Origin: Geoglobus acetivorans
GTDB lineage: Archaea > Halobacteriota > Archaeoglobi > Archaeoglobales > Archaeoglobaceae
Length of the DNA: 64,000 nucleotides
Direction: 5' to 3'
Assembly: GCF_039641995.1 (NCBI RefSeq)
Contig: NZ_CP087714.1
Coordinates: 1,364,001-1,428,000 of the forward strand
A program made the position numbers and the translations under genes. The notes beneath the pieces are model-generated. The model worked only from the letters and a program-made list of their open reading frames with translations, was not told the DNA's origin and searched no databases. Positions 1-64,000 of this stretch are shown piece after piece (the first letter of the stretch is position 1; the number at the start of each line of letters is the position of its first letter).

Positions 1-2115
1 TCTCAGCGCGAGCCTTGCCAACTGGACGATTGCCTCTTCCTTGGTCTCGACTGCAACAAGCAGTGAATCTGGGGCAGGTTCGATGTTCATCTTCTTTCTG
101 GTCTTTATGTCATATGCCCACCACTTTTCAGGCTTGTAGTATCTGCCTATGTATGCCCTTCTGTATTTGGCACCATGCGGTCCAACAACGACCGGAACAC
201 CGAGTCTGTTGAAGCCTGTTGCAATACTTGCAGCCTTGTGGCTGTACGGTCCCCAGCTGAATCCAACAGCACCAACTCTGTTCAGGATGTAGTCTGCAAT
301 TTCGGCATAGTTTCCTCTGAGCGGCCTCATTGCGAAAATGCTCGCAACCTTCATTGCCACACCGCTTATGTGTGAGTTGGACACGCAGCTTCCGGTGTTG
401 ACGAGACCACCTGCATCGAATATGCCAGGATATTTCTCAAACAGGGTCTGCCCCTCTTCATCCTTGAGCATGCCTATGTCCATTGCGTGGCAACCTGATG
501 TTACCACGATATATCTTCTCTTGAGGAATTCCTCAAGTATCTCTCTTATCGACTGCATTTCGTCCGGGAAGTTTATGCAACCAACAGCTGCAATAATTCC
601 GGGAATCTGACCCATGACAATGGGCTGACCGACGTTTCTCACTTCAGTATCCTGTATCGGACCTCTGCCGACTCTGGTCTTACCGCTTTTGTTGTAGAGC
701 TTTTCAAAGTTGCTTGCCATTATCACGTTAATGATTTTAATGTTCTTCGGGCATGCCTGCTCACACTTTCCACATGCAAGACACTGTTCTTCAAGATATC
801 CGAGCTTGCTCAGGTCTTTTGTCTTCTGGGCGTGAGCCATTCCCTGGTCGATTCTCAGGTTGTGTGGGCAGGTGAACACACAGCTCATGCACTGCGTACA
901 CTTGTTGATCTCACCCCAGAGGTCCTCGTCCGTTTCGAAGAATCTGTATTTTCTCTCGCCACCGTGCTTCTTGAACACCGCCTCAGCAACAAGTGGAGCA
1001 ACCTGACCAACCTTTTCAGGATCTGACAGGAAAACGCCCGGAAGCTTTCCGCTTACGAGAGCATCGACAATCTTGTCAACTGGCCAGTCGCTCACGTCCG
1101 GCAGCCCTCTTATTGCTGCATCGCTTGTGGCGATGAGCGGGATTCCAACGGCCTTACATGCCTCGAGCAGGTCTGCCCTAATGCACTGCTCGTCGCTTAT
1201 CAGCACATCCGGCAATCCAGACCTTATAACTCTGAGCTGATAGCTTATTGGCCCGAAAATCTTTGTTTTTGAACTGACTCTCGTCATGTCATGCGCCGTA
1301 CAGCAGAGTCCGGCAATCTCGAAGTCATCGATTCTTCCCTGCTCTTCAAGATATTCCACAACCGGCCTTGAATACATCACGTTATGGCCAACAACGACAA
1401 TAACTGGTTTGCTCTTGTCGACAATCCCAAATCCGGTATCTACAAGAGGAGTATCCTGCTCGGCTTTAGGCAGGTTATATGCCACGATCTGGGCAATGTC
1501 AGCCACTTCCATACCTATGTGGTCTGCCATACCTACATGCATGGCCTTGCTTTCGTAATCTATGAAGCTCTCCTCATTTCCTATGTGTGTTGCGTGCAGT
1601 ACTTTGACGATCTCTTTTTCAGCCCAGTCGAGAGCTTCTCTCAGATCTCCGAGAGTTCTTGGCTTTATGCCGATGATCGTCCTAATATTTGGAGCCTCTA
1701 CATTTATGTCTCCACCCAGGTCTATTGGAAGGTCCTCACCATAATCCTCAATCAGGTGATCAAGAAGGTGCCTTGCATGGGCTGTGTGGGCGGCAGCACC
1801 AATACAGCATGCGATAGTAACGAGTCTTGCCTTGGCTGTTTTCAGGTCAATGCCGCACGCACCCCTCTTGTTCATGGATAGGTCACATGGGCCCATCGTA
1901 CAGAGGTTGCAGTAGTCAGACATCGGAGCATAGAAAGGTTCAAACCTTTCGAGCAGTTTGTGATCCCACTTCCTCAGTTCAAGAATACCGGGCTTTGGTG
2001 TGGGTCCCATTGGCTCGGTCCATTCTTCCTCTTCTTCGACTACCTTTCCTATCTTTATACTTACGTTTCTCATCTCATCTATTGCAAACAAACCTTTTTT
2101 AAGTTCGAAAGCCAT
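1..2115 (-). CDS. cdhA: CO dehydrogenase/acetyl-CoA synthase complex, alpha subunit (partial)
   Basis: Alpha subunit of the archaeal acetyl-CoA decarbonylase/synthase complex, a cytoplasmic Ni-Fe-S enzyme that interconverts CO and CO2 in the reductive acetyl-CoA pathway, here most likely run oxidatively. The reading frame is open for 705 codons and leaves the window at its left edge; the family is about 800 residues, so roughly 100 C-terminal residues are missing. Visible Fe-S ligands are C69, C72, C77 and C87 (CNLCTMGPC...GACG), and further in two ferredoxin-type motifs (CLACGKCEQACP and CTQCMSCVFTCP). The ATG at 2115 follows GAGGTGGT; an overlapping ATG at 2120 is out of frame and stops after 13 codons. 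It lies downstream of the fwd genes on the same strand but has its own promoter. Confidence 0.95.
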   Translation of the reverse strand, partial: MAFELKKGLFAIDEMRNVSIKIGKVVEEEEEWTEPMGPTPKPGILELRKWDHKLLERFEPFYAPMSDYCNLCTMGPCDLSMNKRGACGIDLKTAKARLVTIACCIGAAAHTAHARHLLDHLIEDYGEDLPIDLGGDINVEAPNIRTIIGIKPRTLGDLREALDWAEKEIVKVLHATHIGNEESFIDYESKAMHVGMADHIGMEVADIAQIVAYNLPKAEQDTPLVDTGFGIVDKSKPVIVVVGHNVMYSRPVVEYLEEQGRIDDFEIAGLCCTAHDMTRVSSKTKIFGPISYQLRVIRSGLPDVLISDEQCIRADLLEACKAVGIPLIATSDAAIRGLPDVSDWPVDKIVDALVSGKLPGVFLSDPEKVGQVAPLVAEAVFKKHGGERKYRFFETDEDLWGEINKCTQCMSCVFTCPHNLRIDQGMAHAQKTKDLSKLGYLEEQCLACGKCEQACPKNIKIINVIMASNFEKLYNKSGKTRVGRGPIQDTEVRNVGQPIVMGQIPGIIAAVGCINFPDEMQSIREILEEFLKRRYIVVTSGCHAMDIGMLKDEEGQTLFEKYPGIFDAGGLVNTGSCVSNSHISGVAMKVASIFAMRPLRGNYAEIADYILNRVGAVGFSWGPYSHKAASIATGFNRLGVPVVVGPHGAKYRRAYIGRYYKPEKWWAYDIKTRKKMNIEPAPDSLLVAVETKEEAIVQLARLALR

Positions 2116-2240
2116 ACCATACCACCTCACATATCGAATCCAATTATCAGATTTTCTGAATCTCAGATTTTGTGTTTTATATGCTGCAATTTGGCTATTC
2201 CTGACATCTCAGTAATGCAGCAATATAAAACATTACCTAT
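2116..2240 (-). promoter_or_regulatory. cdhA promoter with palindrome over the start-site region
   Basis: On the minus strand a TATA box (CATATAAAAC, 2175-2184) predicts a transcript start near 2153. A perfect-arm palindrome TCTGA-GAT-TCAGA (2155-2167 in plus coordinates) lies between TATA and the predicted start, a position where a bound repressor would block transcription. A second TATA-like element (TTTTATATTG) lies at about 2224-2233. Promoter assignment is by position and motif; the operator role is inference. Confidence 0.5.
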
Positions 2241-2250
2241 TTTTTCCATG

Positions 2251-2266
2251 TTAAAATAAAATAAAA
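2251..2266 (-). terminator. T-rich terminator after fwdD
   Basis: Directly behind the fwdD stop codon the minus strand reads TTTTATTTTATTTTAA, the T-rich tract typical of intrinsic archaeal termination. It would separate the fwd operon from cdhA, which has its own TATA box. Confidence 0.45.
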
Positions 2267-2656
2267 TTACGTTAACACTTTTTGCATAATTTCTTCAGGT
2301 TTAGTAACACTACCCTCCACAGGTTCAATCGTAGCCTGAAACCTCTTGAAATCGTCGAAATCTGTGAGATATGAGCTGTATATGCTGTTTGGCATAAATG
2401 CTCCATCGTCAGGAGCAGTATCTGATATCAGGACTTTGAGATTTACGCTCCGCCCTTTAGCCGTAACCTTCACAATATCTCCCTCTTTGAAACCATTTTT
2501 CTTTGCAAAATCATCTGTGAAGTATATTACTGCCGATTTTTCGACAAATTCTTCGCTAAATTTGCCTTTGTCCATCGCCTCGACCTGGTAGCTGAGCCTC
2601 CCGACAACCACTTCCACACTTACCTTTTTCAGGAATTTTGAGAACTGGAGAGGCAT
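2267..2656 (-). CDS. fwdD: Formylmethanofuran dehydrogenase subunit D
   Basis: 129-residue protein made of one molybdopterin-dinucleotide-binding domain (double-psi barrel type). It is the small subunit that, with FwdB, completes the pterin site of formylmethanofuran dehydrogenase, which interconverts CO2 plus methanofuran and formylmethanofuran. The family-like stretch is 'GDIVKVTAKGRSVNLKV' followed by 'DGAFMPNSIYSSYL'. Its ATG abuts the fwdB stop codon with no gap, so the two are co-transcribed and translationally coupled. Length matches the family (about 130). It could belong to either the tungsten or molybdenum isoenzyme; the sequence does not decide. Confidence 0.88.
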   Translation of the reverse strand: MPLQFSKFLKKVSVEVVVGRLSYQVEAMDKGKFSEEFVEKSAVIYFTDDFAKKNGFKEGDIVKVTAKGRSVNLKVLISDTAPDDGAFMPNSIYSSYLTDFDDFKRFQATIEPVEGSVTKPEEIMQKVLT

Positions 2657-3874
2657 TCAGACCACCTCCAGCAGTCTGCCGAGAATACGCTCGTCGTTGA
2701 TTTCCTTCTCAAACAGAGGTTTCAGCTCAACTCTGACACCATCACTCCTGATCATCGTTCCACCTGTCTCCACTCCGGCAATTGCTGATGGCAGGACAAC
2801 CTTGGCAAATCTGCCGGTAAATGTCTCTCTCGGGTCAATCACGATTGTGTTTATTTTTGCCAGTTTTTTCGCATATTCAAACGGCAGGGAATTTAGAGGG
2901 TCAGTACCAATTATCACAGCGGTATCTATTGCATCGTTTTCGAGAAGTTTGTGGAATGCGAACTCGTCTGAACTGCGCTGCTCTCTGAAGCTGTACCGGT
3001 TGATTTCACCTGTTTTCTCAAACATCAGTTCGTTGAACCCCCTCATGTTTGGATGGCAACCGGCCGGGATGAAGTAAACTCCTGTTCTTTCGTTTAACCT
3101 TGCCATGAGGTTTTTAAACGGGTCATAATTGCCTTTCAGCCCGTATTTCAATCCAAGTCCTCCAAATATAACGTTGAAGTCCGCTTTTTCCATTTCTTTC
3201 AGGATTCTGGGTATGTCGTTGACGAAAATTGACGGAGCTTTTCCGTCGAGAGCCTGATTGAACGCCTCGATCAGCTCCAGATCGTCCCTTATCTGAAGAA
3301 ATCTGGCATTTTTCTTGGCAAGCTTAGCTGTATGGGTTTTTCTAACATCGATGACCACGAGAAATCTGTCTTCCTCGTAGCCACGCTGCCTTTTTCCGCC
3401 TCTCGGATAGTATGTGTATCGGGACATGTGTCTCGAGAGGCTGTGGTACGCATCACTCCCCCAGTATGTGATCACGTATGCGTTATTCTTGACCTCTTCG
3501 AGTGTGGTGCTGGGCAGTTCTCCTTTCAGAATCGTTTCCACAAAATCTCCGAGGCAGAATGTTGAGTTGTCGTCTATGTATGCTCCTTTCTTTTCCGCAA
3601 GTTTTATCGCAAGCTCCTGGACTTCGAGGGTTGTTGTGTCCAGTCCGTAAATTGCAAGTTTTTCCGAACTTTGAATCAGCTCCTGAGCCTTCTCGATAGC
3701 CTGCTCGAAGTCGGCACTTTTTCCGTCAACCATCGGTTCAGCCCTTGAGAGCCTGTAGTTCAGAAATATTCCTGCACCTCTTCTGCAGGCGTTAAAAACA
3801 GTTTTTACGTCGCCCTTTTCTGTCTCTATTTCAATGTCATCACACAGACATGAGCATCCCGCACATGTGTACAT
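2657..3874 (-). CDS. fwdB: Formylmethanofuran dehydrogenase subunit B (catalytic)
   Basis: 405-residue catalytic subunit holding the Mo/W-bispterin and one [4Fe-4S] cluster. N-terminal Cys residues C4, C7, C9, C11 and C30 supply the cluster ligands (CAGCSCLCDD ... ACRRG). C107 in 'NSTFCLGDF' sits where the family has the metal-ligand Cys (or selenocysteine), so this is a Cys enzyme. The remainder has the FdhF/DMSO-reductase fold with late signatures such as 'IVIDPRETFTGRFA'. Slightly shorter than the usual 430 residues. First gene of this complex after the Fe-S subunit (4-nt gap) and directly followed by fwdD. FwdA and FwdC are not in the window. Confidence 0.93.
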   Translation of the reverse strand: MYTCAGCSCLCDDIEIETEKGDVKTVFNACRRGAGIFLNYRLSRAEPMVDGKSADFEQAIEKAQELIQSSEKLAIYGLDTTTLEVQELAIKLAEKKGAYIDDNSTFCLGDFVETILKGELPSTTLEEVKNNAYVITYWGSDAYHSLSRHMSRYTYYPRGGKRQRGYEEDRFLVVIDVRKTHTAKLAKKNARFLQIRDDLELIEAFNQALDGKAPSIFVNDIPRILKEMEKADFNVIFGGLGLKYGLKGNYDPFKNLMARLNERTGVYFIPAGCHPNMRGFNELMFEKTGEINRYSFREQRSSDEFAFHKLLENDAIDTAVIIGTDPLNSLPFEYAKKLAKINTIVIDPRETFTGRFAKVVLPSAIAGVETGGTMIRSDGVRVELKPLFEKEINDERILGRLLEVV

Positions 3875-3878
3875 TCCA

Positions 3879-4388
3879 TCACCCCTCCAGAAAACTTATT
3901 GCATCGCTTGGGCAGTTCTCTCTGCATGCTACACAGAGTATCCTGTTCTTACCGTATCTTCTGCACCTCTGGACGTTGATTATTTTAAGCACCCCATTTT
4001 CCAGCCTGTAAATGGGATCGTCGATTTTCGGTCCAAACCCGCTTCCCGATCCGTAGGCATCTTCTGCTGCGTGCACAGGGCACACAACAATGCAGTTTGC
4101 ACATCCCGTGCATTTGCTTTCATCGACAATCAGTCCTGTTTCACTTGCCTCTTTCAGGGGTTCGAGCATTTCAAGGAGCTGTTCTTTTTGTTTTGTGTAT
4201 TTTTCCTCTTCAAAAAGAGGTGTGCATTCTTCTATCTGCTTATCTCTGTTGACAACCTTGAAGGCAAAGGCCATGCACGTTTGCTCGCCGCATTTCTTGC
4301 AGTTGGTTTTCGGTAAAAGTTTGTAAATCTCCATTGGTGTGATCGGCATTGAAGAGAGTAGGTTTCTTAATAATTTAACGTTTCGCAT
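3879..4388 (-). CDS. Polyferredoxin-type Fe-S subunit associated with formylmethanofuran dehydrogenase
   Basis: About 169 residues. The N-terminal third is an Fe-S domain of the type found in CdhE/AcsC (PF04060-like: CKKCGEQTC, then a fourth Cys in 'EECTPL'). The C-terminal part holds two ferredoxin clusters (CTGCANCIVVCP and CVACRENCP, with an extra 'QRCRRYG'). Placed first in the fwdB-fwdD operon, it probably passes electrons to or from the dehydrogenase, the job of FwdF/FwdG in methanogens, although the domain order differs. The start is uncertain: an ATG at 4388 is used here, a TTG at 4406 is in frame, and neither has a strong ribosome site. Confidence 0.75.
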   Translation of the reverse strand: MRNVKLLRNLLSSMPITPMEIYKLLPKTNCKKCGEQTCMAFAFKVVNRDKQIEECTPLFEEEKYTKQKEQLLEMLEPLKEASETGLIVDESKCTGCANCIVVCPVHAAEDAYGSGSGFGPKIDDPIYRLENGVLKIINVQRCRRYGKNRILCVACRENCPSDAISFLEG

Positions 4389-4440
4389 TTTTGAATCTCT
4401 AATCAATAGTCATTATGGTGGGAGAAAAAAACAATGAAAA

Positions 4441-4458
4441 CATTTATAAAAATGTAAT
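4441..4458. promoter_or_regulatory. Shared TATA box of divergent fwd and pgi genes
   Basis: A near-symmetric ATTTATAAAAAT element lies in the 67-85 bp between the divergent genes. Read on the plus strand it places the transcript start at or next to the pgi ATG (4474), making that mRNA leaderless. Read on the minus strand (TTTTTATAAAT) it predicts a start near 4419 for the fwd operon. The box is seen directly; use in both directions is inference. Confidence 0.5.
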
Positions 4459-4473
4459 TTAAAATAACAGACC

Positions 4474-5184
4474 ATGAAACCGGTGGTAGATTTTGAAAGA
4501 TTCAAGCCCGATATCAGATACGCTTACGATTTAAAACCGGTTTTGCGTCAGCCTGATGAACTTAAGGATAACTTTCCGGCATATTTCATGTACAGGGATG
4601 CTTATTTAACCGGAGAGGATTGGGAGAAGATAAAAGAGGCAGGTTTGAGATATGACTACACTATAACTCCTCCAGCAGTTATCGGGGACGAGTACATAAA
4701 GACCTATGGCCACTACCACCCCAAGGCTGGAAAACTCAGCTTTCCTGAAGTTTATCAGGTCATTGAAGGAAAGGCGCTTTTTATAATTCAGAAAAGGAGC
4801 AATGAGGATGATCAGATTGAAGATGTTGTGGCTGTGGAGGTTGAAGAAGGAGAGATCATAATTGTTCCTCCTGAATATGGTCATGTTATGGTAAACAGAA
4901 CTGACAGGAGGCTGGTAACCTCCAACTGGGTTTGCAGGAATTTCAGTTCGATTTACGAGCCATATACCAATCTCAGAGGCGCGTGCTATTATCTGACCCG
5001 GTTGGGATGGGTGAAAAACACGAATTATGCTGCGGTCCCTGAATTAAGGTTCGCCAGGCCCAATCAGATTCTTGATGTATCCGGGGACATGTATGACCTC
5101 GTAAACGAGATTGAAGTGCTTGAATTCCTCGCTGACCCGGATGGGTATGAAGATATGTTCAAAAAAGCTTTAAAGTTCGATTAA
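4474..5184 (+). CDS. pgiA: Glucose-6-phosphate isomerase, archaeal cupin type
   Basis: 236-residue metal-dependent isomerase interconverting glucose-6-phosphate and fructose-6-phosphate, unrelated to the bacterial/eukaryotic enzyme. The single cupin barrel shows GHYHP (H80, H82), 'FPEVYQV' with E92, and H137 in 'VPPEYGHVMVN', the expected metal ligands. Homologues in Pyrococcus and Archaeoglobus use Fe/Ni/Mn. The start ATG lies 25-30 nt behind a TATA box, so the gene is probably leaderless. Its last 15 bp overlap the convergent nadE gene. Likely role here is gluconeogenic sugar-phosphate supply, as complete glycolysis is usually lacking in this order. Confidence 0.93.
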   Translation: MKPVVDFERFKPDIRYAYDLKPVLRQPDELKDNFPAYFMYRDAYLTGEDWEKIKEAGLRYDYTITPPAVIGDEYIKTYGHYHPKAGKLSFPEVYQVIEGKALFIIQKRSNEDDQIEDVVAVEVEEGEIIIVPPEYGHVMVNRTDRRLVTSNWVCRNFSSIYEPYTNLRGACYYLTRLGWVKNTNYAAVPELRFARPNQILDVSGDMYDLVNEIEVLEFLADPDGYEDMFKKALKFD

Positions 5185-5946
5185 GGCCCTTACAGGTGCT
5201 ATTGGGGGAAGTTCCCGTTTATGCCTGCTTTTTTCAACCATTTCGATAACCTTCTCAACATCCTCTGCTGTCACTCCAGCTTTTTTCACGATATCTTCTT
5301 TTTTCAACCCGCTCTCAATTCCCTTCAGTATTCTGTCGAGCCTGTCATAGCTTATTCCCATTTCTCCCTCGTCTGTCTGACCCTGCCACAGTCTTGCTGA
5401 AGGCTTCTTTTTCACGATTCTTTCTGGAATTCCCAGGTATTCTGCGAATTCGAAGATCTCTGTTTTGTACAGATCTCCAATGGGCAGAAAGTCGACTCCA
5501 CCATCACCGTACTTTGTGAAGTAGCCGGTCTTCAGCTCGCTCTTGTTTCCTGTGCCTGCAACGAGCCTGTTCATTCTGTTGGCGTGATAGTATGTCAGAC
5601 TCATCCTCACCCTCGGTTTTATGTTGGCAAAGGCAATACTATCGCTGTCTCCAAGAATCTCCGAATACTTATCAACAACAGGGTTTATTTCGATAATTCT
5701 GTGTTCAATACCCAGCCTTTTACACACTTCCAGCGCATCTTCCACGTCCTCTTCAGGAGTTACGCCCTTTTCGGGAAGGAGCAGGCCAAAAACTCTTTCA
5801 GGTCCCAGAGCTCTTACACTCAGATATGCCACGACGGAGCTGTCAATACCTCCACTGAGGGCAACAACAACTCCGTCTGCATTTGCCATCTCGACTCTCT
5901 TTTTTATAAACTGGCAGATTCTTTTCTCAATCTTCTCCCAGGTCAT
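5170..5946 (-). CDS. nadE: NH3-dependent NAD+ synthetase
   Basis: 258-residue amidotransferase-free NAD synthetase converting deamido-NAD, ATP and ammonia to NAD. The PP-loop is S31-S37 (SGGIDSS), and the family signatures 'GTGNKSEL' and 'GYFTKYGDGGVDFLPIGDLYK' (given in part) follow. The start chosen is the ATG at 5946, preceded by GGAGGGATAAG and sitting 1 nt behind the argF stop codon. An upstream in-frame extension to 6033 would run into argF and is rejected. Forms an operon with argF. Confidence 0.95.
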   Translation of the reverse strand: MTWEKIEKRICQFIKKRVEMANADGVVVALSGGIDSSVVAYLSVRALGPERVFGLLLPEKGVTPEEDVEDALEVCKRLGIEHRIIEINPVVDKYSEILGDSDSIAFANIKPRVRMSLTYYHANRMNRLVAGTGNKSELKTGYFTKYGDGGVDFLPIGDLYKTEIFEFAEYLGIPERIVKKKPSARLWQGQTDEGEMGISYDRLDRILKGIESGLKKEDIVKKAGVTAEDVEKVIEMVEKSRHKRELPPIAPVRALIEL

Positions 5947-5947
5947 C

Positions 5948-6856
5948 TTATCCCTCCAGCAGTCTGAGAAGTATTGCCTTCTGTGCATGCAATCTGTTTT
6001 CAGCCTGATCAAAAACGACCGAGTGTGGACCATCTATCACATCGTCTGTAATTTCCTCCCCTCTGTGTGCCGGAAGGCAGTGCATGACTATGACATCTTT
6101 GTGTGCGAAACTTAAAAGTCTTTTGTTTACCTGATATGGCTGGAATATCCTGTTCCTTTCATCCTTTTCTTTTTCCTGACCCATTGAGGTCCACACGTCC
6201 GTATATATAACATCTGCGCTTCTGACAGCCTCTTCAGGTTTGTCTGTAAGCTCAATCTCGGCTCCCGTCTTTTCGGCCCTTGAGAGTATCCTCTCGTCAG
6301 GCTCATACCCTTCTGGCGTTGCGATTCTCATTTCAAATCCGAGCAGAGCCGATGCGAGTATCATTGAATTGCAGACATTGTTTCCATCTCCGACCCACGC
6401 CAGTTTTATATCGAAACTGCCCTTCTTTTCTCTTATGGTCTGCAGGTCGGCAACAATCTGACAGGGATGCTCGAGATTGCTCAGACCGTTGATAACAGGA
6501 ACATCGCTGAATCTTGCAAGCTCAGTGATGGTTCCGTGGTCTCTTACTCTCGCCATTATTCCGGAGACGTATCTTGAAAGGACTCTTGCCGTGTCTGCTA
6601 TTGTCTCCCCTCTGCCAAGCTGGAGGTCATTCCAGTTTAAGTAGATGGCATGGCCACCCATATCGGTCATTGCAACTTCAAAACTGACTCTCGTTCTTGT
6701 AGATGGGAGTTCAAAAATCATTGCGAGCGTTTTATTTTTCAGGTAATCTCTGAAGATTCCCCTCCTTCTTTCATCCTTCAGGTCTTCTGCCAGTGTTATT
6801 ATCTCGAGTAGTTCATTTTTTGTTAAGTCTGATATGGACGTGAGATGTTTTACCAT
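5948..6856 (-). CDS. argF: Ornithine carbamoyltransferase
   Basis: 302-residue enzyme making citrulline from ornithine and carbamoyl phosphate in arginine synthesis. Carbamoyl-phosphate binding motif STRTR (about residues 52-56), HPCQ (about 130), and the ornithine loop 'HCLPAHRG' are all intact, separating it from aspartate carbamoyltransferase. Length equals the family norm. Upstream gene of an argF-nadE operon; no argR-type site is obvious. Confidence 0.96.
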   Translation of the reverse strand: MVKHLTSISDLTKNELLEIITLAEDLKDERRRGIFRDYLKNKTLAMIFELPSTRTRVSFEVAMTDMGGHAIYLNWNDLQLGRGETIADTARVLSRYVSGIMARVRDHGTITELARFSDVPVINGLSNLEHPCQIVADLQTIREKKGSFDIKLAWVGDGNNVCNSMILASALLGFEMRIATPEGYEPDERILSRAEKTGAEIELTDKPEEAVRSADVIYTDVWTSMGQEKEKDERNRIFQPYQVNKRLLSFAHKDVIVMHCLPAHRGEEITDDVIDGPHSVVFDQAENRLHAQKAILLRLLEG

Positions 6857-6895
6857 GTCGAAAGGCAGAATTGAAATTTAAAAAATGTTTCTGAT

Positions 6896-8371
6896 TTAAC
6901 CGCTGTAGAACTTTAGTCTGTAAACGTTCCCACCGGGCTGATATACAGCAACGTTTCCCGGTACGGGGTTGAGGTTTACCTTTTTCTGAAACTCTGTCTG
7001 GCTCTGCCAGGTTGAGGAGTTTATCACAAAAACTCCTCTGTAAAATCCAGTTCCATAGGTGTGAACGTGTCCGGAATGAATGACATCGGGAACATCATCG
7101 ATTACAAGATAATCCTCTTTCTCCGGAGCTATTGGACTTCTCTCTCCATATAGTGGTGCAAGGTGCCTCCGTTTTAGAAGTTCCATAACCGCTTCATGTG
7201 GCCTCTCATAACTGAGTCTTGGAACTCTGGAGATTATATCGTCAAGGCTCCTTCCGTGGTACAGCAGTACTTTGATTCCCTCGACGTCAACGTAGGCAGG
7301 ATTTCCAACGTGTATGACGTTTTTCGGGAAAAGAGAGGAAAACTCCTTTGGCAATGCTGGTTGGGGCTCTGCCTGCCTTACTGCATCGTGGTTTCCTGGA
7401 GAGAGGATTATTTTGATGTCCTCCCGAATCAGGTCGAACTGTTCTGCGGCAAACTCATACTGCTGGTAGATGTCGAGTATCTCAAGCTCTTTTTCCTGGT
7501 CGGGGTAGATGCCAACGCCGTCCGTCAAATCTCCTGCCACGAAAATGTATTTTACCGAGTGAGCCAGTTCGTTGAGCTTTTCGTTTTCACTCTCACCATT
7601 CAGCCATTTCACAAATCGACTCCACTCTTCTTTCAGGAACGTATTGCTGCCGAAATGAACGTCTGAAATAAAAACCATCAGAAAATCCCTGCGTTTTCTG
7701 TTTCCGTTGCTTATGGGAACGTCCGGAAAAATAATTCTGTCTGCGATTATGCTTCTTCCTCTCAGTCTGCCCGCAACACCAATGACTTCATCTCCGAAAA
7801 GCTCCATAACCTGCTCCTTTACTTTTCCTTCAGCGTAAACGCGAACTCTGCCAGTTTTATCTTCAAGCTCGAACATGGCCTTTGACGAATCGAGTTCCCT
7901 CACATTGTCTGCAAAACCTATGACCTCGACCTCTTCCATTTTAATCCTGCCGAGGGAACCTATTGGTATGGCCTTAACTCTCGGTTTCAGAATTGAATAG
8001 AGCTTCTCGTATCTGGAATTGAAGTAGGCAACGAAATCCTCCACTGTCCCTCTGCATGTTGATTTTCCGGTTACGTCTTTCAGAATTGAGATCTGTCCTT
8101 TACTTTCGACTTCTTCTTTCGGAGTATCTTTCAACCCGGTGTCGAAAACCTTTTTTTCCTCTCTCCCTGATGAAAGTTCTTTCAAAACATCGGAGATATC
8201 TTCGGGAGTTATTATGAATGAGCCATTGCATTTCCTACATGCGTAATCAACTACTCTATCTACGTCAACTCCACTGTTGATAATGAGTTTTACAGCTTCA
8301 GGATGGACATTTTTTCCGTTGAGGGCGAATTTTGCCACCACGGTTCTTGTATCGATACTTTTAATAACCAT
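6896..8371 (-). CDS. polB: DNA polymerase II (polD) small subunit DP1
   Basis: 491-residue small subunit of the euryarchaeal replicative D-family polymerase, supplying 3'-5' proofreading. The middle holds an OB-fold and the C-terminal half a calcineurin-like phosphoesterase with all metal motifs: 'DVHFG', 'GDLTDG', 'PGNHD' and 'HSGHVH'. The ATG at 8371 follows a GGGGG tract; 20 additional in-frame codons upstream (to 8431) run into the divergent signal peptidase gene and are rejected. The two divergent start codons are only 19 bp apart. The large subunit DP2 is not in the window. Confidence 0.94.
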   Translation of the reverse strand: MVIKSIDTRTVVAKFALNGKNVHPEAVKLIINSGVDVDRVVDYACRKCNGSFIITPEDISDVLKELSSGREEKKVFDTGLKDTPKEEVESKGQISILKDVTGKSTCRGTVEDFVAYFNSRYEKLYSILKPRVKAIPIGSLGRIKMEEVEVIGFADNVRELDSSKAMFELEDKTGRVRVYAEGKVKEQVMELFGDEVIGVAGRLRGRSIIADRIIFPDVPISNGNRKRRDFLMVFISDVHFGSNTFLKEEWSRFVKWLNGESENEKLNELAHSVKYIFVAGDLTDGVGIYPDQEKELEILDIYQQYEFAAEQFDLIREDIKIILSPGNHDAVRQAEPQPALPKEFSSLFPKNVIHVGNPAYVDVEGIKVLLYHGRSLDDIISRVPRLSYERPHEAVMELLKRRHLAPLYGERSPIAPEKEDYLVIDDVPDVIHSGHVHTYGTGFYRGVFVINSSTWQSQTEFQKKVNLNPVPGNVAVYQPGGNVYRLKFYSG

Positions 8372-8390
8372 TTTTAAACCCCCAGATATC

Positions 8391-8888
8391 ATGCAATCAA
8401 AGCTTGTGGGATTAATCAAGGATATTCTCACTACACTTATAATTGTTGGTGTGGTTGCAGGTGGAGGCTATCTCCTGACCGGGACCTGGCCATTCATGGT
8501 TGCCGTTCAGAGCGGTTCGATGGAACCAAACCTCCATATCGGCGATGTTGTTTTCCTTGTAAGCCCTGAGAAGAAGGAGATTATCACCTATCTGGAGGGG
8601 AAGGAAAACGGATACAAAAAATTCGGAGACTATGGTGATGTCATTGTTTACAGACCGAATGGTGACCCGTCCAGAACGCCCATAATACACAGAGCGATAA
8701 CATTTGTACACAAGGGTGAAAAAATAGGTGGCTATGTTGCTGAGAACGATGGCTATCTGACAAAGGGCGACAACAACCCTGTTATGGATCAACCACTCCT
8801 TTCAAAGCCCGTTAAGAAGGAATGGATTGTGGGAGTTGCTGTGTTCAAAATACCGTATATTGGATACTTCAGACTTCTGTTCGGTTAA
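8391..8888 (+). CDS. sipS: Signal peptidase I, archaeal/ER type
   Basis: 165-residue membrane-bound signal peptidase removing Sec signal peptides. One N-terminal transmembrane segment (about residues 9-28), then the catalytic Ser in 'VQSGSMEPNLHIGD', the box 'DVIVYRP' and 'PIIHRAI' with the catalytic His typical of archaeal/ER enzymes (His in place of Lys), and the Asp-containing 'GDNN' motif. Lacks a long C-terminal domain. Start is the ATG at 8391; TTTTTAAA about 20 nt upstream may be its TATA, giving a leaderless mRNA. The gene end overlaps convergent taw2 by 20 bp. Confidence 0.92.
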   Translation: MQSKLVGLIKDILTTLIIVGVVAGGGYLLTGTWPFMVAVQSGSMEPNLHIGDVVFLVSPEKKEIITYLEGKENGYKKFGDYGDVIVYRPNGDPSRTPIIHRAITFVHKGEKIGGYVAENDGYLTKGDNNPVMDQPLLSKPVKKEWIVGVAVFKIPYIGYFRLLFG

Positions 8889-9873
8889 TTTTTATTCTCG
8901 CATCTACAACCACATGCAGAACTCTGGGAGAATAGTTCTTTACTTTTCTCAGGTTGATTTCTTTGACTTCAGCACCCTGTTTTTCGGCATGTTTCTTTAT
9001 CCTTTCGACGGGTCTGCTTAGAATTTTTTCCGGGGTGGACTCGTGGTAGTGAATCCAGCCTTCATCTCTCAGCGCTCTGATGGCCACGGGAATAAAAGGC
9101 TCTGCATTGATGTGACCCATGATTACTCTGTCTGCAAATCCTTCGGGAACAATATGCATGGAATCGCCCAGAATCGGCACGATACCATTAACTTTATTGA
9201 TTTTTATGTTCTCCAGCAGAAAAGTGTACGAATCCGGGTTTATCTCAAATGCGTATATCTTTTTGGCCCGGGAATGCTTTGCAACCGGTATTGTGAAGTA
9301 GCCTATGCCCGCAAACATATCTGCAACGATTTCTCCATCCTCCACAAGCCCTGCAATTCTCATTTTTTCAAACTTGTTTCCCTGACTGAACATCACCTTT
9401 GTAACGTCAAACCTGTAAATGTAGCCATGTTCCTTCACCTCTGTTTCGCTCCCTTGCCCCGCGAGCAGTTCCATCTCAGGCTTCCTGAGCATACCGTGTC
9501 TGCCCCTGTCGAGCCACACAGCCTTAAGCCTGTATGTTCTCATAAGCTCATCTGCTATTCTCTTCGAAAATTGCGTTATCTCTTCTGGAAGCTTTACAAC
9601 ACCTACTTTTCCAAATATCTTGAAATCTGCATATTTCGGGTAGTATCCGGCCACATTTTCCACAATGCTTCTAAAGTCCTTCTTTTCTTTAAAAACAGGA
9701 TTTTTGTCCTGAATTATGTCGTAGCTTCCAGGTATGTTGAAGGTCTCAATGACGGGTATTATCACGTACCCGTCCTCCACCCTGATTCTTCTATCCTTGT
9801 CCTTGTAACCATTCTTTTCCAGCCACTTTCTGATCTTTTCGGCTTCCTCTTTGCGGACCTTTACAGCTTTCAT
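8869..9873 (-). CDS. taw2: tRNA wyosine synthesis aminocarboxypropyltransferase Taw2
   Basis: 334 residues. The Rossmann SAM domain reads 'DMFAGIGYFTIP', 'YAFEINPDSY' and 'DRVIMG'. Taw2/TYW2 proteins have the RVIMG-type strand and an 'IHYHE...EKI..RP' segment where Trm5 methyltransferases have an NLP motif; both Taw2 marks are present, so I favour transfer of the 3-amino-3-carboxypropyl group of SAM to 4-demethylwyosine-37 of tRNA-Phe over m1G37 methylation. The N-terminus resembles the D1/D2 domains of the Trm5 superfamily. Its start overlaps the nmd3 stop by 4 bp, so the pair forms an operon. Confidence 0.87.
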   Translation of the reverse strand: MKAVKVRKEEAEKIRKWLEKNGYKDKDRRIRVEDGYVIIPVIETFNIPGSYDIIQDKNPVFKEKKDFRSIVENVAGYYPKYADFKIFGKVGVVKLPEEITQFSKRIADELMRTYRLKAVWLDRGRHGMLRKPEMELLAGQGSETEVKEHGYIYRFDVTKVMFSQGNKFEKMRIAGLVEDGEIVADMFAGIGYFTIPVAKHSRAKKIYAFEINPDSYTFLLENIKINKVNGIVPILGDSMHIVPEGFADRVIMGHINAEPFIPVAIRALRDEGWIHYHESTPEKILSRPVERIKKHAEKQGAEVKEINLRKVKNYSPRVLHVVVDARIKINRTEV

Positions 9874-10874
9874 GGCTTTACCAGGCTTTTATGTATCACA
9901 AACACTTGGTCCTCACCTTTACCGACAAATACGCTGTCTCCAGCATTGAACTCAAATTCCGGTTTCCTCACACACACGTACCGGTAAGTTTCCGGGTCGA
10001 GAACTTCTAATGCAGAACTATCCGCACTGACCACATAGCTTTCCATTATGTCTTCCTTTCTGACAAGGACCTTCGGGTTTTTCAGGTTTATAGTTCTGCC
10101 CGTGAATATATCGACGCCCTTCCTCTTCTGAACACTCGCCACAATTGCCGTACGCCCATCATCCTCAACAATGTCTCCTTCAAAATATTCCGGCAGTCTG
10201 ACGGAATACGTGAACCTGTAGATGTCTCTTCCGTCCTGCCTGCCTGCTATCTTGCTGCTCTCTGAAAGCTCACCACCGAGCTCCTTCAATATTGCTCTCG
10301 CTATTTTCTGGGCAAGCTTTTTGTCACCCATGTAGATGTCAATGCCTTCCTTTTTTTCCTCGATTTTTGTGATGAACGCTTTGGGATGGGACCTCTGTTT
10401 GTCCATTCCGGCGCCTATTATTTCGCCAATCCTCTCAAGCTCTTCGTCTTTCAGCTCTCTGTTATCTGCTCTGATCTGGATTATGGCCTCGTAGTATCCA
10501 CCGGCCTGCCTGCTGCACTTTTCGCATGCTATCTTTTTCAATCTGACCTCAAAGAATGAAGAATACTCGAACTCATGGTCTCTTATCTTGCCATAAAACG
10601 TGAACTGATATTTTCCTGTCTCGTCAAGCCCGAACGGCTGGAAGGAGAAATCCAGTACCTCCACCTCTTCGTGAATCCTCGTCTCTTTCTCGAGCACCTT
10701 TTCAACAGCCTCTTCAAGCGATATGGTTTTCCATTTTTCAAGTCTTTTGGCGTCGCATTTTGGACATACTGTAATTTCAACTACAGGTGGGATTTTCACC
10801 GCTTCTATCCTTTCCAGCAGGCATTTTCCACATACGGGATGTTCACTCTCTTTTCCGCAGACAGCACATTTCAT
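9870..10874 (-). CDS. nmd3: NMD3-family 60S/50S ribosome export-assembly protein
   Basis: 334-residue archaeal homologue of eukaryotic Nmd3, which binds the large ribosomal subunit during late assembly. Zinc-binding CxxC pairs are visible: 'CAVCGKE...CGKC' at the N-terminus, 'CPKC' near residue 38, and 'CEKCSRQAGG' near residue 118. The rest matches the eIF5A-like/SH3-like NMD3 core. Upstream cistron of taw2 (ATGA overlap). A minus-strand TATA (GATAAATACC, about 10900-10910) lies about 30 nt before the ATG. Confidence 0.9.
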   Translation of the reverse strand: MKCAVCGKESEHPVCGKCLLERIEAVKIPPVVEITVCPKCDAKRLEKWKTISLEEAVEKVLEKETRIHEEVEVLDFSFQPFGLDETGKYQFTFYGKIRDHEFEYSSFFEVRLKKIACEKCSRQAGGYYEAIIQIRADNRELKDEELERIGEIIGAGMDKQRSHPKAFITKIEEKKEGIDIYMGDKKLAQKIARAILKELGGELSESSKIAGRQDGRDIYRFTYSVRLPEYFEGDIVEDDGRTAIVASVQKRKGVDIFTGRTINLKNPKVLVRKEDIMESYVVSADSSALEVLDPETYRYVCVRKPEFEFNAGDSVFVGKGEDQVFVIHKSLVKP

Positions 10875-10955
10875 TGCAAAACGTGAATGGCGATGAATGG
10901 TATTTATCTCTTTTCGCCAATTATTTAAATACTGTTCACGGTATCTTTTAGTGAT

Positions 10956-11912
10956 ATGAAGATAATTGCTTTCGTTGGACTCCCTTTAAGCGGAAAAACA
11001 ACTGCATCCAGAATTGCCGAGGAAATGGGAATTCCTGTAGTGGTCATGGGCGACGTTGTTCGTGAGGAAGTTCTGAGGAGGGGTCTTGAGCTTACAGATG
11101 AAAATGCAGGCAGAGTGGCTACTGAACTGAGAGAGAAGGAGGGTATGGATGCAATTGCGAAAAGATGCATTCCCAGGATACGGGAGAAGCTCGAAGAAAG
11201 AGGAATTGTAGTCGTTGACGGGATACGAGGGATAGCAGAGGTAGAAACTTTCAGAAAGGAGTTTGGTGATGATTTCATCCTTATAAACGTCGAAGCACCA
11301 CTTGAGGTGAGGTTTGAAAGAGCATTGAAGCGGAAAAGAGAGGATGACGTAAAAACTCCCGAAGAATTGAAGAGGAGAGATGAAAGGGAACTCTCCTGGA
11401 GTATGAGAGAAGCAATAAAGATTGCTGATATAACCGTGGAAAATACTGGCACGATTGATGAATTCGAAGACAAAATCCGGGCAATACTGACTCATTTTTT
11501 GCCAAGAGTTGAGGTGGAGATTGAGACAGATGTATTTCCAACGGAAGATGAGGAAAAGGTAAAAAAAGCGGTGAAAAATCTTTTTCCGGATGCAACAATT
11601 GAAATTGAAGATGGGAAACTGTATGCAAGAACGTCCAGCCTTTCAAGATTCAGAGAACTTTTGAGAATGCAGAGGATACTTGATACTGCAAGAAGCGAAC
11701 TCATCAGGGGCAGAAGTGGGAACAGAGTTAAGGTTCTCCTGAACAAACAGACTGCTTTTGTATCGAGGATTAATTTTGCAGAAGAGGATGCGATTCTATC
11801 TCCCCTCAGGGTAACCTTCAGGCTTTATGACATCGATTTCGAGAGGTTCCTTGATTATATGGCACCTGAAACGAGGGATGGAAGACCAATCAGGGAACTG
11901 GAACGGCTATGA
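10956..11912 (+). CDS. UPF0200/UPF0201 fusion: P-loop nucleotide kinase plus RNA-binding-like domain
   Basis: 318 residues in two domains. Residues 1-180 are a dephospho-CoA/AMP-kinase-like P-loop protein (UPF0200) with Walker A 'GLPLSGKTT' and 'VVVDGIRG'. Residues about 185-318 are a UPF0201 domain (COG1325, described as a predicted exosome subunit). I recall the same fusion as AF_1395 of Archaeoglobus fulgidus. Substrate is unknown; the fusion suggests that nucleotide phosphorylation and RNA handling are linked. Overlaps the next gene by 4 bp (ATGA), starting a three-gene run. Confidence 0.85.
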   Translation: MKIIAFVGLPLSGKTTASRIAEEMGIPVVVMGDVVREEVLRRGLELTDENAGRVATELREKEGMDAIAKRCIPRIREKLEERGIVVVDGIRGIAEVETFRKEFGDDFILINVEAPLEVRFERALKRKREDDVKTPEELKRRDERELSWSMREAIKIADITVENTGTIDEFEDKIRAILTHFLPRVEVEIETDVFPTEDEEKVKKAVKNLFPDATIEIEDGKLYARTSSLSRFRELLRMQRILDTARSELIRGRSGNRVKVLLNKQTAFVSRINFAEEDAILSPLRVTFRLYDIDFERFLDYMAPETRDGRPIRELERL

Positions 11913-12379
11913 ATCCGATTCTGAGAATTCTGGAGAGAACGGATGGAAGCGTTACATCCATAATCGAAGCTTTAACCGGGGAAAGGGCGAAGATTAAAAC
12001 TATTGAACAGAAGGTAATTGGCGCGAGTCCAGAAATTGCAGAAAAGCTGAATATAAATGAGGGCGATGAGGTCAATTTCAGGGTCGTGGACATCTTCTCA
12101 GCCGGGATCAGGTTTGCGAGGGCAGTGTCATACACTCCTCTAAAAAGACTGGATGAGAGCTTTAAAAGAGATTTGATGAGTGCTGACATTCCTGTCGGTA
12201 AGATAATAAGGAAATATAAGCTGGAGGTCAGAAGAGAGATTAACTGGAGTTGTATAAAAGAAAATGAGCTTGGAAAGTGTCTCGTCAGGAATTACAGCAT
12301 AATCCACAGGGGAGAGGTGCTGATAAACATAACTGAATCGTTCCCGTTCAGCGCCTTTGACGGTTTGAGGTGGGAATAG
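11909..12379 (+). CDS. Chorismate-lyase-like protein (DUF98)
   Basis: 156-residue member of DUF98, a UbiC/UTRA-like fold. Family marks include 'IRFARAVSYTPL' and 'LGKCLVRNYSIIHRG'. Some archaeal members are thought to release 4-hydroxybenzoate from chorismate for methanopterin-type cofactor synthesis, which would suit an organism with tetrahydromethanopterin enzymes such as Mer; this is inference. The A. fulgidus counterpart, as I recall, is AF1396 and follows AF1395 in the same order. Start overlaps the upstream stop; its stop abuts the next ATG. Confidence 0.75.
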   Translation: MNPILRILERTDGSVTSIIEALTGERAKIKTIEQKVIGASPEIAEKLNINEGDEVNFRVVDIFSAGIRFARAVSYTPLKRLDESFKRDLMSADIPVGKIIRKYKLEVRREINWSCIKENELGKCLVRNYSIIHRGEVLINITESFPFSAFDGLRWE

Positions 12380-12859
12380 ATGAATTTTAAGGAAATGGTA
12401 AAGGACTGGCTTGTTGAAGAGGGATTTTTCAGAGAGGAAGTCAGCGACGAAAATGCTGATTTTCATTACGTAATTGAGGTCCCTCCCGGCTCGAATCAGG
12501 TAATTGACATCATAGCCCCCAGAGACAGGGATGTAATTCTAATTGCCAGCGGAATCAGGCTGAGCGATGAGCACTATTCGATGGTCATGGCGATGGATGA
12601 AAAAGAACGGAGAAGATTCATGTGGACGATAAGATTTGACCTGATCTTTTTGCAGACGGAATTCCAGATTATTCCGGATGCGATGAACCCCCAGCTATTT
12701 CAGTTTACGAGGAAACTCTATGCTGAAAACGTAACACGCCAGCTTCTTATGGATTCGATTTCTGAAGTGCATAAATGCAAGCTTTACATTATATGGAGAA
12801 TGAGAGAAAGATTTGAACGCTCGGAGAGAAGAGGAGACAGCGAGGTCATGTACCTCTGA
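12380..12859 (+). CDS. DUF2299 protein of unknown function
   Basis: 159 residues, soluble, recognised as the archaeal DUF2299 family by its overall pattern ('IDIIAPRDRDVILIASGI', 'MDEKERRRFMWTIRFDLI'). The fold suggests an alpha/beta tertiary structure like secretion chaperones, but no catalytic residues are visible. Third gene of the 10956-12859 operon; ATG directly after the upstream TAG. Function unknown. Confidence 0.7.
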   Translation: MNFKEMVKDWLVEEGFFREEVSDENADFHYVIEVPPGSNQVIDIIAPRDRDVILIASGIRLSDEHYSMVMAMDEKERRRFMWTIRFDLIFLQTEFQIIPDAMNPQLFQFTRKLYAENVTRQLLMDSISEVHKCKLYIIWRMRERFERSERRGDSEVMYL

Positions 12860-12897
12860 AAGTTAATTTTTTATTGATTGCAGCTTACGGAAGAACC

Positions 12898-14124
12898 ATG
12901 AAGGTTCTGATGGTCATTGTTGATGGCATGTCTGATAGAGGGAATGGTGATACGACTCCCTTAAAGTCCGCTCACACACCAAATCTCGATTTTCTTGCTG
13001 AAAGGGGAATTGCTGGAATAATGGATACGATAAGGCCGGGAATCAGACCGGGAAGCGATACTGCCCATTTTTCAATTCTCGGATATGATCCGTTCGAATA
13101 CTATACTGGAAGAGGACCAATAGAGGCTGCGGGTGCAGGAATTGATGTCAAACCCGGAGACATAGCCTTCAGGGTTAACTTTGGGACGGTTGAGGGAGAT
13201 GGCAGCATTTTTGAGAAAATTGTTGTGGACAGGCGGGCGGGAAGGATTCAGGACAAGGAAGAACTTGTCAGGGCAGTAAATGAGAATGTGAAGCTTGATG
13301 GGGTGGAATTCATACTTGCAAACGCATCCGGCCACAGGGCAGCGCTGGTTTTCAGGGGCGAAGGCCTTTCGGACAGAATTACTGACAGCGATCCGAAGAA
13401 GGAAGGGGGGGCTGTTAAGAGGGTCGAACCTCTCGACAGCTCGGCGGAATTCACAGCAAGAATGGTAAACGAGTTCATTGAGAAAAGCCACGAGGTTCTT
13501 GAAAACCATCCGCTAAATGCGGAAAGAGCCGAAGCAGGCTTGCCGAAGGCAAATGCCCTCCTTCTGAGAGGTGTTGGTAAGGCAGTCCACGTTCCAAAGT
13601 TTGAGGAGAGGTATGGTTTAAAGGCGGCGTTTGTTGCAGGAACAACGCTTATTAAAGGGATTGGTAGGCTTATAGGGGCTGATGTTATTAAAAATTCGAA
13701 ATTCACCGGGAGCAGAGATACCGATCTCAATCTGAAGGTAGAAACTGCCTTAAAGACCCTCGAAACGCATGACTTCGTTCTGCTTCACATCAAAGCTCCG
13801 GATGAGTTTGGCCATGATGGAGACTTTGAGGGCAAAAAGGAATTCATAGAGAAGGTTGATCAGGCAATTGCGCCTCTCAAAGATCTTGATTTCTCCAGAG
13901 TGTGTCTGACGGTGCTTTCAGATCACAGCACTCCCGTGAGCGTGAGAGATCACTCTGCTGACCCCGTCCCGGTAATGATTGTGCAGGAAGGTGTCAGAAG
14001 GGATGAAGTTAAAGCTTTCAACGAGTTTGAGGTGTATAAAGGTGGACTGTGCAGGATAAGGGGAGAGGATTTGATGAACATAATACTTGATCTGATAGGC
14101 AAGGCTAAAAAGTTCGGAGCGTAG
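12898..14124 (+). CDS. apgM: 2,3-bisphosphoglycerate-independent phosphoglycerate mutase, archaeal type
   Basis: 408-residue alkaline-phosphatase-superfamily enzyme interconverting 3- and 2-phosphoglycerate. Metal-binding 'VDGMSDRG' opens the protein, the catalytic Ser lies in 'GSDTAHFSILGYDP', and C-terminal metal ligands are in 'HIKAPDEFGHDGD' and 'LSDHSTPVSVRDHSADPVP'. The ATG at 12898 gives the standard N-terminus; an in-frame TTG at 12874 would add eight residues that do not fit the family. Followed 5 bp later by the bactofilin-like gene. Confidence 0.94.
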   Translation: MKVLMVIVDGMSDRGNGDTTPLKSAHTPNLDFLAERGIAGIMDTIRPGIRPGSDTAHFSILGYDPFEYYTGRGPIEAAGAGIDVKPGDIAFRVNFGTVEGDGSIFEKIVVDRRAGRIQDKEELVRAVNENVKLDGVEFILANASGHRAALVFRGEGLSDRITDSDPKKEGGAVKRVEPLDSSAEFTARMVNEFIEKSHEVLENHPLNAERAEAGLPKANALLLRGVGKAVHVPKFEERYGLKAAFVAGTTLIKGIGRLIGADVIKNSKFTGSRDTDLNLKVETALKTLETHDFVLLHIKAPDEFGHDGDFEGKKEFIEKVDQAIAPLKDLDFSRVCLTVLSDHSTPVSVRDHSADPVPVMIVQEGVRRDEVKAFNEFEVYKGGLCRIRGEDLMNIILDLIGKAKKFGA

Positions 14125-14129
14125 AGAGC

Positions 14130-15005
14130 ATGATGGAAAAGCTGGTTGTCCCACCCGGTGTTGTGTTTGATGAAACCCACATAAAACATGAGGGAGACGT
14201 GATAGTTGGGAACGATTCCTCAATCGGATTTGGCATCGATGCGAGGAAGATAGTCATTGGGGACAGGGCGACAATAAACGGAGATCTAATAGGAGATGAA
14301 ATAAGGCTTGATTCCTGGGTTAGGGTTAAGGGAGATGTGCTGTGCAGGGGAGATGCTTACATAGGTGAATTCTCATCTATTGAGGGAAAGCTTACAGTTC
14401 ACGGGAACCTTGAGATTGGCAGAAACGTTCGAATTGAGAAGGGATTTGAAGCGAGAGGTCTCATCACAATTCAGAATCCATTGCCCGTAATCATCTTCCT
14501 GTTTGTTTATATCATGGAACTCCTCAGACTCGGGAAGCTTGATGAAGTTGAAGAGCTGTTCAGCGAGGAGTTTGAAAATCCTTTGGTAATACCTGACAAC
14601 ACCAAGTTAGCGATGGAGCAGATAAGGACTGGTAGAAACGCTGATTTCAGGGATAGCAAAATACTGGGAAACGTCAGAGCAAAAAACGTTATTGCTGAAA
14701 ACGTTGAGCTTTATGGAAGCCTCAGGGGAAGAGATCTGATCATAAGTGGCTCCAAAATTCACGGTGCGGTTGAGGGAAGGAAGGTATTTATCGTTGGGGA
14801 CAGCATAGTTTATGGGAGCGTCAGTGGCGAGGAAGTCCATATCGAAAAGGGATGTATGGTTGAGGGAACGATTGTGGGCAGGAAAGGAGTCTGGATAAGG
14901 GATAAGGTCGAGGCAGAAATCGAATTTGAGGGTGAAGAGGAGGATGATGAACTGGGAGAAGAAGAGATTCAGAAAGATGTTTCCGAACATATACAGGGAG
15001 CTTGA
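14130..15005 (+). CDS. Bactofilin-like beta-helix protein
   Basis: 291 residues. Residues about 15-115 and 165-255 are hexapeptide-like right-/left-handed beta-helix repeats (e.g. 'SIGFGIDARKIVIGDRATI', 'NVRAKNVIAENVELYGSL') of the polymer-forming bactofilin type. Between them lies a hydrophobic helix (about 120-133, 'LPVIIFLFVYIMELL') and a charged helix, an unusual insertion. The C-terminus is very acidic (EFEGEEEDDELGEEE). A cytoskeletal or membrane-apposed scaffold is plausible but not shown. Two adjacent ATGs (14130, 14133) are possible starts. Its last 62 nt encode the start of the next gene in another frame. Confidence 0.65.
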   Translation: MMEKLVVPPGVVFDETHIKHEGDVIVGNDSSIGFGIDARKIVIGDRATINGDLIGDEIRLDSWVRVKGDVLCRGDAYIGEFSSIEGKLTVHGNLEIGRNVRIEKGFEARGLITIQNPLPVIIFLFVYIMELLRLGKLDEVEELFSEEFENPLVIPDNTKLAMEQIRTGRNADFRDSKILGNVRAKNVIAENVELYGSLRGRDLIISGSKIHGAVEGRKVFIVGDSIVYGSVSGEEVHIEKGCMVEGTIVGRKGVWIRDKVEAEIEFEGEEEDDELGEEEIQKDVSEHIQGA

Positions 15006-15204
15006 AGGGGACATTCTGCCTTCGGTCATTGACCACATAGAAAGGTGTGAGAGCGTTGATGAGGCTCACGAGGTTATTGAATACTTTCTCAAAATTGGAG
15101 AGATAAGCGAGGAGTATGCTGAATTTTTGAAGAAGAGTGAAATAGTTAAGGACCTCATAGGTTCGAGAAAGCACGGGGAGTATACCCGGAGGGGTTTGAA
15201 GTGA
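14944..15204 (+). CDS. DUF2095-type small protein
   Basis: 86 residues, basic and helical ('MMNWEKKRFRKMFPNIYREL', 'VDEAHEVIEYFLKIGEISEEY'), matching the archaeal DUF2095 family. Either of two adjacent ATGs (14944, 14947) follows GGTGAAGAGG. The first 62 nt overlap the bactofilin-like gene out of frame. The stop overlaps the GTG start of the YchF gene (GTGA), so the three genes are translationally coupled. Function unknown; constant linkage to a translation GTPase would hint at a ribosome-related role. Confidence 0.7.
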   Translation: MMNWEKKRFRKMFPNIYRELEGDILPSVIDHIERCESVDEAHEVIEYFLKIGEISEEYAEFLKKSEIVKDLIGSRKHGEYTRRGLK

Positions 15205-16364
15205 TAGAGATAGGTTTAACTGGAAAGCCAAATGCAGGAAAATCAACTTTTTTCAAATCTGCAACCATGGCTGATGCGGAGATTGCGAATTATCCCTTTA
15301 CAACAATCGAGCCAAACGTCGGTGTGGCCCATGTGAGGGTTGAGTGTGCGTGCAGGGAGCTTGGTGTCTATCCATGCGGTAACTGCATCGATGGGTGGAG
15401 GTTTATCCCCGTTAAGCTGATTGATGTTGCCGGTCTTGTACCGGACGCTCACAAGGGGAGGGGGCTCGGGAACGAGTTTCTTGATGATCTCAGACAGGCC
15501 GATGCTATAATTCACGTGGTGGATGCATCAGGCTCGACGGATATAGAGGGTAATGAGGTCGGACTTGGGGAACACGACCCATTTGAGGACGTTGACTTTC
15601 TTGAAAAGGAGCTTAACATGTGGCTTTTCGGCATTTTGAAGAAAAACTGGGACAAGATGGTAAGGAGAATACAAATGGAGAAAAAGGATCCTGCCAGATA
15701 CATACACGAGCAGCTTGCAGGTCTTGGCTTCGATGAGCTTACCGTTAGAGAAAGTCTGAGAGATACCGGCAAACAGTTCAATGAATTTTCGGACGATGAT
15801 CTGCTAATCTTTGCAAGAAATCTCATGGAAAGGAGATTCAAAATCCTCGTGGCTGCAAACAAGGCAGATAAGGCTCCGGAGAATAATATAAAGAGATTCA
15901 TGGATTCTGGCGCAGTCATCTGCTCGGCAATGTTCGAACTCACGTTGAGGACTGCAAGTCAGAATGGATACGTCCGGTATTTGCCGGGTGATGATGACTT
16001 CGAGATTGTCAAAGAGCTGAATGAAAAGCAGAAAAAGGCTCTCGAGACTATCAGAGCCTTCATGAAGAAATATGGAGGAACGGGCATTCAGGAGGCGATA
16101 AATAGGATTGTTTTTGATAAGCTGGGTTACATAGTGGTGTATCCAGTTGAGGATGAGAACAAGTACACTGACAGCAAGGGCAATGTTCTTCCGGATGCGA
16201 TGCTCGTGAAAAAAGGGACAACGCCCAAGGAGCTTGCTTACAAAATCCACACGGACATAGGGAAAAACTACATCTATGCCGTCGATGCCAAGAGAAAGAT
16301 CAGAATTTCGGAAGACCATGAACTTCAGAATGGGGATGTTATAAAGATCGTTTCAGGTGCATAG
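15201..16364 (+). CDS. ychF: YchF/Ola1-type GTP/ATP-binding protein with TGS domain
   Basis: 387-residue Obg-family P-loop protein linked to ribosome function. G1 'GKPNAGKST', G3 'DVAGLVPDAHKG' followed by 'GLGNEFLDDLR', and G4 'ANKAD' are intact, followed by an inserted helical domain, and a C-terminal TGS domain (about residues 300-387, 'KGTTPKELAYKIHTDIG'). Archaeal members carry a Cys cluster near residue 50 ('CACRELGVYPCGNC'), present here and possibly redox- or zinc-sensitive. Starts with GTG at 15201 overlapping the upstream stop. Confidence 0.92.
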   Translation: MIEIGLTGKPNAGKSTFFKSATMADAEIANYPFTTIEPNVGVAHVRVECACRELGVYPCGNCIDGWRFIPVKLIDVAGLVPDAHKGRGLGNEFLDDLRQADAIIHVVDASGSTDIEGNEVGLGEHDPFEDVDFLEKELNMWLFGILKKNWDKMVRRIQMEKKDPARYIHEQLAGLGFDELTVRESLRDTGKQFNEFSDDDLLIFARNLMERRFKILVAANKADKAPENNIKRFMDSGAVICSAMFELTLRTASQNGYVRYLPGDDDFEIVKELNEKQKKALETIRAFMKKYGGTGIQEAINRIVFDKLGYIVVYPVEDENKYTDSKGNVLPDAMLVKKGTTPKELAYKIHTDIGKNYIYAVDAKRKIRISEDHELQNGDVIKIVSGA

Positions 16365-16508
16365 CTATTGTCAGCAACCTGAATTCCCACAATTTTTGGT
16401 CCAGCCGAATTGTGGTGTCGTACTGCCAGTTGCGGTTGCCTGAGTTATTTGGGAGCAGTGATGTGTTGTTGCAGAAGGTGCTGAAAACGTCTGTGCGTGT
16501 ACAAAAAT
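16365..16508. ncRNA. Intergenic sequence with nested inverted repeats (possible structured RNA)
   Basis: The 145 bp between ychF and the small winged-helix gene contain two nested stems: CCACAATT (16387-16394) with AATTGTGG (16408-16415), and, outside it, CAGCAACC (16372-16379) with GGTTG-C-CTG (16434-16442, one bulge). No U-rich tract follows, so it does not look like a simple terminator, and no ORF with a ribosome site covers it. Pairing is seen in the sequence; that it is transcribed as an RNA element is inference. Confidence 0.3.
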
Positions 16509-16509
16509 A

Positions 16510-16692
16510 TCAGCGTTCGAGTTCAAGGAATTTTTTACCCGCTTCGGTCACTCTGTAAAGCCCGTTTTCACGCTTTTCTATTAAACCGAGAAATTCCAGC
16601 AATTCTGCGATAACTTTCTCTTCTTCGCTTTGAATTACTATCTCTTCTTTTTCCAGCATTCTTTCTGCAATTTCACCTATTTTTGACTTCAT
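16510..16692 (-). CDS. Small winged-helix-like protein
   Basis: 60 residues; the second half reads like the end of a winged helix ('ELLEFLGLIEKRENGLYRVTEAGKKFLEL'). ATG at 16692 is preceded by AAAGGTGT at proper spacing. A TATA-containing palindrome lies 28-45 nt upstream. It may be a self-regulating transcription factor or a partner of one. No closer family recognised. Confidence 0.6.
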   Translation of the reverse strand: MKSKIGEIAERMLEKEEIVIQSEEEKVIAELLEFLGLIEKRENGLYRVTEAGKKFLELER

Positions 16693-16720
16693 GCTTTACA
16701 CCTTTCACACAACAACAATT

Positions 16721-16736
16721 ATGATTATATAATCAT
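16721..16736 (-). promoter_or_regulatory. Palindromic TATA/operator upstream of the small winged-helix gene
   Basis: ATGATTATATAATCAT is a perfect 16-bp palindrome centred on the TATATA core. It is positioned as the promoter of the gene starting at 16692. A dimeric regulator bound here would occlude the TATA box; autoregulation by the encoded winged-helix protein is the simplest guess. Confidence 0.4.
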
Positions 16737-16908
16737 CATATTTAAATGTTCCGAAACAGTTGTCAGAAATTTCTCCCAGAAATTACATATCGTACAGTTC
16801 TCTATATGTTTTTTTGTATTTCTGTAGAATTTTCCAAACAATCCCGTGGAGAAGACATTCACAAAGTTTCTTCAAATAGTATATATGCAGTGATGCCGAC
16901 CTCTTATC

Positions 16909-17319
16909 ATGTGGAATCTCCGTTTTGAGTACCTGAACAGAGTATATGACATCGCAATATTTCTAATGAGTCTGGTTGTTACGGTACTCGTTGGGGTGAA
17001 GATGGTTTCCATTGTTGTTCAGATTCCTGAGGCGATAATGACTCTCTCTCCAGCTTCATTTGATACGCTCATCACCGAAATACTGACTTTTTTCGTTCTA
17101 ATAGAGCTTGCAAAGGCGTTCACTGAATATCTCGAGTTTAAGAGAGTCAGGCTTCATATCATGGCTGAACTTGCATCCATATTCACCATAAGGGAGCTTT
17201 TAATATCTCTTTATAAGCAGAATTTCGACTGGACAATTCTGATCGCCTTCTCCATACTGATTCTCTCGTTAACTCTTGTGAGGACGATGGCACTAAAGTA
17301 CAAGCCCTCGAAGAAGTAG
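16909..17319 (+). CDS. PsiE-like integral membrane protein
   Basis: 136 residues with four predicted transmembrane segments (about 12-35, 52-70, 84-100, 110-128), matching the phosphate-starvation-inducible PsiE family pattern ('ILTFFVLIELAKAFTEYLEF'). The function of the family is unknown. TATATATG at about 16879-16886 lies 25-30 nt before the ATG, so the mRNA is probably leaderless. No partner gene nearby. Confidence 0.7.
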   Translation: MWNLRFEYLNRVYDIAIFLMSLVVTVLVGVKMVSIVVQIPEAIMTLSPASFDTLITEILTFFVLIELAKAFTEYLEFKRVRLHIMAELASIFTIRELLISLYKQNFDWTILIAFSILILSLTLVRTMALKYKPSKK

Positions 17320-17473
17320 GTGTGTATCTCATCTTCTTTTTTTGTCCCTACTGGGTGGCTGTTTCAGATTTTTGGTAAACTTTAAATATGCTATTTCATT
17401 CCGCATACTAATTCATGATATTTTTATAAATTAATAATGGAAAATTTTTAAATCATGCAATCCGACTAATCCC

Positions 17474-19186
17474 ATGCTTGGTGTTGAGGGAAAACTCATA
17501 ACAGAAATTGATCCGAAGGATATCAATCAGTTCTGGGAGAAGAGTTATGACAGTGGAGTCCCATCTGAAATTGAAATCCCTGAAATTCCACTCTATGAGC
17601 TTCTTGATGGAACTGCAGAAAAGTTTCCAGATAAAATTGCAATCGACTTTCTTGGAAAGAAGTTAAGGTATGGTGAACTTAAAGAACTCTCTGACAGGGT
17701 GGCAGGCTTTCTGAAAAGCCTTGGCGTCGGCAGGGGGTCGAGAGTAGTAATAGACATGCCAAATACTCCGCACTATGTGATTGCGTATTATGGAATTCTC
17801 AAAACCGGAGCAACTGTTGTCCAGGCCAATCCACTTTACACCGAAAGGGAACTGAGACACATTGCTGAAAACAGCGAGGCCAGAATTTTCTTCGCCGTCG
17901 AGAACGCATTTCCAAAGGTTTACGAGCTTAAGAAAGAGGGGATAATCGATAGAGTGATAGTCTGCAAAATTGAGGACTACCTGCCTTTCCCGCTGAACTT
18001 TCTTTACAGGCTGAAGAAAGAGAAGGTGAACGTTCCGAATGATGACGGAATAGCCTTCTGGACTGACGTGGTAAAATCGGATCCCATTTCATCTCCTGAA
18101 AAGGTGGACCCCAAGGAGGACATTGCTGTATTTCAGTACACTGGCGGGACGACAGGTCTGCCTAAGGCAGCAATGCTCACACACTACAATCTCGTTGCCA
18201 ATACCTATCAGATCATTCACTGGCTTCCGGAGTTCAGCGAAAAGGATGTTGTAAGCGGGATTCTGCCCTACTTCCATGTGTACGGAATGACTACGAGCAT
18301 GAACATGCCAATTGCCGTCGGAGCAAAAATTGTTATGCTTCCAGACCCGAGAGACATAAAGAGGATACTGAATGCCATAGAGAAACACGGGATCACGCTG
18401 TTTTTCGGGGTGCCAACACTGTTCAACGCAATAAACACACATCCAGACACGCCCAAGAAGAATCTGAGGAGTATAAGGGCGTGCATAAGTGGCTCTGCTC
18501 CACTGCCGCTTGAGGTCAAGAGAGAGTTTGAGAGGATAACCGGCGGAAAGCTTGTTGAGGGATATGGGCTGAGCGAAACATCTCCTGTCACGCACGTCAA
18601 CCCAATCTACGGCACAAACAAGGAGGGCAGCATAGGTATACCCATTCCGAATACATACGCCCTCGTCATAGACGAGGAAGGAAAAGTCCTTCCTGTGGGC
18701 GAGATTGGCGAGCTCGCCATCTACGGCCCACAGGTGATGAAGGGCTACTACAAGATGGAGGAAGAGACGAGAAAAACCCTGGTCAGCGGATGGCTTTTGA
18801 CAGGAGACATGGCGAAGATGGACGAGGACGGTTACTTCTACATAGTTGACAGAAAGAAGGACGTAATCATAGCCGGAGGATACAACATCTATCCAAGAGA
18901 GGTTGAAGAAGTCCTCTACGAACACCCTGCCGTACTGGAGGCTGCGGTTGTAGGAGTGCCAGACAAATACAGGGGAGAAACAGTAAAGGCGTTCATCGTC
19001 CTGAGACCCGAACACAGAGATAAGGTCACAGAAAAGGACATCGAGCAGTTCTGCAGGCAGAAGCTCGCAGCCTACAAGGTCCCCAGAATAATTGAGTTCG
19101 TCGACGAACTTCCGAAATCAGCAGTCGGCAAGGTCCTTAGAAGGGTGCTCAGGGACCAGGAAGTTAAGAAAATGGAACAGTCCTGA
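17474..19186 (+). CDS. fadD: Long-chain fatty acid-CoA ligase, AMP-forming
   Basis: 570-residue acyl-CoA synthetase activating fatty acids with ATP and CoA. A3 motif 'YTGGTTGLPKAAML', A5 'GYGLSETSPVTHVNP', A8 'VDRKKDVIIAGGYNIYP', and the C-terminal catalytic Lys in 'PKSAVGKVLRR'. Length and the N-terminal extension fit the long-chain FadD class. The ATG at 17474 lies about 27 nt after TTTTTAAATC, suggesting a leaderless transcript; another TATA (TTTTTATAAATT) lies further upstream. It is separate from the CoA ligases at 55-59 kb and less similar to them in its motifs. Confidence 0.9.
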   Translation: MLGVEGKLITEIDPKDINQFWEKSYDSGVPSEIEIPEIPLYELLDGTAEKFPDKIAIDFLGKKLRYGELKELSDRVAGFLKSLGVGRGSRVVIDMPNTPHYVIAYYGILKTGATVVQANPLYTERELRHIAENSEARIFFAVENAFPKVYELKKEGIIDRVIVCKIEDYLPFPLNFLYRLKKEKVNVPNDDGIAFWTDVVKSDPISSPEKVDPKEDIAVFQYTGGTTGLPKAAMLTHYNLVANTYQIIHWLPEFSEKDVVSGILPYFHVYGMTTSMNMPIAVGAKIVMLPDPRDIKRILNAIEKHGITLFFGVPTLFNAINTHPDTPKKNLRSIRACISGSAPLPLEVKREFERITGGKLVEGYGLSETSPVTHVNPIYGTNKEGSIGIPIPNTYALVIDEEGKVLPVGEIGELAIYGPQVMKGYYKMEEETRKTLVSGWLLTGDMAKMDEDGYFYIVDRKKDVIIAGGYNIYPREVEEVLYEHPAVLEAAVVGVPDKYRGETVKAFIVLRPEHRDKVTEKDIEQFCRQKLAAYKVPRIIEFVDELPKSAVGKVLRRVLRDQEVKKMEQS

Positions 19187-19274
19187 CATCAATTTTTTTC
19201 TGTTTTTATTCTGATCTCCAGAAATGAGGTCATAACCTTCCCAAAAAATATATTTTTGAAAGTCAACGTATGTT

Positions 19275-20681
19275 ATGAAAAATTACGATGCGATAGTAAT
19301 CGGTACCGGTTCAGGCATATCCATTGCAAACAAACTCCTCAGAGATATACCTGATGCAAGAGTTGCAGTTATTGATAGGGATAAACCCGGCGGAATATGC
19401 CTTACGAGGGGTTGCATACCATCCAAGCTTGTAATTTCTCCGGTGGAGGTTCTTCATGACATTGAACGGCTGTCCGGACTTATTGAGGTTAAGGACATTC
19501 GGGTAAACTTCAGAAGACTTATGGAGAGGATGAGGGAAAAGGTGGGCAGAGAAAGCAGCATGATCGAGAGATCGCTTGGAGAGAGGGAAAACATTGATTA
19601 TTTTAAGGAAGAGGCATCTTTTACTGGGCCATACAGGTTAAAGGTAGGTGGGGAGGAGATCACCTCAAAGAAGATCTTTATCGGCTCAGGATCAAGGCCC
19701 ATGGTGCCGGAAATAAAGGGGTTGAGAAATGCAGGTTATCTGACAAGCGACACGCTGCTTGAGCTTGAAGACATGCCAGAAAGCATGGTCATCGTTGGTG
19801 GGGGATATGTTGCGGTAGAATACGGAAACTTCTTTGCTCGGGCTGGTTGTGATGTGAAAATAGTTGAAATGATGCCCCGCATTCTTTCAAACGAGGAGCC
19901 TGAAATTTCTCGAATCGTGCAGAAAGAGCTCTCTAATCATGCAGAGCTGTTTACATCACATAGGGTTACAGGCGTTGAAAGAAATGGAAATGTCAAGCGC
20001 GTCGTTGCGGAAGGCCCTGATGGGAGAGTAGTGGTTGAAGGTGAGGAAATACTCCTGGCGGTGGGCAGAGAATCCAACTCCGACATTCTGAAACCTTGGC
20101 TGGGTGGAATAGAAACGGATGAGAGAGGGTGGATAAAGGTCAACGAATTTCTTGAAGCTTCTGTTCCGGGCATTTACGCAATAGGGGATGCGAACGGGAA
20201 ATACATGTTCAGACATGTGGCAAACAGAGAGGCAGCCATTGCCTATGCGAACGCCTTTCATGATGCCGGAGTGAAAATGGACTATTCTGCAGTACCTCAT
20301 GCTGTTTTCACTCAGCCAGAGGTTGGAAGTGTTGGTATGACTGAGAAAGAGGCTGTGGAGAGATTTGGCAGGGAGAACATCCTGATAGGATTCGAGGAGC
20401 TGAAAACTACTGGAAAGGGCCTTGCCATGAATTCAACAGGGTTTGCCAAGGTGATTGTTCACAGAGAGACAGGAAAAATTCTCGGAGGCCATATTGCAGG
20501 TAAATCTGCATCGGTACTTGTTCAGGAAATTGCCACACTCATGGCTCTCGATGCCACATATCATGCCGCACTACATGCGCTGCATATCCACCCATCGCTC
20601 AGCGAGGTTGTAAGCTGGGCATTCGGCAACCTCATGAGCGTTGAGGAATATCACCGGCTGATGGAAAAACTTGGCTACTGA
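19275..20681 (+). CDS. Dihydrolipoamide-dehydrogenase-like flavoprotein disulfide reductase
   Basis: 468-residue FAD/NAD(P)-dependent disulfide oxidoreductase. FAD site 'GTGSGISIANKLL' near the N-terminus, redox pair 'CLTRGC' (C-x4-C), NAD(P) site 'GGGYVAVEYGNFFA', second FAD site 'GIYAIGDANG', and C-terminal interface 'HIHPSLSEVV' with the catalytic His. No lipoyl-dependent 2-oxoacid dehydrogenase genes are adjacent, so the electron acceptor is unknown; mercuric- or CoA-disulfide-type activity is possible. AAATATATTTTT about 26 nt upstream predicts a leaderless mRNA. Ends 7 bp inside the convergent radical SAM gene. Confidence 0.85.
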   Translation: MKNYDAIVIGTGSGISIANKLLRDIPDARVAVIDRDKPGGICLTRGCIPSKLVISPVEVLHDIERLSGLIEVKDIRVNFRRLMERMREKVGRESSMIERSLGERENIDYFKEEASFTGPYRLKVGGEEITSKKIFIGSGSRPMVPEIKGLRNAGYLTSDTLLELEDMPESMVIVGGGYVAVEYGNFFARAGCDVKIVEMMPRILSNEEPEISRIVQKELSNHAELFTSHRVTGVERNGNVKRVVAEGPDGRVVVEGEEILLAVGRESNSDILKPWLGGIETDERGWIKVNEFLEASVPGIYAIGDANGKYMFRHVANREAAIAYANAFHDAGVKMDYSAVPHAVFTQPEVGSVGMTEKEAVERFGRENILIGFEELKTTGKGLAMNSTGFAKVIVHRETGKILGGHIAGKSASVLVQEIATLMALDATYHAALHALHIHPSLSEVVSWAFGNLMSVEEYHRLMEKLGY

Positions 20682-21802
20682 CAGCACTGCTTTACGCCGT
20701 AAATGTTGCACATCACAGGATCGCAGCCAAGAATGTCTCCGCAGTACATCAAAGCCCGGTATCTGCAGCCTCCCCTGCATTCATCCACATACTGGCATGA
20801 GCATTCAAGTTCATCGAGTCTCCAGATGTAGGTTCTCTTCAGGTTCTCCCAGCATTTTATGAGACCGTCTCTGATATTTCCACATGGTTCTTCAAAAAAC
20901 CCGCATTTTACAATGTTGCCTTCAGGGTCCATTTCGCAGTAATGAGTGCCGCAGGCATATCCCTGAATGCTCGGATAGCTTCTTTTTCCAAAGCCGTAAT
21001 TCTGAAGCACCTCCTTTATACTGTCTGGGGGTGGCAGCATGTCTTTTTCCGTAACGGGAACATCGATGCTCCACCTGTAGACATTCAGGCTTTCAAGAAC
21101 TCTGCTCATTCTTTCAAACTCGTTTATGTTGTACTTTGTGACCATTGTGGCAACGCTAACATCTACGCTTCCAGAGAGGGATTTGATGACATCTATGGGT
21201 TTTTCCCATCCGGCATTTCTCAGCGTTCGGTGTCCTTCGAATCCGTCCAGGCTGATCTGGACTTCATCAACGAGTTCTGTGATTTTATCTATTCTGTCAT
21301 CATTCAGGAGGTATCCGTTCGTCATAAGGACTATTCTGAACGGGTATCTGCGGGCGTGTTCCAGTAGAGTAAAAATTTTCGGGTGAAGCAGTGGTTCTCC
21401 ACCTGAGATAAGCAGTTTAAGTCCGCCGATACTGTAAAACTCATCAATTGCTTTCTTGAACGTGGTTTCATCGATATGGGAAGTATTCTGAAGAATATAG
21501 CAGTGCTGGCATTTAAGGTTGCAAGAGTGTGTTACGGAAATGAGGAAATGCCGTAGCGATGGTTCGCTCTGCTCCACATACACGTTTTCTTTCTTTTCTG
21601 AATTGACTTCAAGAATCCCTTCTGAAATCAAAAAATCCAGGATTTCTCTATCAGCTTCTCTTTCGCTTCCGTCACAGCTCAATAAAAAATAGAAAGCTTC
21701 ATTATCGAGTTCATACAGGGTGTCGCTTTTTGCATTGTAAGCGTAGTAATCACTGCCGAACTTCCTCAGCAGGATCCTTTCTGCAAGCCTGAGATGCTGC
21801 AA
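20675..21802 (-). CDS. Radical SAM/SPASM peptide-modifying enzyme with PqqD-like N-terminus
   Basis: 375 residues. Residues about 5-70 resemble a PqqD-type peptide-recognition domain ('LYELDNEAFYFLLSCDG', 'LDFLISEGIL'). The radical SAM core has C94-x3-C98-x2-C101 (CNLKCQHC) and 'LISGGEPLLHP'. A Cys-rich SPASM tail (from about 275: CGTHYC, KCGF, CSCQYVDECRGGC, CDPVMC, CC) would bind two auxiliary [4Fe-4S] clusters. This architecture is that of PqqE/sactisynthase-like RiPP maturases. The TTG start at 21802 follows GGAGGAGATAGAG and overlaps a Cys-containing small ORF by 53 bp. A role in heme-d1 or AdoMet cofactor chemistry is an alternative. Confidence 0.85.
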   Translation of the reverse strand: MQHLRLAERILLRKFGSDYYAYNAKSDTLYELDNEAFYFLLSCDGSEREADREILDFLISEGILEVNSEKKENVYVEQSEPSLRHFLISVTHSCNLKCQHCYILQNTSHIDETTFKKAIDEFYSIGGLKLLISGGEPLLHPKIFTLLEHARRYPFRIVLMTNGYLLNDDRIDKITELVDEVQISLDGFEGHRTLRNAGWEKPIDVIKSLSGSVDVSVATMVTKYNINEFERMSRVLESLNVYRWSIDVPVTEKDMLPPPDSIKEVLQNYGFGKRSYPSIQGYACGTHYCEMDPEGNIVKCGFFEEPCGNIRDGLIKCWENLKRTYIWRLDELECSCQYVDECRGGCRYRALMYCGDILGCDPVMCNIYGVKQCCQ

Positions 21803-21980
21803 ACTCTATCTCCTCCAGCGTCAGTTTACCCGTTTCAACAAAATATTTCAGAACTCTGTAGCCAGCGCATTCAAGAGTGTCTCCGGGTTTATAGAAATCA
21901 CAGGCCCTGCAGATTGCGGTTCTGTAATCAATCTCAGCATGAGTCTCCACACTTGCAGATGCCCGTATCTCTCCTCTCAA
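21750..21980 (-). CDS. Small Cys-containing protein upstream of radical SAM enzyme (candidate substrate)
   Basis: 76 residues if the TTG at 21980 is used (GGTGAG five nt upstream). Four Cys: 'CRACDFYKPGDTLEC' (C-x2-C-x9-C) then a helical stretch ('KLTLEEIEFAASQAC'). Its end overlaps the radical SAM gene by 53 bp, showing tight co-expression. It could be the peptide substrate, a metal-binding partner, or a fused leader. A GTG at 21950 is another possible start. Family not recognised. Confidence 0.55.
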   Translation of the reverse strand: MRGEIRASASVETHAEIDYRTAICRACDFYKPGDTLECAGYRVLKYFVETGKLTLEEIEFAASQACRKDPAEEVRQ

Positions 21981-21996
21981 CTTTGCTCACCTTCAT
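21934..21996 (-). CDS. 20-codon Cys-rich ORF with strong ribosome site (candidate precursor peptide)
   Basis: ATG at 21996 follows GGTGAT with a 4-nt gap (22001-22006), the same spacing used by strong genes elsewhere in this window. The product ends 'TGICKCGDSC'. It overlaps the 76-residue ORF in a different frame. Either it is a tiny peptide cistron, or it is the true N-terminus of the Cys protein joined by a frameshift, or its ATG lies there by chance. The predicted transcript start from CTTATATAG (22027-22035) is very close to the GGTGAT, which weakens the case. Confidence 0.35.
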   Translation of the reverse strand: MKVSKVERRDTGICKCGDSC

Positions 21997-22103
21997 ATCG
22001 ATCACCCAATTAACTGCGTTAAGAAACTATATAAGTCTTTTTATTAAAAAAAGATGTCTATTTATCATCGAGTAATACTTTATTTTACATTCTTGTTACC
22101 ACA

Positions 22104-23747
22104 TCAGATGAGAATGCCCGTATTGAACAGTTTTGAAAGTTTCAGCTCGAAACCCGCCACGGGCATTGTTATCTCGAATTTTTCCAGAACTTCTGGATGC
22201 ACTTCACCGAAAACTCCAACTTTTTCCCCTCTGACGATAATATCTGCTCTTCGCCCCTTTATGAAAGCCCCGTCATCGCTCTCATGGGCTTCCCACTCTA
22301 TGTCCAGCTCATGCATCACCGCCTGCACGACACTTCTGATCTCTGCGAAATTGGCTTTCGAGTGGGTTACACAGGCTGCGAGGTTGAGTCTGTTTTTCGT
22401 ATTCACGACGACATCCCCCACCTCGAAAATCCTCTGGGGCATCGCTTCATGCTTGTTGTGTTTCAGTAGTTCTATTAACTTCGGGAGTATATGAGTTCTC
22501 AGGACTGTATGTTCTTCAGTCAGAGGATGCATAACAGGGGTGTAGTCGTCCCAGGGCTTTGCAGTTCTGTTCATGTGTTCGTACATTGTTCTCTCATTTG
22601 TGAGAGTGAACGTTATCACTTCTGTAAACCCGAGACCGATCATTATTTCCTTCACGATATCTTTAAGATTGTTCCATTCATGTTCTCTACCGACACCCGG
22701 TGTTTGAGGGTATCTTGCAGCAATTCTGTCGTAGCCGTATCCAATGGCTATGTCTTCAATCACGTCCCATGGGTGCATCACATCTGCCCTGTATGGGGGA
22801 ATGGTTACGGTTACCTTCTCATCACCGATTTCAAAGCCGTACCTCATTCTTCCGAGAGCAAGTCTCAGTTCATCATCGTTTAGCGTGAAGCCGAGGAGGG
22901 AAAAAATCTCTTTTTTGCTCACATTCATTTTTTCTGGTGTCATGTCTGGGGTTTTTTCCACCCTGTCGGGATAGATTATTTCCATGCACTCGATAACTCC
23001 TCCTCTGTCTGCAAACATGGCAGTGAGTATTCTCAGGGCTTTGTCAACGTTCTCGTCAAATCCTGTAACGTCAATGAATAGTCCTGAAGTGCCTTCTTTC
23101 ACTCTCGTCTTTTCAGCATTTATGACTGGAGGGAATGAAATTACCTCATCTTTTGCATCTATGATCATGGGGTATTTTTCCGAATTTTCAAGAATGAAAC
23201 CGTATTCTTGCCCTTTTGGATGAGCCTCAAGGATTTCCTTTACACTCATCTCTCTGTCGAAGTCAAGCGGGACGAAAGAAAAGTTCTCATCAACCGCCGT
23301 GTAGCGGAGTGGAAAGTTCACTCTGTTCAGGTCGTGTATTCCAATGGCCATCTTTCTTCTGTTTCTGCCGATCGTCCAGTGCAGGTCTTCCTGAATCTGG
23401 ATTATGGATCTCAGGAGTTCCTCATTAACGTGAATGTTTCTGACGATGCAGCCGGTTATTCTCGGCCTCACACTCAGGACGCTTTCATCGACATATATCT
23501 TCCAGTTTCCCTCGTTCACCCTGTAATCCTTATAACCGAATTCTATATCGAGGAATCCTCTCAATGCTCTTGCGACACCCTCAACGCTGTACAGGTCAGG
23601 GCGGTTGGGGAAAAATTCAACATCAAGATGATCGTCAGCTATACGTTCAATATCGCATCCGAGCATGGGTAATTTTTTGAGTATTGTGTTTCTATCGGCT
23701 CCAACCATTCTCTCAAGCTCGTCCCAATATAATGTTATAACTGGCAT
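22104..23747 (-). CDS. pheT: Phenylalanyl-tRNA synthetase beta subunit
   Basis: 547-residue archaeal PheT with B3/B4 editing region, B5 DNA-binding-like domain, and the catalytic-like core ('VIEDIAIGYGYDRI', 'GLGFTEVITFTLTNE', 'FEVGDVV'). Lacks the bacterial N-terminal OB and C-terminal anticodon-binding extensions, as expected for archaea/eukaryotes. The PheS alpha subunit is not adjacent. Promoter region between 23748 and 23847 is shared with the divergent MIP18-like gene. Confidence 0.96.
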   Translation of the reverse strand: MPVITLYWDELERMVGADRNTILKKLPMLGCDIERIADDHLDVEFFPNRPDLYSVEGVARALRGFLDIEFGYKDYRVNEGNWKIYVDESVLSVRPRITGCIVRNIHVNEELLRSIIQIQEDLHWTIGRNRRKMAIGIHDLNRVNFPLRYTAVDENFSFVPLDFDREMSVKEILEAHPKGQEYGFILENSEKYPMIIDAKDEVISFPPVINAEKTRVKEGTSGLFIDVTGFDENVDKALRILTAMFADRGGVIECMEIIYPDRVEKTPDMTPEKMNVSKKEIFSLLGFTLNDDELRLALGRMRYGFEIGDEKVTVTIPPYRADVMHPWDVIEDIAIGYGYDRIAARYPQTPGVGREHEWNNLKDIVKEIMIGLGFTEVITFTLTNERTMYEHMNRTAKPWDDYTPVMHPLTEEHTVLRTHILPKLIELLKHNKHEAMPQRIFEVGDVVVNTKNRLNLAACVTHSKANFAEIRSVVQAVMHELDIEWEAHESDDGAFIKGRRADIIVRGEKVGVFGEVHPEVLEKFEITMPVAGFELKLSKLFNTGILI

Positions 23748-23859
23748 TGCTTTGCCTGTTTCAATTCAGAATATAAAGTTTAACTAAAGTTTGCGGAACC
23801 GAAATAGTTAGTGGATAGAGATATATTGTTGCAGAGATTAATTCTTAATGGTGAGTAAA

Positions 23860-24132
23860 ATGGTAGAAAAATCTGAAGTCGTTGAAAAGCTGAAGACTGT
23901 TATAGACCCACATACAAGACAGAGCGTATGGGACATGGGTTTGATAGAACAAGTTGAAGTTGAAGAAGATGTGGTGGACATCATCTTCAGACCCTCTTCC
24001 CCGTTCTGCCCAATAGGACAGCAGCTTGCGTTTGCTATCAAGAGGAGCGTTGAGGATCTTGGAGTTAAGGTGAGAGTTAAGGTCGTGGGTTACGTGAAGG
24101 AGAATGAGCTGAACGAAGCGCTTTCCAGGTGA
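23860..24132 (+). CDS. MIP18/DUF59-family Fe-S assembly-related protein
   Basis: 90 residues of the MIP18/SufT/PaaD-like fold: 'VIDPHTRQSVWDMGLIEQVEV' (in part) and 'RPSSPFCPIGQQLAFAIKRSV' (in part) with a conserved Cys. Family members help mature Fe-S proteins. The ATG at 23860 is preferred: GGTGA lies 5-10 nt upstream, inside the codons of an upstream in-frame ATG (23848). First gene of a likely operon with a DUF2249 protein and a heme-copper-oxidase-like membrane protein. Confidence 0.78.
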   Translation: MVEKSEVVEKLKTVIDPHTRQSVWDMGLIEQVEVEEDVVDIIFRPSSPFCPIGQQLAFAIKRSVEDLGVKVRVKVVGYVKENELNEALSR

Positions 24133-24138
24133 CCTGAA

Positions 24139-24336
24139 ATGGAAATCGTAGACGTCAGGGGAAAACCCCATCCCGAAAGGCCACCCCTAATACTGCAGAA
24201 ATTGAAGGAATTTGGTGAGGTGGAGGTTTGGGTGGAGGTGGAACCAAAACCCCTGATGGCCATGCTGAAGGAGCAGGGCTACACAGTCGAGTCAAGCTTT
24301 GACGGGGAAAAGTGGGTCGTCAGAATCAGGAAGTAG
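24139..24336 (+). CDS. DUF2249 (TusA-like) small protein
   Basis: 65 residues with the DUF2249 signature 'VDVRGKPHPERPPLI', 'EVEPKPLMAML' and 'GEKWVVRIRK'. This TusA-like fold often occurs beside hemerythrin-like, NO-related or oxidase-like genes. It lacks the sulfur-carrier Cys of TusA, so it is not a sulfur carrier. Six bp after the MIP18-like gene; its stop lies 21 nt before the next ATG. Precise function unknown. Confidence 0.72.
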   Translation: MEIVDVRGKPHPERPPLILQKLKEFGEVEVWVEVEPKPLMAMLKEQGYTVESSFDGEKWVVRIRK

Positions 24337-24356
24337 CATTTGCCGGAGGACGTTTT

Positions 24357-25505
24357 ATGGGAAAGGTCTTTTGGGATAACCTGCCACTCAGGTTTATTTA
24401 CACTGGGCTAATATACCTGATAGTATCATCCCTTGCGGGTATCTTGGGATTGATGGAATTTCCGGTCAGACCCCTGCACTCCCACATGATGCTCGCGGGC
24501 TTTGTAAGCCTGACCATAATTGGTTCGATGTACCAGCTCGTTCCAACCGTTACTGGGACAGAACTTAAGCTTAGAAATCTGGCTGAAATCAGTTATTATC
24601 TTGTCAATGCCGGGATTCTGCTTCTCATTGCATCTTTTGTGTCATCGGTCCCATTCTCAGTTTCGGGAATGTTCTATCTGGCAGGAGCGATTTCTTTTGC
24701 GGTCGTTGTAGTGGTGACGCTCAGGTACATGAGGCTCAAGAGCCCGGCAGTACCGTTTTTTGTAATGTCTGTGGCTTTTTACCTTGCAGGCATTCTGTAT
24801 GCGACACTGGCTTTTTCAGGTATCACATCATTCAGTATCTGGGCCCACAGCTACATCCTGATGGCTGGATGGGTGGGAATCACGACGTTTGGCGGGCTTT
24901 ACGAACTCTTTCCAATGCTTTCACTGAGGAAGCTCAGAAGCACAGGGCTTGCATACGCAACACTTCCGATGCTCATCTTCTCAGTATTGGTGGTATCTTA
25001 CGGATATCACATCTCCGAAAAATCCTATGTTTGGCTCGGAAAAGCAGTGTTCTCTCTCGCCTTCACAATTCTCGTGATCAATCTCGTCCTAACGCTTTCA
25101 AGAAAATCCGAAACTCCTGCCCCACTTGACATCAGCGTTAAATTCTTCATTCCGGCGCTGTTATTCGGTCTTGTTGGTGCTTTTGCGGATCTTTTTGGCA
25201 TCGAGTGGTATTCGGTATCTCACCTGTATCTTGTCGGGTGGGTAACCCTCACGATCATTGGTGCGGAGTATCACATAATCCCCATGATTTCATGGATGGA
25301 CAAGTATTCCGCAAAGCTGGGTCTGGAGGAAGTTCCCATGATTGCAGATCTTTTCAACGAAAGTCTGGCAAAGATTCTGCTTCTTCTGTCGGTTGTCGGC
25401 GCTCTGCTGATTGTCTGGGATGCAGGAAGACTCTTTGGCGGAATAATTCTGTTTGCTGTGTTTTTGCTGTTCACCTTTGACATGATCATGGTTCAGAGGA
25501 GGTGA
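24357..25505 (+). CDS. Heme-copper oxidase subunit I-like membrane protein
   Basis: About 382 residues with some 11-12 transmembrane helices. His residues at positions expected for heme ligands: 'HSHMMLAGF' (H41, H43), 'WAHSYILMAGW', 'HLYLVGWVTLTIIGAEYH'. The pattern resembles cbb3-type CcoN/NorB-like or NnrS-like proteins but is shorter than a full oxidase and no subunit II or c-type cytochrome gene is beside it. A role in NO or O2 handling rather than energy conservation is likely. ATG at 24357 chosen (GGAGG 11 nt upstream); a longer frame from 24312 overlaps the DUF2249 gene. Confidence 0.68.
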   Translation: MGKVFWDNLPLRFIYTGLIYLIVSSLAGILGLMEFPVRPLHSHMMLAGFVSLTIIGSMYQLVPTVTGTELKLRNLAEISYYLVNAGILLLIASFVSSVPFSVSGMFYLAGAISFAVVVVVTLRYMRLKSPAVPFFVMSVAFYLAGILYATLAFSGITSFSIWAHSYILMAGWVGITTFGGLYELFPMLSLRKLRSTGLAYATLPMLIFSVLVVSYGYHISEKSYVWLGKAVFSLAFTILVINLVLTLSRKSETPAPLDISVKFFIPALLFGLVGAFADLFGIEWYSVSHLYLVGWVTLTIIGAEYHIIPMISWMDKYSAKLGLEEVPMIADLFNESLAKILLLLSVVGALLIVWDAGRLFGGIILFAVFLLFTFDMIMVQRR

Positions 25506-25561
25506 ATGTAAGTACAAAATCCGCCAAACCTTTAAAACCTCTCAGTTCTTCACTTTTATCA

Positions 25562-26311
25562 ATGGACGATCTTAGAGAGATTTTGAAAAAAGTTTCTGAA
25601 CTGATGGCTGGTAGAGAAGTTACAACTGTGGATGAGATCAAAAGGAATGCCTACAGGGCTATGTTATCCCATTTTCTGTCGAGGCATGTAAGTAGAGACC
25701 GGATGGAAAATCTGGTTTCCGAGGTGGTTGAAAGTCTGTGCGAGGTACCTGCGTCAATTAACAGTCTGCATTATTCTGAGAAGCTTGAAATTGAAAACGT
25801 TGCCTTCAGGCACATCCATACGTGCAAACCAACAGAAGAGGATCTGGAAAATGCGTACGAGGAGTACCTGAAGTCAAGAAAGCTCATTGATTCGATTGAG
25901 ATTATGATGGAAGTTACGGATGTGTTTTTCAATGGATATGCAATCGAGGATGGACTGATCAGAGTATATTCAAAGGGCAAATACAAATACGGGGCGTTTT
26001 ACTCACTTATTGATGACGTAGGAGAGGATCTGGAGATTCATGAACGGGTTGCTACCAGCTTTGACGGAGAGTATGTGGTCGTGGTTCCAACAGAAAACGA
26101 ACTTACCAGATTTCTGAGGTTCTTCTCAAGGTATTCTGAGAGGGTAAAAAAGGCAGGTTTCAAAATCTGGGTTGTTAATGTTGAGGAAAGGACGATTGAT
26201 CCATTCATTGGTTACCCGAGGGACTTCCTCCTTCTGAAGGGCTTTAAAAATCCCAGAGTTGCGACCCAGATAAATTCCCTCTGGAGAGTCCAGGTTGAGG
26301 AAATGGATTGA
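25562..26311 (+). CDS. Uncharacterised protein
   Basis: 249 residues, soluble, no family recognised. The N-terminal 60 residues are helical with 'RNAYRAMLSHFLSRHVSRDR'; the C-terminal half is alpha/beta ('EYVVVVPTENELTRFLRFF', 'GFKIWVVNVEERTIDPFIG') and looks nuclease- or PAS-like without clear catalytic residues. A TTTAAAA box lies about 30 nt before the ATG at 25562, suggesting its own leaderless mRNA; a GTG at 25502 overlapping the previous stop would add 20 residues. Followed 44 bp later by mer. Confidence 0.6.
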   Translation: MDDLREILKKVSELMAGREVTTVDEIKRNAYRAMLSHFLSRHVSRDRMENLVSEVVESLCEVPASINSLHYSEKLEIENVAFRHIHTCKPTEEDLENAYEEYLKSRKLIDSIEIMMEVTDVFFNGYAIEDGLIRVYSKGKYKYGAFYSLIDDVGEDLEIHERVATSFDGEYVVVVPTENELTRFLRFFSRYSERVKKAGFKIWVVNVEERTIDPFIGYPRDFLLLKGFKNPRVATQINSLWRVQVEEMD

Positions 26312-26343
26312 TAAAAATCGAAAAGATTATACCACTCTATTAA

Positions 26344-27357
<1,014 letters not shown>

Positions 27358-27397
27358 CTCAGCAATTTTTTTATTTCTTTTCTTCCGTCTAAGCACA

Positions 27398-28702
27398 ATG
27401 TTTGAAATGCTGAGAGTTGAGGCAAGAAAAGCGGCAAAAATTCTGGAAAAGCATGATTTTGCGAGAATATATACCCATTATGATGCTGATGGCATTTCAG
27501 CCGGGGCCGTAATCTCCGCTGCACTCTACAGAAGGGGTAAGGCATTCCATCTGTCCTTCTTAAGTGGGCTGAATGAGAGTATTGATGTTGATGACGACCT
27601 CATTATTTTCGCAGACATGGGGAGCGGTTATCCGGATGTCATCTCCGATATTGATGCTGATGTAGTTGTTGTCGATCATCACTTTCCTGTTGGGAGAATT
27701 GAGCCAAAAAAGGATTTTGCACATATAAATCCACATCTTGCTGGAATTGATGGCTCCTATGAGCTGTCAGCAAGTGGAACGGCATACGTTTTTGCAAAGG
27801 AGCTTGGTGATAACACGGACCTGTCGTCCGTAGCTCTGGTTGGTATCATCGGAGATAAACAAAAGATTTCCGGAGGAAATGCCGAAATCATTGGTGAGGG
27901 GGTTAAGGAGGGCCACATCGAGCAGAAAGAAGGTCTGAGGATGATTTCCGGGAAAATTAGGGACGTTCTCAGGTTGAGTCTTGAGCCCTTCCTTGATTTT
28001 TATTCAAAGGAGGAAGAACTTGAGGAATTTCTGAGCCAGATTGGCATTGATGGTGAAAGAGAATTTGACGAACTATCACGGGACGAGGAAAGGAAACTCG
28101 CCAACGGAATAGTTCTCCGAATTCTGAAAATGAATTCCTATCCTGGAGTTGTTGAGGATTTCACCGGGATGAGGTTTTACCTGAAAGCCGAGCTTATACA
28201 GAACGCCGTGATGATGAGTGAGGTTGTGAACGCCACTGGCAGAAAGGCGGCTAATGCGGTAGGTCTTGCAATCTGCCTGAGAGATGAAAGCTTTCTGGAC
28301 AAGGGATTTGAGCTGTGGAAGGAATTCACAGAGGGTATTCATGAGGAAATAGAGAGAAGAAGGCACGAGGTTCAGGAAGGAGAATGCATACGTTACCTTG
28401 TCATGGAAAATGGAACCTCCACCGGACCAATAGCGTCGGTTTTTTCAAGGTATCTGTTTGCCGACAGACCATTTATCGCTCTGAATATAAAGAAAGATGG
28501 CAGGGTGAAGGTTTCGGCGAGGTCGAATCAGAAAATAGCGGAAAAGCTCGATCTTGCCGAGGTTATGAGGGTTGCGGCAGAGAAAGTTGGAGGTAGAGGG
28601 GGAGGACATGTGGTTGCCGCCGGTGCGAACATCAGCGATAATGCCGTAGATGATTTCATCAGGGAGGTGGACAGGCTGTGCTGTTCTCAGTTAAGCTCAT
28701 GA
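27398..28702 (+). CDS. RecJ-like DHH-family phosphoesterase/exonuclease
   Basis: 434-residue archaeal RecJ/Cdc45-like protein. DHH motifs: 'THYDADGISA', 'FADMGSG', 'VVVDHHFPVG'; DHHA1 domain motif 'GGRGGGHVVAAG'. In related euryarchaea, one paralogue (GAN) binds GINS in the replicative helicase complex and others act in single-stranded DNA or RNA decay; which this is cannot be told from the sequence. Overlaps pcc1 by 25 bp. Confidence 0.88.
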   Translation: MFEMLRVEARKAAKILEKHDFARIYTHYDADGISAGAVISAALYRRGKAFHLSFLSGLNESIDVDDDLIIFADMGSGYPDVISDIDADVVVVDHHFPVGRIEPKKDFAHINPHLAGIDGSYELSASGTAYVFAKELGDNTDLSSVALVGIIGDKQKISGGNAEIIGEGVKEGHIEQKEGLRMISGKIRDVLRLSLEPFLDFYSKEEELEEFLSQIGIDGEREFDELSRDEERKLANGIVLRILKMNSYPGVVEDFTGMRFYLKAELIQNAVMMSEVVNATGRKAANAVGLAICLRDESFLDKGFELWKEFTEGIHEEIERRRHEVQEGECIRYLVMENGTSTGPIASVFSRYLFADRPFIALNIKKDGRVKVSARSNQKIAEKLDLAEVMRVAAEKVGGRGGGHVVAAGANISDNAVDDFIREVDRLCCSQLSS

Positions 28703-28902
28703 TCGATGAGGGGCATCCGGAAATTATCTCGAAGGCTCTGATGCCTGATGACCTCGAGTGGGCGAAAAGCCGTTGTGAGAATGGCGGGCTTGTGGTTGAG
28801 GTTAAAACTCATAAAATAGGTGCTTTGATAAATGCGGTTGAGGACTTTTTTATGAACATCAAAGCCTCTTCATCTGCTCTAAACGCTCTGGAGCGAGTTT
28901 GA
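28678..28902 (+). CDS. pcc1: KEOPS complex subunit Pcc1
   Basis: 74-residue Pcc1, the dimerisation subunit of KEOPS, which with Kae1 makes t6A in tRNA. Pattern 'ALMPDDLEWAKSRCENGGLVVEV' (in part) and the helical end 'LINAVEDFFMNIKASSSAL' are typical. Starts with GTG at 28678 preceded by GGAGGTGG, overlapping recJ by 25 bp. Its 3' end overlaps convergent ribL by 44 bp. Confidence 0.85.
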   Translation: MLFSVKLMIDEGHPEIISKALMPDDLEWAKSRCENGGLVVEVKTHKIGALINAVEDFFMNIKASSSALNALERV

Positions 28903-29305
28903 GAATTCTTTTCACGATTTTCGCAGTGCTGCAAAGTTCACATTCTTCTCTGGTATGTATCCTAACGACTTCTGCGTTGATGCCCCGTTTTTTCAGCTCG
29001 TCTCTGAGCCATGTCTCATTAAAGTGCTGATCGTGGCCCAGTGCAATCACGTCAGGTTTCAGTTCCTCAATCGGTTTGAAGATGTCCTCTTCATCACCAA
29101 GAATTGCCATATCGACTGGTTTTAGGGCTTCAACAACTCTGACCCTCTGTTCTTCTGGAATGATTGGCTTTGGTTTATGTCTGACATTCCGTTCCCTTGC
29201 AACGATGACTATGAGATAATCGCCAAGCTTTTTCGCCTCTTCAAGAAATCTTATGTGCCCCGGGTGAATGATGTCAAAAGTCCCTGTTGCCACCACTTTT
29301 TTCAT
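28859..29305 (-). CDS. ribL: FAD synthase, archaeal RibL type
   Basis: 148-residue cytidylyltransferase-like enzyme forming FAD from FMN and ATP. Nucleotide-binding motifs 'GTFDIIHPGHIRFL', 'PIIPEEQRVRVVEAL', 'ALGHDQHF', and a C-terminal 'ECELCSTAKIVKRIL' with two Cys that is typical of RibL. Monocistronic; convergent with pcc1. Confidence 0.93.
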   Translation of the reverse strand: MKKVVATGTFDIIHPGHIRFLEEAKKLGDYLIVIVARERNVRHKPKPIIPEEQRVRVVEALKPVDMAILGDEEDIFKPIEELKPDVIALGHDQHFNETWLRDELKKRGINAEVVRIHTREECELCSTAKIVKRILKLAPERLEQMKRL

Positions 29306-29428
29306 CCAGTCAGGGGGTTTGGATGGGCTTATAACTGTTTTGCTGTTCTGCGACCTGTGTTCTCATGCCTCGATTGCCGTGTTTTACATCCAATGGAAAA
29401 TTGTTTAAATCCTGATGAAGGTACTTCA

Positions 29429-30469
29429 ATGGTGTTTGTCTTTGAATATCTCAGGAACATCAACCATCTGAGGAGGGAACTGGAGTCGAGAGATAGGGCA
29501 TATTACAGAGCCAGAAAATATCTGCTCAATCGATTCGGGTTCGATGTGGATGATTTCCTGCCTGAACTTTCTGGCGCGGGTTTCTGGAGACAGTTTCTCA
29601 CGCCAAATTTCGAGAACCTTGTGGGTGAAATCCTCGCGAGGCTTTATGGCATGGAAAAATTCGATTTGACCTATCTGAAGGATGGATTTACAACGAGAAA
29701 TCCGTTCAAATACAGCCTTGTGAGACCAAAATTTGTAATAAATGATGGCAGGAGATGGATCTTGAAGAAGTATTTCCTGGCTGACCGCTTCCTGAATCAT
29801 CAGGTTATAAAGGATATAGGTTCTCTGGATAATTTTAAAAAAGCTTACCAGATTCATATCGACTTTGCCGAAAATCTCGGATACAGCAGCGATTCGTGGG
29901 ATATTTCAACCTTTTTCTCGACCTTTGTTAAATGTTCCCTGGAAACTCTGGAACGGAAGGATGCTGGCAGAGTCTTCAGTAAAGTTTTTGTTCTAACGTC
30001 TCAGAATAACGCCCTTGTAAGGAAAAAATTCGAGTTCAATGGCGAGGTATATCGGTCAGGGAACGAGACTCTGAAATTCGAAGACCTGATTGAGCTTGCT
30101 GCAGAGGGACTGGTTATGCCAGCAACATCCACCTACTATTCTGAGCTGTTTTATCTTCTACCCGGCATTCTGCTGCCACGATACATCCAGATTGAAGCTG
30201 TGTTTGAAACTGCTGACGAATGCATACAGAATCCAGCACTTCAGGGCTTCAGAAAGTGCAGGGAGATCACGGGTTTTTACCCTCTCTTAATCCCAATCCC
30301 GGATTTCAATGTCGAGGATGGTTTCAGGTTTACGAAAAATCCTGCCTGTACGACCATCTGCCTTCCAGTTGAGGAGGCGTTCGAGACCGTCGATCCGGAA
30401 AGCTCAATAAGCTTTTACCGGACAGCATACATGATCGGAAAAAGGCTGCTTCAAATGTTCAAAAATTAG
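29429..30469 (+). CDS. Uncharacterised protein
   Basis: 346 residues, no recognised family. N-terminal helical region with 'RRELESRDRAYYRARKYLLNR'; the centre is aromatic-rich; the late segment 'ALQGFRKCREITGFYPLLIP' precedes a short C-terminal helix. No signal peptide or transmembrane helices. The ATG at 29429 lies 25-28 nt behind TTTAAAT (29404-29410), arguing for a leaderless mRNA and against the in-frame upstream extension to 29177, which overlaps ribL. Likely lineage-specific. Confidence 0.55.
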   Translation: MVFVFEYLRNINHLRRELESRDRAYYRARKYLLNRFGFDVDDFLPELSGAGFWRQFLTPNFENLVGEILARLYGMEKFDLTYLKDGFTTRNPFKYSLVRPKFVINDGRRWILKKYFLADRFLNHQVIKDIGSLDNFKKAYQIHIDFAENLGYSSDSWDISTFFSTFVKCSLETLERKDAGRVFSKVFVLTSQNNALVRKKFEFNGEVYRSGNETLKFEDLIELAAEGLVMPATSTYYSELFYLLPGILLPRYIQIEAVFETADECIQNPALQGFRKCREITGFYPLLIPIPDFNVEDGFRFTKNPACTTICLPVEEAFETVDPESSISFYRTAYMIGKRLLQMFKN

Positions 30470-31812
30470 ATTTTCTTCATCTTGGATATGAAAAATCCTG
30501 AAGTGTCGTGCATGTGTGGGTAGAGTCTCACAACCCTGTCTGCGTGGGGGAACGTTTTCGTCCCGTATTTTCTTATTCCCGAAACGCCAATCGGCAGGTT
30601 GAGGGCGTCTATGCTGAACAGCTCTTTGAGTTTCAGCAGGTTACCTTCATTCTCTTCGAATGTTATGCTGCAGGTGGAGTAAACGACTTCATCACCAATT
30701 CTCAGTGCGTTTGTGAGCATTTTTCTCTGAAGTTTGAGGAGGGACTGAAACTTCTTTGCCTCGTATCTCCACTTCACGTACGGGTAGCCCCTTACCGAAC
30801 CTGTGGATGAACATGGAGCGTCAAGCAGAACCTTATCTGCCTGAGCTTTGAATTTTGATCCATCTCCCACACGAATTTCGACATTTCTTATGCCGAGTTT
30901 CTTCATTCTCAGGCGCATTCTTTCGACTCTTTCTTTTGAGTTATCCACGGCAATAATCTTCCCTCTGTTTTCCATCATTGCGGAAATGTGACTTGTCTTT
31001 GATCCCGGTGCAGCGGCAAGGTCAACCACCACATCTCCAGGCTCAGGGGACAGCGCATGGCTCACAAGAGCCGAACCGAGATCCTGGAGAACAAAGTCTC
31101 TGTCATATCCGTCGAGCAGGGTCAGGGGTTTTTCGTAGCTCACGACTCTGAAGACCTCTGGCAGAACAGTCTCCTCGAGATTCACTCCCTGACCTTCAAG
31201 CAACCTCCACAGATTTTCGGGAGATATCCTTATGGTGTTTGCCCTGACGTAGAGAGTCTGATTCAGGTTCGCGATGAGCAGGTTTTCAAAATCCGGCAGG
31301 GTTTTTTCGGCGAATTTTATGTACCATTCCGGGTGGAAGTACTTCAGGGCGAGATATTTTCTCCTGCTTCTCTTTCTGATTTTTTCAAGTTCGCTTTCGA
31401 CATCAAGTTTTTCAGCGTTTCTGAGTATTGCGTTAACAAAGCCTGCTGCTTTTGGGTTGATCTCTTTTGCAATCCTTACAGCACTGTCTGTTGCGAGGGC
31501 TGGATGCACGCCCTTGAAGAACATTTCATAGATTGCAATTCTGAGAAGATTCCTTATAAATGGGTTTACGCTGCCGAGATTCCTGAATCCGAGAGATTTT
31601 TGCAGGATGAAATCTATATAGTTTCTTCTCTTTGCTACCTCAAACACGTAAGCATGAACACTTCCCCTGATTCTGTAATCCAGGGTCTTATCTGTGAAGT
31701 ACTCTCTGAGGGCAGATTTCTCTGAAATCGTGTTCTCCTCAAGCAGCTGAAGTACCTCTGCAGCAAGTTTTTGAGTGGGGACTACATTACCACCATCTGT
31801 GCGTGCCAGCAT
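30466..31812 (-). CDS. RsmB-type rRNA/tRNA m5C methyltransferase with NusB-like domain
   Basis: 448 residues. The N-terminal 140 residues form a NusB-like RNA-binding domain; then a Nol1/Nop2/Sun methyltransferase with SAM motif 'VDLAAAPGSKTSHISAMM', catalytic Cys pair in 'LDAPCSSTGSVRGYP' and 'VVYSTCSITFEENEGNL'. Product would be 5-methylcytosine in rRNA or tRNA; position not predictable. Starts inside the DUF424 gene (31-bp overlap), so it belongs to the aIF2-beta operon. Overlaps the convergent gene at 29429-30469 by 4 bp. Confidence 0.9.
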   Translation of the reverse strand: MLARTDGGNVVPTQKLAAEVLQLLEENTISEKSALREYFTDKTLDYRIRGSVHAYVFEVAKRRNYIDFILQKSLGFRNLGSVNPFIRNLLRIAIYEMFFKGVHPALATDSAVRIAKEINPKAAGFVNAILRNAEKLDVESELEKIRKRSRRKYLALKYFHPEWYIKFAEKTLPDFENLLIANLNQTLYVRANTIRISPENLWRLLEGQGVNLEETVLPEVFRVVSYEKPLTLLDGYDRDFVLQDLGSALVSHALSPEPGDVVVDLAAAPGSKTSHISAMMENRGKIIAVDNSKERVERMRLRMKKLGIRNVEIRVGDGSKFKAQADKVLLDAPCSSTGSVRGYPYVKWRYEAKKFQSLLKLQRKMLTNALRIGDEVVYSTCSITFEENEGNLLKLKELFSIDALNLPIGVSGIRKYGTKTFPHADRVVRLYPHMHDTSGFFISKMKKI

Positions 31813-32078
31813 TCTCCTATCTTCAAAACTCTGTTTTCATCCACGATTCCCATGCTGATTGCGAGCTTCACGGCCCTCTCTCCTGAAATGTTAGCGATCG
31901 TAGCCTGTCTTAGCATTTTCTTCACTTCGCTTTCCTCGTAACTTTTTTCACCGTAAAACTCTTCCCTGATTTCGATTTTCAGCTCGCCTTCTTTGAAATT
32001 CCTGCCAATCAGTTCCTCATCACATACAGCAACAAGCACTTCGCCTTTAACTCTGTATATCTTCATTCTGTATTTCAT
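31782..32078 (-). CDS. DUF424 family protein
   Basis: 98 residues with the DUF424 pattern ('VLVAVCDEELIGRNFKEGELKI', quoted in part; 'ATIANISGERAVKLAISMGIV'; 'VLKIGECWHAQMVVM'). Archaeal-only family, usually encoded with translation genes, as here (aIF2-beta upstream, ATGA overlap; m5C methyltransferase downstream, 31-bp overlap). Function unknown. Confidence 0.82.
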   Translation of the reverse strand: MKYRMKIYRVKGEVLVAVCDEELIGRNFKEGELKIEIREEFYGEKSYEESEVKKMLRQATIANISGERAVKLAISMGIVDENRVLKIGECWHAQMVVM

Positions 32079-32482
32079 AATCCCTTAACAGAATGTTTCG
32101 CACCGCAGGCGAGGCATTTGACGAAGAGCACTCTTTCCTCTCTTACGAACTCGGTGTCCGGCGCTCCACATTCCTTGCAGATGACGTAGGTTTTGACATA
32201 GTCATCGATTTCCTTCTGCACCTCCCTTTCTGAGAATTTTCCCTGAAGAATGAGTCTTCCAGACTCTACAACACCCGCGGTTCCGAGTGATCTTACAAGG
32301 TACTTGTAAAGATGTTCTTCACTTCTGTTTATCATCTTGGCTATCGATCCAAAATTCTTTACGATTGTTCTGCTACCTTCTTTCTGAACACTCACCCTCG
32401 GGATTTCGAATCTATCTCTGCTGGTAACCTTTTCCGGGAGGAGAGCGTAAGCCCTTTCAAGCAGTTCATCATAACTCTTCAT
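32075..32482 (-). CDS. aif2b: Translation initiation factor aIF2 beta subunit
   Basis: 135-residue beta subunit of the Met-tRNA-delivering aIF2 complex. Domains: N-terminal helix binding aIF2-gamma, central 'TIVKNFGSIAKMINRSEEHLYKYL' region (quoted in part), and a C-terminal zinc ribbon CKEC-x18-CLAC. The ATG at 32482 follows GAGGTTGGAT; 38 further in-frame codons upstream overlap the DUF123 gene and are rejected. Overlaps the upstream gene by 14 bp. Confidence 0.94.
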   Translation of the reverse strand: MKSYDELLERAYALLPEKVTSRDRFEIPRVSVQKEGSRTIVKNFGSIAKMINRSEEHLYKYLVRSLGTAGVVESGRLILQGKFSEREVQKEIDDYVKTYVICKECGAPDTEFVREERVLFVKCLACGAKHSVKGL

Positions 32483-32873
32483 AATCCAACCTCTCTGCAA
32501 GCACATAATTAAGTTTTTTCGCCTGTTCGACAAACTCTTCAGGGTAGTTCTCCGAATAGTAAAGGTGCGAGTAGCATTTGCAGTCTGAGCTACCAAAACC
32601 TTTTATTCCTTCCATGGAGTTTGATGCAAGCTCAGCAAGCTTATGTTCGTCGGCCAGACATCTGTAGGCTTCTATGGCTCTTGCATTTACGCTGAGATAA
32701 TCCACGTGCCACCTCAGCTTCTTTTTCTTGGAAAAATGCCTCTTCACCCTCTTGGAGAAACCTCTTTTTGCAGAACCCGTGTAAATATAATACCCCTTTC
32801 TGAACTTTATCTTGCCAAGCCTGCCAACCTCGATTTCTTTGTCCTCGTCGAGTCTGAATATCACAAAATACAT
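32469..32873 (-). CDS. GIY-YIG-like DUF123 protein
   Basis: 134-residue member of DUF123, a GIY-YIG-related nuclease fold ('GYYIYTGSAKRGFSKRVKRH' is the GIY-YIG-like region; 'LRWHVDYLS' carries the conserved His; 'GFGSSDCKCYSHLYY' closes). In some proteins this domain is fused to endonuclease III. TATATAAATAC at about 32893-32903 lies 25-30 nt before the ATG, making it the leaderless first gene of the DUF123-aIF2beta-DUF424-m5C-methyltransferase operon. Confidence 0.83.
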   Translation of the reverse strand: MYFVIFRLDEDKEIEVGRLGKIKFRKGYYIYTGSAKRGFSKRVKRHFSKKKKLRWHVDYLSVNARAIEAYRCLADEHKLAELASNSMEGIKGFGSSDCKCYSHLYYSENYPEEFVEQAKKLNYVLAERLDYEEL

Positions 32874-32995
32874 GTTTTGAAAATTGCTGCCAGTATTTAT
32901 ATATGGCTGTTTTCATGAACCAAATTCACTGACTTCTCCACTGCAAAGTCCACAGTTTTTCACCTTTCCTCACAAAAAATGGGGTTATTATCTGT

Positions 32996-34093
32996 CTATG
33001 GTACCTCTTCCAGTTCATATCTTCTGCTACCCAGTCCGAGTTCTTCGGCATACTCGACCAGTCTTTCGGGAGAGGTCCAGCTCCAGAATTTTTCTTTTAT
33101 GAGTGCTTTGGAGGTCAGGCTTTCATTTTTGTAGGCATCGAGACTTGCCGTATCGATGGAAACGATATCGTTCGAGGCGAAAACGCCTATGTCAGACACT
33201 TGGGGTGGGGCGCTGTAAGGGTGACAGTCGCAGTGGGGAGTTATGTCTATTGCGAAATTCAGAAAAGCGAAATTCTCCTTTCCTACGGTATCGATCACCG
33301 CTTTGGCAGCCTCAACTATTCTTTCGGCAATATCATCCCCATCAAGCCAAGGGCCGAGCTTTACTGCCCTTTCCTCGCACACCTCTGCGCATCCCAGGCA
33401 TTTCAGACATTTGTCGAGGTTGATTGAATAGTCTTCAATGGCATCGAAGGGACAGATTTCGACACATCTGTCACATTCGGTGCACTTTTCTCTATCGATC
33501 TCCGGCGGAGATGGCAGGTGTATGTCAAACTTTGTTGTTTTCGTTACGCATCCAACACCGATGTTTTTCAGACTTCCTCCAACCCCTCCCCTCATGTGGA
33601 GTTTGAAGTGAGTAACGGCAACGACAAAATCCGTCTCTGCTATGGCCCTCGCAACATGCACTTCCTTCAGGTGCTTGGTATTCTGCTCAACCCTGACCGC
33701 ATCAAAACCTTTCAGCCCATCTGCGATAATTATCGGTGCTCCAACGGTCTGGGAGGTGAATCCATTCTCTTCAGCGATCTTAATTCTACCTATGGCAGTG
33801 GTTCGATCCCTCGTCAGACCGAGCCCGGTTGTCTCAGTTACATAGATTTTTGCCTTCTTCTCTTTAATTTTCTCGACGACCTTTCTCACAAAAAGAGATC
33901 TGAGCATTTTAGTCGTACCCCTGTCTCCAAAATGGGTCTTTACGGCTACGATATCTCCTTTGTCGATGTTATCTAGAATTCTACTTTCTTCAATCAACCT
34001 CTCAAGCCGTGAGACCAGACTTTTATCGGGCTGATACCATCTTGTTGGGTCTGTTATCTCAACATCTGCGGGGGTGAAAAACACTTTTGACAT
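32996..34093 (-). CDS. DUF362 domain protein with two 4Fe-4S clusters
   Basis: 365 residues. DUF362 core with 'VAVKTHFGDRGTT' and 'HFKLHMRGGVGGSLKNIGVG' (20 residues), interrupted by a ferredoxin domain 'CTECDRCVEICPFDAIEDY' and 'CLKCLGCAEVCEERAV', then 'PHCDCHPYSAPP'. Found widely in anaerobes as a cytoplasmic Fe-S oxidoreductase-like protein; no substrate is established. Divergent from the secreted protein gene at 34145 across 51 bp. Confidence 0.85.
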   Translation of the reverse strand: MSKVFFTPADVEITDPTRWYQPDKSLVSRLERLIEESRILDNIDKGDIVAVKTHFGDRGTTKMLRSLFVRKVVEKIKEKKAKIYVTETTGLGLTRDRTTAIGRIKIAEENGFTSQTVGAPIIIADGLKGFDAVRVEQNTKHLKEVHVARAIAETDFVVAVTHFKLHMRGGVGGSLKNIGVGCVTKTTKFDIHLPSPPEIDREKCTECDRCVEICPFDAIEDYSINLDKCLKCLGCAEVCEERAVKLGPWLDGDDIAERIVEAAKAVIDTVGKENFAFLNFAIDITPHCDCHPYSAPPQVSDIGVFASNDIVSIDTASLDAYKNESLTSKALIKEKFWSWTSPERLVEYAEELGLGSRRYELEEVP

Positions 34094-34144
34094 AGTTTGA
34101 CATCTATTGCAAAATATTAAATATCTTTCGAAAAAAGAGGTAAT

Positions 34145-35122
34145 ATGAAAGGATTGGCTGCCGTAATGGTTATACTCGCCCTGGTTTCAGTGGCTGGAGC
34201 TTTCGAGATAACGCTTGAAGGGTATGACGGTGGAAACGTAACAGTCAGGCTTATTTCTCTCGAGAATCAGAATGTTTCCAAAGAATTTACTGTCCAGAAC
34301 AGCACTCTGCTGATCGACAATCTTGAAAATGGAACATATCATGTGATTGTTGATTACAACGGCCTAAGATATACTGCCAACATTGTAGTTCCTGAAACCG
34401 AATCTCTGACAGTGAACTTCGAAAAAACGGACGATGTGTCGGTTATTGAGGCAGACAATATACATTATATACTGAATTATGATAGCAGCAACGGTTTCTT
34501 CGTAGTAATGGAGGTCCTAAACCTCAGAAATACCGGCAATCAGTTCTTCTCCGGAAACTTCACAAAGAAGCTGCCTGAGGGCGTGGATCATCTCTTTGTG
34601 GATCAGCAAACGCTTGCACAGTCAGGTGTTTATTTTGAGAATGTCACTCAGGGTGATGACTACATAGAAATAGAGAATCTCACGGTTCAGCCCAACGGAA
34701 CATTCACTCTTGCATTCATGTACTTTACCGATGCGGATCCGGTCCTGATCGTGGACCACCCTGCCAAGGTGTTAAGGGTAATCTCGCCTGAATTCATCAC
34801 AGTTCAGCTTCCAGAGAACTTTGTTCAGGAAAACACCATTACAAACTCTGAAGGTGTCGTTTACAGGGTTTACAGAACCGACAACGTCTCATCTGGCAGT
34901 GTATTCCAGCTTCAGGCGGAAGTTGATCAGACCCAGGTTTCTCCTACAGGTACTACACAGCCCGGAAATTCCGACAGCTCCGGTGTGGATACAACTCTGC
35001 TTGCGGGTGTCGCCCTTATTGGAGCAGGAGTTGCAATACTTGCGTATTCGAGGTTTTCGAAGAAAGGAGAAAATGGCGAAGAGGAGGAAGAAGACACAGG
35101 TGGATGGGAGATCAAGGAATAA
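34145..35122 (+). CDS. Secreted membrane-anchored protein of unknown function
   Basis: 325 residues. Signal peptide 1-19 (ends 'LVSVAGA'), an extracellular beta-rich region with repeated Asn-x-Ser/Thr sites (possible N-glycosylation), a Thr/Ser/Pro/Gly-rich linker (about 262-282, 'VSPTGTTQPGNSDSSG'), one transmembrane helix (about 287-304), and an acidic cytoplasmic tail ('GEEEEEDTGGW'). This layout is that of archaeal cell-surface proteins. GAGGTAAT directly before the ATG. Overlaps convergent pyrH by 11 bp. Confidence 0.7.
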   Translation: MKGLAAVMVILALVSVAGAFEITLEGYDGGNVTVRLISLENQNVSKEFTVQNSTLLIDNLENGTYHVIVDYNGLRYTANIVVPETESLTVNFEKTDDVSVIEADNIHYILNYDSSNGFFVVMEVLNLRNTGNQFFSGNFTKKLPEGVDHLFVDQQTLAQSGVYFENVTQGDDYIEIENLTVQPNGTFTLAFMYFTDADPVLIVDHPAKVLRVISPEFITVQLPENFVQENTITNSEGVVYRVYRTDNVSSGSVFQLQAEVDQTQVSPTGTTQPGNSDSSGVDTTLLAGVALIGAGVAILAYSRFSKKGENGEEEEEDTGGWEIKE

Positions 35123-35771
35123 TCTCAGTTCCAATTTTTTCCCCTTTTAATGCCTTCCTCAGGTTTTCAGGAGTTCCTAGAAAAACCCTTGCATTAATTC
35201 TGCTTCTCTGAATTATTTTGGCTGCGAGCAGGTCAACAACACTGCTGCTTCCTGCGTTGATTTCGCTTCTGGAGACTATTTCAACAAGCTCTGACGATGT
35301 GAGCCTTTCATATCTCTGAGCCTGAGGATTTCTGTTTGGATCTGAACTGTAAACACCATCCACCGATGTGGCGATTAGAAGCTCCTCAGCTCCTACGAAT
35401 TCTGCCACAATGGCAGCCGTTGCGTCGGTCGTGTGTCCCGGAAATGTGCCGCCCATGACCACCTTTTTGCAGGTTTTGAGGAGAATCTCCACTTCTTCGG
35501 GAGAATGTGGAATTTTGCTTGAAGCATCACGGAGGGATGCGGAGAAAACCCTTGCATTCACTCTGGTGACGTCGATACCTATTATATCGCACAGGGTCTC
35601 GTTAGCTCCCAGGTCTCTTGCGATCTCTATGTATTTTCTTGCTATTTTTCCGCCACCCACAACTATGACAAGCTTTCCATCAAACTCGTCAATCACATCT
35701 GCGAATTCCGAGATTTTATTTGCCTCGAGATCTCCGAAAAGAATTGAACCTCCAAGGGCAAGAACTTTCAT
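35112..35771 (-). CDS. pyrH: Uridylate kinase, archaeal type
   Basis: 219-residue amino-acid-kinase-family UMP kinase forming UDP. Motifs 'ALGGSILFGD', 'VIVVGGGKIARKYI', 'VVMGGTFPGHTTDATAAI', 'ATSVDGVYSSDP'. Monocistronic, convergent with the secreted-protein gene. Shorter than bacterial PyrH, as usual for archaea. Confidence 0.94.
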   Translation of the reverse strand: MKVLALGGSILFGDLEANKISEFADVIDEFDGKLVIVVGGGKIARKYIEIARDLGANETLCDIIGIDVTRVNARVFSASLRDASSKIPHSPEEVEILLKTCKKVVMGGTFPGHTTDATAAIVAEFVGAEELLIATSVDGVYSSDPNRNPQAQRYERLTSSELVEIVSRSEINAGSSSVVDLLAAKIIQRSRINARVFLGTPENLRKALKGEKIGTEIIP

Positions 35772-35837
35772 CCCTTCCCCTTTATCCTGACGGGTAGAAA
35801 AACATTTCGAGTATACTGGAGTGTTTTGAATAAAACA

Positions 35838-35857
35838 ATAAATAGTAAAATATTTAT
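35838..35857 (+). promoter_or_regulatory. Inverted repeat overlapping the TATA region of the regulator gene at 35890
   Basis: ATAAATA-6nt-TATTTAT arms flank and include the TATA-like sequence (AATATTTATATC) about 35-50 nt before the ATG at 35890. Symmetric sites in this position commonly bind the downstream regulator itself. AT-richness makes chance symmetry possible. Confidence 0.35.
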
Positions 35858-35889
35858 ATCATCATGGAAAATAATAATGAGGTGATATT

Positions 35890-36252
35890 ATGGAGCTATC
35901 CGATAAGGATGAAAGGCTTGTGGAGCTCTTAGCTGAAGCAGGCTTAAACAGGAATATTGCCAGAGTCGTGGTTTACCTTTCAAAGGTTGGTGAAACAATT
36001 TCGAGGGATATTGAACGTGAGGCGAATCTGAGACAGCCTGAAGTCAGCCTTGCAATGAAAGAACTCAAGAATCTCGGGTGGATCAAGGAGAAGGAAATCA
36101 AGAGAAAGGGTAAGGGTAGACCACTCAAGAGTTACAAGCTCAGTCTTGATATAAAGGACATTGTTAAAGAGCTTGTTGAAAAGAAGAGGGAAGAGCTTAA
36201 AAAGCTTGAAAGCGAGCTTGAGGAGCTTGAAGAGCTGGTGGGGCTTAAATGA
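35890..36252 (+). CDS. Winged-helix transcriptional regulator with C-terminal coiled coil
   Basis: 120 residues: winged helix of the MarR/TrmB-like type (residues about 15-85; recognition helix 'NLRQPEVSLAMKELKNLGWI', wing 'KRKGKGRPLKSYKL') and a long Glu/Lys-rich coiled coil (about 90-118). GAGGTGAT 4-5 nt before the ATG. Its stop overlaps the next gene's ATG (ATGA), so it is co-expressed with an alpha/beta hydrolase. Likely autoregulated through the inverted repeat upstream. It is the nearest dedicated regulator to the catabolic island, though 5 kb away. Confidence 0.8.
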   Translation: MELSDKDERLVELLAEAGLNRNIARVVVYLSKVGETISRDIEREANLRQPEVSLAMKELKNLGWIKEKEIKRKGKGRPLKSYKLSLDIKDIVKELVEKKREELKKLESELEELEELVGLK

Positions 36253-36956
36253 AACTGGATTTGATGATGGGGAGGAACCATGTCAGGTTGAATGTCGATG
36301 AGGCTGTTATAATCTGCCACGGACTGCCATATGAGCAGGGTTCCGCAATTGACAAGAGCTATGATTTGATGGCAGAATTTTTTTCAAAAAGGGGAATTGC
36401 TGCGGTTGTTTTTGATTTTTCCGGAACCGGGAAGAGTAAGGGAGATTTCAGCCTGCTATCCTGGCAGGAAGACCTGGAGTATCTCGTGGACAATTTTGAG
36501 AGGGTGCACCTTGTGGGCTTCAGCATGGGGGGCGTCATTGCATACTGTATCGATAATGCAGACACTTACAGCATAATTGCTTCACCATTCAGCACCAGAA
36601 TATTCGAAGATGGGTTCCTTGAGGATATATATTCCAACGCAATTCTGAAGAGAACGCTGAGAGGACTTGAGAGTCTGGAATCATTCAAAAAGAAATTCAA
36701 AGAAGAATTCGAGATTCTTGCACCCGAAAATTCAATTCCGAAAAGAAACGTTCTTGTGGTTCATGGCGAACATGATGAAATTGTGCCTTTTGAAGAAGGT
36801 ACGAAACTTTTCAGGCATGCTAAAAGGCCTAAAAAATTCGTTAATGTGAAAAACGGGGACCATTTTCTGAGAAAGCACAGAAAGGTTCTTGAAGTGGTGT
36901 ATTCCTGGATTGTGGAAAAAAGGGAGGGAGAATCTGTGGAGAGCATCACTCTTTAA
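36249..36956 (+). CDS. Alpha/beta hydrolase
   Basis: 235 residues. Nucleophile elbow 'GFSMGG', earlier '[10 protein letters not shown]' oxyanion region, '[15 protein letters not shown]' (acid) and '[10 protein letters not shown]' (His). Probably an esterase, thioesterase or acyl-transfer hydrolase; substrate unknown. Translationally coupled to the upstream regulator. Overlaps convergent adk by 11 bp. Confidence 0.82.
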
Positions 36957-37599
36957 TGCCCTCAAGCAGCGCCACTATCTGGCTCCATACTTCCTCGATA
37001 TTCTTTGTTCCGTCAACGTTCTGGAGTGATCCCTTTCTTGAATAATAGTCTATGAGTGGGGCGGTCTGCTCTCTGTACACCCTCAGCCTCTCCTTTACGG
37101 TCTCTTCTTTATCGTCATCTCTCTGATAGAGGTCTCCCCCACATTTATCGCATTTTCCATCTACCTTTGGTGGACTGTAAATCAGATTGTACACTGCTCC
37201 GCACTCCTTGCAGATCCTTCTGTAGACTATTCTCTTGAGAATCTCTTCATCAGGTACTGCAATGTTTATCACAGCGTCTATCTTTCTGTTCATCTCGTCG
37301 AGAATGTCATCAAGTGCCTCTGCCTGGTTTATCGTTCTTGGAAAACCATCCAGAATGAATCCGTTCTCACAGTCAGGCTGCATCAACCTCTCTTTCACAA
37401 TGCCGATAACGACCTCATCAGGAACGAGTTCGCCCTTGTCCATGTATTCTTTCGCTTTTTTGCCGAGTTCGGTACCTTTTGCCACTGCATCTCTCAGCAT
37501 ATCTCCCGTCGATATCTGGGGAATGCCGTATTTCTCAACAATTCTTTTTGCCTGCGTCCCCTTTCCGGCTCCCGGAGGTCCGAGAAGAATAAGGTTCAT
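36946..37599 (-). CDS. adk: Adenylate kinase with zinc-binding LID
   Basis: 217 residues. P-loop 'GPPGAGKGT', 'DGFPRT' NMP-binding motif, and a LID zinc site CKEC-x16-CDKC, the long bacterial-type Adk rather than the short archaeal AdkA. Horizontal origin within Euryarchaeota is possible but old. Monocistronic. Confidence 0.95.
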
Positions 37600-37635
37600 G
37601 GTGCTCAGTCTCCAGAGAGAATTATTAAAGTTTTT

Positions 37636-38169
37636 TCATTTTTGTTCGTTAATTATGGTGCAGGCTTTTCTCAGCACATCTCTCACTTCGCCCCTTTTCC
37701 AGAGTCCCCCAAGTCTGAAGGCCGTTTTTCTTATGCTTCCTGTCCTGAGAAAGAGTTCGAGTATTTTCCTTTCCTCATCGTTAAGCCCATCACTCTTCAA
37801 AGCCTTTTTTGCAATCTCCATTAAGTCTGAGTTTTTGTAGTGCAGTTCTGCCGGGTTTACCGGGGTTTTGAAGGGTGTAAACTCGAATTCTATAAGATAC
37901 AGGTTCTCTTCCTGGGAGTAATACTGTTTCAGCTCCTCAAGAAGCTCATCTGCGCTTGAAAATCCCTCCTTTCTGGCAATCTCATCATCTATCTCGCTGA
38001 AGCTGATTTGCCTTATGTTCTTTATTCTTGCCTTACCGATGATCTTTCCTCCGCTATGCACGTAAACCAGTTCTTCAGGTTTTACATAGACTCTCTTTCT
38101 GATTGTGGATGTTTTTTCACCATTTAACAGCTTTTCAGCAAATTTCCTCTTGAATTCCAGGTGTTTCAT
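37636..38169 (-). CDS. ASCH-domain protein with C-terminal helix-turn-helix-like region
   Basis: 177 residues. Residues 1-100 are an ASCH (PUA-like) domain ('LEFKRKFAEKLLNGEKTSTI' then 'VYVHSGGKIIGKARI'), which in other proteins binds RNA or acts in nucleotide hydrolysis. The C-terminal 60 residues look like a three-helix DNA/RNA-binding unit ('EERKILELFLRTGSIRKTAF'). Its ATG overlaps the stop of the upstream radical SAM gene. An RNA-related role is plausible. Confidence 0.7.
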   Translation of the reverse strand: MKHLEFKRKFAEKLLNGEKTSTIRKRVYVKPEELVYVHSGGKIIGKARIKNIRQISFSEIDDEIARKEGFSSADELLEELKQYYSQEENLYLIEFEFTPFKTPVNPAELHYKNSDLMEIAKKALKSDGLNDEERKILELFLRTGSIRKTAFRLGGLWKRGEVRDVLRKACTIINEQK

Positions 38170-39311
38170 ATCTCCTCCCCTAAGTATGTTCCGTCTTTTG
38201 ACCTGATTATTCTGAATTTGACGTGTTCTCCTACCTGCTTGTTTGTTATCACCGTAACAACTCTGTCCTTAACCACGGCAATTTTCTCACCAAAATTTCT
38301 GCCATCCATGATGATTTTTCCCGTGTACGTCTGTCCTTTTTTGATCTCTGACGGGTATCTTTTCCTCTTTTCTATTCCGAAATCTTTTGGACTGAGGACG
38401 AGTTTTACTCCGTACTCCTCCTCCCACTCTCGCAGTCTGTCGTAGAATGTTCTGAAAGACATCACGTGCCTGAGTTTCCGCCCTCCTCTGTAAGGTATGT
38501 ACTTCTGTATGCCAAGAGGTGGCCATTTCTTGCCGGCACCAATGTCCAGGGCGAACTCAATTATCTTTTCGATATCTTCGTCATTGACTCTGGGAACCCA
38601 TACTGGTGCAATGAGTAGGTCTATTTTGCTGCTTGCAATCGTCTCGGCAACGTTTTTGACTTTCTCCACCGGATACCTCACTCCGTATATCTCTCTGGCT
38701 CTCTCCTCGTCGAGCGTGCTTATGCTGAGATTAATCCTGTCAATTTTTCCCTCAAGACTGTTGATTGCACCCACACTCAGAAGTGTTCCATTCGTCTGGA
38801 CGGAGATTACTTCGGTCTCTCTAACTGATCTGAGTTTTTCCACAAGTTCTGTAAAATATGGATACAGTAACGGTTCTGCCTGTCCATCAATATGGGCTTC
38901 TACACCCTCTCCCTTGAATCCGGCGACCTTCGAATACCATTCGGCAAGATAATCCGGATCGATTATGTAGTCGTTAGCCTTGGTTTTGGTCCCTCTGCCC
39001 TCATCAACACTGCAGAAAATGCAGTTGAGGTTGCACCCTGTTATCGGTCGTATCTGGAGGAGGTTTGTCCCTCTATCTATGATTCCAAATGCGGCATGTC
39101 CCAGCAGAGGCACTCCTGACTGCGCTGAGATATAATACAGGTTCCGTTTTGTGGTATGGTGTATTATCCTCTTTTCGTCAGAATACTGTATTATTTCCTC
39201 CTTCGAGTATTTTCTGCTCAGTCTCTCGTAAATTGATTTTTCTATTCTTATTTCTATAATCCTTCTCAGCAGAAAGACCTTCTCTCCATTTGATTCATAC
39301 TCGCTTATCAT
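38166..39311 (-). CDS. Radical SAM protein with C-terminal TRAM domain (COG2100-like)
   Basis: 381 residues. Radical SAM cluster motif 'CNLNCIFC' (C-x3-C-x2-C) near residue 94, 'AHIDGQAEPLLYPYF', and a C-terminal TRAM domain of about 60 residues ('KKGQTYTGKIIMDGRNFGEK') that usually binds tRNA. The pair with an ASCH protein downstream and a winged-helix protein upstream (4-bp overlaps on both sides) suggests an RNA-modifying module. Substrate unknown. Confidence 0.82.
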   Translation of the reverse strand: MISEYESNGEKVFLLRRIIEIRIEKSIYERLSRKYSKEEIIQYSDEKRIIHHTTKRNLYYISAQSGVPLLGHAAFGIIDRGTNLLQIRPITGCNLNCIFCSVDEGRGTKTKANDYIIDPDYLAEWYSKVAGFKGEGVEAHIDGQAEPLLYPYFTELVEKLRSVRETEVISVQTNGTLLSVGAINSLEGKIDRINLSISTLDEERAREIYGVRYPVEKVKNVAETIASSKIDLLIAPVWVPRVNDEDIEKIIEFALDIGAGKKWPPLGIQKYIPYRGGRKLRHVMSFRTFYDRLREWEEEYGVKLVLSPKDFGIEKRKRYPSEIKKGQTYTGKIIMDGRNFGEKIAVVKDRVVTVITNKQVGEHVKFRIIRSKDGTYLGEEI

Positions 39312-39517
39312 GCTTTCTGCTTTTTAAGTACTTCAAAGCCCTTTTCTGTAAGTTTGTATGCCTCTCCCTCTTTGTTAATAAAATTCTGCTCCACAAGTCT
39401 TGCAATAACACTTTCAAGCATCTTTTCGGGAATTCGGACTGATTTTTTTATCGAGGTGAAATCCATTTCTCCGTGTTCAAGCAGTGCCAGTACTCTGAGC
39501 ATGTTTCCTGAAAGCAT
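39308..39517 (-). CDS. Small winged-helix protein
   Basis: 69 residues forming one winged-helix unit ('MLRVLALLEHGEMDFTSIKK', 'LTEKGFEVLKK'). First gene of a three-gene coupled set with the radical SAM/TRAM and ASCH genes. Possibly a DNA-binding regulator of the set. Divergent from cobS over 55 bp. Confidence 0.68.
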   Translation of the reverse strand: MLSGNMLRVLALLEHGEMDFTSIKKSVRIPEKMLESVIARLVEQNFINKEGEAYKLTEKGFEVLKKQKA

Positions 39518-39572
39518 ACTCTTATTGACGCTATCGATTTATTAAACTCTTGCGCAAGGATTTTAATCGTAA

Positions 39573-40298
39573 GTGGGAAGAGTTGTTGTGGATGCGCTGA
39601 GGGCCGGTCTGAGTTTTTTCACGACACTGCGTATGGGGGGCGATTTTGAAAACCTCACGAATAATCTGTATCTAATGCCAGTGATCGGGGCAATTATCGG
39701 AGTGTTTGCAGGTGTGGTGGGTTATCCACTCTTTATGCTCAACCTCGCTATGCTGGCTTTTATTGTTTATGTTGGGATTGAGGGAATCAATCACATTGAT
39801 GGGCTCGCGGATTTCTTTGACTCCCTTTTCGCCCCACCTGAGAAAAAAATTAAAGCTCTGAAAGACCTGAACATCGGTACGGGTGGCGTAATCGCCGTTA
39901 CATCATATGCTGTTTTCTTAATTGCTCTGTTTGGACAGATGGACTTCAAAACGTACCTGCTCTCCATGATTCTTGGTCAGATTCTTGCAAAGCAGGGTAT
40001 GCTCCATCTTATGCTTTCAGAAAAGCCACTGTGGGAGGGCATGGTATCTGAGTTTACCAGAAACAGGAAAAGGCGGGACTGGATTTCCTACGTTTTGACA
40101 CTGTTTTTCTCCGGACTTATGATGCTGTTCGACCCCCTGTCCGTTGTTGTTTCTCTTGCGGTTTATGCTGTTCTACTTGTGCTGTTTCGGGGATATGTGA
40201 GAGGACGGTACGGTGGAATCAACGGGGACATGGTGGGTGCGCTGAACTGCCTGATTTTTCTTGCGGTGGTGATAGTCTGGGCGTTACTGCGATCGTGA
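39573..40298 (+). CDS. cobS: Adenosylcobinamide-GDP ribazoletransferase (cobalamin synthase)
   Basis: 241-residue integral membrane enzyme joining alpha-ribazole(-phosphate) to adenosylcobinamide-GDP. Family motif 'EGINHIDGLADFFDSLF' and 'RYGGINGDMVGALN', with six or so transmembrane helices. Starts with GTG at 39573; TTTATTAAA about 29 nt upstream fits a leaderless start. Followed by cobY with overlapping stop/start. Confidence 0.93.
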   Translation: MGRVVVDALRAGLSFFTTLRMGGDFENLTNNLYLMPVIGAIIGVFAGVVGYPLFMLNLAMLAFIVYVGIEGINHIDGLADFFDSLFAPPEKKIKALKDLNIGTGGVIAVTSYAVFLIALFGQMDFKTYLLSMILGQILAKQGMLHLMLSEKPLWEGMVSEFTRNRKRRDWISYVLTLFFSGLMMLFDPLSVVVSLAVYAVLLVLFRGYVRGRYGGINGDMVGALNCLIFLAVVIVWALLRS

Positions 40299-40822
40299 TG
40301 TGCGGAGGAAAGGGAAGCAGAATGGGTTATGTTGAGAAGCCCATGCTATTGGTCAATGGAATCCGGCTAATAGACATGGCTGTGAATGAAGTCGAACGGG
40401 CAGGACTTGATGCGATTTTTGTAACATCGAGGTTTACTGAGCGGACTGAGAAATATCTGATGGACAGAGGGTTAGAGGTATTTCGGGGTGACGGGACAGG
40501 GTACATGCAGGACATTCAGAAAGCTCTCGCGGAATACCGATTAACTCACCCTGTGCTGACTCTCAATTCCGATTTGTACTATGTTGTGGAAGGAGTGGTT
40601 AATCGGATACTTTCTCATTACTTTGCTGTAGACACACCTGCATTGACCACTGTGTATCCGGATGGGAGGCATGTAGGCATCAACATTTTCGACCCTATTT
40701 TCGGTGAGCAGGAGGAAGAAAAGGTAATATTGGATGAAAGCACTGTAATTAATATTGACACTCCTGCTGACCTGGAGAGAGCGTTATGGATGAGTACTTT
40801 GAGAAGAGAAAAAGACTGGTAG
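40295..40822 (+). CDS. cobY: Adenosylcobinamide-phosphate guanylyltransferase, archaeal CobY
   Basis: 175 residues or slightly more. Nucleotidyltransferase motif 'CGGKGSRMGYVEKPML', then 'LNSDLYYV' and 'HVGINIF'. It makes adenosylcobinamide-GDP, the substrate of CobS next door. The annotated GTG (40295) or ATG (40298) removes the first residues of strand beta-1. Homologues begin about four codons earlier, where this frame has GTT (40283), nine nt behind a GGTGAT site, so the true start may be non-canonical (GTT, or CTG at 40277) or a sequence error hides an ATG/GTG. Its end overlaps pcm by 37 bp. Confidence 0.88.
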   Translation: MMCGGKGSRMGYVEKPMLLVNGIRLIDMAVNEVERAGLDAIFVTSRFTERTEKYLMDRGLEVFRGDGTGYMQDIQKALAEYRLTHPVLTLNSDLYYVVEGVVNRILSHYFAVDTPALTTVYPDGRHVGINIFDPIFGEQEEEKVILDESTVINIDTPADLERALWMSTLRREKDW

Positions 40823-41436
40823 AACGGCTGAAAAAAGAGATTGGTCTATCTGAAAAAGTTGCCAGAGCAATTCTTGAGGTACCGAGGCATCTTTTTGTCC
40901 CTCCTGAAGTGAGGAGTGAGGCATACAATGATTATCCTCTTCTCATTGGGCATGGTCAGACAATAAGTGCACCCCACATGGTGGCAATAATATGTGAGCT
41001 TCTTGACCTTGAGGAAGGGGACAAGGTTCTCGAGGTTGGAGCCGGGAGCGGATACCATGCTGCAGTGGTTTCCAGAATTGTGGGTGCGGACGGTGTTGTC
41101 ATAAGCGTGGAGCGAATCCCGGAACTTGCAGACAGGGCGAGAAAAACACTGAAAGCTCTTGGCTACACCAATGTGAAGGTCGTTGTTGGGGATGGCAGCA
41201 TCGGCTATGAGCCTGAGGCACCGTACGATAAAATATATGTTACTGCCTCAGCTCCAAGAATTCCAGCAAAGCTTTTGATGCAGCTGAAAAACGGTGGGAG
41301 GATGGTCATCCCTGTGGGCGATTTTATTCAGCATCTGCATGTTGTTGACAGGGACGAATACGGCCAGATCAAAACAAGAAACTGGGGTGCGGTTAGATTC
41401 GTTCCGCTTGTTGGAGAAGAGGGATTTAAGGATTGA
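40786..41436 (+). CDS. pcm: Protein-L-isoaspartate O-methyltransferase
   Basis: 216-residue repair methyltransferase acting on L-isoaspartyl residues in aged proteins. Motifs 'GHGQTISAPHMVA', 'VLEVGAGSGYHAAVVSRI', 'VVVGDGSIGYEPEAPYDKI' and 'NGGRMVIPVG' are all present. ATG at 40786 overlaps cobY by 37 bp in another frame. High expression would suit a hyperthermophile. Confidence 0.95.
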   Translation: MDEYFEKRKRLVERLKKEIGLSEKVARAILEVPRHLFVPPEVRSEAYNDYPLLIGHGQTISAPHMVAIICELLDLEEGDKVLEVGAGSGYHAAVVSRIVGADGVVISVERIPELADRARKTLKALGYTNVKVVVGDGSIGYEPEAPYDKIYVTASAPRIPAKLLMQLKNGGRMVIPVGDFIQHLHVVDRDEYGQIKTRNWGAVRFVPLVGEEGFKD

Positions 41437-41466
41437 TTCCAGTGTCAAAAATTGGAAGAATTGATT

Positions 41467-42249
41467 TCAGACCCATTTCCGCTCTTTTTCAAAGTTCGAC
41501 TGCCTCCTCTCAACAAACGCCAAAAACCCCTTCCTGGAGTCGGGACTCGCAAATGCTATCGTGAACAGATCCCTTTCATACATTATACCATCTCTCAGGC
41601 TTATCTTGAACCCCCTGTTGACGGCATGTTTCACAAGCATCACCGCGTAGGGTGACTTCGACTTTATCTTTTCCACTAGCCCATTTACGGCATCCATGAG
41701 CCTGTCATGTGGCACAACTCTGTTCACGAGCCCGAATCTGTAAGCCTCGTCAGCAGAAATGTGATCGCCTGTTAGACTCAACTCCATGGCCCTCTTCCAG
41801 CCTATGAGTCTGGCAAATCTCTGGGTGCCGCCAGCTCCTGGGATTATGCCAATGTTTATTTCTGGCTGACCGAATCTTGCCTTCTTGCTCGCAATGATGA
41901 TGTCGCAGGCCATGGCTATCTCGCATCCACCTCCAAGAGCGTAACCGTTTATTGCTGCTACGACCGGGATGTCGAGCTCTTCAAGACTCTCAAGCAGCGC
42001 TCCGAGATCCTCTATTATCCTCCTTGCCCTGAAGACATCGGTCTCCGAGAACATCTTTATGTCCGCCCCTGCGCAAAACGCCTTGCCCTCGCCTGTTACG
42101 ACCATCACCCTTGCTGTTCTGCTGTTTTTTGCATATTCAACAGCATCCCTGAACTCCTTCACGAACTGCTCGTTTATGGCATTGAGCGCTTCGGGTCTGT
42201 TGAACCTGACCCAGACGACTCCATCCTTCTCCTCAAATTCGACCGCCAT
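41467..42249 (-). CDS. Enoyl-CoA hydratase/isomerase
   Basis: 260-residue crotonase-family enzyme adding water to a 2-enoyl-CoA. Both catalytic Glu are present: E110 in 'GGGCEIAMACD' and E130 in 'QPEINIGIIPGAGGTQR'; oxyanion hole from 'FCAGADIK' and 'GYALGGG'. The ATG at 42249, with AGGAG 12 nt upstream, lies 5 nt after the acyl-CoA dehydrogenase stop; longer in-frame starts overlap that gene. Last gene of the 41.5-46.9 kb operon, where it would hydrate the product of the dehydrogenase. No 3-hydroxyacyl-CoA dehydrogenase gene is in the operon. Confidence 0.93.
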   Translation of the reverse strand: MAVEFEEKDGVVWVRFNRPEALNAINEQFVKEFRDAVEYAKNSRTARVMVVTGEGKAFCAGADIKMFSETDVFRARRIIEDLGALLESLEELDIPVVAAINGYALGGGCEIAMACDIIIASKKARFGQPEINIGIIPGAGGTQRFARLIGWKRAMELSLTGDHISADEAYRFGLVNRVVPHDRLMDAVNGLVEKIKSKSPYAVMLVKHAVNRGFKISLRDGIMYERDLFTIAFASPDSRKGFLAFVERRQSNFEKERKWV

Positions 42250-42253
42250 ACTG

Positions 42254-43453
42254 TCAGCTCCTGTAGCTCTTGGGCATTCCGAGGACATGCTCGCCAATGT
42301 AGTTCAAGGCCATCTGCTGGGTTACGGGAGCGAGTCTTATCAGGTTGATCTCTCTCCACCACCTCTCGACATCGTATTCCCTTGTGTATCCATACCCGCC
42401 AAAGGTCTGCATCGCCCAGTAAACTGCTTTGATTCCTGCCTCAACTGCAACGACCTTTGCCATGTTTGCAGCCTCTCCAATCTCCTTGTAACTGGCGTTG
42501 TTGTCGAACAGCCATGCAGCCTTCAGATTCATAAGCTTCGCACACTCAAGAGTTGCGTAAGCCTCAGCAACAGGGAACTGCAGGCCCTGATAGCTGCCTA
42601 TTGGATCATCAAACACCTTTCTCTGCTTGGAGTATTCAACTGCCTTGCTTATTGCCAGTCTCGAAATTCCTATCGCTGCGGCGGCAAAGCTCATCCTCTC
42701 CGGGTTGAGGGTGTCGAGAATCATGTACCACCCCTCATCCTGCGGAGGCATGAGTGCATCTTCCGGCAATCTAAGGTTGTTGAAACTCACCTCGCACGTC
42801 TTGGAGTAGTTTATGCCGTGCTTTGGTATCGGGTTTACTTTCACGGCTGGATCTGGCAGATCGGCAAGGAACAGGCTTATTCCGTGGGTCTTCTTCGGAG
42901 CCTCTCCCTTGGGAATCGTTCTGGCTATTATCAGCATTCCTTTCGCCCTGTCGGCGCCGCTGATGAATATCTTGTTTCCATTTATCACCCACCCATCTCC
43001 ATCTCTGACGGCTCTCGTTCTTATGTTGAGTGTGTTCGTTCCCGCGTCGGGCTCGGTCAGAGCCATCGCAAACTCCAGCTCTCCCTTCGCTATCTTCGGC
43101 AGGTACTTCTCCCTCTGCTCCTCAGTGCCGTGCCTCACTATGCTCAGCGCACCGAAAACTTCTGTCAGGACGAGATACCACACACCACCCATTCCGCAGC
43201 CATTGGCAGCGAGCTCTTCCATGGCTATTAAAAGCTCCGTGACCCCCATCCCAGCTCCGCCATACTCTTCTGGGATTACTATGCCGAGAAAGCCCGCCTT
43301 GCTTATTGCCTTCCAGAACTCCTCAGCAAACTCGCCCTTCTCGTCCTTTTCCCTCCAGTATTCTGGAGGAAAATCTCTGGCAATATCTCTTGCAGCATCC
43401 GCAATCATCTTCTGCTCATCCGTAAACTTGAAATCCACACCCATCACCACCAT
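42254..43453 (-). CDS. Acyl-CoA dehydrogenase
   Basis: 399-residue FAD-dependent dehydrogenase forming a 2-enoyl-CoA. Signatures 'ALTEPDAGTN', 'ISGADRAKGMLIIARTIP' and 'QTFGGYGYTREYDVERWWRE'. The usual C-terminal catalytic Glu of the YEGT motif is replaced (local sequence 'LIRLAPVTQQM'), but E252 in 'LNPERMSFAA' is at the isovaleryl/long-chain dehydrogenase position, so the enzyme is probably active and of the IVD/LCAD type. The start lies in an ATG-GTG-GTG-ATG run; GTG at 43438 is also possible. Fifth gene of the operon. Confidence 0.92.
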   Translation of the reverse strand: MVVMGVDFKFTDEQKMIADAARDIARDFPPEYWREKDEKGEFAEEFWKAISKAGFLGIVIPEEYGGAGMGVTELLIAMEELAANGCGMGGVWYLVLTEVFGALSIVRHGTEEQREKYLPKIAKGELEFAMALTEPDAGTNTLNIRTRAVRDGDGWVINGNKIFISGADRAKGMLIIARTIPKGEAPKKTHGISLFLADLPDPAVKVNPIPKHGINYSKTCEVSFNNLRLPEDALMPPQDEGWYMILDTLNPERMSFAAAAIGISRLAISKAVEYSKQRKVFDDPIGSYQGLQFPVAEAYATLECAKLMNLKAAWLFDNNASYKEIGEAANMAKVVAVEAGIKAVYWAMQTFGGYGYTREYDVERWWREINLIRLAPVTQQMALNYIGEHVLGMPKSYRS

Positions 43454-43484
43454 TTTTAATTGTTAAAAATTCTGTGCAAAAAAA

Positions 43485-43958
43485 TTAGGAAACGGGTTTG
43501 AAATAGAGGATGTCTGTTATCCTACCCTCCCTCTCCTCTTCTGGCTTCAGCACTGGCTGGACTTTCATTCCTATCTCCACGGTTTCCGGTTCAACCTCGC
43601 TAAGCAGGTGTATGATGCTCCCGTCTGTCCCATCAATCTCAATGATGGCATAGATTTCAGGCTTCTCCATCCTGTTTCCATCAGCATCGTAGCTAACCAC
43701 GCTGAACGCCTTAACACATCCTTCTCCGCTGATTTCCACGAATTCTGTATCGCTGAAGTCGAATTCACAGTAAAGTCTGGGTGGGAAGAAGACGTGGCCG
43801 CACTTTCTGCACTTTGCTGCCAGAAACCTGCCCTCATCCCTCAGTTTTTTGAAAAATGCATCTCCTGCCTCTCCACTGGTGTAAATCCAGTAGAGCTCGA
43901 TCTTCCCCTCAACATGTCTGAGCTCTGCGGGATTAACAATCTTCTCGTTGAACACCAT
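43485..43958 (-). CDS. DUF35 OB-fold protein (thiolase partner), incomplete zinc ribbon
   Basis: About 157 residues: helical N-terminus, zinc-ribbon region 'CRKCGHVFFPPRLYCEFDF' and a C-terminal OB-fold ('EGCVKAFSVVSYD', 'GMKVQPVLKP'). DUF35 proteins bind thiolase-superfamily partners and help shape the CoA site. The fourth zinc Cys is missing (CEFD instead of CxxC). The ATG at 43958 is favoured (GGTGAT 4 nt upstream); the upstream GTG/ATG codons overlap the previous stop. Pairs with the second DUF35 gene just upstream. Confidence 0.82.
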   Translation of the reverse strand: MVFNEKIVNPAELRHVEGKIELYWIYTSGEAGDAFFKKLRDEGRFLAAKCRKCGHVFFPPRLYCEFDFSDTEFVEISGEGCVKAFSVVSYDADGNRMEKPEIYAIIEIDGTDGSIIHLLSEVEPETVEIGMKVQPVLKPEEEREGRITDILYFKPVS

Positions 43959-43963
43959 CACCA

Positions 43964-44494
43964 TCACCCCTCAATCGGTTTCCAGTAAAGGATGTCAGTT
44001 ATCATGCCCTCTCTCTCTTCTGGTGGCTTCCACACTGCCTTCACCTTCATTCCGATGTAAACACTGTCCGGCTCAATCTCACCGAGCTTGTGAAGGATGC
44101 CCATCTTCGGTGATGCGCCATCTATTGAAATCACTGCGACAATCTCCGGCTCATCAAGAGGCCTTGCATCGGGGTCTATGTAGGATATTGAAAATGTCTC
44201 AACAGTGCCCGTGTCTTCGAGCTCTACCCATTCGTCGATGGGCCTGTAGCAGAGTTCGCAGAACATCCTTGGTGGAACCATCACCCTTCTGCATTTGTTG
44301 CACTTCGTCGCCAGAATCTTTCCTTCCTTCAAACCGTTGAGGAATTTGCTTATTGCCTGACCAGCAGTGAATTGATATCTTATATCTGTGTGATCCTCAA
44401 CATGTGTCACCTTCCCTTCCTTTATGTCTTCTGCCTCAATACCATGCCCCTTTACGTAGGCAGGGGCTGAGATCTTCTTCTTTCCAACCGCCAT
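43964..44494 (-). CDS. DUF35 OB-fold zinc-ribbon protein (thiolase partner)
   Basis: 176 residues. Zinc ribbon complete: 'CNKCRRVMVPPRMFCELC' (CxxC-x11-CxxC), then OB-fold 'TGTVETFSISYIDPDARPL', 'GMKVKAVWKPPEEREGMITD' (20 residues). Related in sequence to the gene just downstream, sharing 'PPR..CE' and 'EEREG.ITDILY.KP', so the two arose by duplication. ATG at 44494, GGTGAT 4 nt before it. Lies 5 nt after the thiolase-like gene, the expected partner; homologous complexes are Ltp2-ChsH2 and BbsA-BbsB. Confidence 0.86.
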   Translation of the reverse strand: MAVGKKKISAPAYVKGHGIEAEDIKEGKVTHVEDHTDIRYQFTAGQAISKFLNGLKEGKILATKCNKCRRVMVPPRMFCELCYRPIDEWVELEDTGTVETFSISYIDPDARPLDEPEIVAVISIDGASPKMGILHKLGEIEPDSVYIGMKVKAVWKPPEEREGMITDILYWKPIEG

Positions 44495-44499
44495 CACAA

Positions 44500-45699
44500 T
44501 CACCTCTTGTTGGACAGAACCATCACGGTTCCAACCTGCATCAGGTCTCCCCACGCCTGAGTGACTCCAGTTGTAACCTCCTTTGCCACCTGCCTCTTCC
44601 CCGCTCTGTAGGCCAGCTGCCAGTAAAGCTCTGCGACCTTGACGCCCATTGTTGCAGCAATCGGGTTACCCACTCCAAGCAGCCCACCGCTTGGACATAC
44701 CGGCAGATCTCCATCTCTGGCGGTAACACCCTCTCTGGTCAGTATTGGGGCCTCACCCTTCTTTGCAAGTCCGAGACCCTCCATGTGATGCAGTTCCTTG
44801 TAGTCGAATGGGTCGTATGGTTCTGCAACGTCTATCTCCTTTCTCGGGTCAGTTATGTGGGCCATCTTGTACGCCATCCTGGCAGCCTCGGCAACGTACC
44901 TCGGGAAGTAGAGGTCTCTGTTTGTCCACCATGTTGTATCAAGGCTCCAGCCAACCCCGTCAACCCATACAGGCTCATCTGTGAGCTGTCTTGCAATGTG
45001 CGGGGCTACCATTATCAGAGCGGAAGCTCCATCGCTCGGAGGTGAGACATCCAACCTCCTGACGGGAAGAGCCATAGGCTCACTGTTCAGAACGTCCTCG
45101 ACGGTTATCTTTTCAGCAACCTGAGCAGCAGGATGGTCAAGAGCATTTCCCTTGTTCTTGACCGATACAAGAGCGATATCCTCGTGCTTGATGTTGTTCT
45201 CGTGCATGTATCTTCTCATCTCAAGGGCGAATATCCAGATGAGGTTCGGATTGAGTGGTCTGTCAAGAATCGGGTCCCATATGTACTTGAATGCCGATTG
45301 CGGATGTGGATGCGATGAACTCATTTTCTCTTCAGTAATCACAAGGCAAACGTCTGCAAGACCGCTTGCAACATGCCAGTATCCTGCAATCGGGGCAAAT
45401 ACTCCCGTTCCTCCACCAACAAAGACCCTCATGTACGGTCTGTTGCTCCCTCCGGCACCGTCAAGCAGGTACTCACCTTTCATGTGAATGCCGTCGAAAG
45501 CATCCGGAGCTGAGCCCATCACAACCATGTCAATGTCCTGGATCTCAAGTCCGGCTTCTTCCAGAGCCTGTTTGACTGCATAGTAGCTGAGCTCCTTACC
45601 GGTTTCGTTCATTCTCCTCCTGAAAAGTGTGATTCCTGCACCGACTATTGCGACATCCTGCTTCTTGTGAAACTTCAATCCCCTAACCCTTTCGAACAT
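44500..45699 (-). CDS. SCP2-thiolase-like protein without catalytic Cys (candidate retro-aldolase/thiolase subunit B)
   Basis: 399 residues with thiolase fold. Where thiolases have the nucleophilic Cys (NNNCATGS type) this has 'RVFVGGGTGVFAP' (residues 91-102, no Cys). The catalytic His box (V-H-D-C-F) reads 'EPYDPFDYKEL' with Y295, and the GHP loop is 'GVGNPIAATMG'. Replacement of His by Tyr next to Asp is also seen, as I recall, in Ltp2-type retro-aldolases that work with DUF35 partners. I therefore infer C-C cleavage of a 3-hydroxyacyl-CoA or other non-thiolytic chemistry. ATG at 45699 (GGTGAT, 4-nt gap) preferred over GTG at 45708. Confidence 0.8.
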   Translation of the reverse strand: MFERVRGLKFHKKQDVAIVGAGITLFRRRMNETGKELSYYAVKQALEEAGLEIQDIDMVVMGSAPDAFDGIHMKGEYLLDGAGGSNRPYMRVFVGGGTGVFAPIAGYWHVASGLADVCLVITEEKMSSSHPHPQSAFKYIWDPILDRPLNPNLIWIFALEMRRYMHENNIKHEDIALVSVKNKGNALDHPAAQVAEKITVEDVLNSEPMALPVRRLDVSPPSDGASALIMVAPHIARQLTDEPVWVDGVGWSLDTTWWTNRDLYFPRYVAEAARMAYKMAHITDPRKEIDVAEPYDPFDYKELHHMEGLGLAKKGEAPILTREGVTARDGDLPVCPSGGLLGVGNPIAATMGVKVAELYWQLAYRAGKRQVAKEVTTGVTQAWGDLMQVGTVMVLSNKR

Positions 45700-45704
45700 C
45701 CGAA

Positions 45705-46850
45705 TCACCTCGAGAAAACCGCAACGGCACCACTTGCAGTTGGAACATACCTCCAGGCCTGAGCAACACCGACTTCGGCATCAACCTGTCTTTTTCCTGC
45801 CTCTCCTCTCAGCTGAAGGACTATCTCCAGAGCTTTTTGACCTCCTGTGGCCTCGAGCAGATTTCCAATGCTGAGATTTCCTCCGGAAACATTTACCGGC
45901 AGACTTCCATCCCTGCTGAAGTACCCTTCGCTGAGAAGCGTGTCCACCTCTCCTACTTTGGCGAGTTTGAGTGCTTCGATGTGCTGAACCTCCTTGAATG
46001 CAAATCTGTCGTCTACCTCTGCAATATCAACCTGCCTGGCAGGATGTTCAATGCCTGCCATTTCGTATGCCATCTCAGCAGCCTTCCTCGTGTATTCAGC
46101 GGTGAAGCTCATCGTGTCGTAGTTGCTCGTCTCGCTCCACCAGCCTATGCCATCCACCCATACGGGAGTGTCGGTGAGCTGCCTTGCAACCTCATCGCTT
46201 GCAAGCACAAAAACCACTGCTCCATCTGCTCTTTCTGCAATCTCAAGCTTCCTGAGGGGATAGTACGCTGGATCGCTGTTCAGCACATCTTCAGCAGTAA
46301 CGCTACCTGAGTACGGTGCGCTCGGATTGAGCCTCCCGTTCTTCTTGTTCTTCTCGACAACTTCAGCATAGGTCTCCTCACAGTAACCTCTCAGGTTGGA
46401 GTAATATGACTTCTCGAGGGCTGCGAAGTAGTACGGGTGTCCCTTGCCAATCGGTCTGAGCCAGACCGGATCAAATGCGAACTTTATCACGTTGCCGAAC
46501 GTTAGGATGTCGCTCGCCTTGCTGTGAGCCTCGACAACGGCTATCTCCGCAAGACCGCTCTTTATGTGCATGAATGCTGTGGCAATGCCGTACAGAAAGT
46601 CTGCGGTTACGGTTAAGGTCGGCTTCAGTACCGCTCCAAGCTGGTCTGGAACGAATTCGTCAAAAATTGCAAACCCCTCCCAGACATCCTCTGCACACGT
46701 TACAAAGCTGTCCACGTCTCTCCTCGGGTTTATTCCTGCATCCTCGTAAGCTCTGACAGCGGCTTCATACATCAGCTCCTTCCAGCTGAGGTCTGGTGTG
46801 TTTGTGTTGAAGCCACTATATCCAACACCAACAACAGCAACTCTGGCCAT
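45705..46850 (-). CDS. SCP2-thiolase-like protein without catalytic Cys (subunit A)
   Basis: 381 residues, thiolase fold, first gene of the operon. Only two Cys (C52, C157), neither at the nucleophile position (local sequence 'TVTADFLYGIATAF'). The His box is 'AEVDDRFAFKEV' and the late loop is 'VSGGNLSIGNLLEATGG' (GNL for GHP). So it lacks all three classical catalytic elements. It may form a heterodimer with the next protein, as one catalytic and one structural subunit. ATG at 46850 follows GCGGTGAAACC. Its promoter carries the TTACGTTAACGTAA palindrome. Confidence 0.8.
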   Translation of the reverse strand: MARVAVVGVGYSGFNTNTPDLSWKELMYEAAVRAYEDAGINPRRDVDSFVTCAEDVWEGFAIFDEFVPDQLGAVLKPTLTVTADFLYGIATAFMHIKSGLAEIAVVEAHSKASDILTFGNVIKFAFDPVWLRPIGKGHPYYFAALEKSYYSNLRGYCEETYAEVVEKNKKNGRLNPSAPYSGSVTAEDVLNSDPAYYPLRKLEIAERADGAVVFVLASDEVARQLTDTPVWVDGIGWWSETSNYDTMSFTAEYTRKAAEMAYEMAGIEHPARQVDIAEVDDRFAFKEVQHIEALKLAKVGEVDTLLSEGYFSRDGSLPVNVSGGNLSIGNLLEATGGQKALEIVLQLRGEAGKRQVDAEVGVAQAWRYVPTASGAVAVFSR

Positions 46851-46869
46851 GGTTTCACCGCGATAAAAT

Positions 46870-46911
46870 TTACGTTAACGTAATTTAAATCTTTCGTAAT
46901 TTTTCATTACC
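46870..46911 (-). promoter_or_regulatory. Site A: palindromic operator, TATA and upstream element of the thiolase-like operon
   Basis: Perfect 14-bp palindrome TTACGTTAACGTAA at 46870-46883 abuts the minus-strand TATA (ATTTAAATTA, 46881-46890). Immediately upstream of TATA is the 18-nt element TTTCGTAATTTTTCATTA (46892-46909, plus-strand reading), matched at 16 of 18 positions in sites B and D. Arrangement element-TATA-operator-GGTGA-ATG is seen directly; the regulatory role is inference. Confidence 0.65.
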
Positions 46912-47159
46912 AACAGAATTATTTAAAAAATTAACTGAGTTCAAGTCCACCACATAACTCGGGATCATGCGGGACTGATTTATGAATGTAACCGTTATCT
47001 TCCCTTCAAATCCAAGAACTTTGAATGCACGGGCTGAAATGTCACATGGCCTGTACAAATACTTCATATCCGTTTCGGAATCCATGGGTTTGAGAGGTTG
47101 TGATGAATTCCTCGAAAATTTTATAATTATAAATAGCAGGATTTGGACTGGTGGTTTTT
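46912..47159. other. Intergenic region between divergent thiolase-like operon and atoE pseudogene
   Basis: About 250 bp. Contains TATA-like TATAATTATAAATAG near 47128-47143 for the plus-strand atoE remnant and GGTGGT four nt before its ATG. Short ORFs on both strands (46885-47085 minus, 46982-47167 plus) have no ribosome site and overlap promoter elements, so I see no credible gene. Confidence 0.5.
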
Positions 47160-48273
47160 ATGGCTGAGCAGAAGGTCAGCCTTTTTGAGAAGGTCGGTTA
47201 CAGAATTTCAGGAAACGTCGAGAAATGGATGCCGGATCCATTTCTCTTTGCCATCTTGCTGACGTTTCTGAGCTTTATTATGGGGGTAGTTATAGCGAAT
47301 CAATCTCCGATGGACATGGTATTGCACTGGTACAAAGGCTTCTGGACACTGCTAACCTTTGCCATGCAAATGGTGCTGATTCTTGTTACAGGGTATGCAC
47401 TGGCACATCACCCTTACGTGCACAAAATGCTTGTGAGGAGTTGCTTCAATTCCTAAGGATGGGAAACAAGCCTCCGCTTTGGTTGCACTTTTTGCAATGG
47501 TATTTTCATGGATTAACTGGGGACTTGGGCTGATTGTTGGGGCATTACTGGCAAGGGAGGTTGGAAAGCAGGCATACTACAGAGGAGTTGCGATCCATTA
47601 TCCGGCTGTTGTCACTGCAGGATATACTGGACTGGGAATGATATGGCACTGGGGACTTTCAGCTTCAGCTCCACTGCTCTCAGCAACCGAAGGACACTTC
47701 CTTGCAGATCTTATCGGCATAATTCCAACAAGCCAGACTATATTTTCCGTATATGCTCTTGGTTTGAGTGTCCTCTCGATCATCTTTGTTGTAGCAGTTA
47801 TGTATGCTATATCTCCCTCTGATCCAAAACTTTGCAGGGGAATTGATCATTATGCTCCGCACCTGCTTGAAGAGAGAGAGGAGGAGAAGAAAATTGAGTT
47901 AAAAACAATTGCAGATAAGCTTGAGAACAGCGTACTCATTGGACTTATTCTTGCGCTCATGGGAATCATCTACATTGTGTATTACTTCGCGGTCCTTCAG
48001 AAAGGGCTCAATCTCAACATAGTGAACTTCACGTTCCTGTTTATCGGACTCCTGCTGTATCTCAGACCAATAAGGTATCTCAGGGCATTTTACAACGCAA
48101 TACCATCGTCAGCAGGCATTGTTTTGCAGTTCCCGTTCTATGCCGGAATAATGGGGATGATAAAGTACTCCGGACTTGGTAAGATAATGGCAGGATGGCT
48201 GATAAAGATCTCAACTCCAACAACTTTCCCGATTGTAGCATGGCTGAAACAAAATTCTGAGCCTGATCTCTGA
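47160..48273 (+). pseudogene. atoE: Short-chain fatty acid permease AtoE-like, frameshifted and 3'-truncated
   Basis: Residues from both parts match the AtoE/COG2031 permease: 'NVEKWMPDPFLFAILLTFLS' (20 residues) from frame 1, and 'GKQASALVALFAMVFSWINW' (20) and 'PSSAGIVLQFPFYAGIMGMI' (20) from the second frame. Frame 1 runs 47160-47439 and then stops at 47454; the homologous frame resumes at 47440 ('VASIPKDGKQAS'), so one extra base lies near 47439. The second part ends at 'STPTTFPIVAWL', about 80 residues before the normal C-terminus, where AtoE has its 'GGGQWAVQGP'-type region. Two lesions make it very probably non-functional, unless the frameshift is a sequencing error. Confidence 0.85.
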
Positions 48274-48529
48274 GTCTTGGATTCAGAGCATTTGTGTTTG
48301 GATTTTCGATAAGATACACCATGCTTTATAGGGCTGTCTTCAATTCAAGGTCTTTTTCTGCAGTCTGCATTAAGAGCAGAATTCTATCCTCCGTCTCCGC
48401 AACTGTCAGGATTTCATCTTTTTTCTTTCTGGGAAATTTGAGTCCCATTACATCATAATTTATCAGAACTGTTTTATAGGTATCGTCCGGAATTATTTTT
48501 GAACTTTCGTAAAATCGGGGTGGAGTTTG
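48274..48529. other. Remnant region between atoE pseudogene and hydrolase
   Basis: 256 bp without a complete gene. CTCTGA/TCAGAG (about 48268-48288) forms a hairpin at the break of atoE. On the minus strand an open frame of over 60 codons from about 48523 to a TAA at 48326 (with an ATG at 48448, product starting 'MGLKFPRKKKDEIL') reads like protein but has no start codon at its 5' end before meeting the hydrolase gene. It may be the tail of a lost gene. GGGGTGGAG for the hydrolase lies at the right end. Confidence 0.35.
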
Positions 48530-49285
48530 ATGGCTGAGAGAATAAGGATTGACGTGAATGGTAAGGCAATTTCAGTTTTGAAGGGGAAGGAAAGAAATCT
48601 TTTCTACATCCACAGTTCAGGAAGTGATGCGGAGCAGTGGAAGTATCAGCTTGAAGCTGTGGGAGGATATGCGATAGATCTCCCGAATCACGGGGAGAGT
48701 TATGAAGCTGAAATTAAGTCGATTGATGATTATGCGTTTTATGTGAGCGAGACGGTGAAAAAGACCTGCGGAAAGGCAGTCATCACTGGCCACAGCCTTG
48801 GTGGAGCTGTTGCTCAGAAAGTCTGTGTGAATTATCCTGAGCTCTGTATTGGACTGGTTCTGGTTGGAACTGGTGCAAGACTGAGAGTTTTGCCCGAGAT
48901 ACTTGATGAGCTTGAAAGCAGGCCTGATAATGCTATCGAGAAAATACTGGAAATGGGTTTTTTCCGGAAAGGGGATGAATACTGGAGGATGAGGGAAAAG
49001 TATCTGAAAAATTCTGAGGTTCTTCACCTTGACCTGATGCTATGTGATAAATTTGATATGCTTGAAGATTACCGGAGTGGAAAAGTCCGAATTGAGGTCC
49101 CGGTGCTGATCGTTGTTGGGGCAGAAGACAGATTAACACCGGTGAAATACGCTGAATTCTTCAAAAATCACATTGAAAATTCGAAACTTGTAGTAATCGA
49201 TTCTGCAAGTCACATGGTGATGGTTGAGAAGCCGGATGAGTTCAACTCAGTCCTTAAAGCGTTTCTGACGGACATTATTCCTTAA
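48530..49285 (+). CDS. Alpha/beta hydrolase (MhpC/thioesterase-like)
   Basis: 251 residues. Nucleophile elbow 'GHSLGGAVAQK', 'YIHSSGSDAEQW' oxyanion region, acid in 'VVGAEDRLTPVKY', catalytic His in 'DSASHMVMVEKPDEF', the classical order Ser-Asp-His. Related enzymes cleave ring-fission products, esters or thioesters; in this setting an acyl-CoA thioesterase or an ester-releasing enzyme is plausible. ATG at 48530 with GGGGTGGAG four nt upstream; TTG at 48527 is rejected. Confidence 0.82.
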   Translation: MAERIRIDVNGKAISVLKGKERNLFYIHSSGSDAEQWKYQLEAVGGYAIDLPNHGESYEAEIKSIDDYAFYVSETVKKTCGKAVITGHSLGGAVAQKVCVNYPELCIGLVLVGTGARLRVLPEILDELESRPDNAIEKILEMGFFRKGDEYWRMREKYLKNSEVLHLDLMLCDKFDMLEDYRSGKVRIEVPVLIVVGAEDRLTPVKYAEFFKNHIENSKLVVIDSASHMVMVEKPDEFNSVLKAFLTDIIP

Positions 49286-49346
49286 GAACAGCGCTCCTGT
49301 TATCTGCTGTCCTGTAACTGCCAAAAAATAAAAAATTGTAATGATT

Positions 49347-50951
49347 TCAAACGTTTTCGGTCAGCTCAACACAGTATTTGTTCACAGTCTCGTCGTCCGG
49401 CGGGCTAGTAATCAGAGAGATTATGATAAACAGCAGGAAGCCCACCGGAATTGCCCAGAACTGGTGTGGTGTGACGATCCATGCTGCCTTGTTGTCGCCG
49501 AAGAGCACCTGGTTCAGGAAGAACCACGCGTGATGACCGAGGTTGAACTTTGCATGCAGCCATGCGTACAGGTGGAGGAAAAACATTATTATCGCGGTTG
49601 TCCACATTGCCGTTCTTGTTGCTCTCTTCCACCACAGCCCGAGGATGAGTCCCGGACCTATTGAGGCTATGAGTGCGACGAATGCCCATCCAGAGAGGTC
49701 GAGAACAAGCGCTGGCGGGTTGAAGGATATGATCATGCCGATGATCAGAAAGACTATGGAAACGATCCTTGCAGTGGTGACTGGGTTCTCCTGCGCATAT
49801 GTGCTTTTGAGCTGCATGCCGAGCAGATCTCTTGTAACAAGTGTGTTAACGACCATGACCCATCCCGCAGCCGTGGACATCGCAATGGCCAGACCACCTG
49901 CTGCAAGAATGCCGAGAACGAGCGGGTTGGATAATGCTTCAACTGCGGCAATCATTGAGTAGTCAACAACTGAACCAACCTGATATGTCTGCTGGATGAT
50001 TTTCAGCACACCCAATGCACTTCCTCCGGCTTCAGCAGCAAGCGGGTGATAGTTTTCGATCATCACCTTTGCACCGGCACCTATTATCTGAAGGGCCATG
50101 TAGAATATACCTGCGAACAGTGCAGTCCAGAAAATGCTCCTTCTTGCGGTTTTGATGTCCATGGTTGTGAAGAACCTGACAACCGTGTATGGCATCACCG
50201 CAAAGCCGAAATGCCAGGTGAAATACCACCCCATGATTGCAAGCCATGTCCCAACAAATGCATGCGGGGGCTCCGCATCACTTGCCGTGTTGAAGAACTT
50301 GGGGCTGTTGGCGAGAACTGCTTCGTGGAATCCCTGAAGACCTCCGAATTTCATTATCATCACAATCGCGGCGATAACCGCGGCCACGGTCATCAGAGCG
50401 GCCTGGAATGCTGCGTTCCATGATGTGGCAACCATGCCTCCCCAGACGACATACAGCAGAACAATCACTGTGCCTATTATAACTCCGTAGATGTAGTTGA
50501 TCTTCAGTATCGCAAGCAGGAAGAGTGCCATACCGACGATTGACAGCGTTATGTACAGTATCGAACCGAAGGCAACTATCACTCCAATCAGCCATCTGAG
50601 CTTCTCGTCCCTGTATCTGTCCGCATAGTAGTCTGCAAAACTGGTTGGTGCGTACTTTCTGAGGGCTGAAGCTGTGAGCAGTGTTGCGAGAGGCATTCCG
50701 AGAATAATTGCTGCCATTGCCCACCAGAACGGGTAACCGAGGATGAATACATAGGCTGGCAGTCCTAGCATGGATGCGGGGCTAAGGTATGTAGACTCAA
50801 GAGCCAGTCCGTTCACAAAGCTGCCGATCTGCCTGCCAGCAACGTAGTAGTCAGTTGCACTTTTCAGCTTCTGCCTGCTCCACCAACCGATATATATCGT
50901 TATCAAAAAGTACAAAGCCGTAACTCCAACAACAATTGGATCTACGGCCAT
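49347..50951 (-). CDS. Sodium/solute symporter, SSS family (monocarboxylate-type)
   Basis: 534 residues with about 13 transmembrane helices. SSS signatures: 'YYVAGRQIGSFVNGLALEST' (20 residues), 'SPASMLGLPAYVFILGYPF', 'YAPTSFADYYADRY', 'GWYFTWHFGFAVMP', 'AGGLAIAMSTAAGWVMVVN'. Closest in pattern to ActP/MctC acetate- and monocarboxylate permeases. Its ATG shares the A of the upstream small-protein stop (TGATG), so it is coupled to that gene and to promoter site B. Probably imports an organic acid with Na+. Confidence 0.88.
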   Translation of the reverse strand: MAVDPIVVGVTALYFLITIYIGWWSRQKLKSATDYYVAGRQIGSFVNGLALESTYLSPASMLGLPAYVFILGYPFWWAMAAIILGMPLATLLTASALRKYAPTSFADYYADRYRDEKLRWLIGVIVAFGSILYITLSIVGMALFLLAILKINYIYGVIIGTVIVLLYVVWGGMVATSWNAAFQAALMTVAAVIAAIVMIMKFGGLQGFHEAVLANSPKFFNTASDAEPPHAFVGTWLAIMGWYFTWHFGFAVMPYTVVRFFTTMDIKTARRSIFWTALFAGIFYMALQIIGAGAKVMIENYHPLAAEAGGSALGVLKIIQQTYQVGSVVDYSMIAAVEALSNPLVLGILAAGGLAIAMSTAAGWVMVVNTLVTRDLLGMQLKSTYAQENPVTTARIVSIVFLIIGMIISFNPPALVLDLSGWAFVALIASIGPGLILGLWWKRATRTAMWTTAIIMFFLHLYAWLHAKFNLGHHAWFFLNQVLFGDNKAAWIVTPHQFWAIPVGFLLFIIISLITSPPDDETVNKYCVELTENV

Positions 50952-51181
50952 CAGCTACCACCTCTCGCTTCTTCTGCCTTTTCGGGTATGTAGAAGTACA
51001 GAAACGCTACCACCACTGGTATGATGAACGTCCCTATCAGACTCGCGTATATTGTCGGCGCAAGCACTGGTCCGATCCACACGTGGTTGATCCCTGCAAT
51101 CGCTTCGAGGGCCCACATCAGGAATGTGTACCCATACATCACTAAAACACCAAGCCAGAATACTTTTGGCGGCCAAGGCAT
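50951..51181 (-). CDS. Small membrane protein, partner of the SSS symporter
   Basis: 76 residues with two transmembrane helices (about 8-25 and 40-65), in the position where ActP-type symporters have a DUF485/DUF3311-like small subunit. 'IYASLIGTFIIPVVVAFLYF' (20 residues) is the second helix. ATG at 51181 is preceded by GGTGA (four-nt gap) directly at the end of operator site B. Probably required for folding or regulation of the symporter. Confidence 0.72.
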   Translation of the reverse strand: MPWPPKVFWLGVLVMYGYTFLMWALEAIAGINHVWIGPVLAPTIYASLIGTFIIPVVVAFLYFYIPEKAEEARGGS

Positions 51182-51190
51182 TTTCTCACC

Positions 51191-51242
51191 TTACGTTAAT
51201 TGATAATAATTAACCATATAAATTTTTCGCAATTTGTCATTA
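51191..51242 (-). promoter_or_regulatory. Site B: operator, TATA and upstream element of the symporter operon
   Basis: In plus coordinates: TTACGTTAATTGATAATAAT (starts 51191), then the minus-strand TATA (AAATTTATATGG, 51214-51225), then TTTCGCAATTTGTCATTA (51225-51242). Nearly the whole 50-nt block matches site D. The operator ends right at the GGTGA ribosome site of the first gene, so it covers the predicted start of transcription. Confidence 0.65.
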
Positions 51243-51376
51243 TTAACACTTGATGAATTGATGCTGGGTTTCAGCAAACCCCTTGATGTAAAATCTGACG
51301 AAAAGAGGTTGACCTTAATATCTTTAGTAAAAATATCTTAGAAAAAGATGGTAAAAAGATATACAGACTGTTTTAA

Positions 51377-52213
51377 CTACGGTTTCAAGAGTTCCTTTAT
51401 AACTGTCAGGGTGGAAGCTTTTGCCACATTTGGTAACATTCCTCCTCCAAGAACAACAACGAGCTTTTCATCGCACACACTCTTCGCCAGACCTTTCAAT
51501 TTTTTTGAAATTTCCATATATTCGTCAACGGTCAGCCCTGCATCTGCGTAATCTCCGGTGTGTGTATCATGTCCGAAATACCAGAAAATCATTTCTGGGG
51601 AGAACTCATCGACCCGGACAGAAAATTCGTCTATTATTTCTATGTATTCTTTTTTGTCAAGTCCCCTGTAATTCCTGTCTATCCTGAGACCGTCTGAACT
51701 TTCGAAATCCTTCATGCAAATACAGAAATGAAGGATGTTCTCGTCACCCTCAACAAGCTCTCTCGTTCCATCTCCATGATGGGCGTCGGTATCAAGTATA
51801 GCACATCTAACTTCACCTTTATTTTCTCTCAGGTTTTCAATGGCCAGGACCACATCGTTGAAGCAGCAATACCCCCAGAAAAGTCTCTTACCTGCGTGAT
51901 GTCCCCCGGCCCCAATGTAGCAGAAGGCGTTTCTGAGGCTGCCTTCATAAACCATTTCGGCGGCTTTTACAACCCCTCCGGCTGAGTGCCATGCTGTGGA
52001 ACACAGTGGATCTGCAGTCACATCTTCCAGTAGCTCAAAATCATGCACTCTGAGGATCAAATCTTTGCTCACCACTGGACAGTCCATCAATTTGAAATTT
52101 TTGAAACTTCTTAATTCTTTGAATGCTTCAGGGAAATCTTTCAGTCTCGTGCCTGCTGTTAAATAGCTACGTCTGCTGAAACTTGTGTGGTAAAACACTC
52201 CTGTCGGTTTCAC
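51377..52213 (-). CDS. Histone-deacetylase-family protein (AcuC-like deacylase)
   Basis: 278-residue zinc amidohydrolase of the HDAC/AcuC/acetylpolyamine class. Zinc/catalytic motifs 'GAGGHHAGKRLFWGYCCFND' (20 residues), 'ILDTDAHHGDGT', and C-terminal 'LVVVLGGGML'. AcuC proteins deacetylate the catalytic Lys of AMP-forming acyl-CoA synthetases; two such enzymes with intact Lys motifs (PRTRSGKIMRR and PRTPTGKIIRR) are encoded just to the right, so I infer control of their activity. Starts with GTG at 52213. Shorter than typical AcuC (about 350). Confidence 0.83.
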   Translation of the reverse strand: MKPTGVFYHTSFSRRSYLTAGTRLKDFPEAFKELRSFKNFKLMDCPVVSKDLILRVHDFELLEDVTADPLCSTAWHSAGGVVKAAEMVYEGSLRNAFCYIGAGGHHAGKRLFWGYCCFNDVVLAIENLRENKGEVRCAILDTDAHHGDGTRELVEGDENILHFCICMKDFESSDGLRIDRNYRGLDKKEYIEIIDEFSVRVDEFSPEMIFWYFGHDTHTGDYADAGLTVDEYMEISKKLKGLAKSVCDEKLVVVLGGGMLPNVAKASTLTVIKELLKP

Positions 52214-52335
52214 AGATCGAATTTATGAAAAATGGAATAAAATGCTTTTCATAACTCTTCGGTGTTTGATTATATGACTGGTTGTTTTGTTAAGGGTTGC
52301 TGTATTTAGTAATGCTCAGAGACCACAAAATACTG

Positions 52336-52372
52336 TCACCTTACGTTAATTGAAAATAATTAAGAATATGTA
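52336..52372 (-). promoter_or_regulatory. Site C: orphan copy of the island operator
   Basis: TTACGTTAATTGAAAATAAT starts at 52341 and continues TAAGAATAT; with the flanking TACTGTCACC it is nearly identical to site D, including the minus-strand GGTGA. The TATA position is degenerate (TTTACATATTC) and the 18-nt upstream element is absent. No gene starts right behind it: the HDAC-like gene begins 123 nt further. It may be a relict promoter or a distal operator for the CoA-transferase operon. Confidence 0.5.
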
Positions 52373-52520
52373 AATAATTAGGAATATACTATGTTTAGTA
52401 TGTATATTGGTATAATTCAAAAATAAATGTAAAATAGTAAATTCAATCTTCAAGAATCGAAAAACTTATATATTTGGGCTTATTTGAATTATTAATCGAT
52501 ATAATACTGGGGTGATTGTG
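52373..52520 (+). promoter_or_regulatory. Promoter region of the CoA-transferase/CoA-ligase operon
   Basis: Very AT-rich. TATA-like ACTTATATATTTG near 52464-52476, preceded by CGAAAA (BRE-like), predicts a start around 52495. GGGGTGAT lies at 52509-52516, four nt before the TTG start. An ATACTA/TAGTAT hairpin with a TGTT loop is at about 52386-52401. No protein-coding signal seen here. Confidence 0.45.
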
Positions 52521-53849
52521 TTGAGCGTTGAAAAATACATGGATTATGTGAAAAAGCTACTTGGTGCTGAAGACCTCTTTGATAACCCGGAACCCCTGAA
52601 AGGTGTAAGGGTTCTCGAAGTCTGTTCGGTCGTTCTCGGACCTGCAGCCACTGACTACCTTGCAGAATTTGGTGCGGAGGTCATCAAATTTGAGGCTAGA
52701 AGAGGAGACCAGATGAGATATGTCACTCCATACGCCTACTTCTGGAGGAATTTGTCTCCCGGACTGCTTGAGCAGAATCATAACAAGTACTGGGTCGGTA
52801 TGCACCTTGGACATCCAAAAGCAAGGGAGCTGTTTTATGAATTCGTAAAAAAGAGCGATGTTGTTGTTGACAACCTGACTCCCGGCAGACTGTCCAAGTG
52901 GGGACTGAGTTATGACAGGTTGAGGGAAATCAATCCAAGGATAATACAGCTTCATGTTTCTGGATTTGGTTCGTGGGGGCCCTACACTGGCAGGACATCG
53001 TATGATGCCATAGCTCAGAGTGAAGGTGGGCTGGCGTATATAACCGGTCATGAAAGGAGAGGACCGTTAAAATCTGGAGTCTGGATTGCCGACTGGACGA
53101 CTGCGCTGATGTGCGCAATTGCAATAGTGGCGGCTTTGAACTACAGAGAGAGAACGGGAGAAGGGCAGTACATTGACTACTCTCAGGTGGAGAATGTGGT
53201 AAGATTTCTGGACTGGACTTGGATGTATGTTTTCAGGACAGGCGAGAATAGAGAGAGATGCGGCAACAGAGATCTGGCCATCTGTCCCTCAGACCTGTTC
53301 GATTGCAGGGATGGGTGGGTGGCCATAGCTGCATTTTCTGAGGATGAATTCAGGGGACTCTGTCAGGCGATGGACAGGATGGACCTTTATGAAAAGTATG
53401 CAGACCCACTTGAGAGGTTGAAAGACGAGAATGCGAGGTACATTCTCAGGGAGATTGCAGAATGGGCAAAAACAAAGACTGTCAGAGAAGTTGAGGAACT
53501 GGCAGATAAATATGGCTTTGCAGCATCGCATGTTATTGATGTTGAAGAGGCCTATTACAGTGAGCATTTGAGGGAGAGGGGTGCGGTTCAGTCGTATGAC
53601 GATCCGCTTTATGGTGAATTCGTCGAACCCTGTTATCCTCCGAGAATGGAGACCCCATCTAGGCTTAAATGGGGGGCCAGACCTATAGGCTTTGATAATG
53701 AGTTTGTTCTGACAAAGTATCTCGGTCTGAGCATGGATGAAATTGAGTCTCTGTATGAAGAGGGCGTGATTTACAGATGGAATCCAGATGTTCCGCCACA
53801 GTCCCCTCCCCCCGACTGGGATGGGAAGAAAGGTTTGAAATTCCCATGA
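52521..53849 (+). CDS. Family III (CaiB/BbsE-F type) CoA-transferase, subunit 1
   Basis: 442-residue CoA-transferase of the formyl-CoA transferase/CaiB family, moving CoA between carboxylic acids through aspartyl intermediates. N-terminal '[20 protein letters not shown]' (20 residues), catalytic Asp in '[12 protein letters not shown]', later '[12 protein letters not shown]'. The start is probably TTG at 52521: GGTGAT-TGTG-TTG has the same spacing as GGTGAT-TGTG-ATG at 44494; GTG codons at 52512 and 52518 lie in or against the ribosome site. Followed at once by a second family member, as in bbsE-bbsF. Confidence 0.87.
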
Positions 53850-53859
53850 GGTGATGAAA

Positions 53860-55212
53860 ATGGAGGAAAAATCAATTACTGGTATGGCTCTTGATCCTCA
53901 CTACGCCAGGTTCATCTACTCGGAAACAAACCCTGATGACGTCACAAGAAAACCTGAAGCAGTTGATGACATGGTCGTTCTCGATATGAGTCATGGAAAC
54001 TATGCCGGACTGTTTGCATCCTCAATTCTTGCCGAGCTTGGGGCAGAGGTCATCAGGATCGAACCACCAGACGGCGACATCGCAAGAAAAATGACTCCTT
54101 ATGGAATAATGGTAAATGATGCAGGACTGGCATATCTGACTGAGGGTAGAAATAAGTTTCACGTTACGTTGAACATAGAAAGTGAAGAGGGTAGAGAAAT
54201 TCTCAAAAAACTTGTCAAAAAAGCTGATGTTCTAATTGAGTCCTTCAAACCGGGGTACATGGATTCTCTGGGGCTGGGATACAAACATCTAAGGGAAATC
54301 AATCCGGGTTTGATATACTGTGCGGTTAACACCTACGGGCAGTTTGGTAAAGATGCGAAGGAACACGGAAACCAGCCCGGATATGATCTCATAGATCAGG
54401 CAAGAGGCGTTATCATGTCTGTAACAGGAGAACCTGATCTCGATCCTGATGTCCCTCAGGAATACAAGAAACCTCTCAAGCATGGGAACTGGATGGGATG
54501 GTATGTAGGCGGAGCATGGGCGGCCTTTGGAATTCTCCTTGCAATGCTGCACAAAAGGAAAACGGGAAAAGGTCAGCTTATTGACACCGCTCCTCCTGAA
54601 GGGATGATGGCAATAGCAAATTACCTGATGCAATATTTCCACCTTACAAAGAAAAAGATGGTCAGGGCAGGGAACTTCGACTATGCCGTTTTTCCCTACA
54701 CGTATGTGAAGTGCAAGGATGGCTATGCATTCATGTCGGGGTTCACAGATCCAAACTGGGCAGCTCTGTGTGAGATTATGAATCGACCTGATCTGGAAAA
54801 GCAGTTCCCTACAATCAGAGACAGGCTCAATCCGGAAAATCAGCCCAAAATACAGCGAGAAATTGAGAAATTCACGATGGATTACACCTCTGCCGAACTC
54901 TTACAGATGGTTATGGAGTATTCAAGAAAACCAGACAAAAAGGGGACTGTTGTAACTGGCAGACTCAACGCTCCCAAGGAAGTTCTCGAAATAGAACACC
55001 TGAAGGTAAGAAAAATGTTTCTGAGACTTAAGGACCCGCACTATGGAGAGGTGCTGATTCCAAATTCTACGTTCAGATTCATGTCCAAGACACCCGGAAG
55101 AGTGAAGTGGGTTTGCAGGCCGATTGGAGCGGATAACGAGTATATTTACGGGAAGTATCTGGGCATATCTGGTAAAAAGCTTGATGAACTGAAAAATATG
55201 GGAGTAATTTAA
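53860..55212 (+). CDS. Family III (CaiB/BbsE-F type) CoA-transferase, subunit 2
   Basis: 450 residues, paralogue of the gene just upstream. '[20 protein letters not shown]' (20 residues) at the N-terminus, catalytic Asp in '[13 protein letters not shown]', and '[16 protein letters not shown]'. Both paralogues keep the Asp, so either may be active alone or in a heteromer. ATG at 53860 has GAGGTGAT four nt upstream; GTG and ATG at 53851/53854 are inside that site. The activated acid cannot be named from the sequence. Confidence 0.87.
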
Positions 55213-55256
55213 TTTCTATGTATTTAGTTTTTATATTAAATTAGAAGGTGATGTGA

Positions 55257-57182
55257 ATGGGTTTTGTATGGCATCCCCCAAAAGACCTTGTTGAAGGGAG
55301 CAACGTTAAAGGGTTCATGGAGGCTGAGGGTCTGTCAGACTACAAGGAACTCGTTAAGAAATCCACATCAGACATTGAGTGGTGGTGGAGCAGGGCAGTC
55401 GAGTGGCTGAATGTTGAATGGTTTGAGCAGTATGATAAAATCTACGACACGTCGAAGGGTGTTGAGTGGACTGAGTGGTTTGTGAACGGTAAGATCAATG
55501 TTGTCCACAACACTCTGGACAGACACAGGTCGGAAAAAAGGAACAAACTGGCATTCATCTGGCAGGGAGAGGATGGTGAGGTCAGAAAATACACGTATTC
55601 TGAGCTTTACAGGGAAGTAAACAGACTTGCAAATGCCTTCAAATCTTTTGGTGTTGGAAAAGGCGATGTTGTTGCGATGTATCTCCCGATGTTTCCTGAA
55701 ACGGTCATAACTCTTTTTGCAGCCATGAAAATCGGAGCAATTGCAATGCCGATTTTCTCGGGTTACAGCTCCACGGCGATAGCGACAAGGCTGATTGACT
55801 CTGAAGCAAGGGTGGCTGTTACCGCAGATGCAAGTTACAGAAGAGGGAAGGCAGTACCTCTCAAATCCGAGCTGGATAAAGCGCTGGATGGCACCAAGGT
55901 TGAGAAAGTTGTGGTGGTTAACCGGGCAAATACAGATGTGGAAATGGTTGAGGAGAGGGACATCTACTGGGATGAGATCAGGGAGAGCAGGAGATGTGAG
56001 ACTGTTGCAGTGGAGTCGAATGAACCGGCGTTACTTCTCTATACTTCGGGTACAACAGGGAAACCAAAGGGCGTTGTTATATCTCATGTCGGTGCTCTCC
56101 TGCAGAGCAGCAAGGAGATATTTTTCAATCTGGACCTCAAACCAGAAGATGTTTTCCTGTGGATAACAGACATAGGCTGGATGATGGGTCCGTGGCAGAT
56201 AATAGGCACTCAGAATCTCGGCGGAACGCATGTTCTTTTTGAAGGTGCTCCGGATTATCCGCAGAGCGACAGGATATGGAGTATGATTGAAGACTTTGAA
56301 ATAACACAGCTGGGAGGTTCTGCCACGGTCTACAGACTGCTCAAGAAATATGGAGACGAAGCAATAGGAGATCACGACCTCAGCACACTGAAAATTACGG
56401 GCAACACGGGTGAGCCGATAGACCACGACACCTGGATGTGGCTGCTGAAAAGTGTTGGGCAGGAACAGTGTCCGATAATAAATCTCTCAGGAGGAACAGA
56501 AATCTTTGGCTGTTTTCTGTTACCATCTCCAGTAATGCCGCTGAAGCCAGTAACCCTTGGATATCCGGGTTTAGGAATGGATGTGGATGTTTTTGATGAT
56601 GATGGAAATTCAGTAAGGCAGCAGATTGGATACTTGGTATGTAAGAAACCTGCTCCCTCAATGACAAGAGGGTTCTGGAAGGATCCTGAAAGGTACCTGA
56701 GGACATACTGGAACAGGTGGAAGGGAGTATGGTATCACGGGGACTGGGCCTACGTTGACAAGGATGGTTTCTGGTTCCTCTTTGGCAGAGCAGATGATGT
56801 AATCAAGGTGGCAGGCAAGAGAATGGGACCAGCCGAGATTGAGACGATAGTCAATTCCCACCCAGCGGTTCAGGAATCCGCCTGTGTTGGAATTCCGCAT
56901 GAACTTAAAGGAGAGGTGGTATGGGTTTTTGTTACCCTTAAACCCGGCCACGAACCGGGTGAAGGGCTTGAGAGGGAGATAACAGAGATGATAGTGAAGG
57001 AATTCGGTAAGCCATTCAAGCCAGAAAGAATCATTTTCGCTCCGGATCTGCCGAGGACCAGGAGCGGGAAGATAATGAGGCGACTGATAAAGGCCGTTGT
57101 GGCTGATGGAGAACTTGGAGACACGTCCTCTCTCGAAAATCCGGATTCACTGGATAAAATAAAGGATGTTTTGAGGAGGTGA
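55257..57182 (+). CDS. Acetyl-CoA synthetase-like AMP-forming acyl-CoA ligase
   Basis: 641-residue ACS-type enzyme activating a short carboxylic acid. The N-terminal cap 'WWWSRAVEWLNVEWFEQYDK' (20 residues) and length mark the Acs/propionyl-CoA-synthetase group; core 'LLYTSGTTGKPKGVVISHVG' (20), 'WITDIGWMMGPW', 'YHGDWAYVDKDGFW', 'GRADDVIKVAGKRMGPAEIE' (20), catalytic Lys in 'PRTRSGKIMRR'. Differs from true Acs around the acetate pocket, so the acid may be larger. GGTGAT four nt before the ATG. Its stop abuts the next gene's ribosome site. Confidence 0.87.
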   Translation: MGFVWHPPKDLVEGSNVKGFMEAEGLSDYKELVKKSTSDIEWWWSRAVEWLNVEWFEQYDKIYDTSKGVEWTEWFVNGKINVVHNTLDRHRSEKRNKLAFIWQGEDGEVRKYTYSELYREVNRLANAFKSFGVGKGDVVAMYLPMFPETVITLFAAMKIGAIAMPIFSGYSSTAIATRLIDSEARVAVTADASYRRGKAVPLKSELDKALDGTKVEKVVVVNRANTDVEMVEERDIYWDEIRESRRCETVAVESNEPALLLYTSGTTGKPKGVVISHVGALLQSSKEIFFNLDLKPEDVFLWITDIGWMMGPWQIIGTQNLGGTHVLFEGAPDYPQSDRIWSMIEDFEITQLGGSATVYRLLKKYGDEAIGDHDLSTLKITGNTGEPIDHDTWMWLLKSVGQEQCPIINLSGGTEIFGCFLLPSPVMPLKPVTLGYPGLGMDVDVFDDDGNSVRQQIGYLVCKKPAPSMTRGFWKDPERYLRTYWNRWKGVWYHGDWAYVDKDGFWFLFGRADDVIKVAGKRMGPAEIETIVNSHPAVQESACVGIPHELKGEVVWVFVTLKPGHEPGEGLEREITEMIVKEFGKPFKPERIIFAPDLPRTRSGKIMRRLIKAVVADGELGDTSSLENPDSLDKIKDVLRR

Positions 57183-57192
57183 TTGTGTGGAT

Positions 57193-58836
57193 ATGGGCCG
57201 ATTTATCGTGCCTGAAAAGACGTGGCCGGAAATTGTAATTCCTGAAGAAGTAAAAACTTACATCGGCGAGAAAAAGGAGATTAATCTTGCCGAAGAGATA
57301 CTTGACAGGAACGTAAAGGAGGGTAGAGGGAGGAAGGTGGCTGTTTATTTTGAGGACAGAAGGGTAACCTATAGGGATTTGTACAGGCTGAGCAACAGGA
57401 TTGCAAACTTTTTGAAAGGTGTGGGAGTTGAGAAGTATGACAGGGTTGGCTTCAGAACCAGAAACATGCCGGAAGCCATCGCTGTCAACTTTGGAATTAT
57501 GAAGGCAGGAGCAATTCCGGTCCCGCTGAATCCCATGTGGACAGGTAAAGAGGTTGCGTTTGTATCCAACAATGCTGAAATAAAGGCACTTTTTGTGAGC
57601 GGCGATGAAAGGACCTTCAGGGCTGTTGAAGAAGCGAAAAATGAGATGAAAACTGTTCAGACAATGGTCGTTCTTGATGGAGAAAAGGATGGTTTTGTTT
57701 CGTTTTCAGAGGTAACATCTGAAAGTGCAAGGTTCGACCCGATTCCTCTTAAAATTGGCTCCCCTGCACTCGTACTGTACACTTCAGGGACAACCGGACT
57801 GCCCAAGGGATGTGTGCACTTTGTTGAAAACGTAATCTCCTCAGTCTATCTTGTTGGAAAACACGTATGGAAACTTACGCCTGATGATGTTGTTGGCGGT
57901 CCTGCACCCGTTAGTTTTGCGATGGGTTATGGGAACGGCTGTCTGATTCCATACTTCCATGGTGCAGCAGCAAGCATCTGGCCAAGATTCAGTGTGGAGA
58001 ACTTCTTCAGGTTCGTGGAAGATCACGGAATAACAATTTTTTCGTCCCTCCCCACATCGTACCGGATGATTCTTGCAGACCCTGGTCTTGAGGAATACCT
58101 GGGGAAATATGACATCAGCAGTCTCAGACTCTTCACGGGAGGTGGGGAGGCTCTTGGAGCAGAAACCGCTAGGAAATGGAAGGAAGTTTTTGGAATGGAT
58201 ATTTACGAATCCCTTGGAGCAACAGAGATGCTGCACATATGCATTGCCAATGCCTGTGCACCGGTGCCAGTAGCGGGCAGCATAGGTTTCCCCGTTCCGG
58301 GCTACATTGCAAAGGTTGTTGACACTGAAACCGGAAAGGAATGTCAGCCCGGTGAGGTGGGCAGCCTGTATATCAAGGGTCCAACAGGAATCAGGTACTG
58401 GAACCATCCGTCAAGAAATCTGGAAGAAAAGCAGGTTAAGAGTGTGAAAAACGGATGGAACATTCTCGGTGATTTTGTCAGAAAGGATGAGAACGGATAT
58501 ATTTACTTCGTGTCGAGAGATGATGATCTCATCAAATCAAGCGGATACAGGATAGGGCCGGATGAGATAGAACACCCGCTGAGTCAGCATCCTGCAGTGG
58601 CTGAATGTGCGGTCATCGGTGTGCCAGATCCGGAGGGCATCCGGGGACAGGTTGTTAAGGCGATAGTCAGGTTGAAAGAAGGCTATCAGGCCGATGAAAG
58701 GCTGAAGGAGGATATACTGGTATTTCTGGAGAAGCACATAGCTAAATACAAGCTTCCGAGAATTATAGAATTTACAGACAGGCCGCTGCCGAGAACACCG
58801 ACCGGCAAGATTATCAGGAGGTTGCTGAGACAGTAA
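57193..58836 (+). CDS. Aromatic-acid (benzoate/2-aminobenzoate type) CoA ligase
   Basis: 547-residue AMP-forming ligase. 'LYTSGTTGLPKGCVHFVENV' (20 residues), 'SLGATEMLHICIANA', 'YGNGCLIPYFHGAA', 'VSRDDDLIKSSGYRIGPDEI' (20), catalytic Lys in 'RTPTGKIIRRLL'. The GATEMLH motif and size are those of benzoate-, 2-aminobenzoate- and related aryl-CoA ligases rather than fatty acid ligases; medium-chain or alicyclic acids remain possible. ATG at 57193 (AGGAGGTGAT ten nt upstream); GTG at 57187 is an alternative. Last gene of the plus-strand operon, convergent with the liv operon. Confidence 0.83.
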   Translation: MGRFIVPEKTWPEIVIPEEVKTYIGEKKEINLAEEILDRNVKEGRGRKVAVYFEDRRVTYRDLYRLSNRIANFLKGVGVEKYDRVGFRTRNMPEAIAVNFGIMKAGAIPVPLNPMWTGKEVAFVSNNAEIKALFVSGDERTFRAVEEAKNEMKTVQTMVVLDGEKDGFVSFSEVTSESARFDPIPLKIGSPALVLYTSGTTGLPKGCVHFVENVISSVYLVGKHVWKLTPDDVVGGPAPVSFAMGYGNGCLIPYFHGAAASIWPRFSVENFFRFVEDHGITIFSSLPTSYRMILADPGLEEYLGKYDISSLRLFTGGGEALGAETARKWKEVFGMDIYESLGATEMLHICIANACAPVPVAGSIGFPVPGYIAKVVDTETGKECQPGEVGSLYIKGPTGIRYWNHPSRNLEEKQVKSVKNGWNILGDFVRKDENGYIYFVSRDDDLIKSSGYRIGPDEIEHPLSQHPAVAECAVIGVPDPEGIRGQVVKAIVRLKEGYQADERLKEDILVFLEKHIAKYKLPRIIEFTDRPLPRTPTGKIIRRLLRQ

Positions 58837-58910
58837 TTTAAAGCTGAGAGATGGCAGGAGTGTGCGACCCAATCTTTCCACAATTTATTTTAATTTTTGA
58901 ATTTTGAAAA

Positions 58911-59576
58911 TTAAATGAACATCTCGCTGACTATTTTTTCAGCGTTTCTGCTTTCACCTGAATACAGAACCTTCCCACCTGTGAGAATGCAGATTTTTTC
59001 TGACATGGGGAATATTTCCTCTATCTCGTCGTGGGTGACAACTGCAATACCTGTAGATTTCGAATACTCTTCGATGTACTCAATTACCCTTTCTCTGACA
59101 TCTTTATGCAGGCCTTGAAACGGTTCGTCGAGCAGGAGGTATCTGGGCCTGGAAACAAACGCCCTCGCAAGAACAACCATCTGCCTTTCTCCACCACTGA
59201 GATTTCCTGTTTTTTTATCCTCAAGTGGTTTGAGTTCGGGAAAAAGGGAGAATGCATGCTCTGGATCTCCAGCTATCTTTATATTTTCTCCAACCGTCAA
59301 ATTTTTCGCCACCCTCAGTTTTTCAGGGGCGAGTGTTATGCCGAGTCTGAACCTTTCTGGTGGCTCCGTTCCTGTTATCTCCCTGCCATCGAGGATTACT
59401 CTACCCTCATGATCGACCAGCCCCATGAAAGTTTTGAGAAGTGTGGATTTACCACTACCGTTCGGGCCGGCTATAAGCACAATTTCACCCCTGTGGATTG
59501 AGCATGACACGTTTTCCAGAATTTTCCTGCCGTTCACCGAAACTGTGACATTTTCAGCCCTCAGCAATTTTGCCAC
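58911..59576 (-). CDS. livF: Branched-chain-type ABC transporter ATPase LivF
   Basis: 221 residues. Walker A 'GPNGSGKST', signature 'LSGGERQM', Walker B 'YLLLDEPFQGL', H-loop 'VVTHDE'. Last gene of a five-gene HAAT operon, overlapping livG by 23 bp. GTG at 59576 lies in the ribosome site; TTG at 59567 (GGGGTG six nt upstream) may be the true start. Confidence 0.9.
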   Translation of the reverse strand: MAKLLRAENVTVSVNGRKILENVSCSIHRGEIVLIAGPNGSGKSTLLKTFMGLVDHEGRVILDGREITGTEPPERFRLGITLAPEKLRVAKNLTVGENIKIAGDPEHAFSLFPELKPLEDKKTGNLSGGERQMVVLARAFVSRPRYLLLDEPFQGLHKDVRERVIEYIEEYSKSTGIAVVTHDEIEEIFPMSEKICILTGGKVLYSGESRNAEKIVSEMFI

Positions 59577-60192
59577 CCCTCATCTCGTAACATATATCTG
59601 CCACATTTCTGAGAAGCTTGGTTCTATGGGCGGTGATAATTCCATCCACACCCCTGCTTTTAATTCTCTCAACAAGTCTAACAACACGTCTGGCATTTTC
59701 AATATCAAGACCGGAGAAGGGTTCATCGAGAAGCAAGAGCTTTGGCTCTGTTGCAAGTGCCCTGCCTATTTCAAGAAGTTTCAGTTCGCCCTGCGATAGC
59801 TGCGAGGCGAAGCTATCGGCGACCTCATCGAGTCCGACAAACTTGCATATTCTGTATGCTGATTTTTCCGCTTCATCGTGGTTTTTTCTGAGCAAGGATG
59901 CCGCAACAATATTTTCAGCTACTGTAAGGCGTTTGAAGGGGCGTGGAATCTGAAAAACAATTGCAACACCCATTTTGACAAGTTTCTCAGCGCTCATGCC
60001 GGTAACGTCCTGCCCCTGGAAGATTATTCTCCCACAACTGGGTTTTTCGAGGCCTGCAATTATGCTCAGGAGAGTAGATTTTCCGCTACCGTTCGGGCCA
60101 TGGATCCCAACAAAATCTTTAACGGTAAGATTAACGCTCTTCAGCACGACATTTCCGTTGTAAACCTTTGAAACATCAACCACTTCTAACAT
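59554..60192 (-). CDS. livG: Branched-chain-type ABC transporter ATPase LivG
   Basis: 212 residues, shorter than the usual 240-260 LivG because it lacks the long inserted helix before the signature. Walker A 'GPNGSGKST', 'VFQIPRPFKRLTVAENI', signature 'LSQGELKL', Walker B 'LLLLDEPFSGL', H-loop 'IITAHRT'. Overlaps livM by 17 bp and livF by 23 bp. The substrate follows LivK. Confidence 0.88.
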   Translation of the reverse strand: MLEVVDVSKVYNGNVVLKSVNLTVKDFVGIHGPNGSGKSTLLSIIAGLEKPSCGRIIFQGQDVTGMSAEKLVKMGVAIVFQIPRPFKRLTVAENIVAASLLRKNHDEAEKSAYRICKFVGLDEVADSFASQLSQGELKLLEIGRALATEPKLLLLDEPFSGLDIENARRVVRLVERIKSRGVDGIITAHRTKLLRNVADICYEMRGGKIAEG

Positions 60193-61033
60193 CCCACCAC
60201 CTGTTCAGCCAGGGTGATATGATAAGGACGAGGGCATAAAGAATGAGGTGCGCTTCCGGTAAACCTGCAAAAGCCCGTGAAACCATGACAATCGCGTAAC
60301 TTCCCACCACAGGAGACATCCACCTTCTTCCAGCAAGCAAACTTGCTATGAAGGGTATCAGAGATACTTCTATTGAGAAAACCTCCGGAGAAACATGGCC
60401 GAAATACAGAATGTAGCATATCCCTGCCAGTGTTGCGAATATTGCTGAAATTGTGAAGCTGATAGTTTTGACCATCTCTGCACCGATTCCAATGCTTCTT
60501 GCTGCCAATTCGTCGTCCCTCACGGCTGCAATCTTCAATCCAAGTGGTGATTTCGAAATGAGGTACAATGCTATGAGGGTAACGGCAACTAACGTAGCCG
60601 AAAGCATGTATGCGTTCACTGTTCCGATTGATTCAAAGCTGAAGCCCTCCTCACCCCCGATGTAATGGCCATCGACCTTCACGACAAAGTAATGGGAAAT
60701 GTACCAGAAAACCACAGTTAGAATAAACGTGGCGAAGGTGAAACGTTCCCTACCGAGTTTCGAAGTCAGGAGGAAAAGGATCAGTGACAAAGTAAATGCT
60801 GGAAGGAGAAAAACGGGATCTATTGCAACAGCGTAAGCTGCGAGACCGAACGGGATTGAATGTGATAGACTGACCCATCCTGCCTGCCTTTCCAAAAAAA
60901 ACCACGAAAGAGTGAGTACTGAATATATCGCAGCCACCACGGCGGCAGACACAATAAATTCATTTCGAAGTACCATGGGTGTCATAAGAAGCAGCAGGAC
61001 AACAGGGACGTCGAGACTGTCCGGCAGTTTCAA
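60176..61033 (-). CDS. livM: Branched-chain-type ABC transporter permease LivM
   Basis: 285 residues, about 8-9 transmembrane helices, with 'AAVRDDELAARSIGIGAEMV' (20 residues), the family EAA-like cytoplasmic loop. Best start is TTG at 61033, overlapping the livH stop (TTGA) with GAGGTGGT four nt upstream; an in-frame extension to 61171 would lie inside livH and is rejected. Confidence 0.87.
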   Translation of the reverse strand: MKLPDSLDVPVVLLLLMTPMVLRNEFIVSAAVVAAIYSVLTLSWFFLERQAGWVSLSHSIPFGLAAYAVAIDPVFLLPAFTLSLILFLLTSKLGRERFTFATFILTVVFWYISHYFVVKVDGHYIGGEEGFSFESIGTVNAYMLSATLVAVTLIALYLISKSPLGLKIAAVRDDELAARSIGIGAEMVKTISFTISAIFATLAGICYILYFGHVSPEVFSIEVSLIPFIASLLAGRRWMSPVVGSYAIVMVSRAFAGLPEAHLILYALVLIISPWLNRWWDVRSG

Positions 61034-61764
61034 GCATACCACCTCAGGACGTAAATTAATGAAGTGTACAGCAGGGCGATTGGTAGAGTGATGATGTACT
61101 TTCTCAGTCCTGCATTTCCAGTCCATGTTGCAAGGGATGCTGTTATGACCGATACTGCCAGAACATTCCATCCCATGGATGGAAAAATGGCGTAGGTCGG
61201 AGCAAGAATTGCCCCTGAAACGCAGATGAATCCGGACGTGATTGAAATGGAAAGCAGTCTTATTTTCTTAGTGTTTGCACCGTAGATTTCTGCCAGCTCA
61301 TAGTCATCCTCAATAAAGCGCAGTTTGATGCCGTATGATGATGTGAAGGCCACTGCGAGCAGTATCAGCAGTACTGCGGAGAGAAGAGAGGCATAAATTT
61401 CATATATGTCTATGGTGCTGCTGAGCAGGGTGACATACTGGGTTTCGACCGTCTGATAATACGATGTTCTGAAGGTCATCCTTAGAGCCTCTTCCACAGC
61501 TATGGCGATACCGAGTGATACGATAGTCCCCTCTCCCACGCTTAACTTTTGAGTAATGGTGGCAAGAACTGCGCCCAGTGTGAATCCGGCTAAAAATGCC
61601 GCAGGTAATGCCAGGGACTGCTGTCCGGTGTACAGCAAAATATAGGCTCCAAGTGTGAAAATTGAGGAAAGCGACAGGTTGAGGATCCTCCCGAGACAGT
61701 AATTGACTAGAATTGCTGAAGCAAAAAAGGATAGAAAAATTGCAGCAGTGAGTATGGTTATCAT
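61030..61764 (-). CDS. livH: Branched-chain-type ABC transporter permease LivH
   Basis: 244 residues, about 8 transmembrane helices. N-terminal 'NYCLGRILNLSLSSIFTLGA' (20 residues) corresponds to the LivH G-x-N-x-A-x-G motif in a diverged form, and 'RFIEDDYELAEIYGANTKKI' (20) is the coupling loop. ATG at 61764 overlaps the livK stop (ATGA). Confidence 0.87.
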   Translation of the reverse strand: MITILTAAIFLSFFASAILVNYCLGRILNLSLSSIFTLGAYILLYTGQQSLALPAAFLAGFTLGAVLATITQKLSVGEGTIVSLGIAIAVEEALRMTFRTSYYQTVETQYVTLLSSTIDIYEIYASLLSAVLLILLAVAFTSSYGIKLRFIEDDYELAEIYGANTKKIRLLSISITSGFICVSGAILAPTYAIFPSMGWNVLAVSVITASLATWTGNAGLRKYIITLPIALLYTSLIYVLRWYA

Positions 61765-62921
61765 TCCGTCCACACTGGGCTGGAGGTTGAGTACTCTGGC
61801 GGATAAAGCACCTCTGTGCTACCCTCTACGAACTCTCCGATGACTCCCTTGAGACCCTTGTCACCCCAGAGCGCCTGATGCTTCTGATCAAATCTGTAGA
61901 TACCAGCAGCACCTTTAAAACTACCAGACTCAAGAGTTTCTATCAGTTTCTCTTTCCCTCCCTGTTTGAATGCCTGTGAGAGAATCATAACCGAATCATA
62001 AGTTAGCAGTCCGGCGTAATTATTCGCATCCTCGCCATATCTTTCCCTGTATTCCTTGAAGTATTTTTCAGTTAAATCTGTTTTTTCAGTCTCATCCAGA
62101 GCAGCGGCCTGAAATGCCACATATTCTGCATTTAGCTTTTTGAGTGTTGCCGGTAAGGCTAGGGCACCGCCAACGGAGTACACGATCCCCTTTCCACCAC
62201 TTGCCCTGTACTCCTTCAAAAATCTAATTGCCGTCCCTCCCGGATCTCCCAGAATCACCACATCCCTCTCTCCGACAATTCTGGCAAGCTGTTTTGCAGC
62301 GGCTTTGTAATCATCCGGAGCAACGCCCGGCGATCTGTAATACACAACCATCTCAGGTTCACCGCTCTTTTCCCTTATGACGTCTAGCATTCCTTGGTTG
62401 AATGTTCTGAGGGGATCATATCCGACAAAATAGTATTTTTCCGGCTTTGTCAGCTTCAGAAACTCCGATGCAAGCACACCCCAGTAAGTTGTGTTGTATG
62501 CAACTCTGAAAACATTGCTGTTACCCTCGGCAACCTTTTTTTCTATAATTCCCGTTGAGGCGACACTCACAATGTAAACAATCCTGTTCTCCCCGGCAGC
62601 ATCAGCAGCGACCATGGCCTGAGGGCTGGAATAAGCTCCGACAATAGCATCAACATTCTGCGAAACAAGATACTCGAAAGCGGTTTTTGTCTTTTCTGGA
62701 CTATCGCCACAATCTGAAAAGATCAGCTCAACATTTCCGGCATGCCTTGCTGCAAGCTCCGCAGCATTTTTCATGGCAACACCTGCGGAAGAATACAATC
62801 CGGTTTCAGGAACCAGGACACCTATCTTGATCTTCTCTGTCTGCTGTGTTGTTGTTTCAGGCTGTGAGCAGCCAAGAAAAAGTAAAGCAAGGAGCAAAAC
62901 CGGCAGATATGCTTTTTTCAC
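61761..62921 (-). CDS. livK: Branched-chain-type ABC transporter substrate-binding lipoprotein LivK
   Basis: 386 residues. Signal peptide with lipobox 'LLFLGC' (C18), then a periplasmic-binding-protein type I fold: 'KIGVLVPETGLYSSAGVAMK' (20 residues), 'AGYSSPQA'-like 'VGAYSSPQAMVAADAAG', 'YYFVGYDPLRTFNQGMLDVI' (20). HAAT binding proteins take amino acids but also aromatic and short organic acids (in Rhodopseudomonas, benzoate and coumarate types); given the flanking CoA ligase genes I favour an organic acid. GTG start at 62921, GGGAGGTGG upstream. Confidence 0.88.
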   Translation of the reverse strand: MKKAYLPVLLLALLFLGCSQPETTTQQTEKIKIGVLVPETGLYSSAGVAMKNAAELAARHAGNVELIFSDCGDSPEKTKTAFEYLVSQNVDAIVGAYSSPQAMVAADAAGENRIVYIVSVASTGIIEKKVAEGNSNVFRVAYNTTYWGVLASEFLKLTKPEKYYFVGYDPLRTFNQGMLDVIREKSGEPEMVVYYRSPGVAPDDYKAAAKQLARIVGERDVVILGDPGGTAIRFLKEYRASGGKGIVYSVGGALALPATLKKLNAEYVAFQAAALDETEKTDLTEKYFKEYRERYGEDANNYAGLLTYDSVMILSQAFKQGGKEKLIETLESGSFKGAAGIYRFDQKHQALWGDKGLKGVIGEFVEGSTEVLYPPEYSTSSPVWTE

Positions 62922-62993
62922 TCTTCCACCTCCCGAACCGTACTCATGGACACATCCTCTGAGCGTGCTGAACGGTTGCAGAATACCGTCACC

Positions 62994-63045
62994 TTACGTT
63001 AATTGAAAATAATTATGAATATAAATTTTTCGCAATTTATCATTA
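62994..63045 (-). promoter_or_regulatory. Site D: operator, TATA and upstream element of the liv operon
   Basis: In plus coordinates: TTACGTTAATTGAAAATAAT begins at 62994, the minus-strand TATA (AAATTTATATTC) lies at 63018-63029, and TTTCGCAATTTATCATTA at 63028-63045. Same layout as sites A and B. Unlike site B, a leader of about 70 nt separates this promoter from the livK start; it contains GGTGA not followed by a usable ORF. Confidence 0.65.
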
Positions 63046-63114
63046 CTTAGCAAAAAATTATTAAATGAATGGAAAATGAGCTGTTTAATTCTTAATGATT
63101 CGCACCATTTGCCT

Positions 63115-63735
63115 TCAAAATGTGAAACTTCCCATGTCCAGCCCGACTCTCTGTATAAATGAATTCAGGGCTTCAAATGTGTTTATTCCATATTTTATAA
63201 GCCGCATAACTTGAATCTGGAATATATGTGCTTCGATTAGTGCATCCGCAAGAGCGCTGTGCCTGTAATTCATTTCGACGTTGTATTTTCTTGCGAGAGC
63301 TTCAAGTGTGAGGTCTTCGTTTTTCGGCCTTTCTCCAAAAATTTCGCCTATAACTCTCTCCATCATGGCGATATCCAGAAATCTTTCTATTTTTACGTAT
63401 TTACTGCAGTTTTTGAATTCTTTTTCCAGGAATTCTATATCAATTGTGATTCCATGACCGACAACTATTCTTTCCTGCAGCATCCCTTCAATTTTATGGG
63501 ATAATGCGCAGAAACTCGGAGCATCCTCTATGTCCTTCGGGATAATCCCGTGGTACTTGGCGGAAGATATGCTCAGGTCATCTACGTTTTCTGGCCGTAT
63601 ATATGCTGTAAACACGTCGTTCATCTGTATTCTAAGGCCGTCCATTGGGATCATCGCTATGCTTATTATTCTGTCTTTTTTCAGGTTCAGCCCTGTGGTT
63701 TCGACATCAACGACCACAAATTTTTCTTCCCTCAA
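63115..63735 (-). CDS. DnaQ-like 3'-5' exonuclease
   Basis: 206 residues, DEDDh family: ExoI 'VDVETTGLNLKKDRI', ExoII 'VVGHGITIDIEFLEKEF', ExoIII 'YRHSALADALIEAHIF'. Archaeal members often follow DUF294-type signal proteins, as here (TTGA overlap, TTG start at 63735). Probable nucleic-acid trimming enzyme; not part of a polymerase III. Confidence 0.88.
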   Translation of the reverse strand: MREEKFVVVDVETTGLNLKKDRIISIAMIPMDGLRIQMNDVFTAYIRPENVDDLSISSAKYHGIIPKDIEDAPSFCALSHKIEGMLQERIVVGHGITIDIEFLEKEFKNCSKYVKIERFLDIAMMERVIGEIFGERPKNEDLTLEALARKYNVEMNYRHSALADALIEAHIFQIQVMRLIKYGINTFEALNSFIQRVGLDMGSFTF

Positions 63736-64000
63736 AACCTGTCAACTCCGTAATAGCTTTTTACGAATTTCTGGAAATTCTTTATTATTTTGAGACTCTC
63801 CCTCAGTATTGCCACATCGAGTTTCTCAAGCTCGTCGTATTTTATCACGTTATCTCCTGATTTAATCTGGTGTTTCAGCCTCAGATTCTGGATGTATTCG
63901 AATGATTCTTTAAGCTCCTCTGCCCGGCTCTCTCCGAAAACATCTATCAGGTGAGAAATGCGGGCAAGCGTATTCGGGTCCTGTATGCTGTTATCTATTG
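63732..64000 (-). CDS. DUF294/CBS-type nucleotidyltransferase-like protein (C-terminal part)
   Basis: The last 88 codons of a gene that begins beyond the right edge. The visible stretch includes 'ARISHLIDVFGESRAEELKE' (20 residues), 'LKHQIKSGDNVI' and 'LKIIKNFQKFVKSYYGV', the C-terminal DUF294 helical domain of CBS-domain signal-transduction proteins. Nothing can be said of its N-terminus. Coupled to the exonuclease by a 4-bp overlap. Confidence 0.75.
   Translation of the reverse strand, partial: IDNSIQDPNTLARISHLIDVFGESRAEELKESFEYIQNLRLKHQIKSGDNVIKYDELEKLDVAILRESLKIIKNFQKFVKSYYGVDRF

Follow-up and report, generated by a model that had tools for sequence, protein, structure and literature searches.

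Which molecule does a radical SAM/SPASM enzyme modify when two small cysteine-containing frames overlap immediately upstream of it? The question is posed by a stretch of 64,000 nucleotides from the archaeon Geoglobus acetivorans (the window), where three overlapping minus-strand ORFs lie in series: a 20-codon ORF (21996-21934), a 76-codon frame, here called ORF2 (21980-21750), and a 375-codon radical SAM gene (21802-20675). An earlier note on this DNA had proposed that one of the small ORFs, or a frameshift fusion of the two, encodes the substrate. Apart from the PqqD-like N-terminal segment, taken up below, the features on which it built were all recovered, namely the CxxxCxxC motif of the enzyme (CNLKCQHC) with a long Cys-rich tail that the alignment shows to be a full seven-Cys SPASM domain, the four Cys of the 76-codon ORF and its 53 bp overlap with the enzyme gene, and a GGTGAT 4 nt before the ATG of the 20-codon ORF. 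The comparison with relatives that the note had recommended showed that both small frames are conserved. The evidence below makes the 20-residue peptide the probable substrate of the enzyme. The window genome, a single 1.9 Mb contig, contains one copy of the enzyme and one copy of the peptide gene, with no copper gene beside the latter.

The enzyme (20675-21802, minus strand; 375 aa) is read from a TTG start with a GGAGG Shine-Dalgarno site 9 nt upstream (21812-21816, minus strand). Its radical SAM core cysteines are C94, C98 and C101, and the SPASM cysteines (284, 300, 334, 336, 342, 346 and 365) follow the spacing CX15C with G-x4-C, CxC or CxxC-x5-C-x3-C and a final C, with every Cys present. 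Pfam detected only the radical SAM core (PF04055, E=9e-19), and the Pfam PqqD model did not detect the N-terminal domain. In the AlphaFold (AF2) model of the enzyme (pLDDT 88.9) residues ~1-75 adopt a b-b-b-a-a topology. Whole-length Foldseek searches returned CteB, SkfB and SuiB as the best PDB matches, which are RiPP maturases with an N-terminal RRE, and a profile search placed CteB (5WGG) first with E=2e-18, with PqqE (6C8V) also among the matches. By fold and profile the enzyme is thus closest to the RiPP maturases CteB, SkfB, SuiB and TigE. With no match of the N-terminal domain to the PqqD sequence model, the PqqD-like label that it had been given draws on topology and fold only, and we describe the modelled domain as RRE-like.

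No named NCBIfam radical SAM equivalog could be assigned, as the best, TIGR04055, scored 88.9 against a cut-off of 500; identity with PqqE (60.6 against 381) or MftC (60.8 against 265) was likewise rejected. A contig scan for relatives returned only other radical SAM proteins, ~21-39% identical, none with the peptide or ORF2, and a viral scan likewise found no radical SAM protein accompanied by either.

The 20-codon ORF (21934-21996, minus strand) encodes MKVSKVERRDTGICKCGDSC followed by TGA. Read directly from the DNA, the GGTGAT at 22001-22006 (minus strand) is a Shine-Dalgarno-like site, and a TATA-box-like TTATATAG (22027-22034, minus strand), ~31 nt 5′ of the ATG, is a candidate promoter of the three-gene operon. 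Every one of the 16 Archaeoglobaceae loci whose upstream DNA could be read contains the ORF with the core Gx-C-K-C-xx-S-C, and essentially all have a GGTGA-type site before the start. Their consensus is M[KR][VI]xKVxxRxxG[IV]CKCxx[ST]C(A), in which K5, C14, K15, C16 and C20 are invariant; C-K-C...C is also invariant across 32 peptide sequences of a family that spans 19-22 residues with three Cys. Differences among the 16 loci at codon positions 1, 2 and 3 number 205, 154 and 501, as is typical of a translated frame. A DNA pattern for the core with its stop codon has a single match in the window and none in 100 shuffles, and the peptide motif was not found in 1.39 Mb of unrelated radical SAM loci and control loci. 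CKC patterns seen in other methanogens (L200-L204) were dropped, as they lie inside unrelated frames. Judged by its conservation, coding signature, unlinked paralogues and co-occurrence with the enzyme, the 20-codon ORF is a real gene. An encoded precursor with a conserved leader (~MKVSKVERRDT in the window) and core (GICKCGDSC) near a modifying enzyme is the arrangement expected of a RiPP. NCBIfam searches with the peptides gave only a weak, non-significant SbtA match (E=0.13), and the SCIFF model did not match them.

The phylogenetic distribution links this peptide to the machinery. The enzyme was found in 17 of 55 genomes of one family (f1). Across the phylum, 24 of 393 genomes gave an ORF2 match; 23 of these are credible, each with ORF2 adjoining a radical SAM gene of the same type, and the remaining match, a weak one in G074 (E=6.5e-4) with internal stops, was judged false. 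Among the genomes with ORF2, one belongs to a different family within the class, two to a different family within the order, and several to a second order. Pattern searches followed by profile searches recovered the peptide in the same genomes as ORF2, often as unlinked copies (for example MKIAKVGRRKTGICKCHSSCA, MKVVKVRKVKKGICKCHTSCN and MKVEKVKKNESYGTCKCHRSCM), which number one to three per genome in Archaeoglobi and a second archaeal order and mostly carry GTCKCHSSC. Judging by an FpoO neighbour in L295, Methanosarcina-like and Methanoperedens-like archaea probably belong to the second order. At E<1e-5 the peptide profile matched 24 of 24 machinery-positive and 0 of 21 machinery-negative genomes, a result that is partly circular because this set overlaps the training set, the profile having been made from many of the same peptides. 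An independent sample of 150 genomes from the order of G336 gave the same association out of sample: 29 genomes contained both peptide and ORF2, 119 neither, and two drafts were discordant, one with ORF2 only (G420) and one with the peptide only (G414). Fisher's test gave p=1e-28, and p=7e-26 after removal of four training genomes, both values ignoring relatedness.

ORF2 and the enzyme travel together; the peptide gene moves independently. Where it adjoins the machinery it lies either 5′ of ORF2 and the enzyme gene (the window, L318-L322) or 3′ of the enzyme gene (L128, L324). In the order of G336, where its consensus is M[KT]IxKIKKxxRGTCKCHSSCA with one to three copies per genome, it is sometimes just 5′ of ORF2, sometimes 3′ of the enzyme gene and often far off. 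Archaeoglobi stand-alone copies look leaderless by sequence, with a TATA-box-like TTATACATTT ~26-33 nt 5′ of the ATG and no ribosome-binding site (L195, L186, L198, L199), in contrast to the operon copies with their ribosome-binding site.

Around 42 stand-alone peptide loci, rhodanese was the commonest neighbour family (9 of 150 neighbours compared with 0 of 149 control neighbours), and rhodanese regular-expression markers were present at 12 of the 42 loci and at 0 of 20 controls. Any copper or thiol marker was found at 21 of 42 loci compared with 0 of 20 controls (p=3e-5), with markers defined as regular expressions and an enrichment inflated because many of these related loci are orthologous; P-type ATPases by themselves were not significantly enriched near the stand-alone copies (p=0.16). 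In the Archaeoglobaceae a TM-anchored rhodanese lies directly 3′ of the peptide on the same strand (L145, L195, L196; more distant in L199), and in family f36 a predicted lipoprotein rhodanese gene converges on the peptide gene in five genomes (L291, L296, L301, L309, L315), as in L291, where the rhodanese occupies 4164-4559 (minus strand) and the peptide lies at about 4112 (plus strand). The pairing thus recurs in two geometries, convergent in f36 and same-strand in the Archaeoglobaceae. Copper-type P-ATPases, HMA, TRASH regulator, thioredoxin-like and DUF326-like genes lie near some stand-alone copies, and in L354 genes for CopA and an HMA protein are followed by the operon itself. Other neighbours are mixed: F420 oxidoreductase, FpoO, NrpR, pyruvate kinase and methyltransferases. 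Since the loci are related, the markers are regular expressions, the ATPases alone are non-significant and other neighbours are unrelated to metals, a thiol, metal or sulfur function of the product is a hint that we hold tentatively.

These neighbours bear on an alternative in which the peptide is an unmodified metallothionein-like chelator, and the enzyme either acts elsewhere or makes a small cofactor from the peptide, as PqqE and MftC do. CKCHxSC does resemble a soft-metal ligand set, some copies adjoin copper ATPases, TRASH regulators and DUF326-like proteins, and PqqA and MftA, as reviewed (PMC8326336), are just as short. Against this, the peptide co-occurs strictly with a radical SAM enzyme of a peptide-cross-linking fold, and no conserved downstream gene for cofactor formation, a peptidase or dehydrogenase for instance, was found. 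A consistent cofactor-biosynthesis neighbour of the enzyme, the observation that the earlier note had named as contrary to a peptide substrate, was not found around the 21 machinery loci; beyond local synteny, ORF2 alone is conserved beside the enzyme gene. We therefore regard the chelator or cofactor alternative as unlikely and favour the peptide as the substrate that is modified.

ORF2 is the other small frame that could have encoded the substrate. In the window it is assigned to 21750-21950 (minus strand; ICRACDFYKPGDTLECAGYRVLKYF...), with an uncertain start, either GTG at 21950 or TTG at 21980. It was found directly 5′ of every radical SAM gene for which upstream DNA was available, with the signature ICxxCDFYKPGDxLECAAFKILKYLIE... 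in its conserved C-terminal 45-60 residues. An ATG for ORF2 lies 3′ of the peptide stop in L011, L013, L016, L019 and L024. In L016 and L019 ORF2 occupies the peptide's own frame behind the peptide stop, and in L023 and L024 a spacer precedes a start of its own. In these four loci the frame is either closed upstream of the start or identical with the peptide's frame after the stop. On this comparative evidence the 76-codon frame is a real gene, separate from the peptide. In L012 (1311-1538), L017 and L018 no ATG or GTG start lies behind the peptide stop, so translation of ORF2 must begin there either within the peptide ORF or from a non-canonical codon, which suggests translational coupling. 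The AF2 model of ORF2 is a small helical protein (pLDDT 73); a fold search with it returned nothing, and no sequence match was found in Pfam, NCBIfam or the PDB.

Small size, conserved Cys and a constant position directly 5′ of the enzyme gene would suit ORF2 as the modified substrate, with the peptide as a second substrate or by-stander. However, conservation of ORF2 extends over its whole length, as in a folded protein, and ORF2 is normally single-copy and tied to the enzyme, whereas it is the peptide that shows a leader/core pattern, variable outside the core, and whose stand-alone genes multiply only in genomes with the enzyme. A substrate role for ORF2 thus seems improbable. The proposal that a small ORF supplies the substrate therefore stands for the 20-codon ORF, and ORF2, normally single-copy and always adjoining the enzyme, is better read as an accessory protein. 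Two genomes contain two ORF2 genes each, G430 (contigs C6 and C199) and G445 (contigs C76 and C147), hinting at duplicated maturation loci.

The 20-codon ORF might also be a regulatory leader peptide, a Cys-sensing attenuator of the operon rather than a product, given its position, its length, its Cys codons just 5′ of the operon and an overlap with ORF2 that suggests translational coupling. Yet copies that converge on a rhodanese gene (the five f36 loci) or lie 3′ of the enzyme gene (L128, L324) cannot be leaders, and conservation extends beyond the Cys codons to the Lys between the cysteines, the G, the S and the basic N-terminus; with stand-alone copies that have no downstream target gene, a Cys-sensing leader was rejected as very unlikely. 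Finally, a +1 frameshift joining the 20-residue peptide to ORF2 into one larger Cys-rich substrate, as the earlier note had also considered, would fit an ORF2 frame that, in the window and in some relatives, continues open across the peptide ORF, but it fails and is extremely improbable, since the separate starts described above (L016, L019, L023, L024) indicate two products and ORF2 is absent near most other peptide copies.

With the peptide as the preferred substrate, the locus would be a three-gene RiPP operon whose precursor comprises a short basic leader (MKVxKVxxR, with K5 nearly invariant) and a C-terminal core of 9-10 residues, G-x-C-K-C-(H)-x-S-C. The leader may be held as a beta strand by the RRE-like domain while the core enters the barrel, where SAM cleavage would generate a substrate radical. 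By the model of characterised thioether-forming maturases (PMC8326336), a Cys thiolate, perhaps one ligated to an auxiliary cluster, would capture this radical, so that SAM and the auxiliary clusters together would cross-link the core, most likely through one or more Cys thioether bonds; for the thioether chemistry itself we consider the chances evenly balanced. ORF2 would act as an obligate small partner protein that may shape the complex or carry metal, and the unlinked precursor copies in many genomes would be served by the same enzyme. No conserved peptidase or exporter was found around the 21 machinery loci, which together with the near-invariant core argues against an antibiotic; the product would most likely stay in or near the cell as a thiol or soft-metal (copper-type) or sulfur-handling peptide.

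The nearest analogues are the CteB-type, PQQ and bufferin systems, and the wider field of RiPPs and radical SAM enzymes is already known. The SCIFF/ranthipeptide pair CteB/CteA includes the closest solved enzyme by profile and fold, and shares a Cys-rich substrate, a radical SAM and SPASM architecture, an N-terminal recognition domain (here the predicted RRE-like one) and wide conservation within a clade, which argues against an antibiotic role. The present enzyme is only ~20% identical to CteB and shorter (375 aa), and its precursor has 19-22 residues with three Cys, whereas SCIFF has six Cys in about 45 residues; it also differs in its motif, its archaeal host, its dispersed genes and the accompanying ORF2. 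PqqA/PqqD/PqqE and MftA/B/C likewise combine a very short precursor, a small partner protein and a radical SAM/SPASM enzyme, but here there is no PqqD by sequence model, there are no downstream cofactor genes, the core has no Glu/Tyr or Val-Tyr residues and several precursor copies can occur per genome. Unlinked precursor genes served by one modifying enzyme are familiar from the prochlorosins, where ProcM, a lanthionine synthetase, acts on dispersed ProcA genes with long leaders and hypervariable cores; the present core, in contrast, is nearly invariant. Bufferins are MNIO-modified, Cys-rich, copper-chelating RiPPs (PMC12452194) that share Cys peptides, a modifying enzyme with a partner protein, some stand-alone precursor genes and a link to copper homeostasis, and differ in using an MNIO rather than a radical SAM enzyme, in being bacterial, in export by a Sec signal peptide and in their much longer precursors (PMC12452194).

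Neither the peptide nor ORF2 is described in Pfam, NCBIfam or the non-subscription literature that was searched, and the peptide seems to represent a family of modified mini-peptides not described before. Archaeal RiPPs are little explored, and 20-codon genes escape annotation pipelines. A precursor family and an accessory-protein family, both lacking a database model, accompany the enzyme across two archaeal lineages. That the precursor is near-invariant and dispersed points towards housekeeping as its role. The system may, as a possibility that falls somewhat short of probable, represent an undescribed archaeal RiPP class in which dispersed precursors of ~20 residues, a family among the smallest of its kind, are served by one radical SAM/SPASM enzyme and an uncharacterised partner, yielding a cross-linked CKCHxSC product for thiol/copper or sulfur homeostasis and not for competition. 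With so short a precursor, the enzyme, its partner and its substrate would form a minimal, probably heat-stable system for studies of radical peptide cross-linking.

Two further genes of the window were recorded. A convergent FAD/NAD(P) disulfide-reductase-like gene with a CLTRGC motif (19275-20681, plus strand) overlaps the end of the enzyme gene by 7 bp at its 3′ end and adjoins the operon in 4 of 21 loci, probably as local synteny. A second radical SAM gene of a different type (38000-39323, minus strand) encodes ~385 aa with a GCNLNCIFCSVDEG motif.
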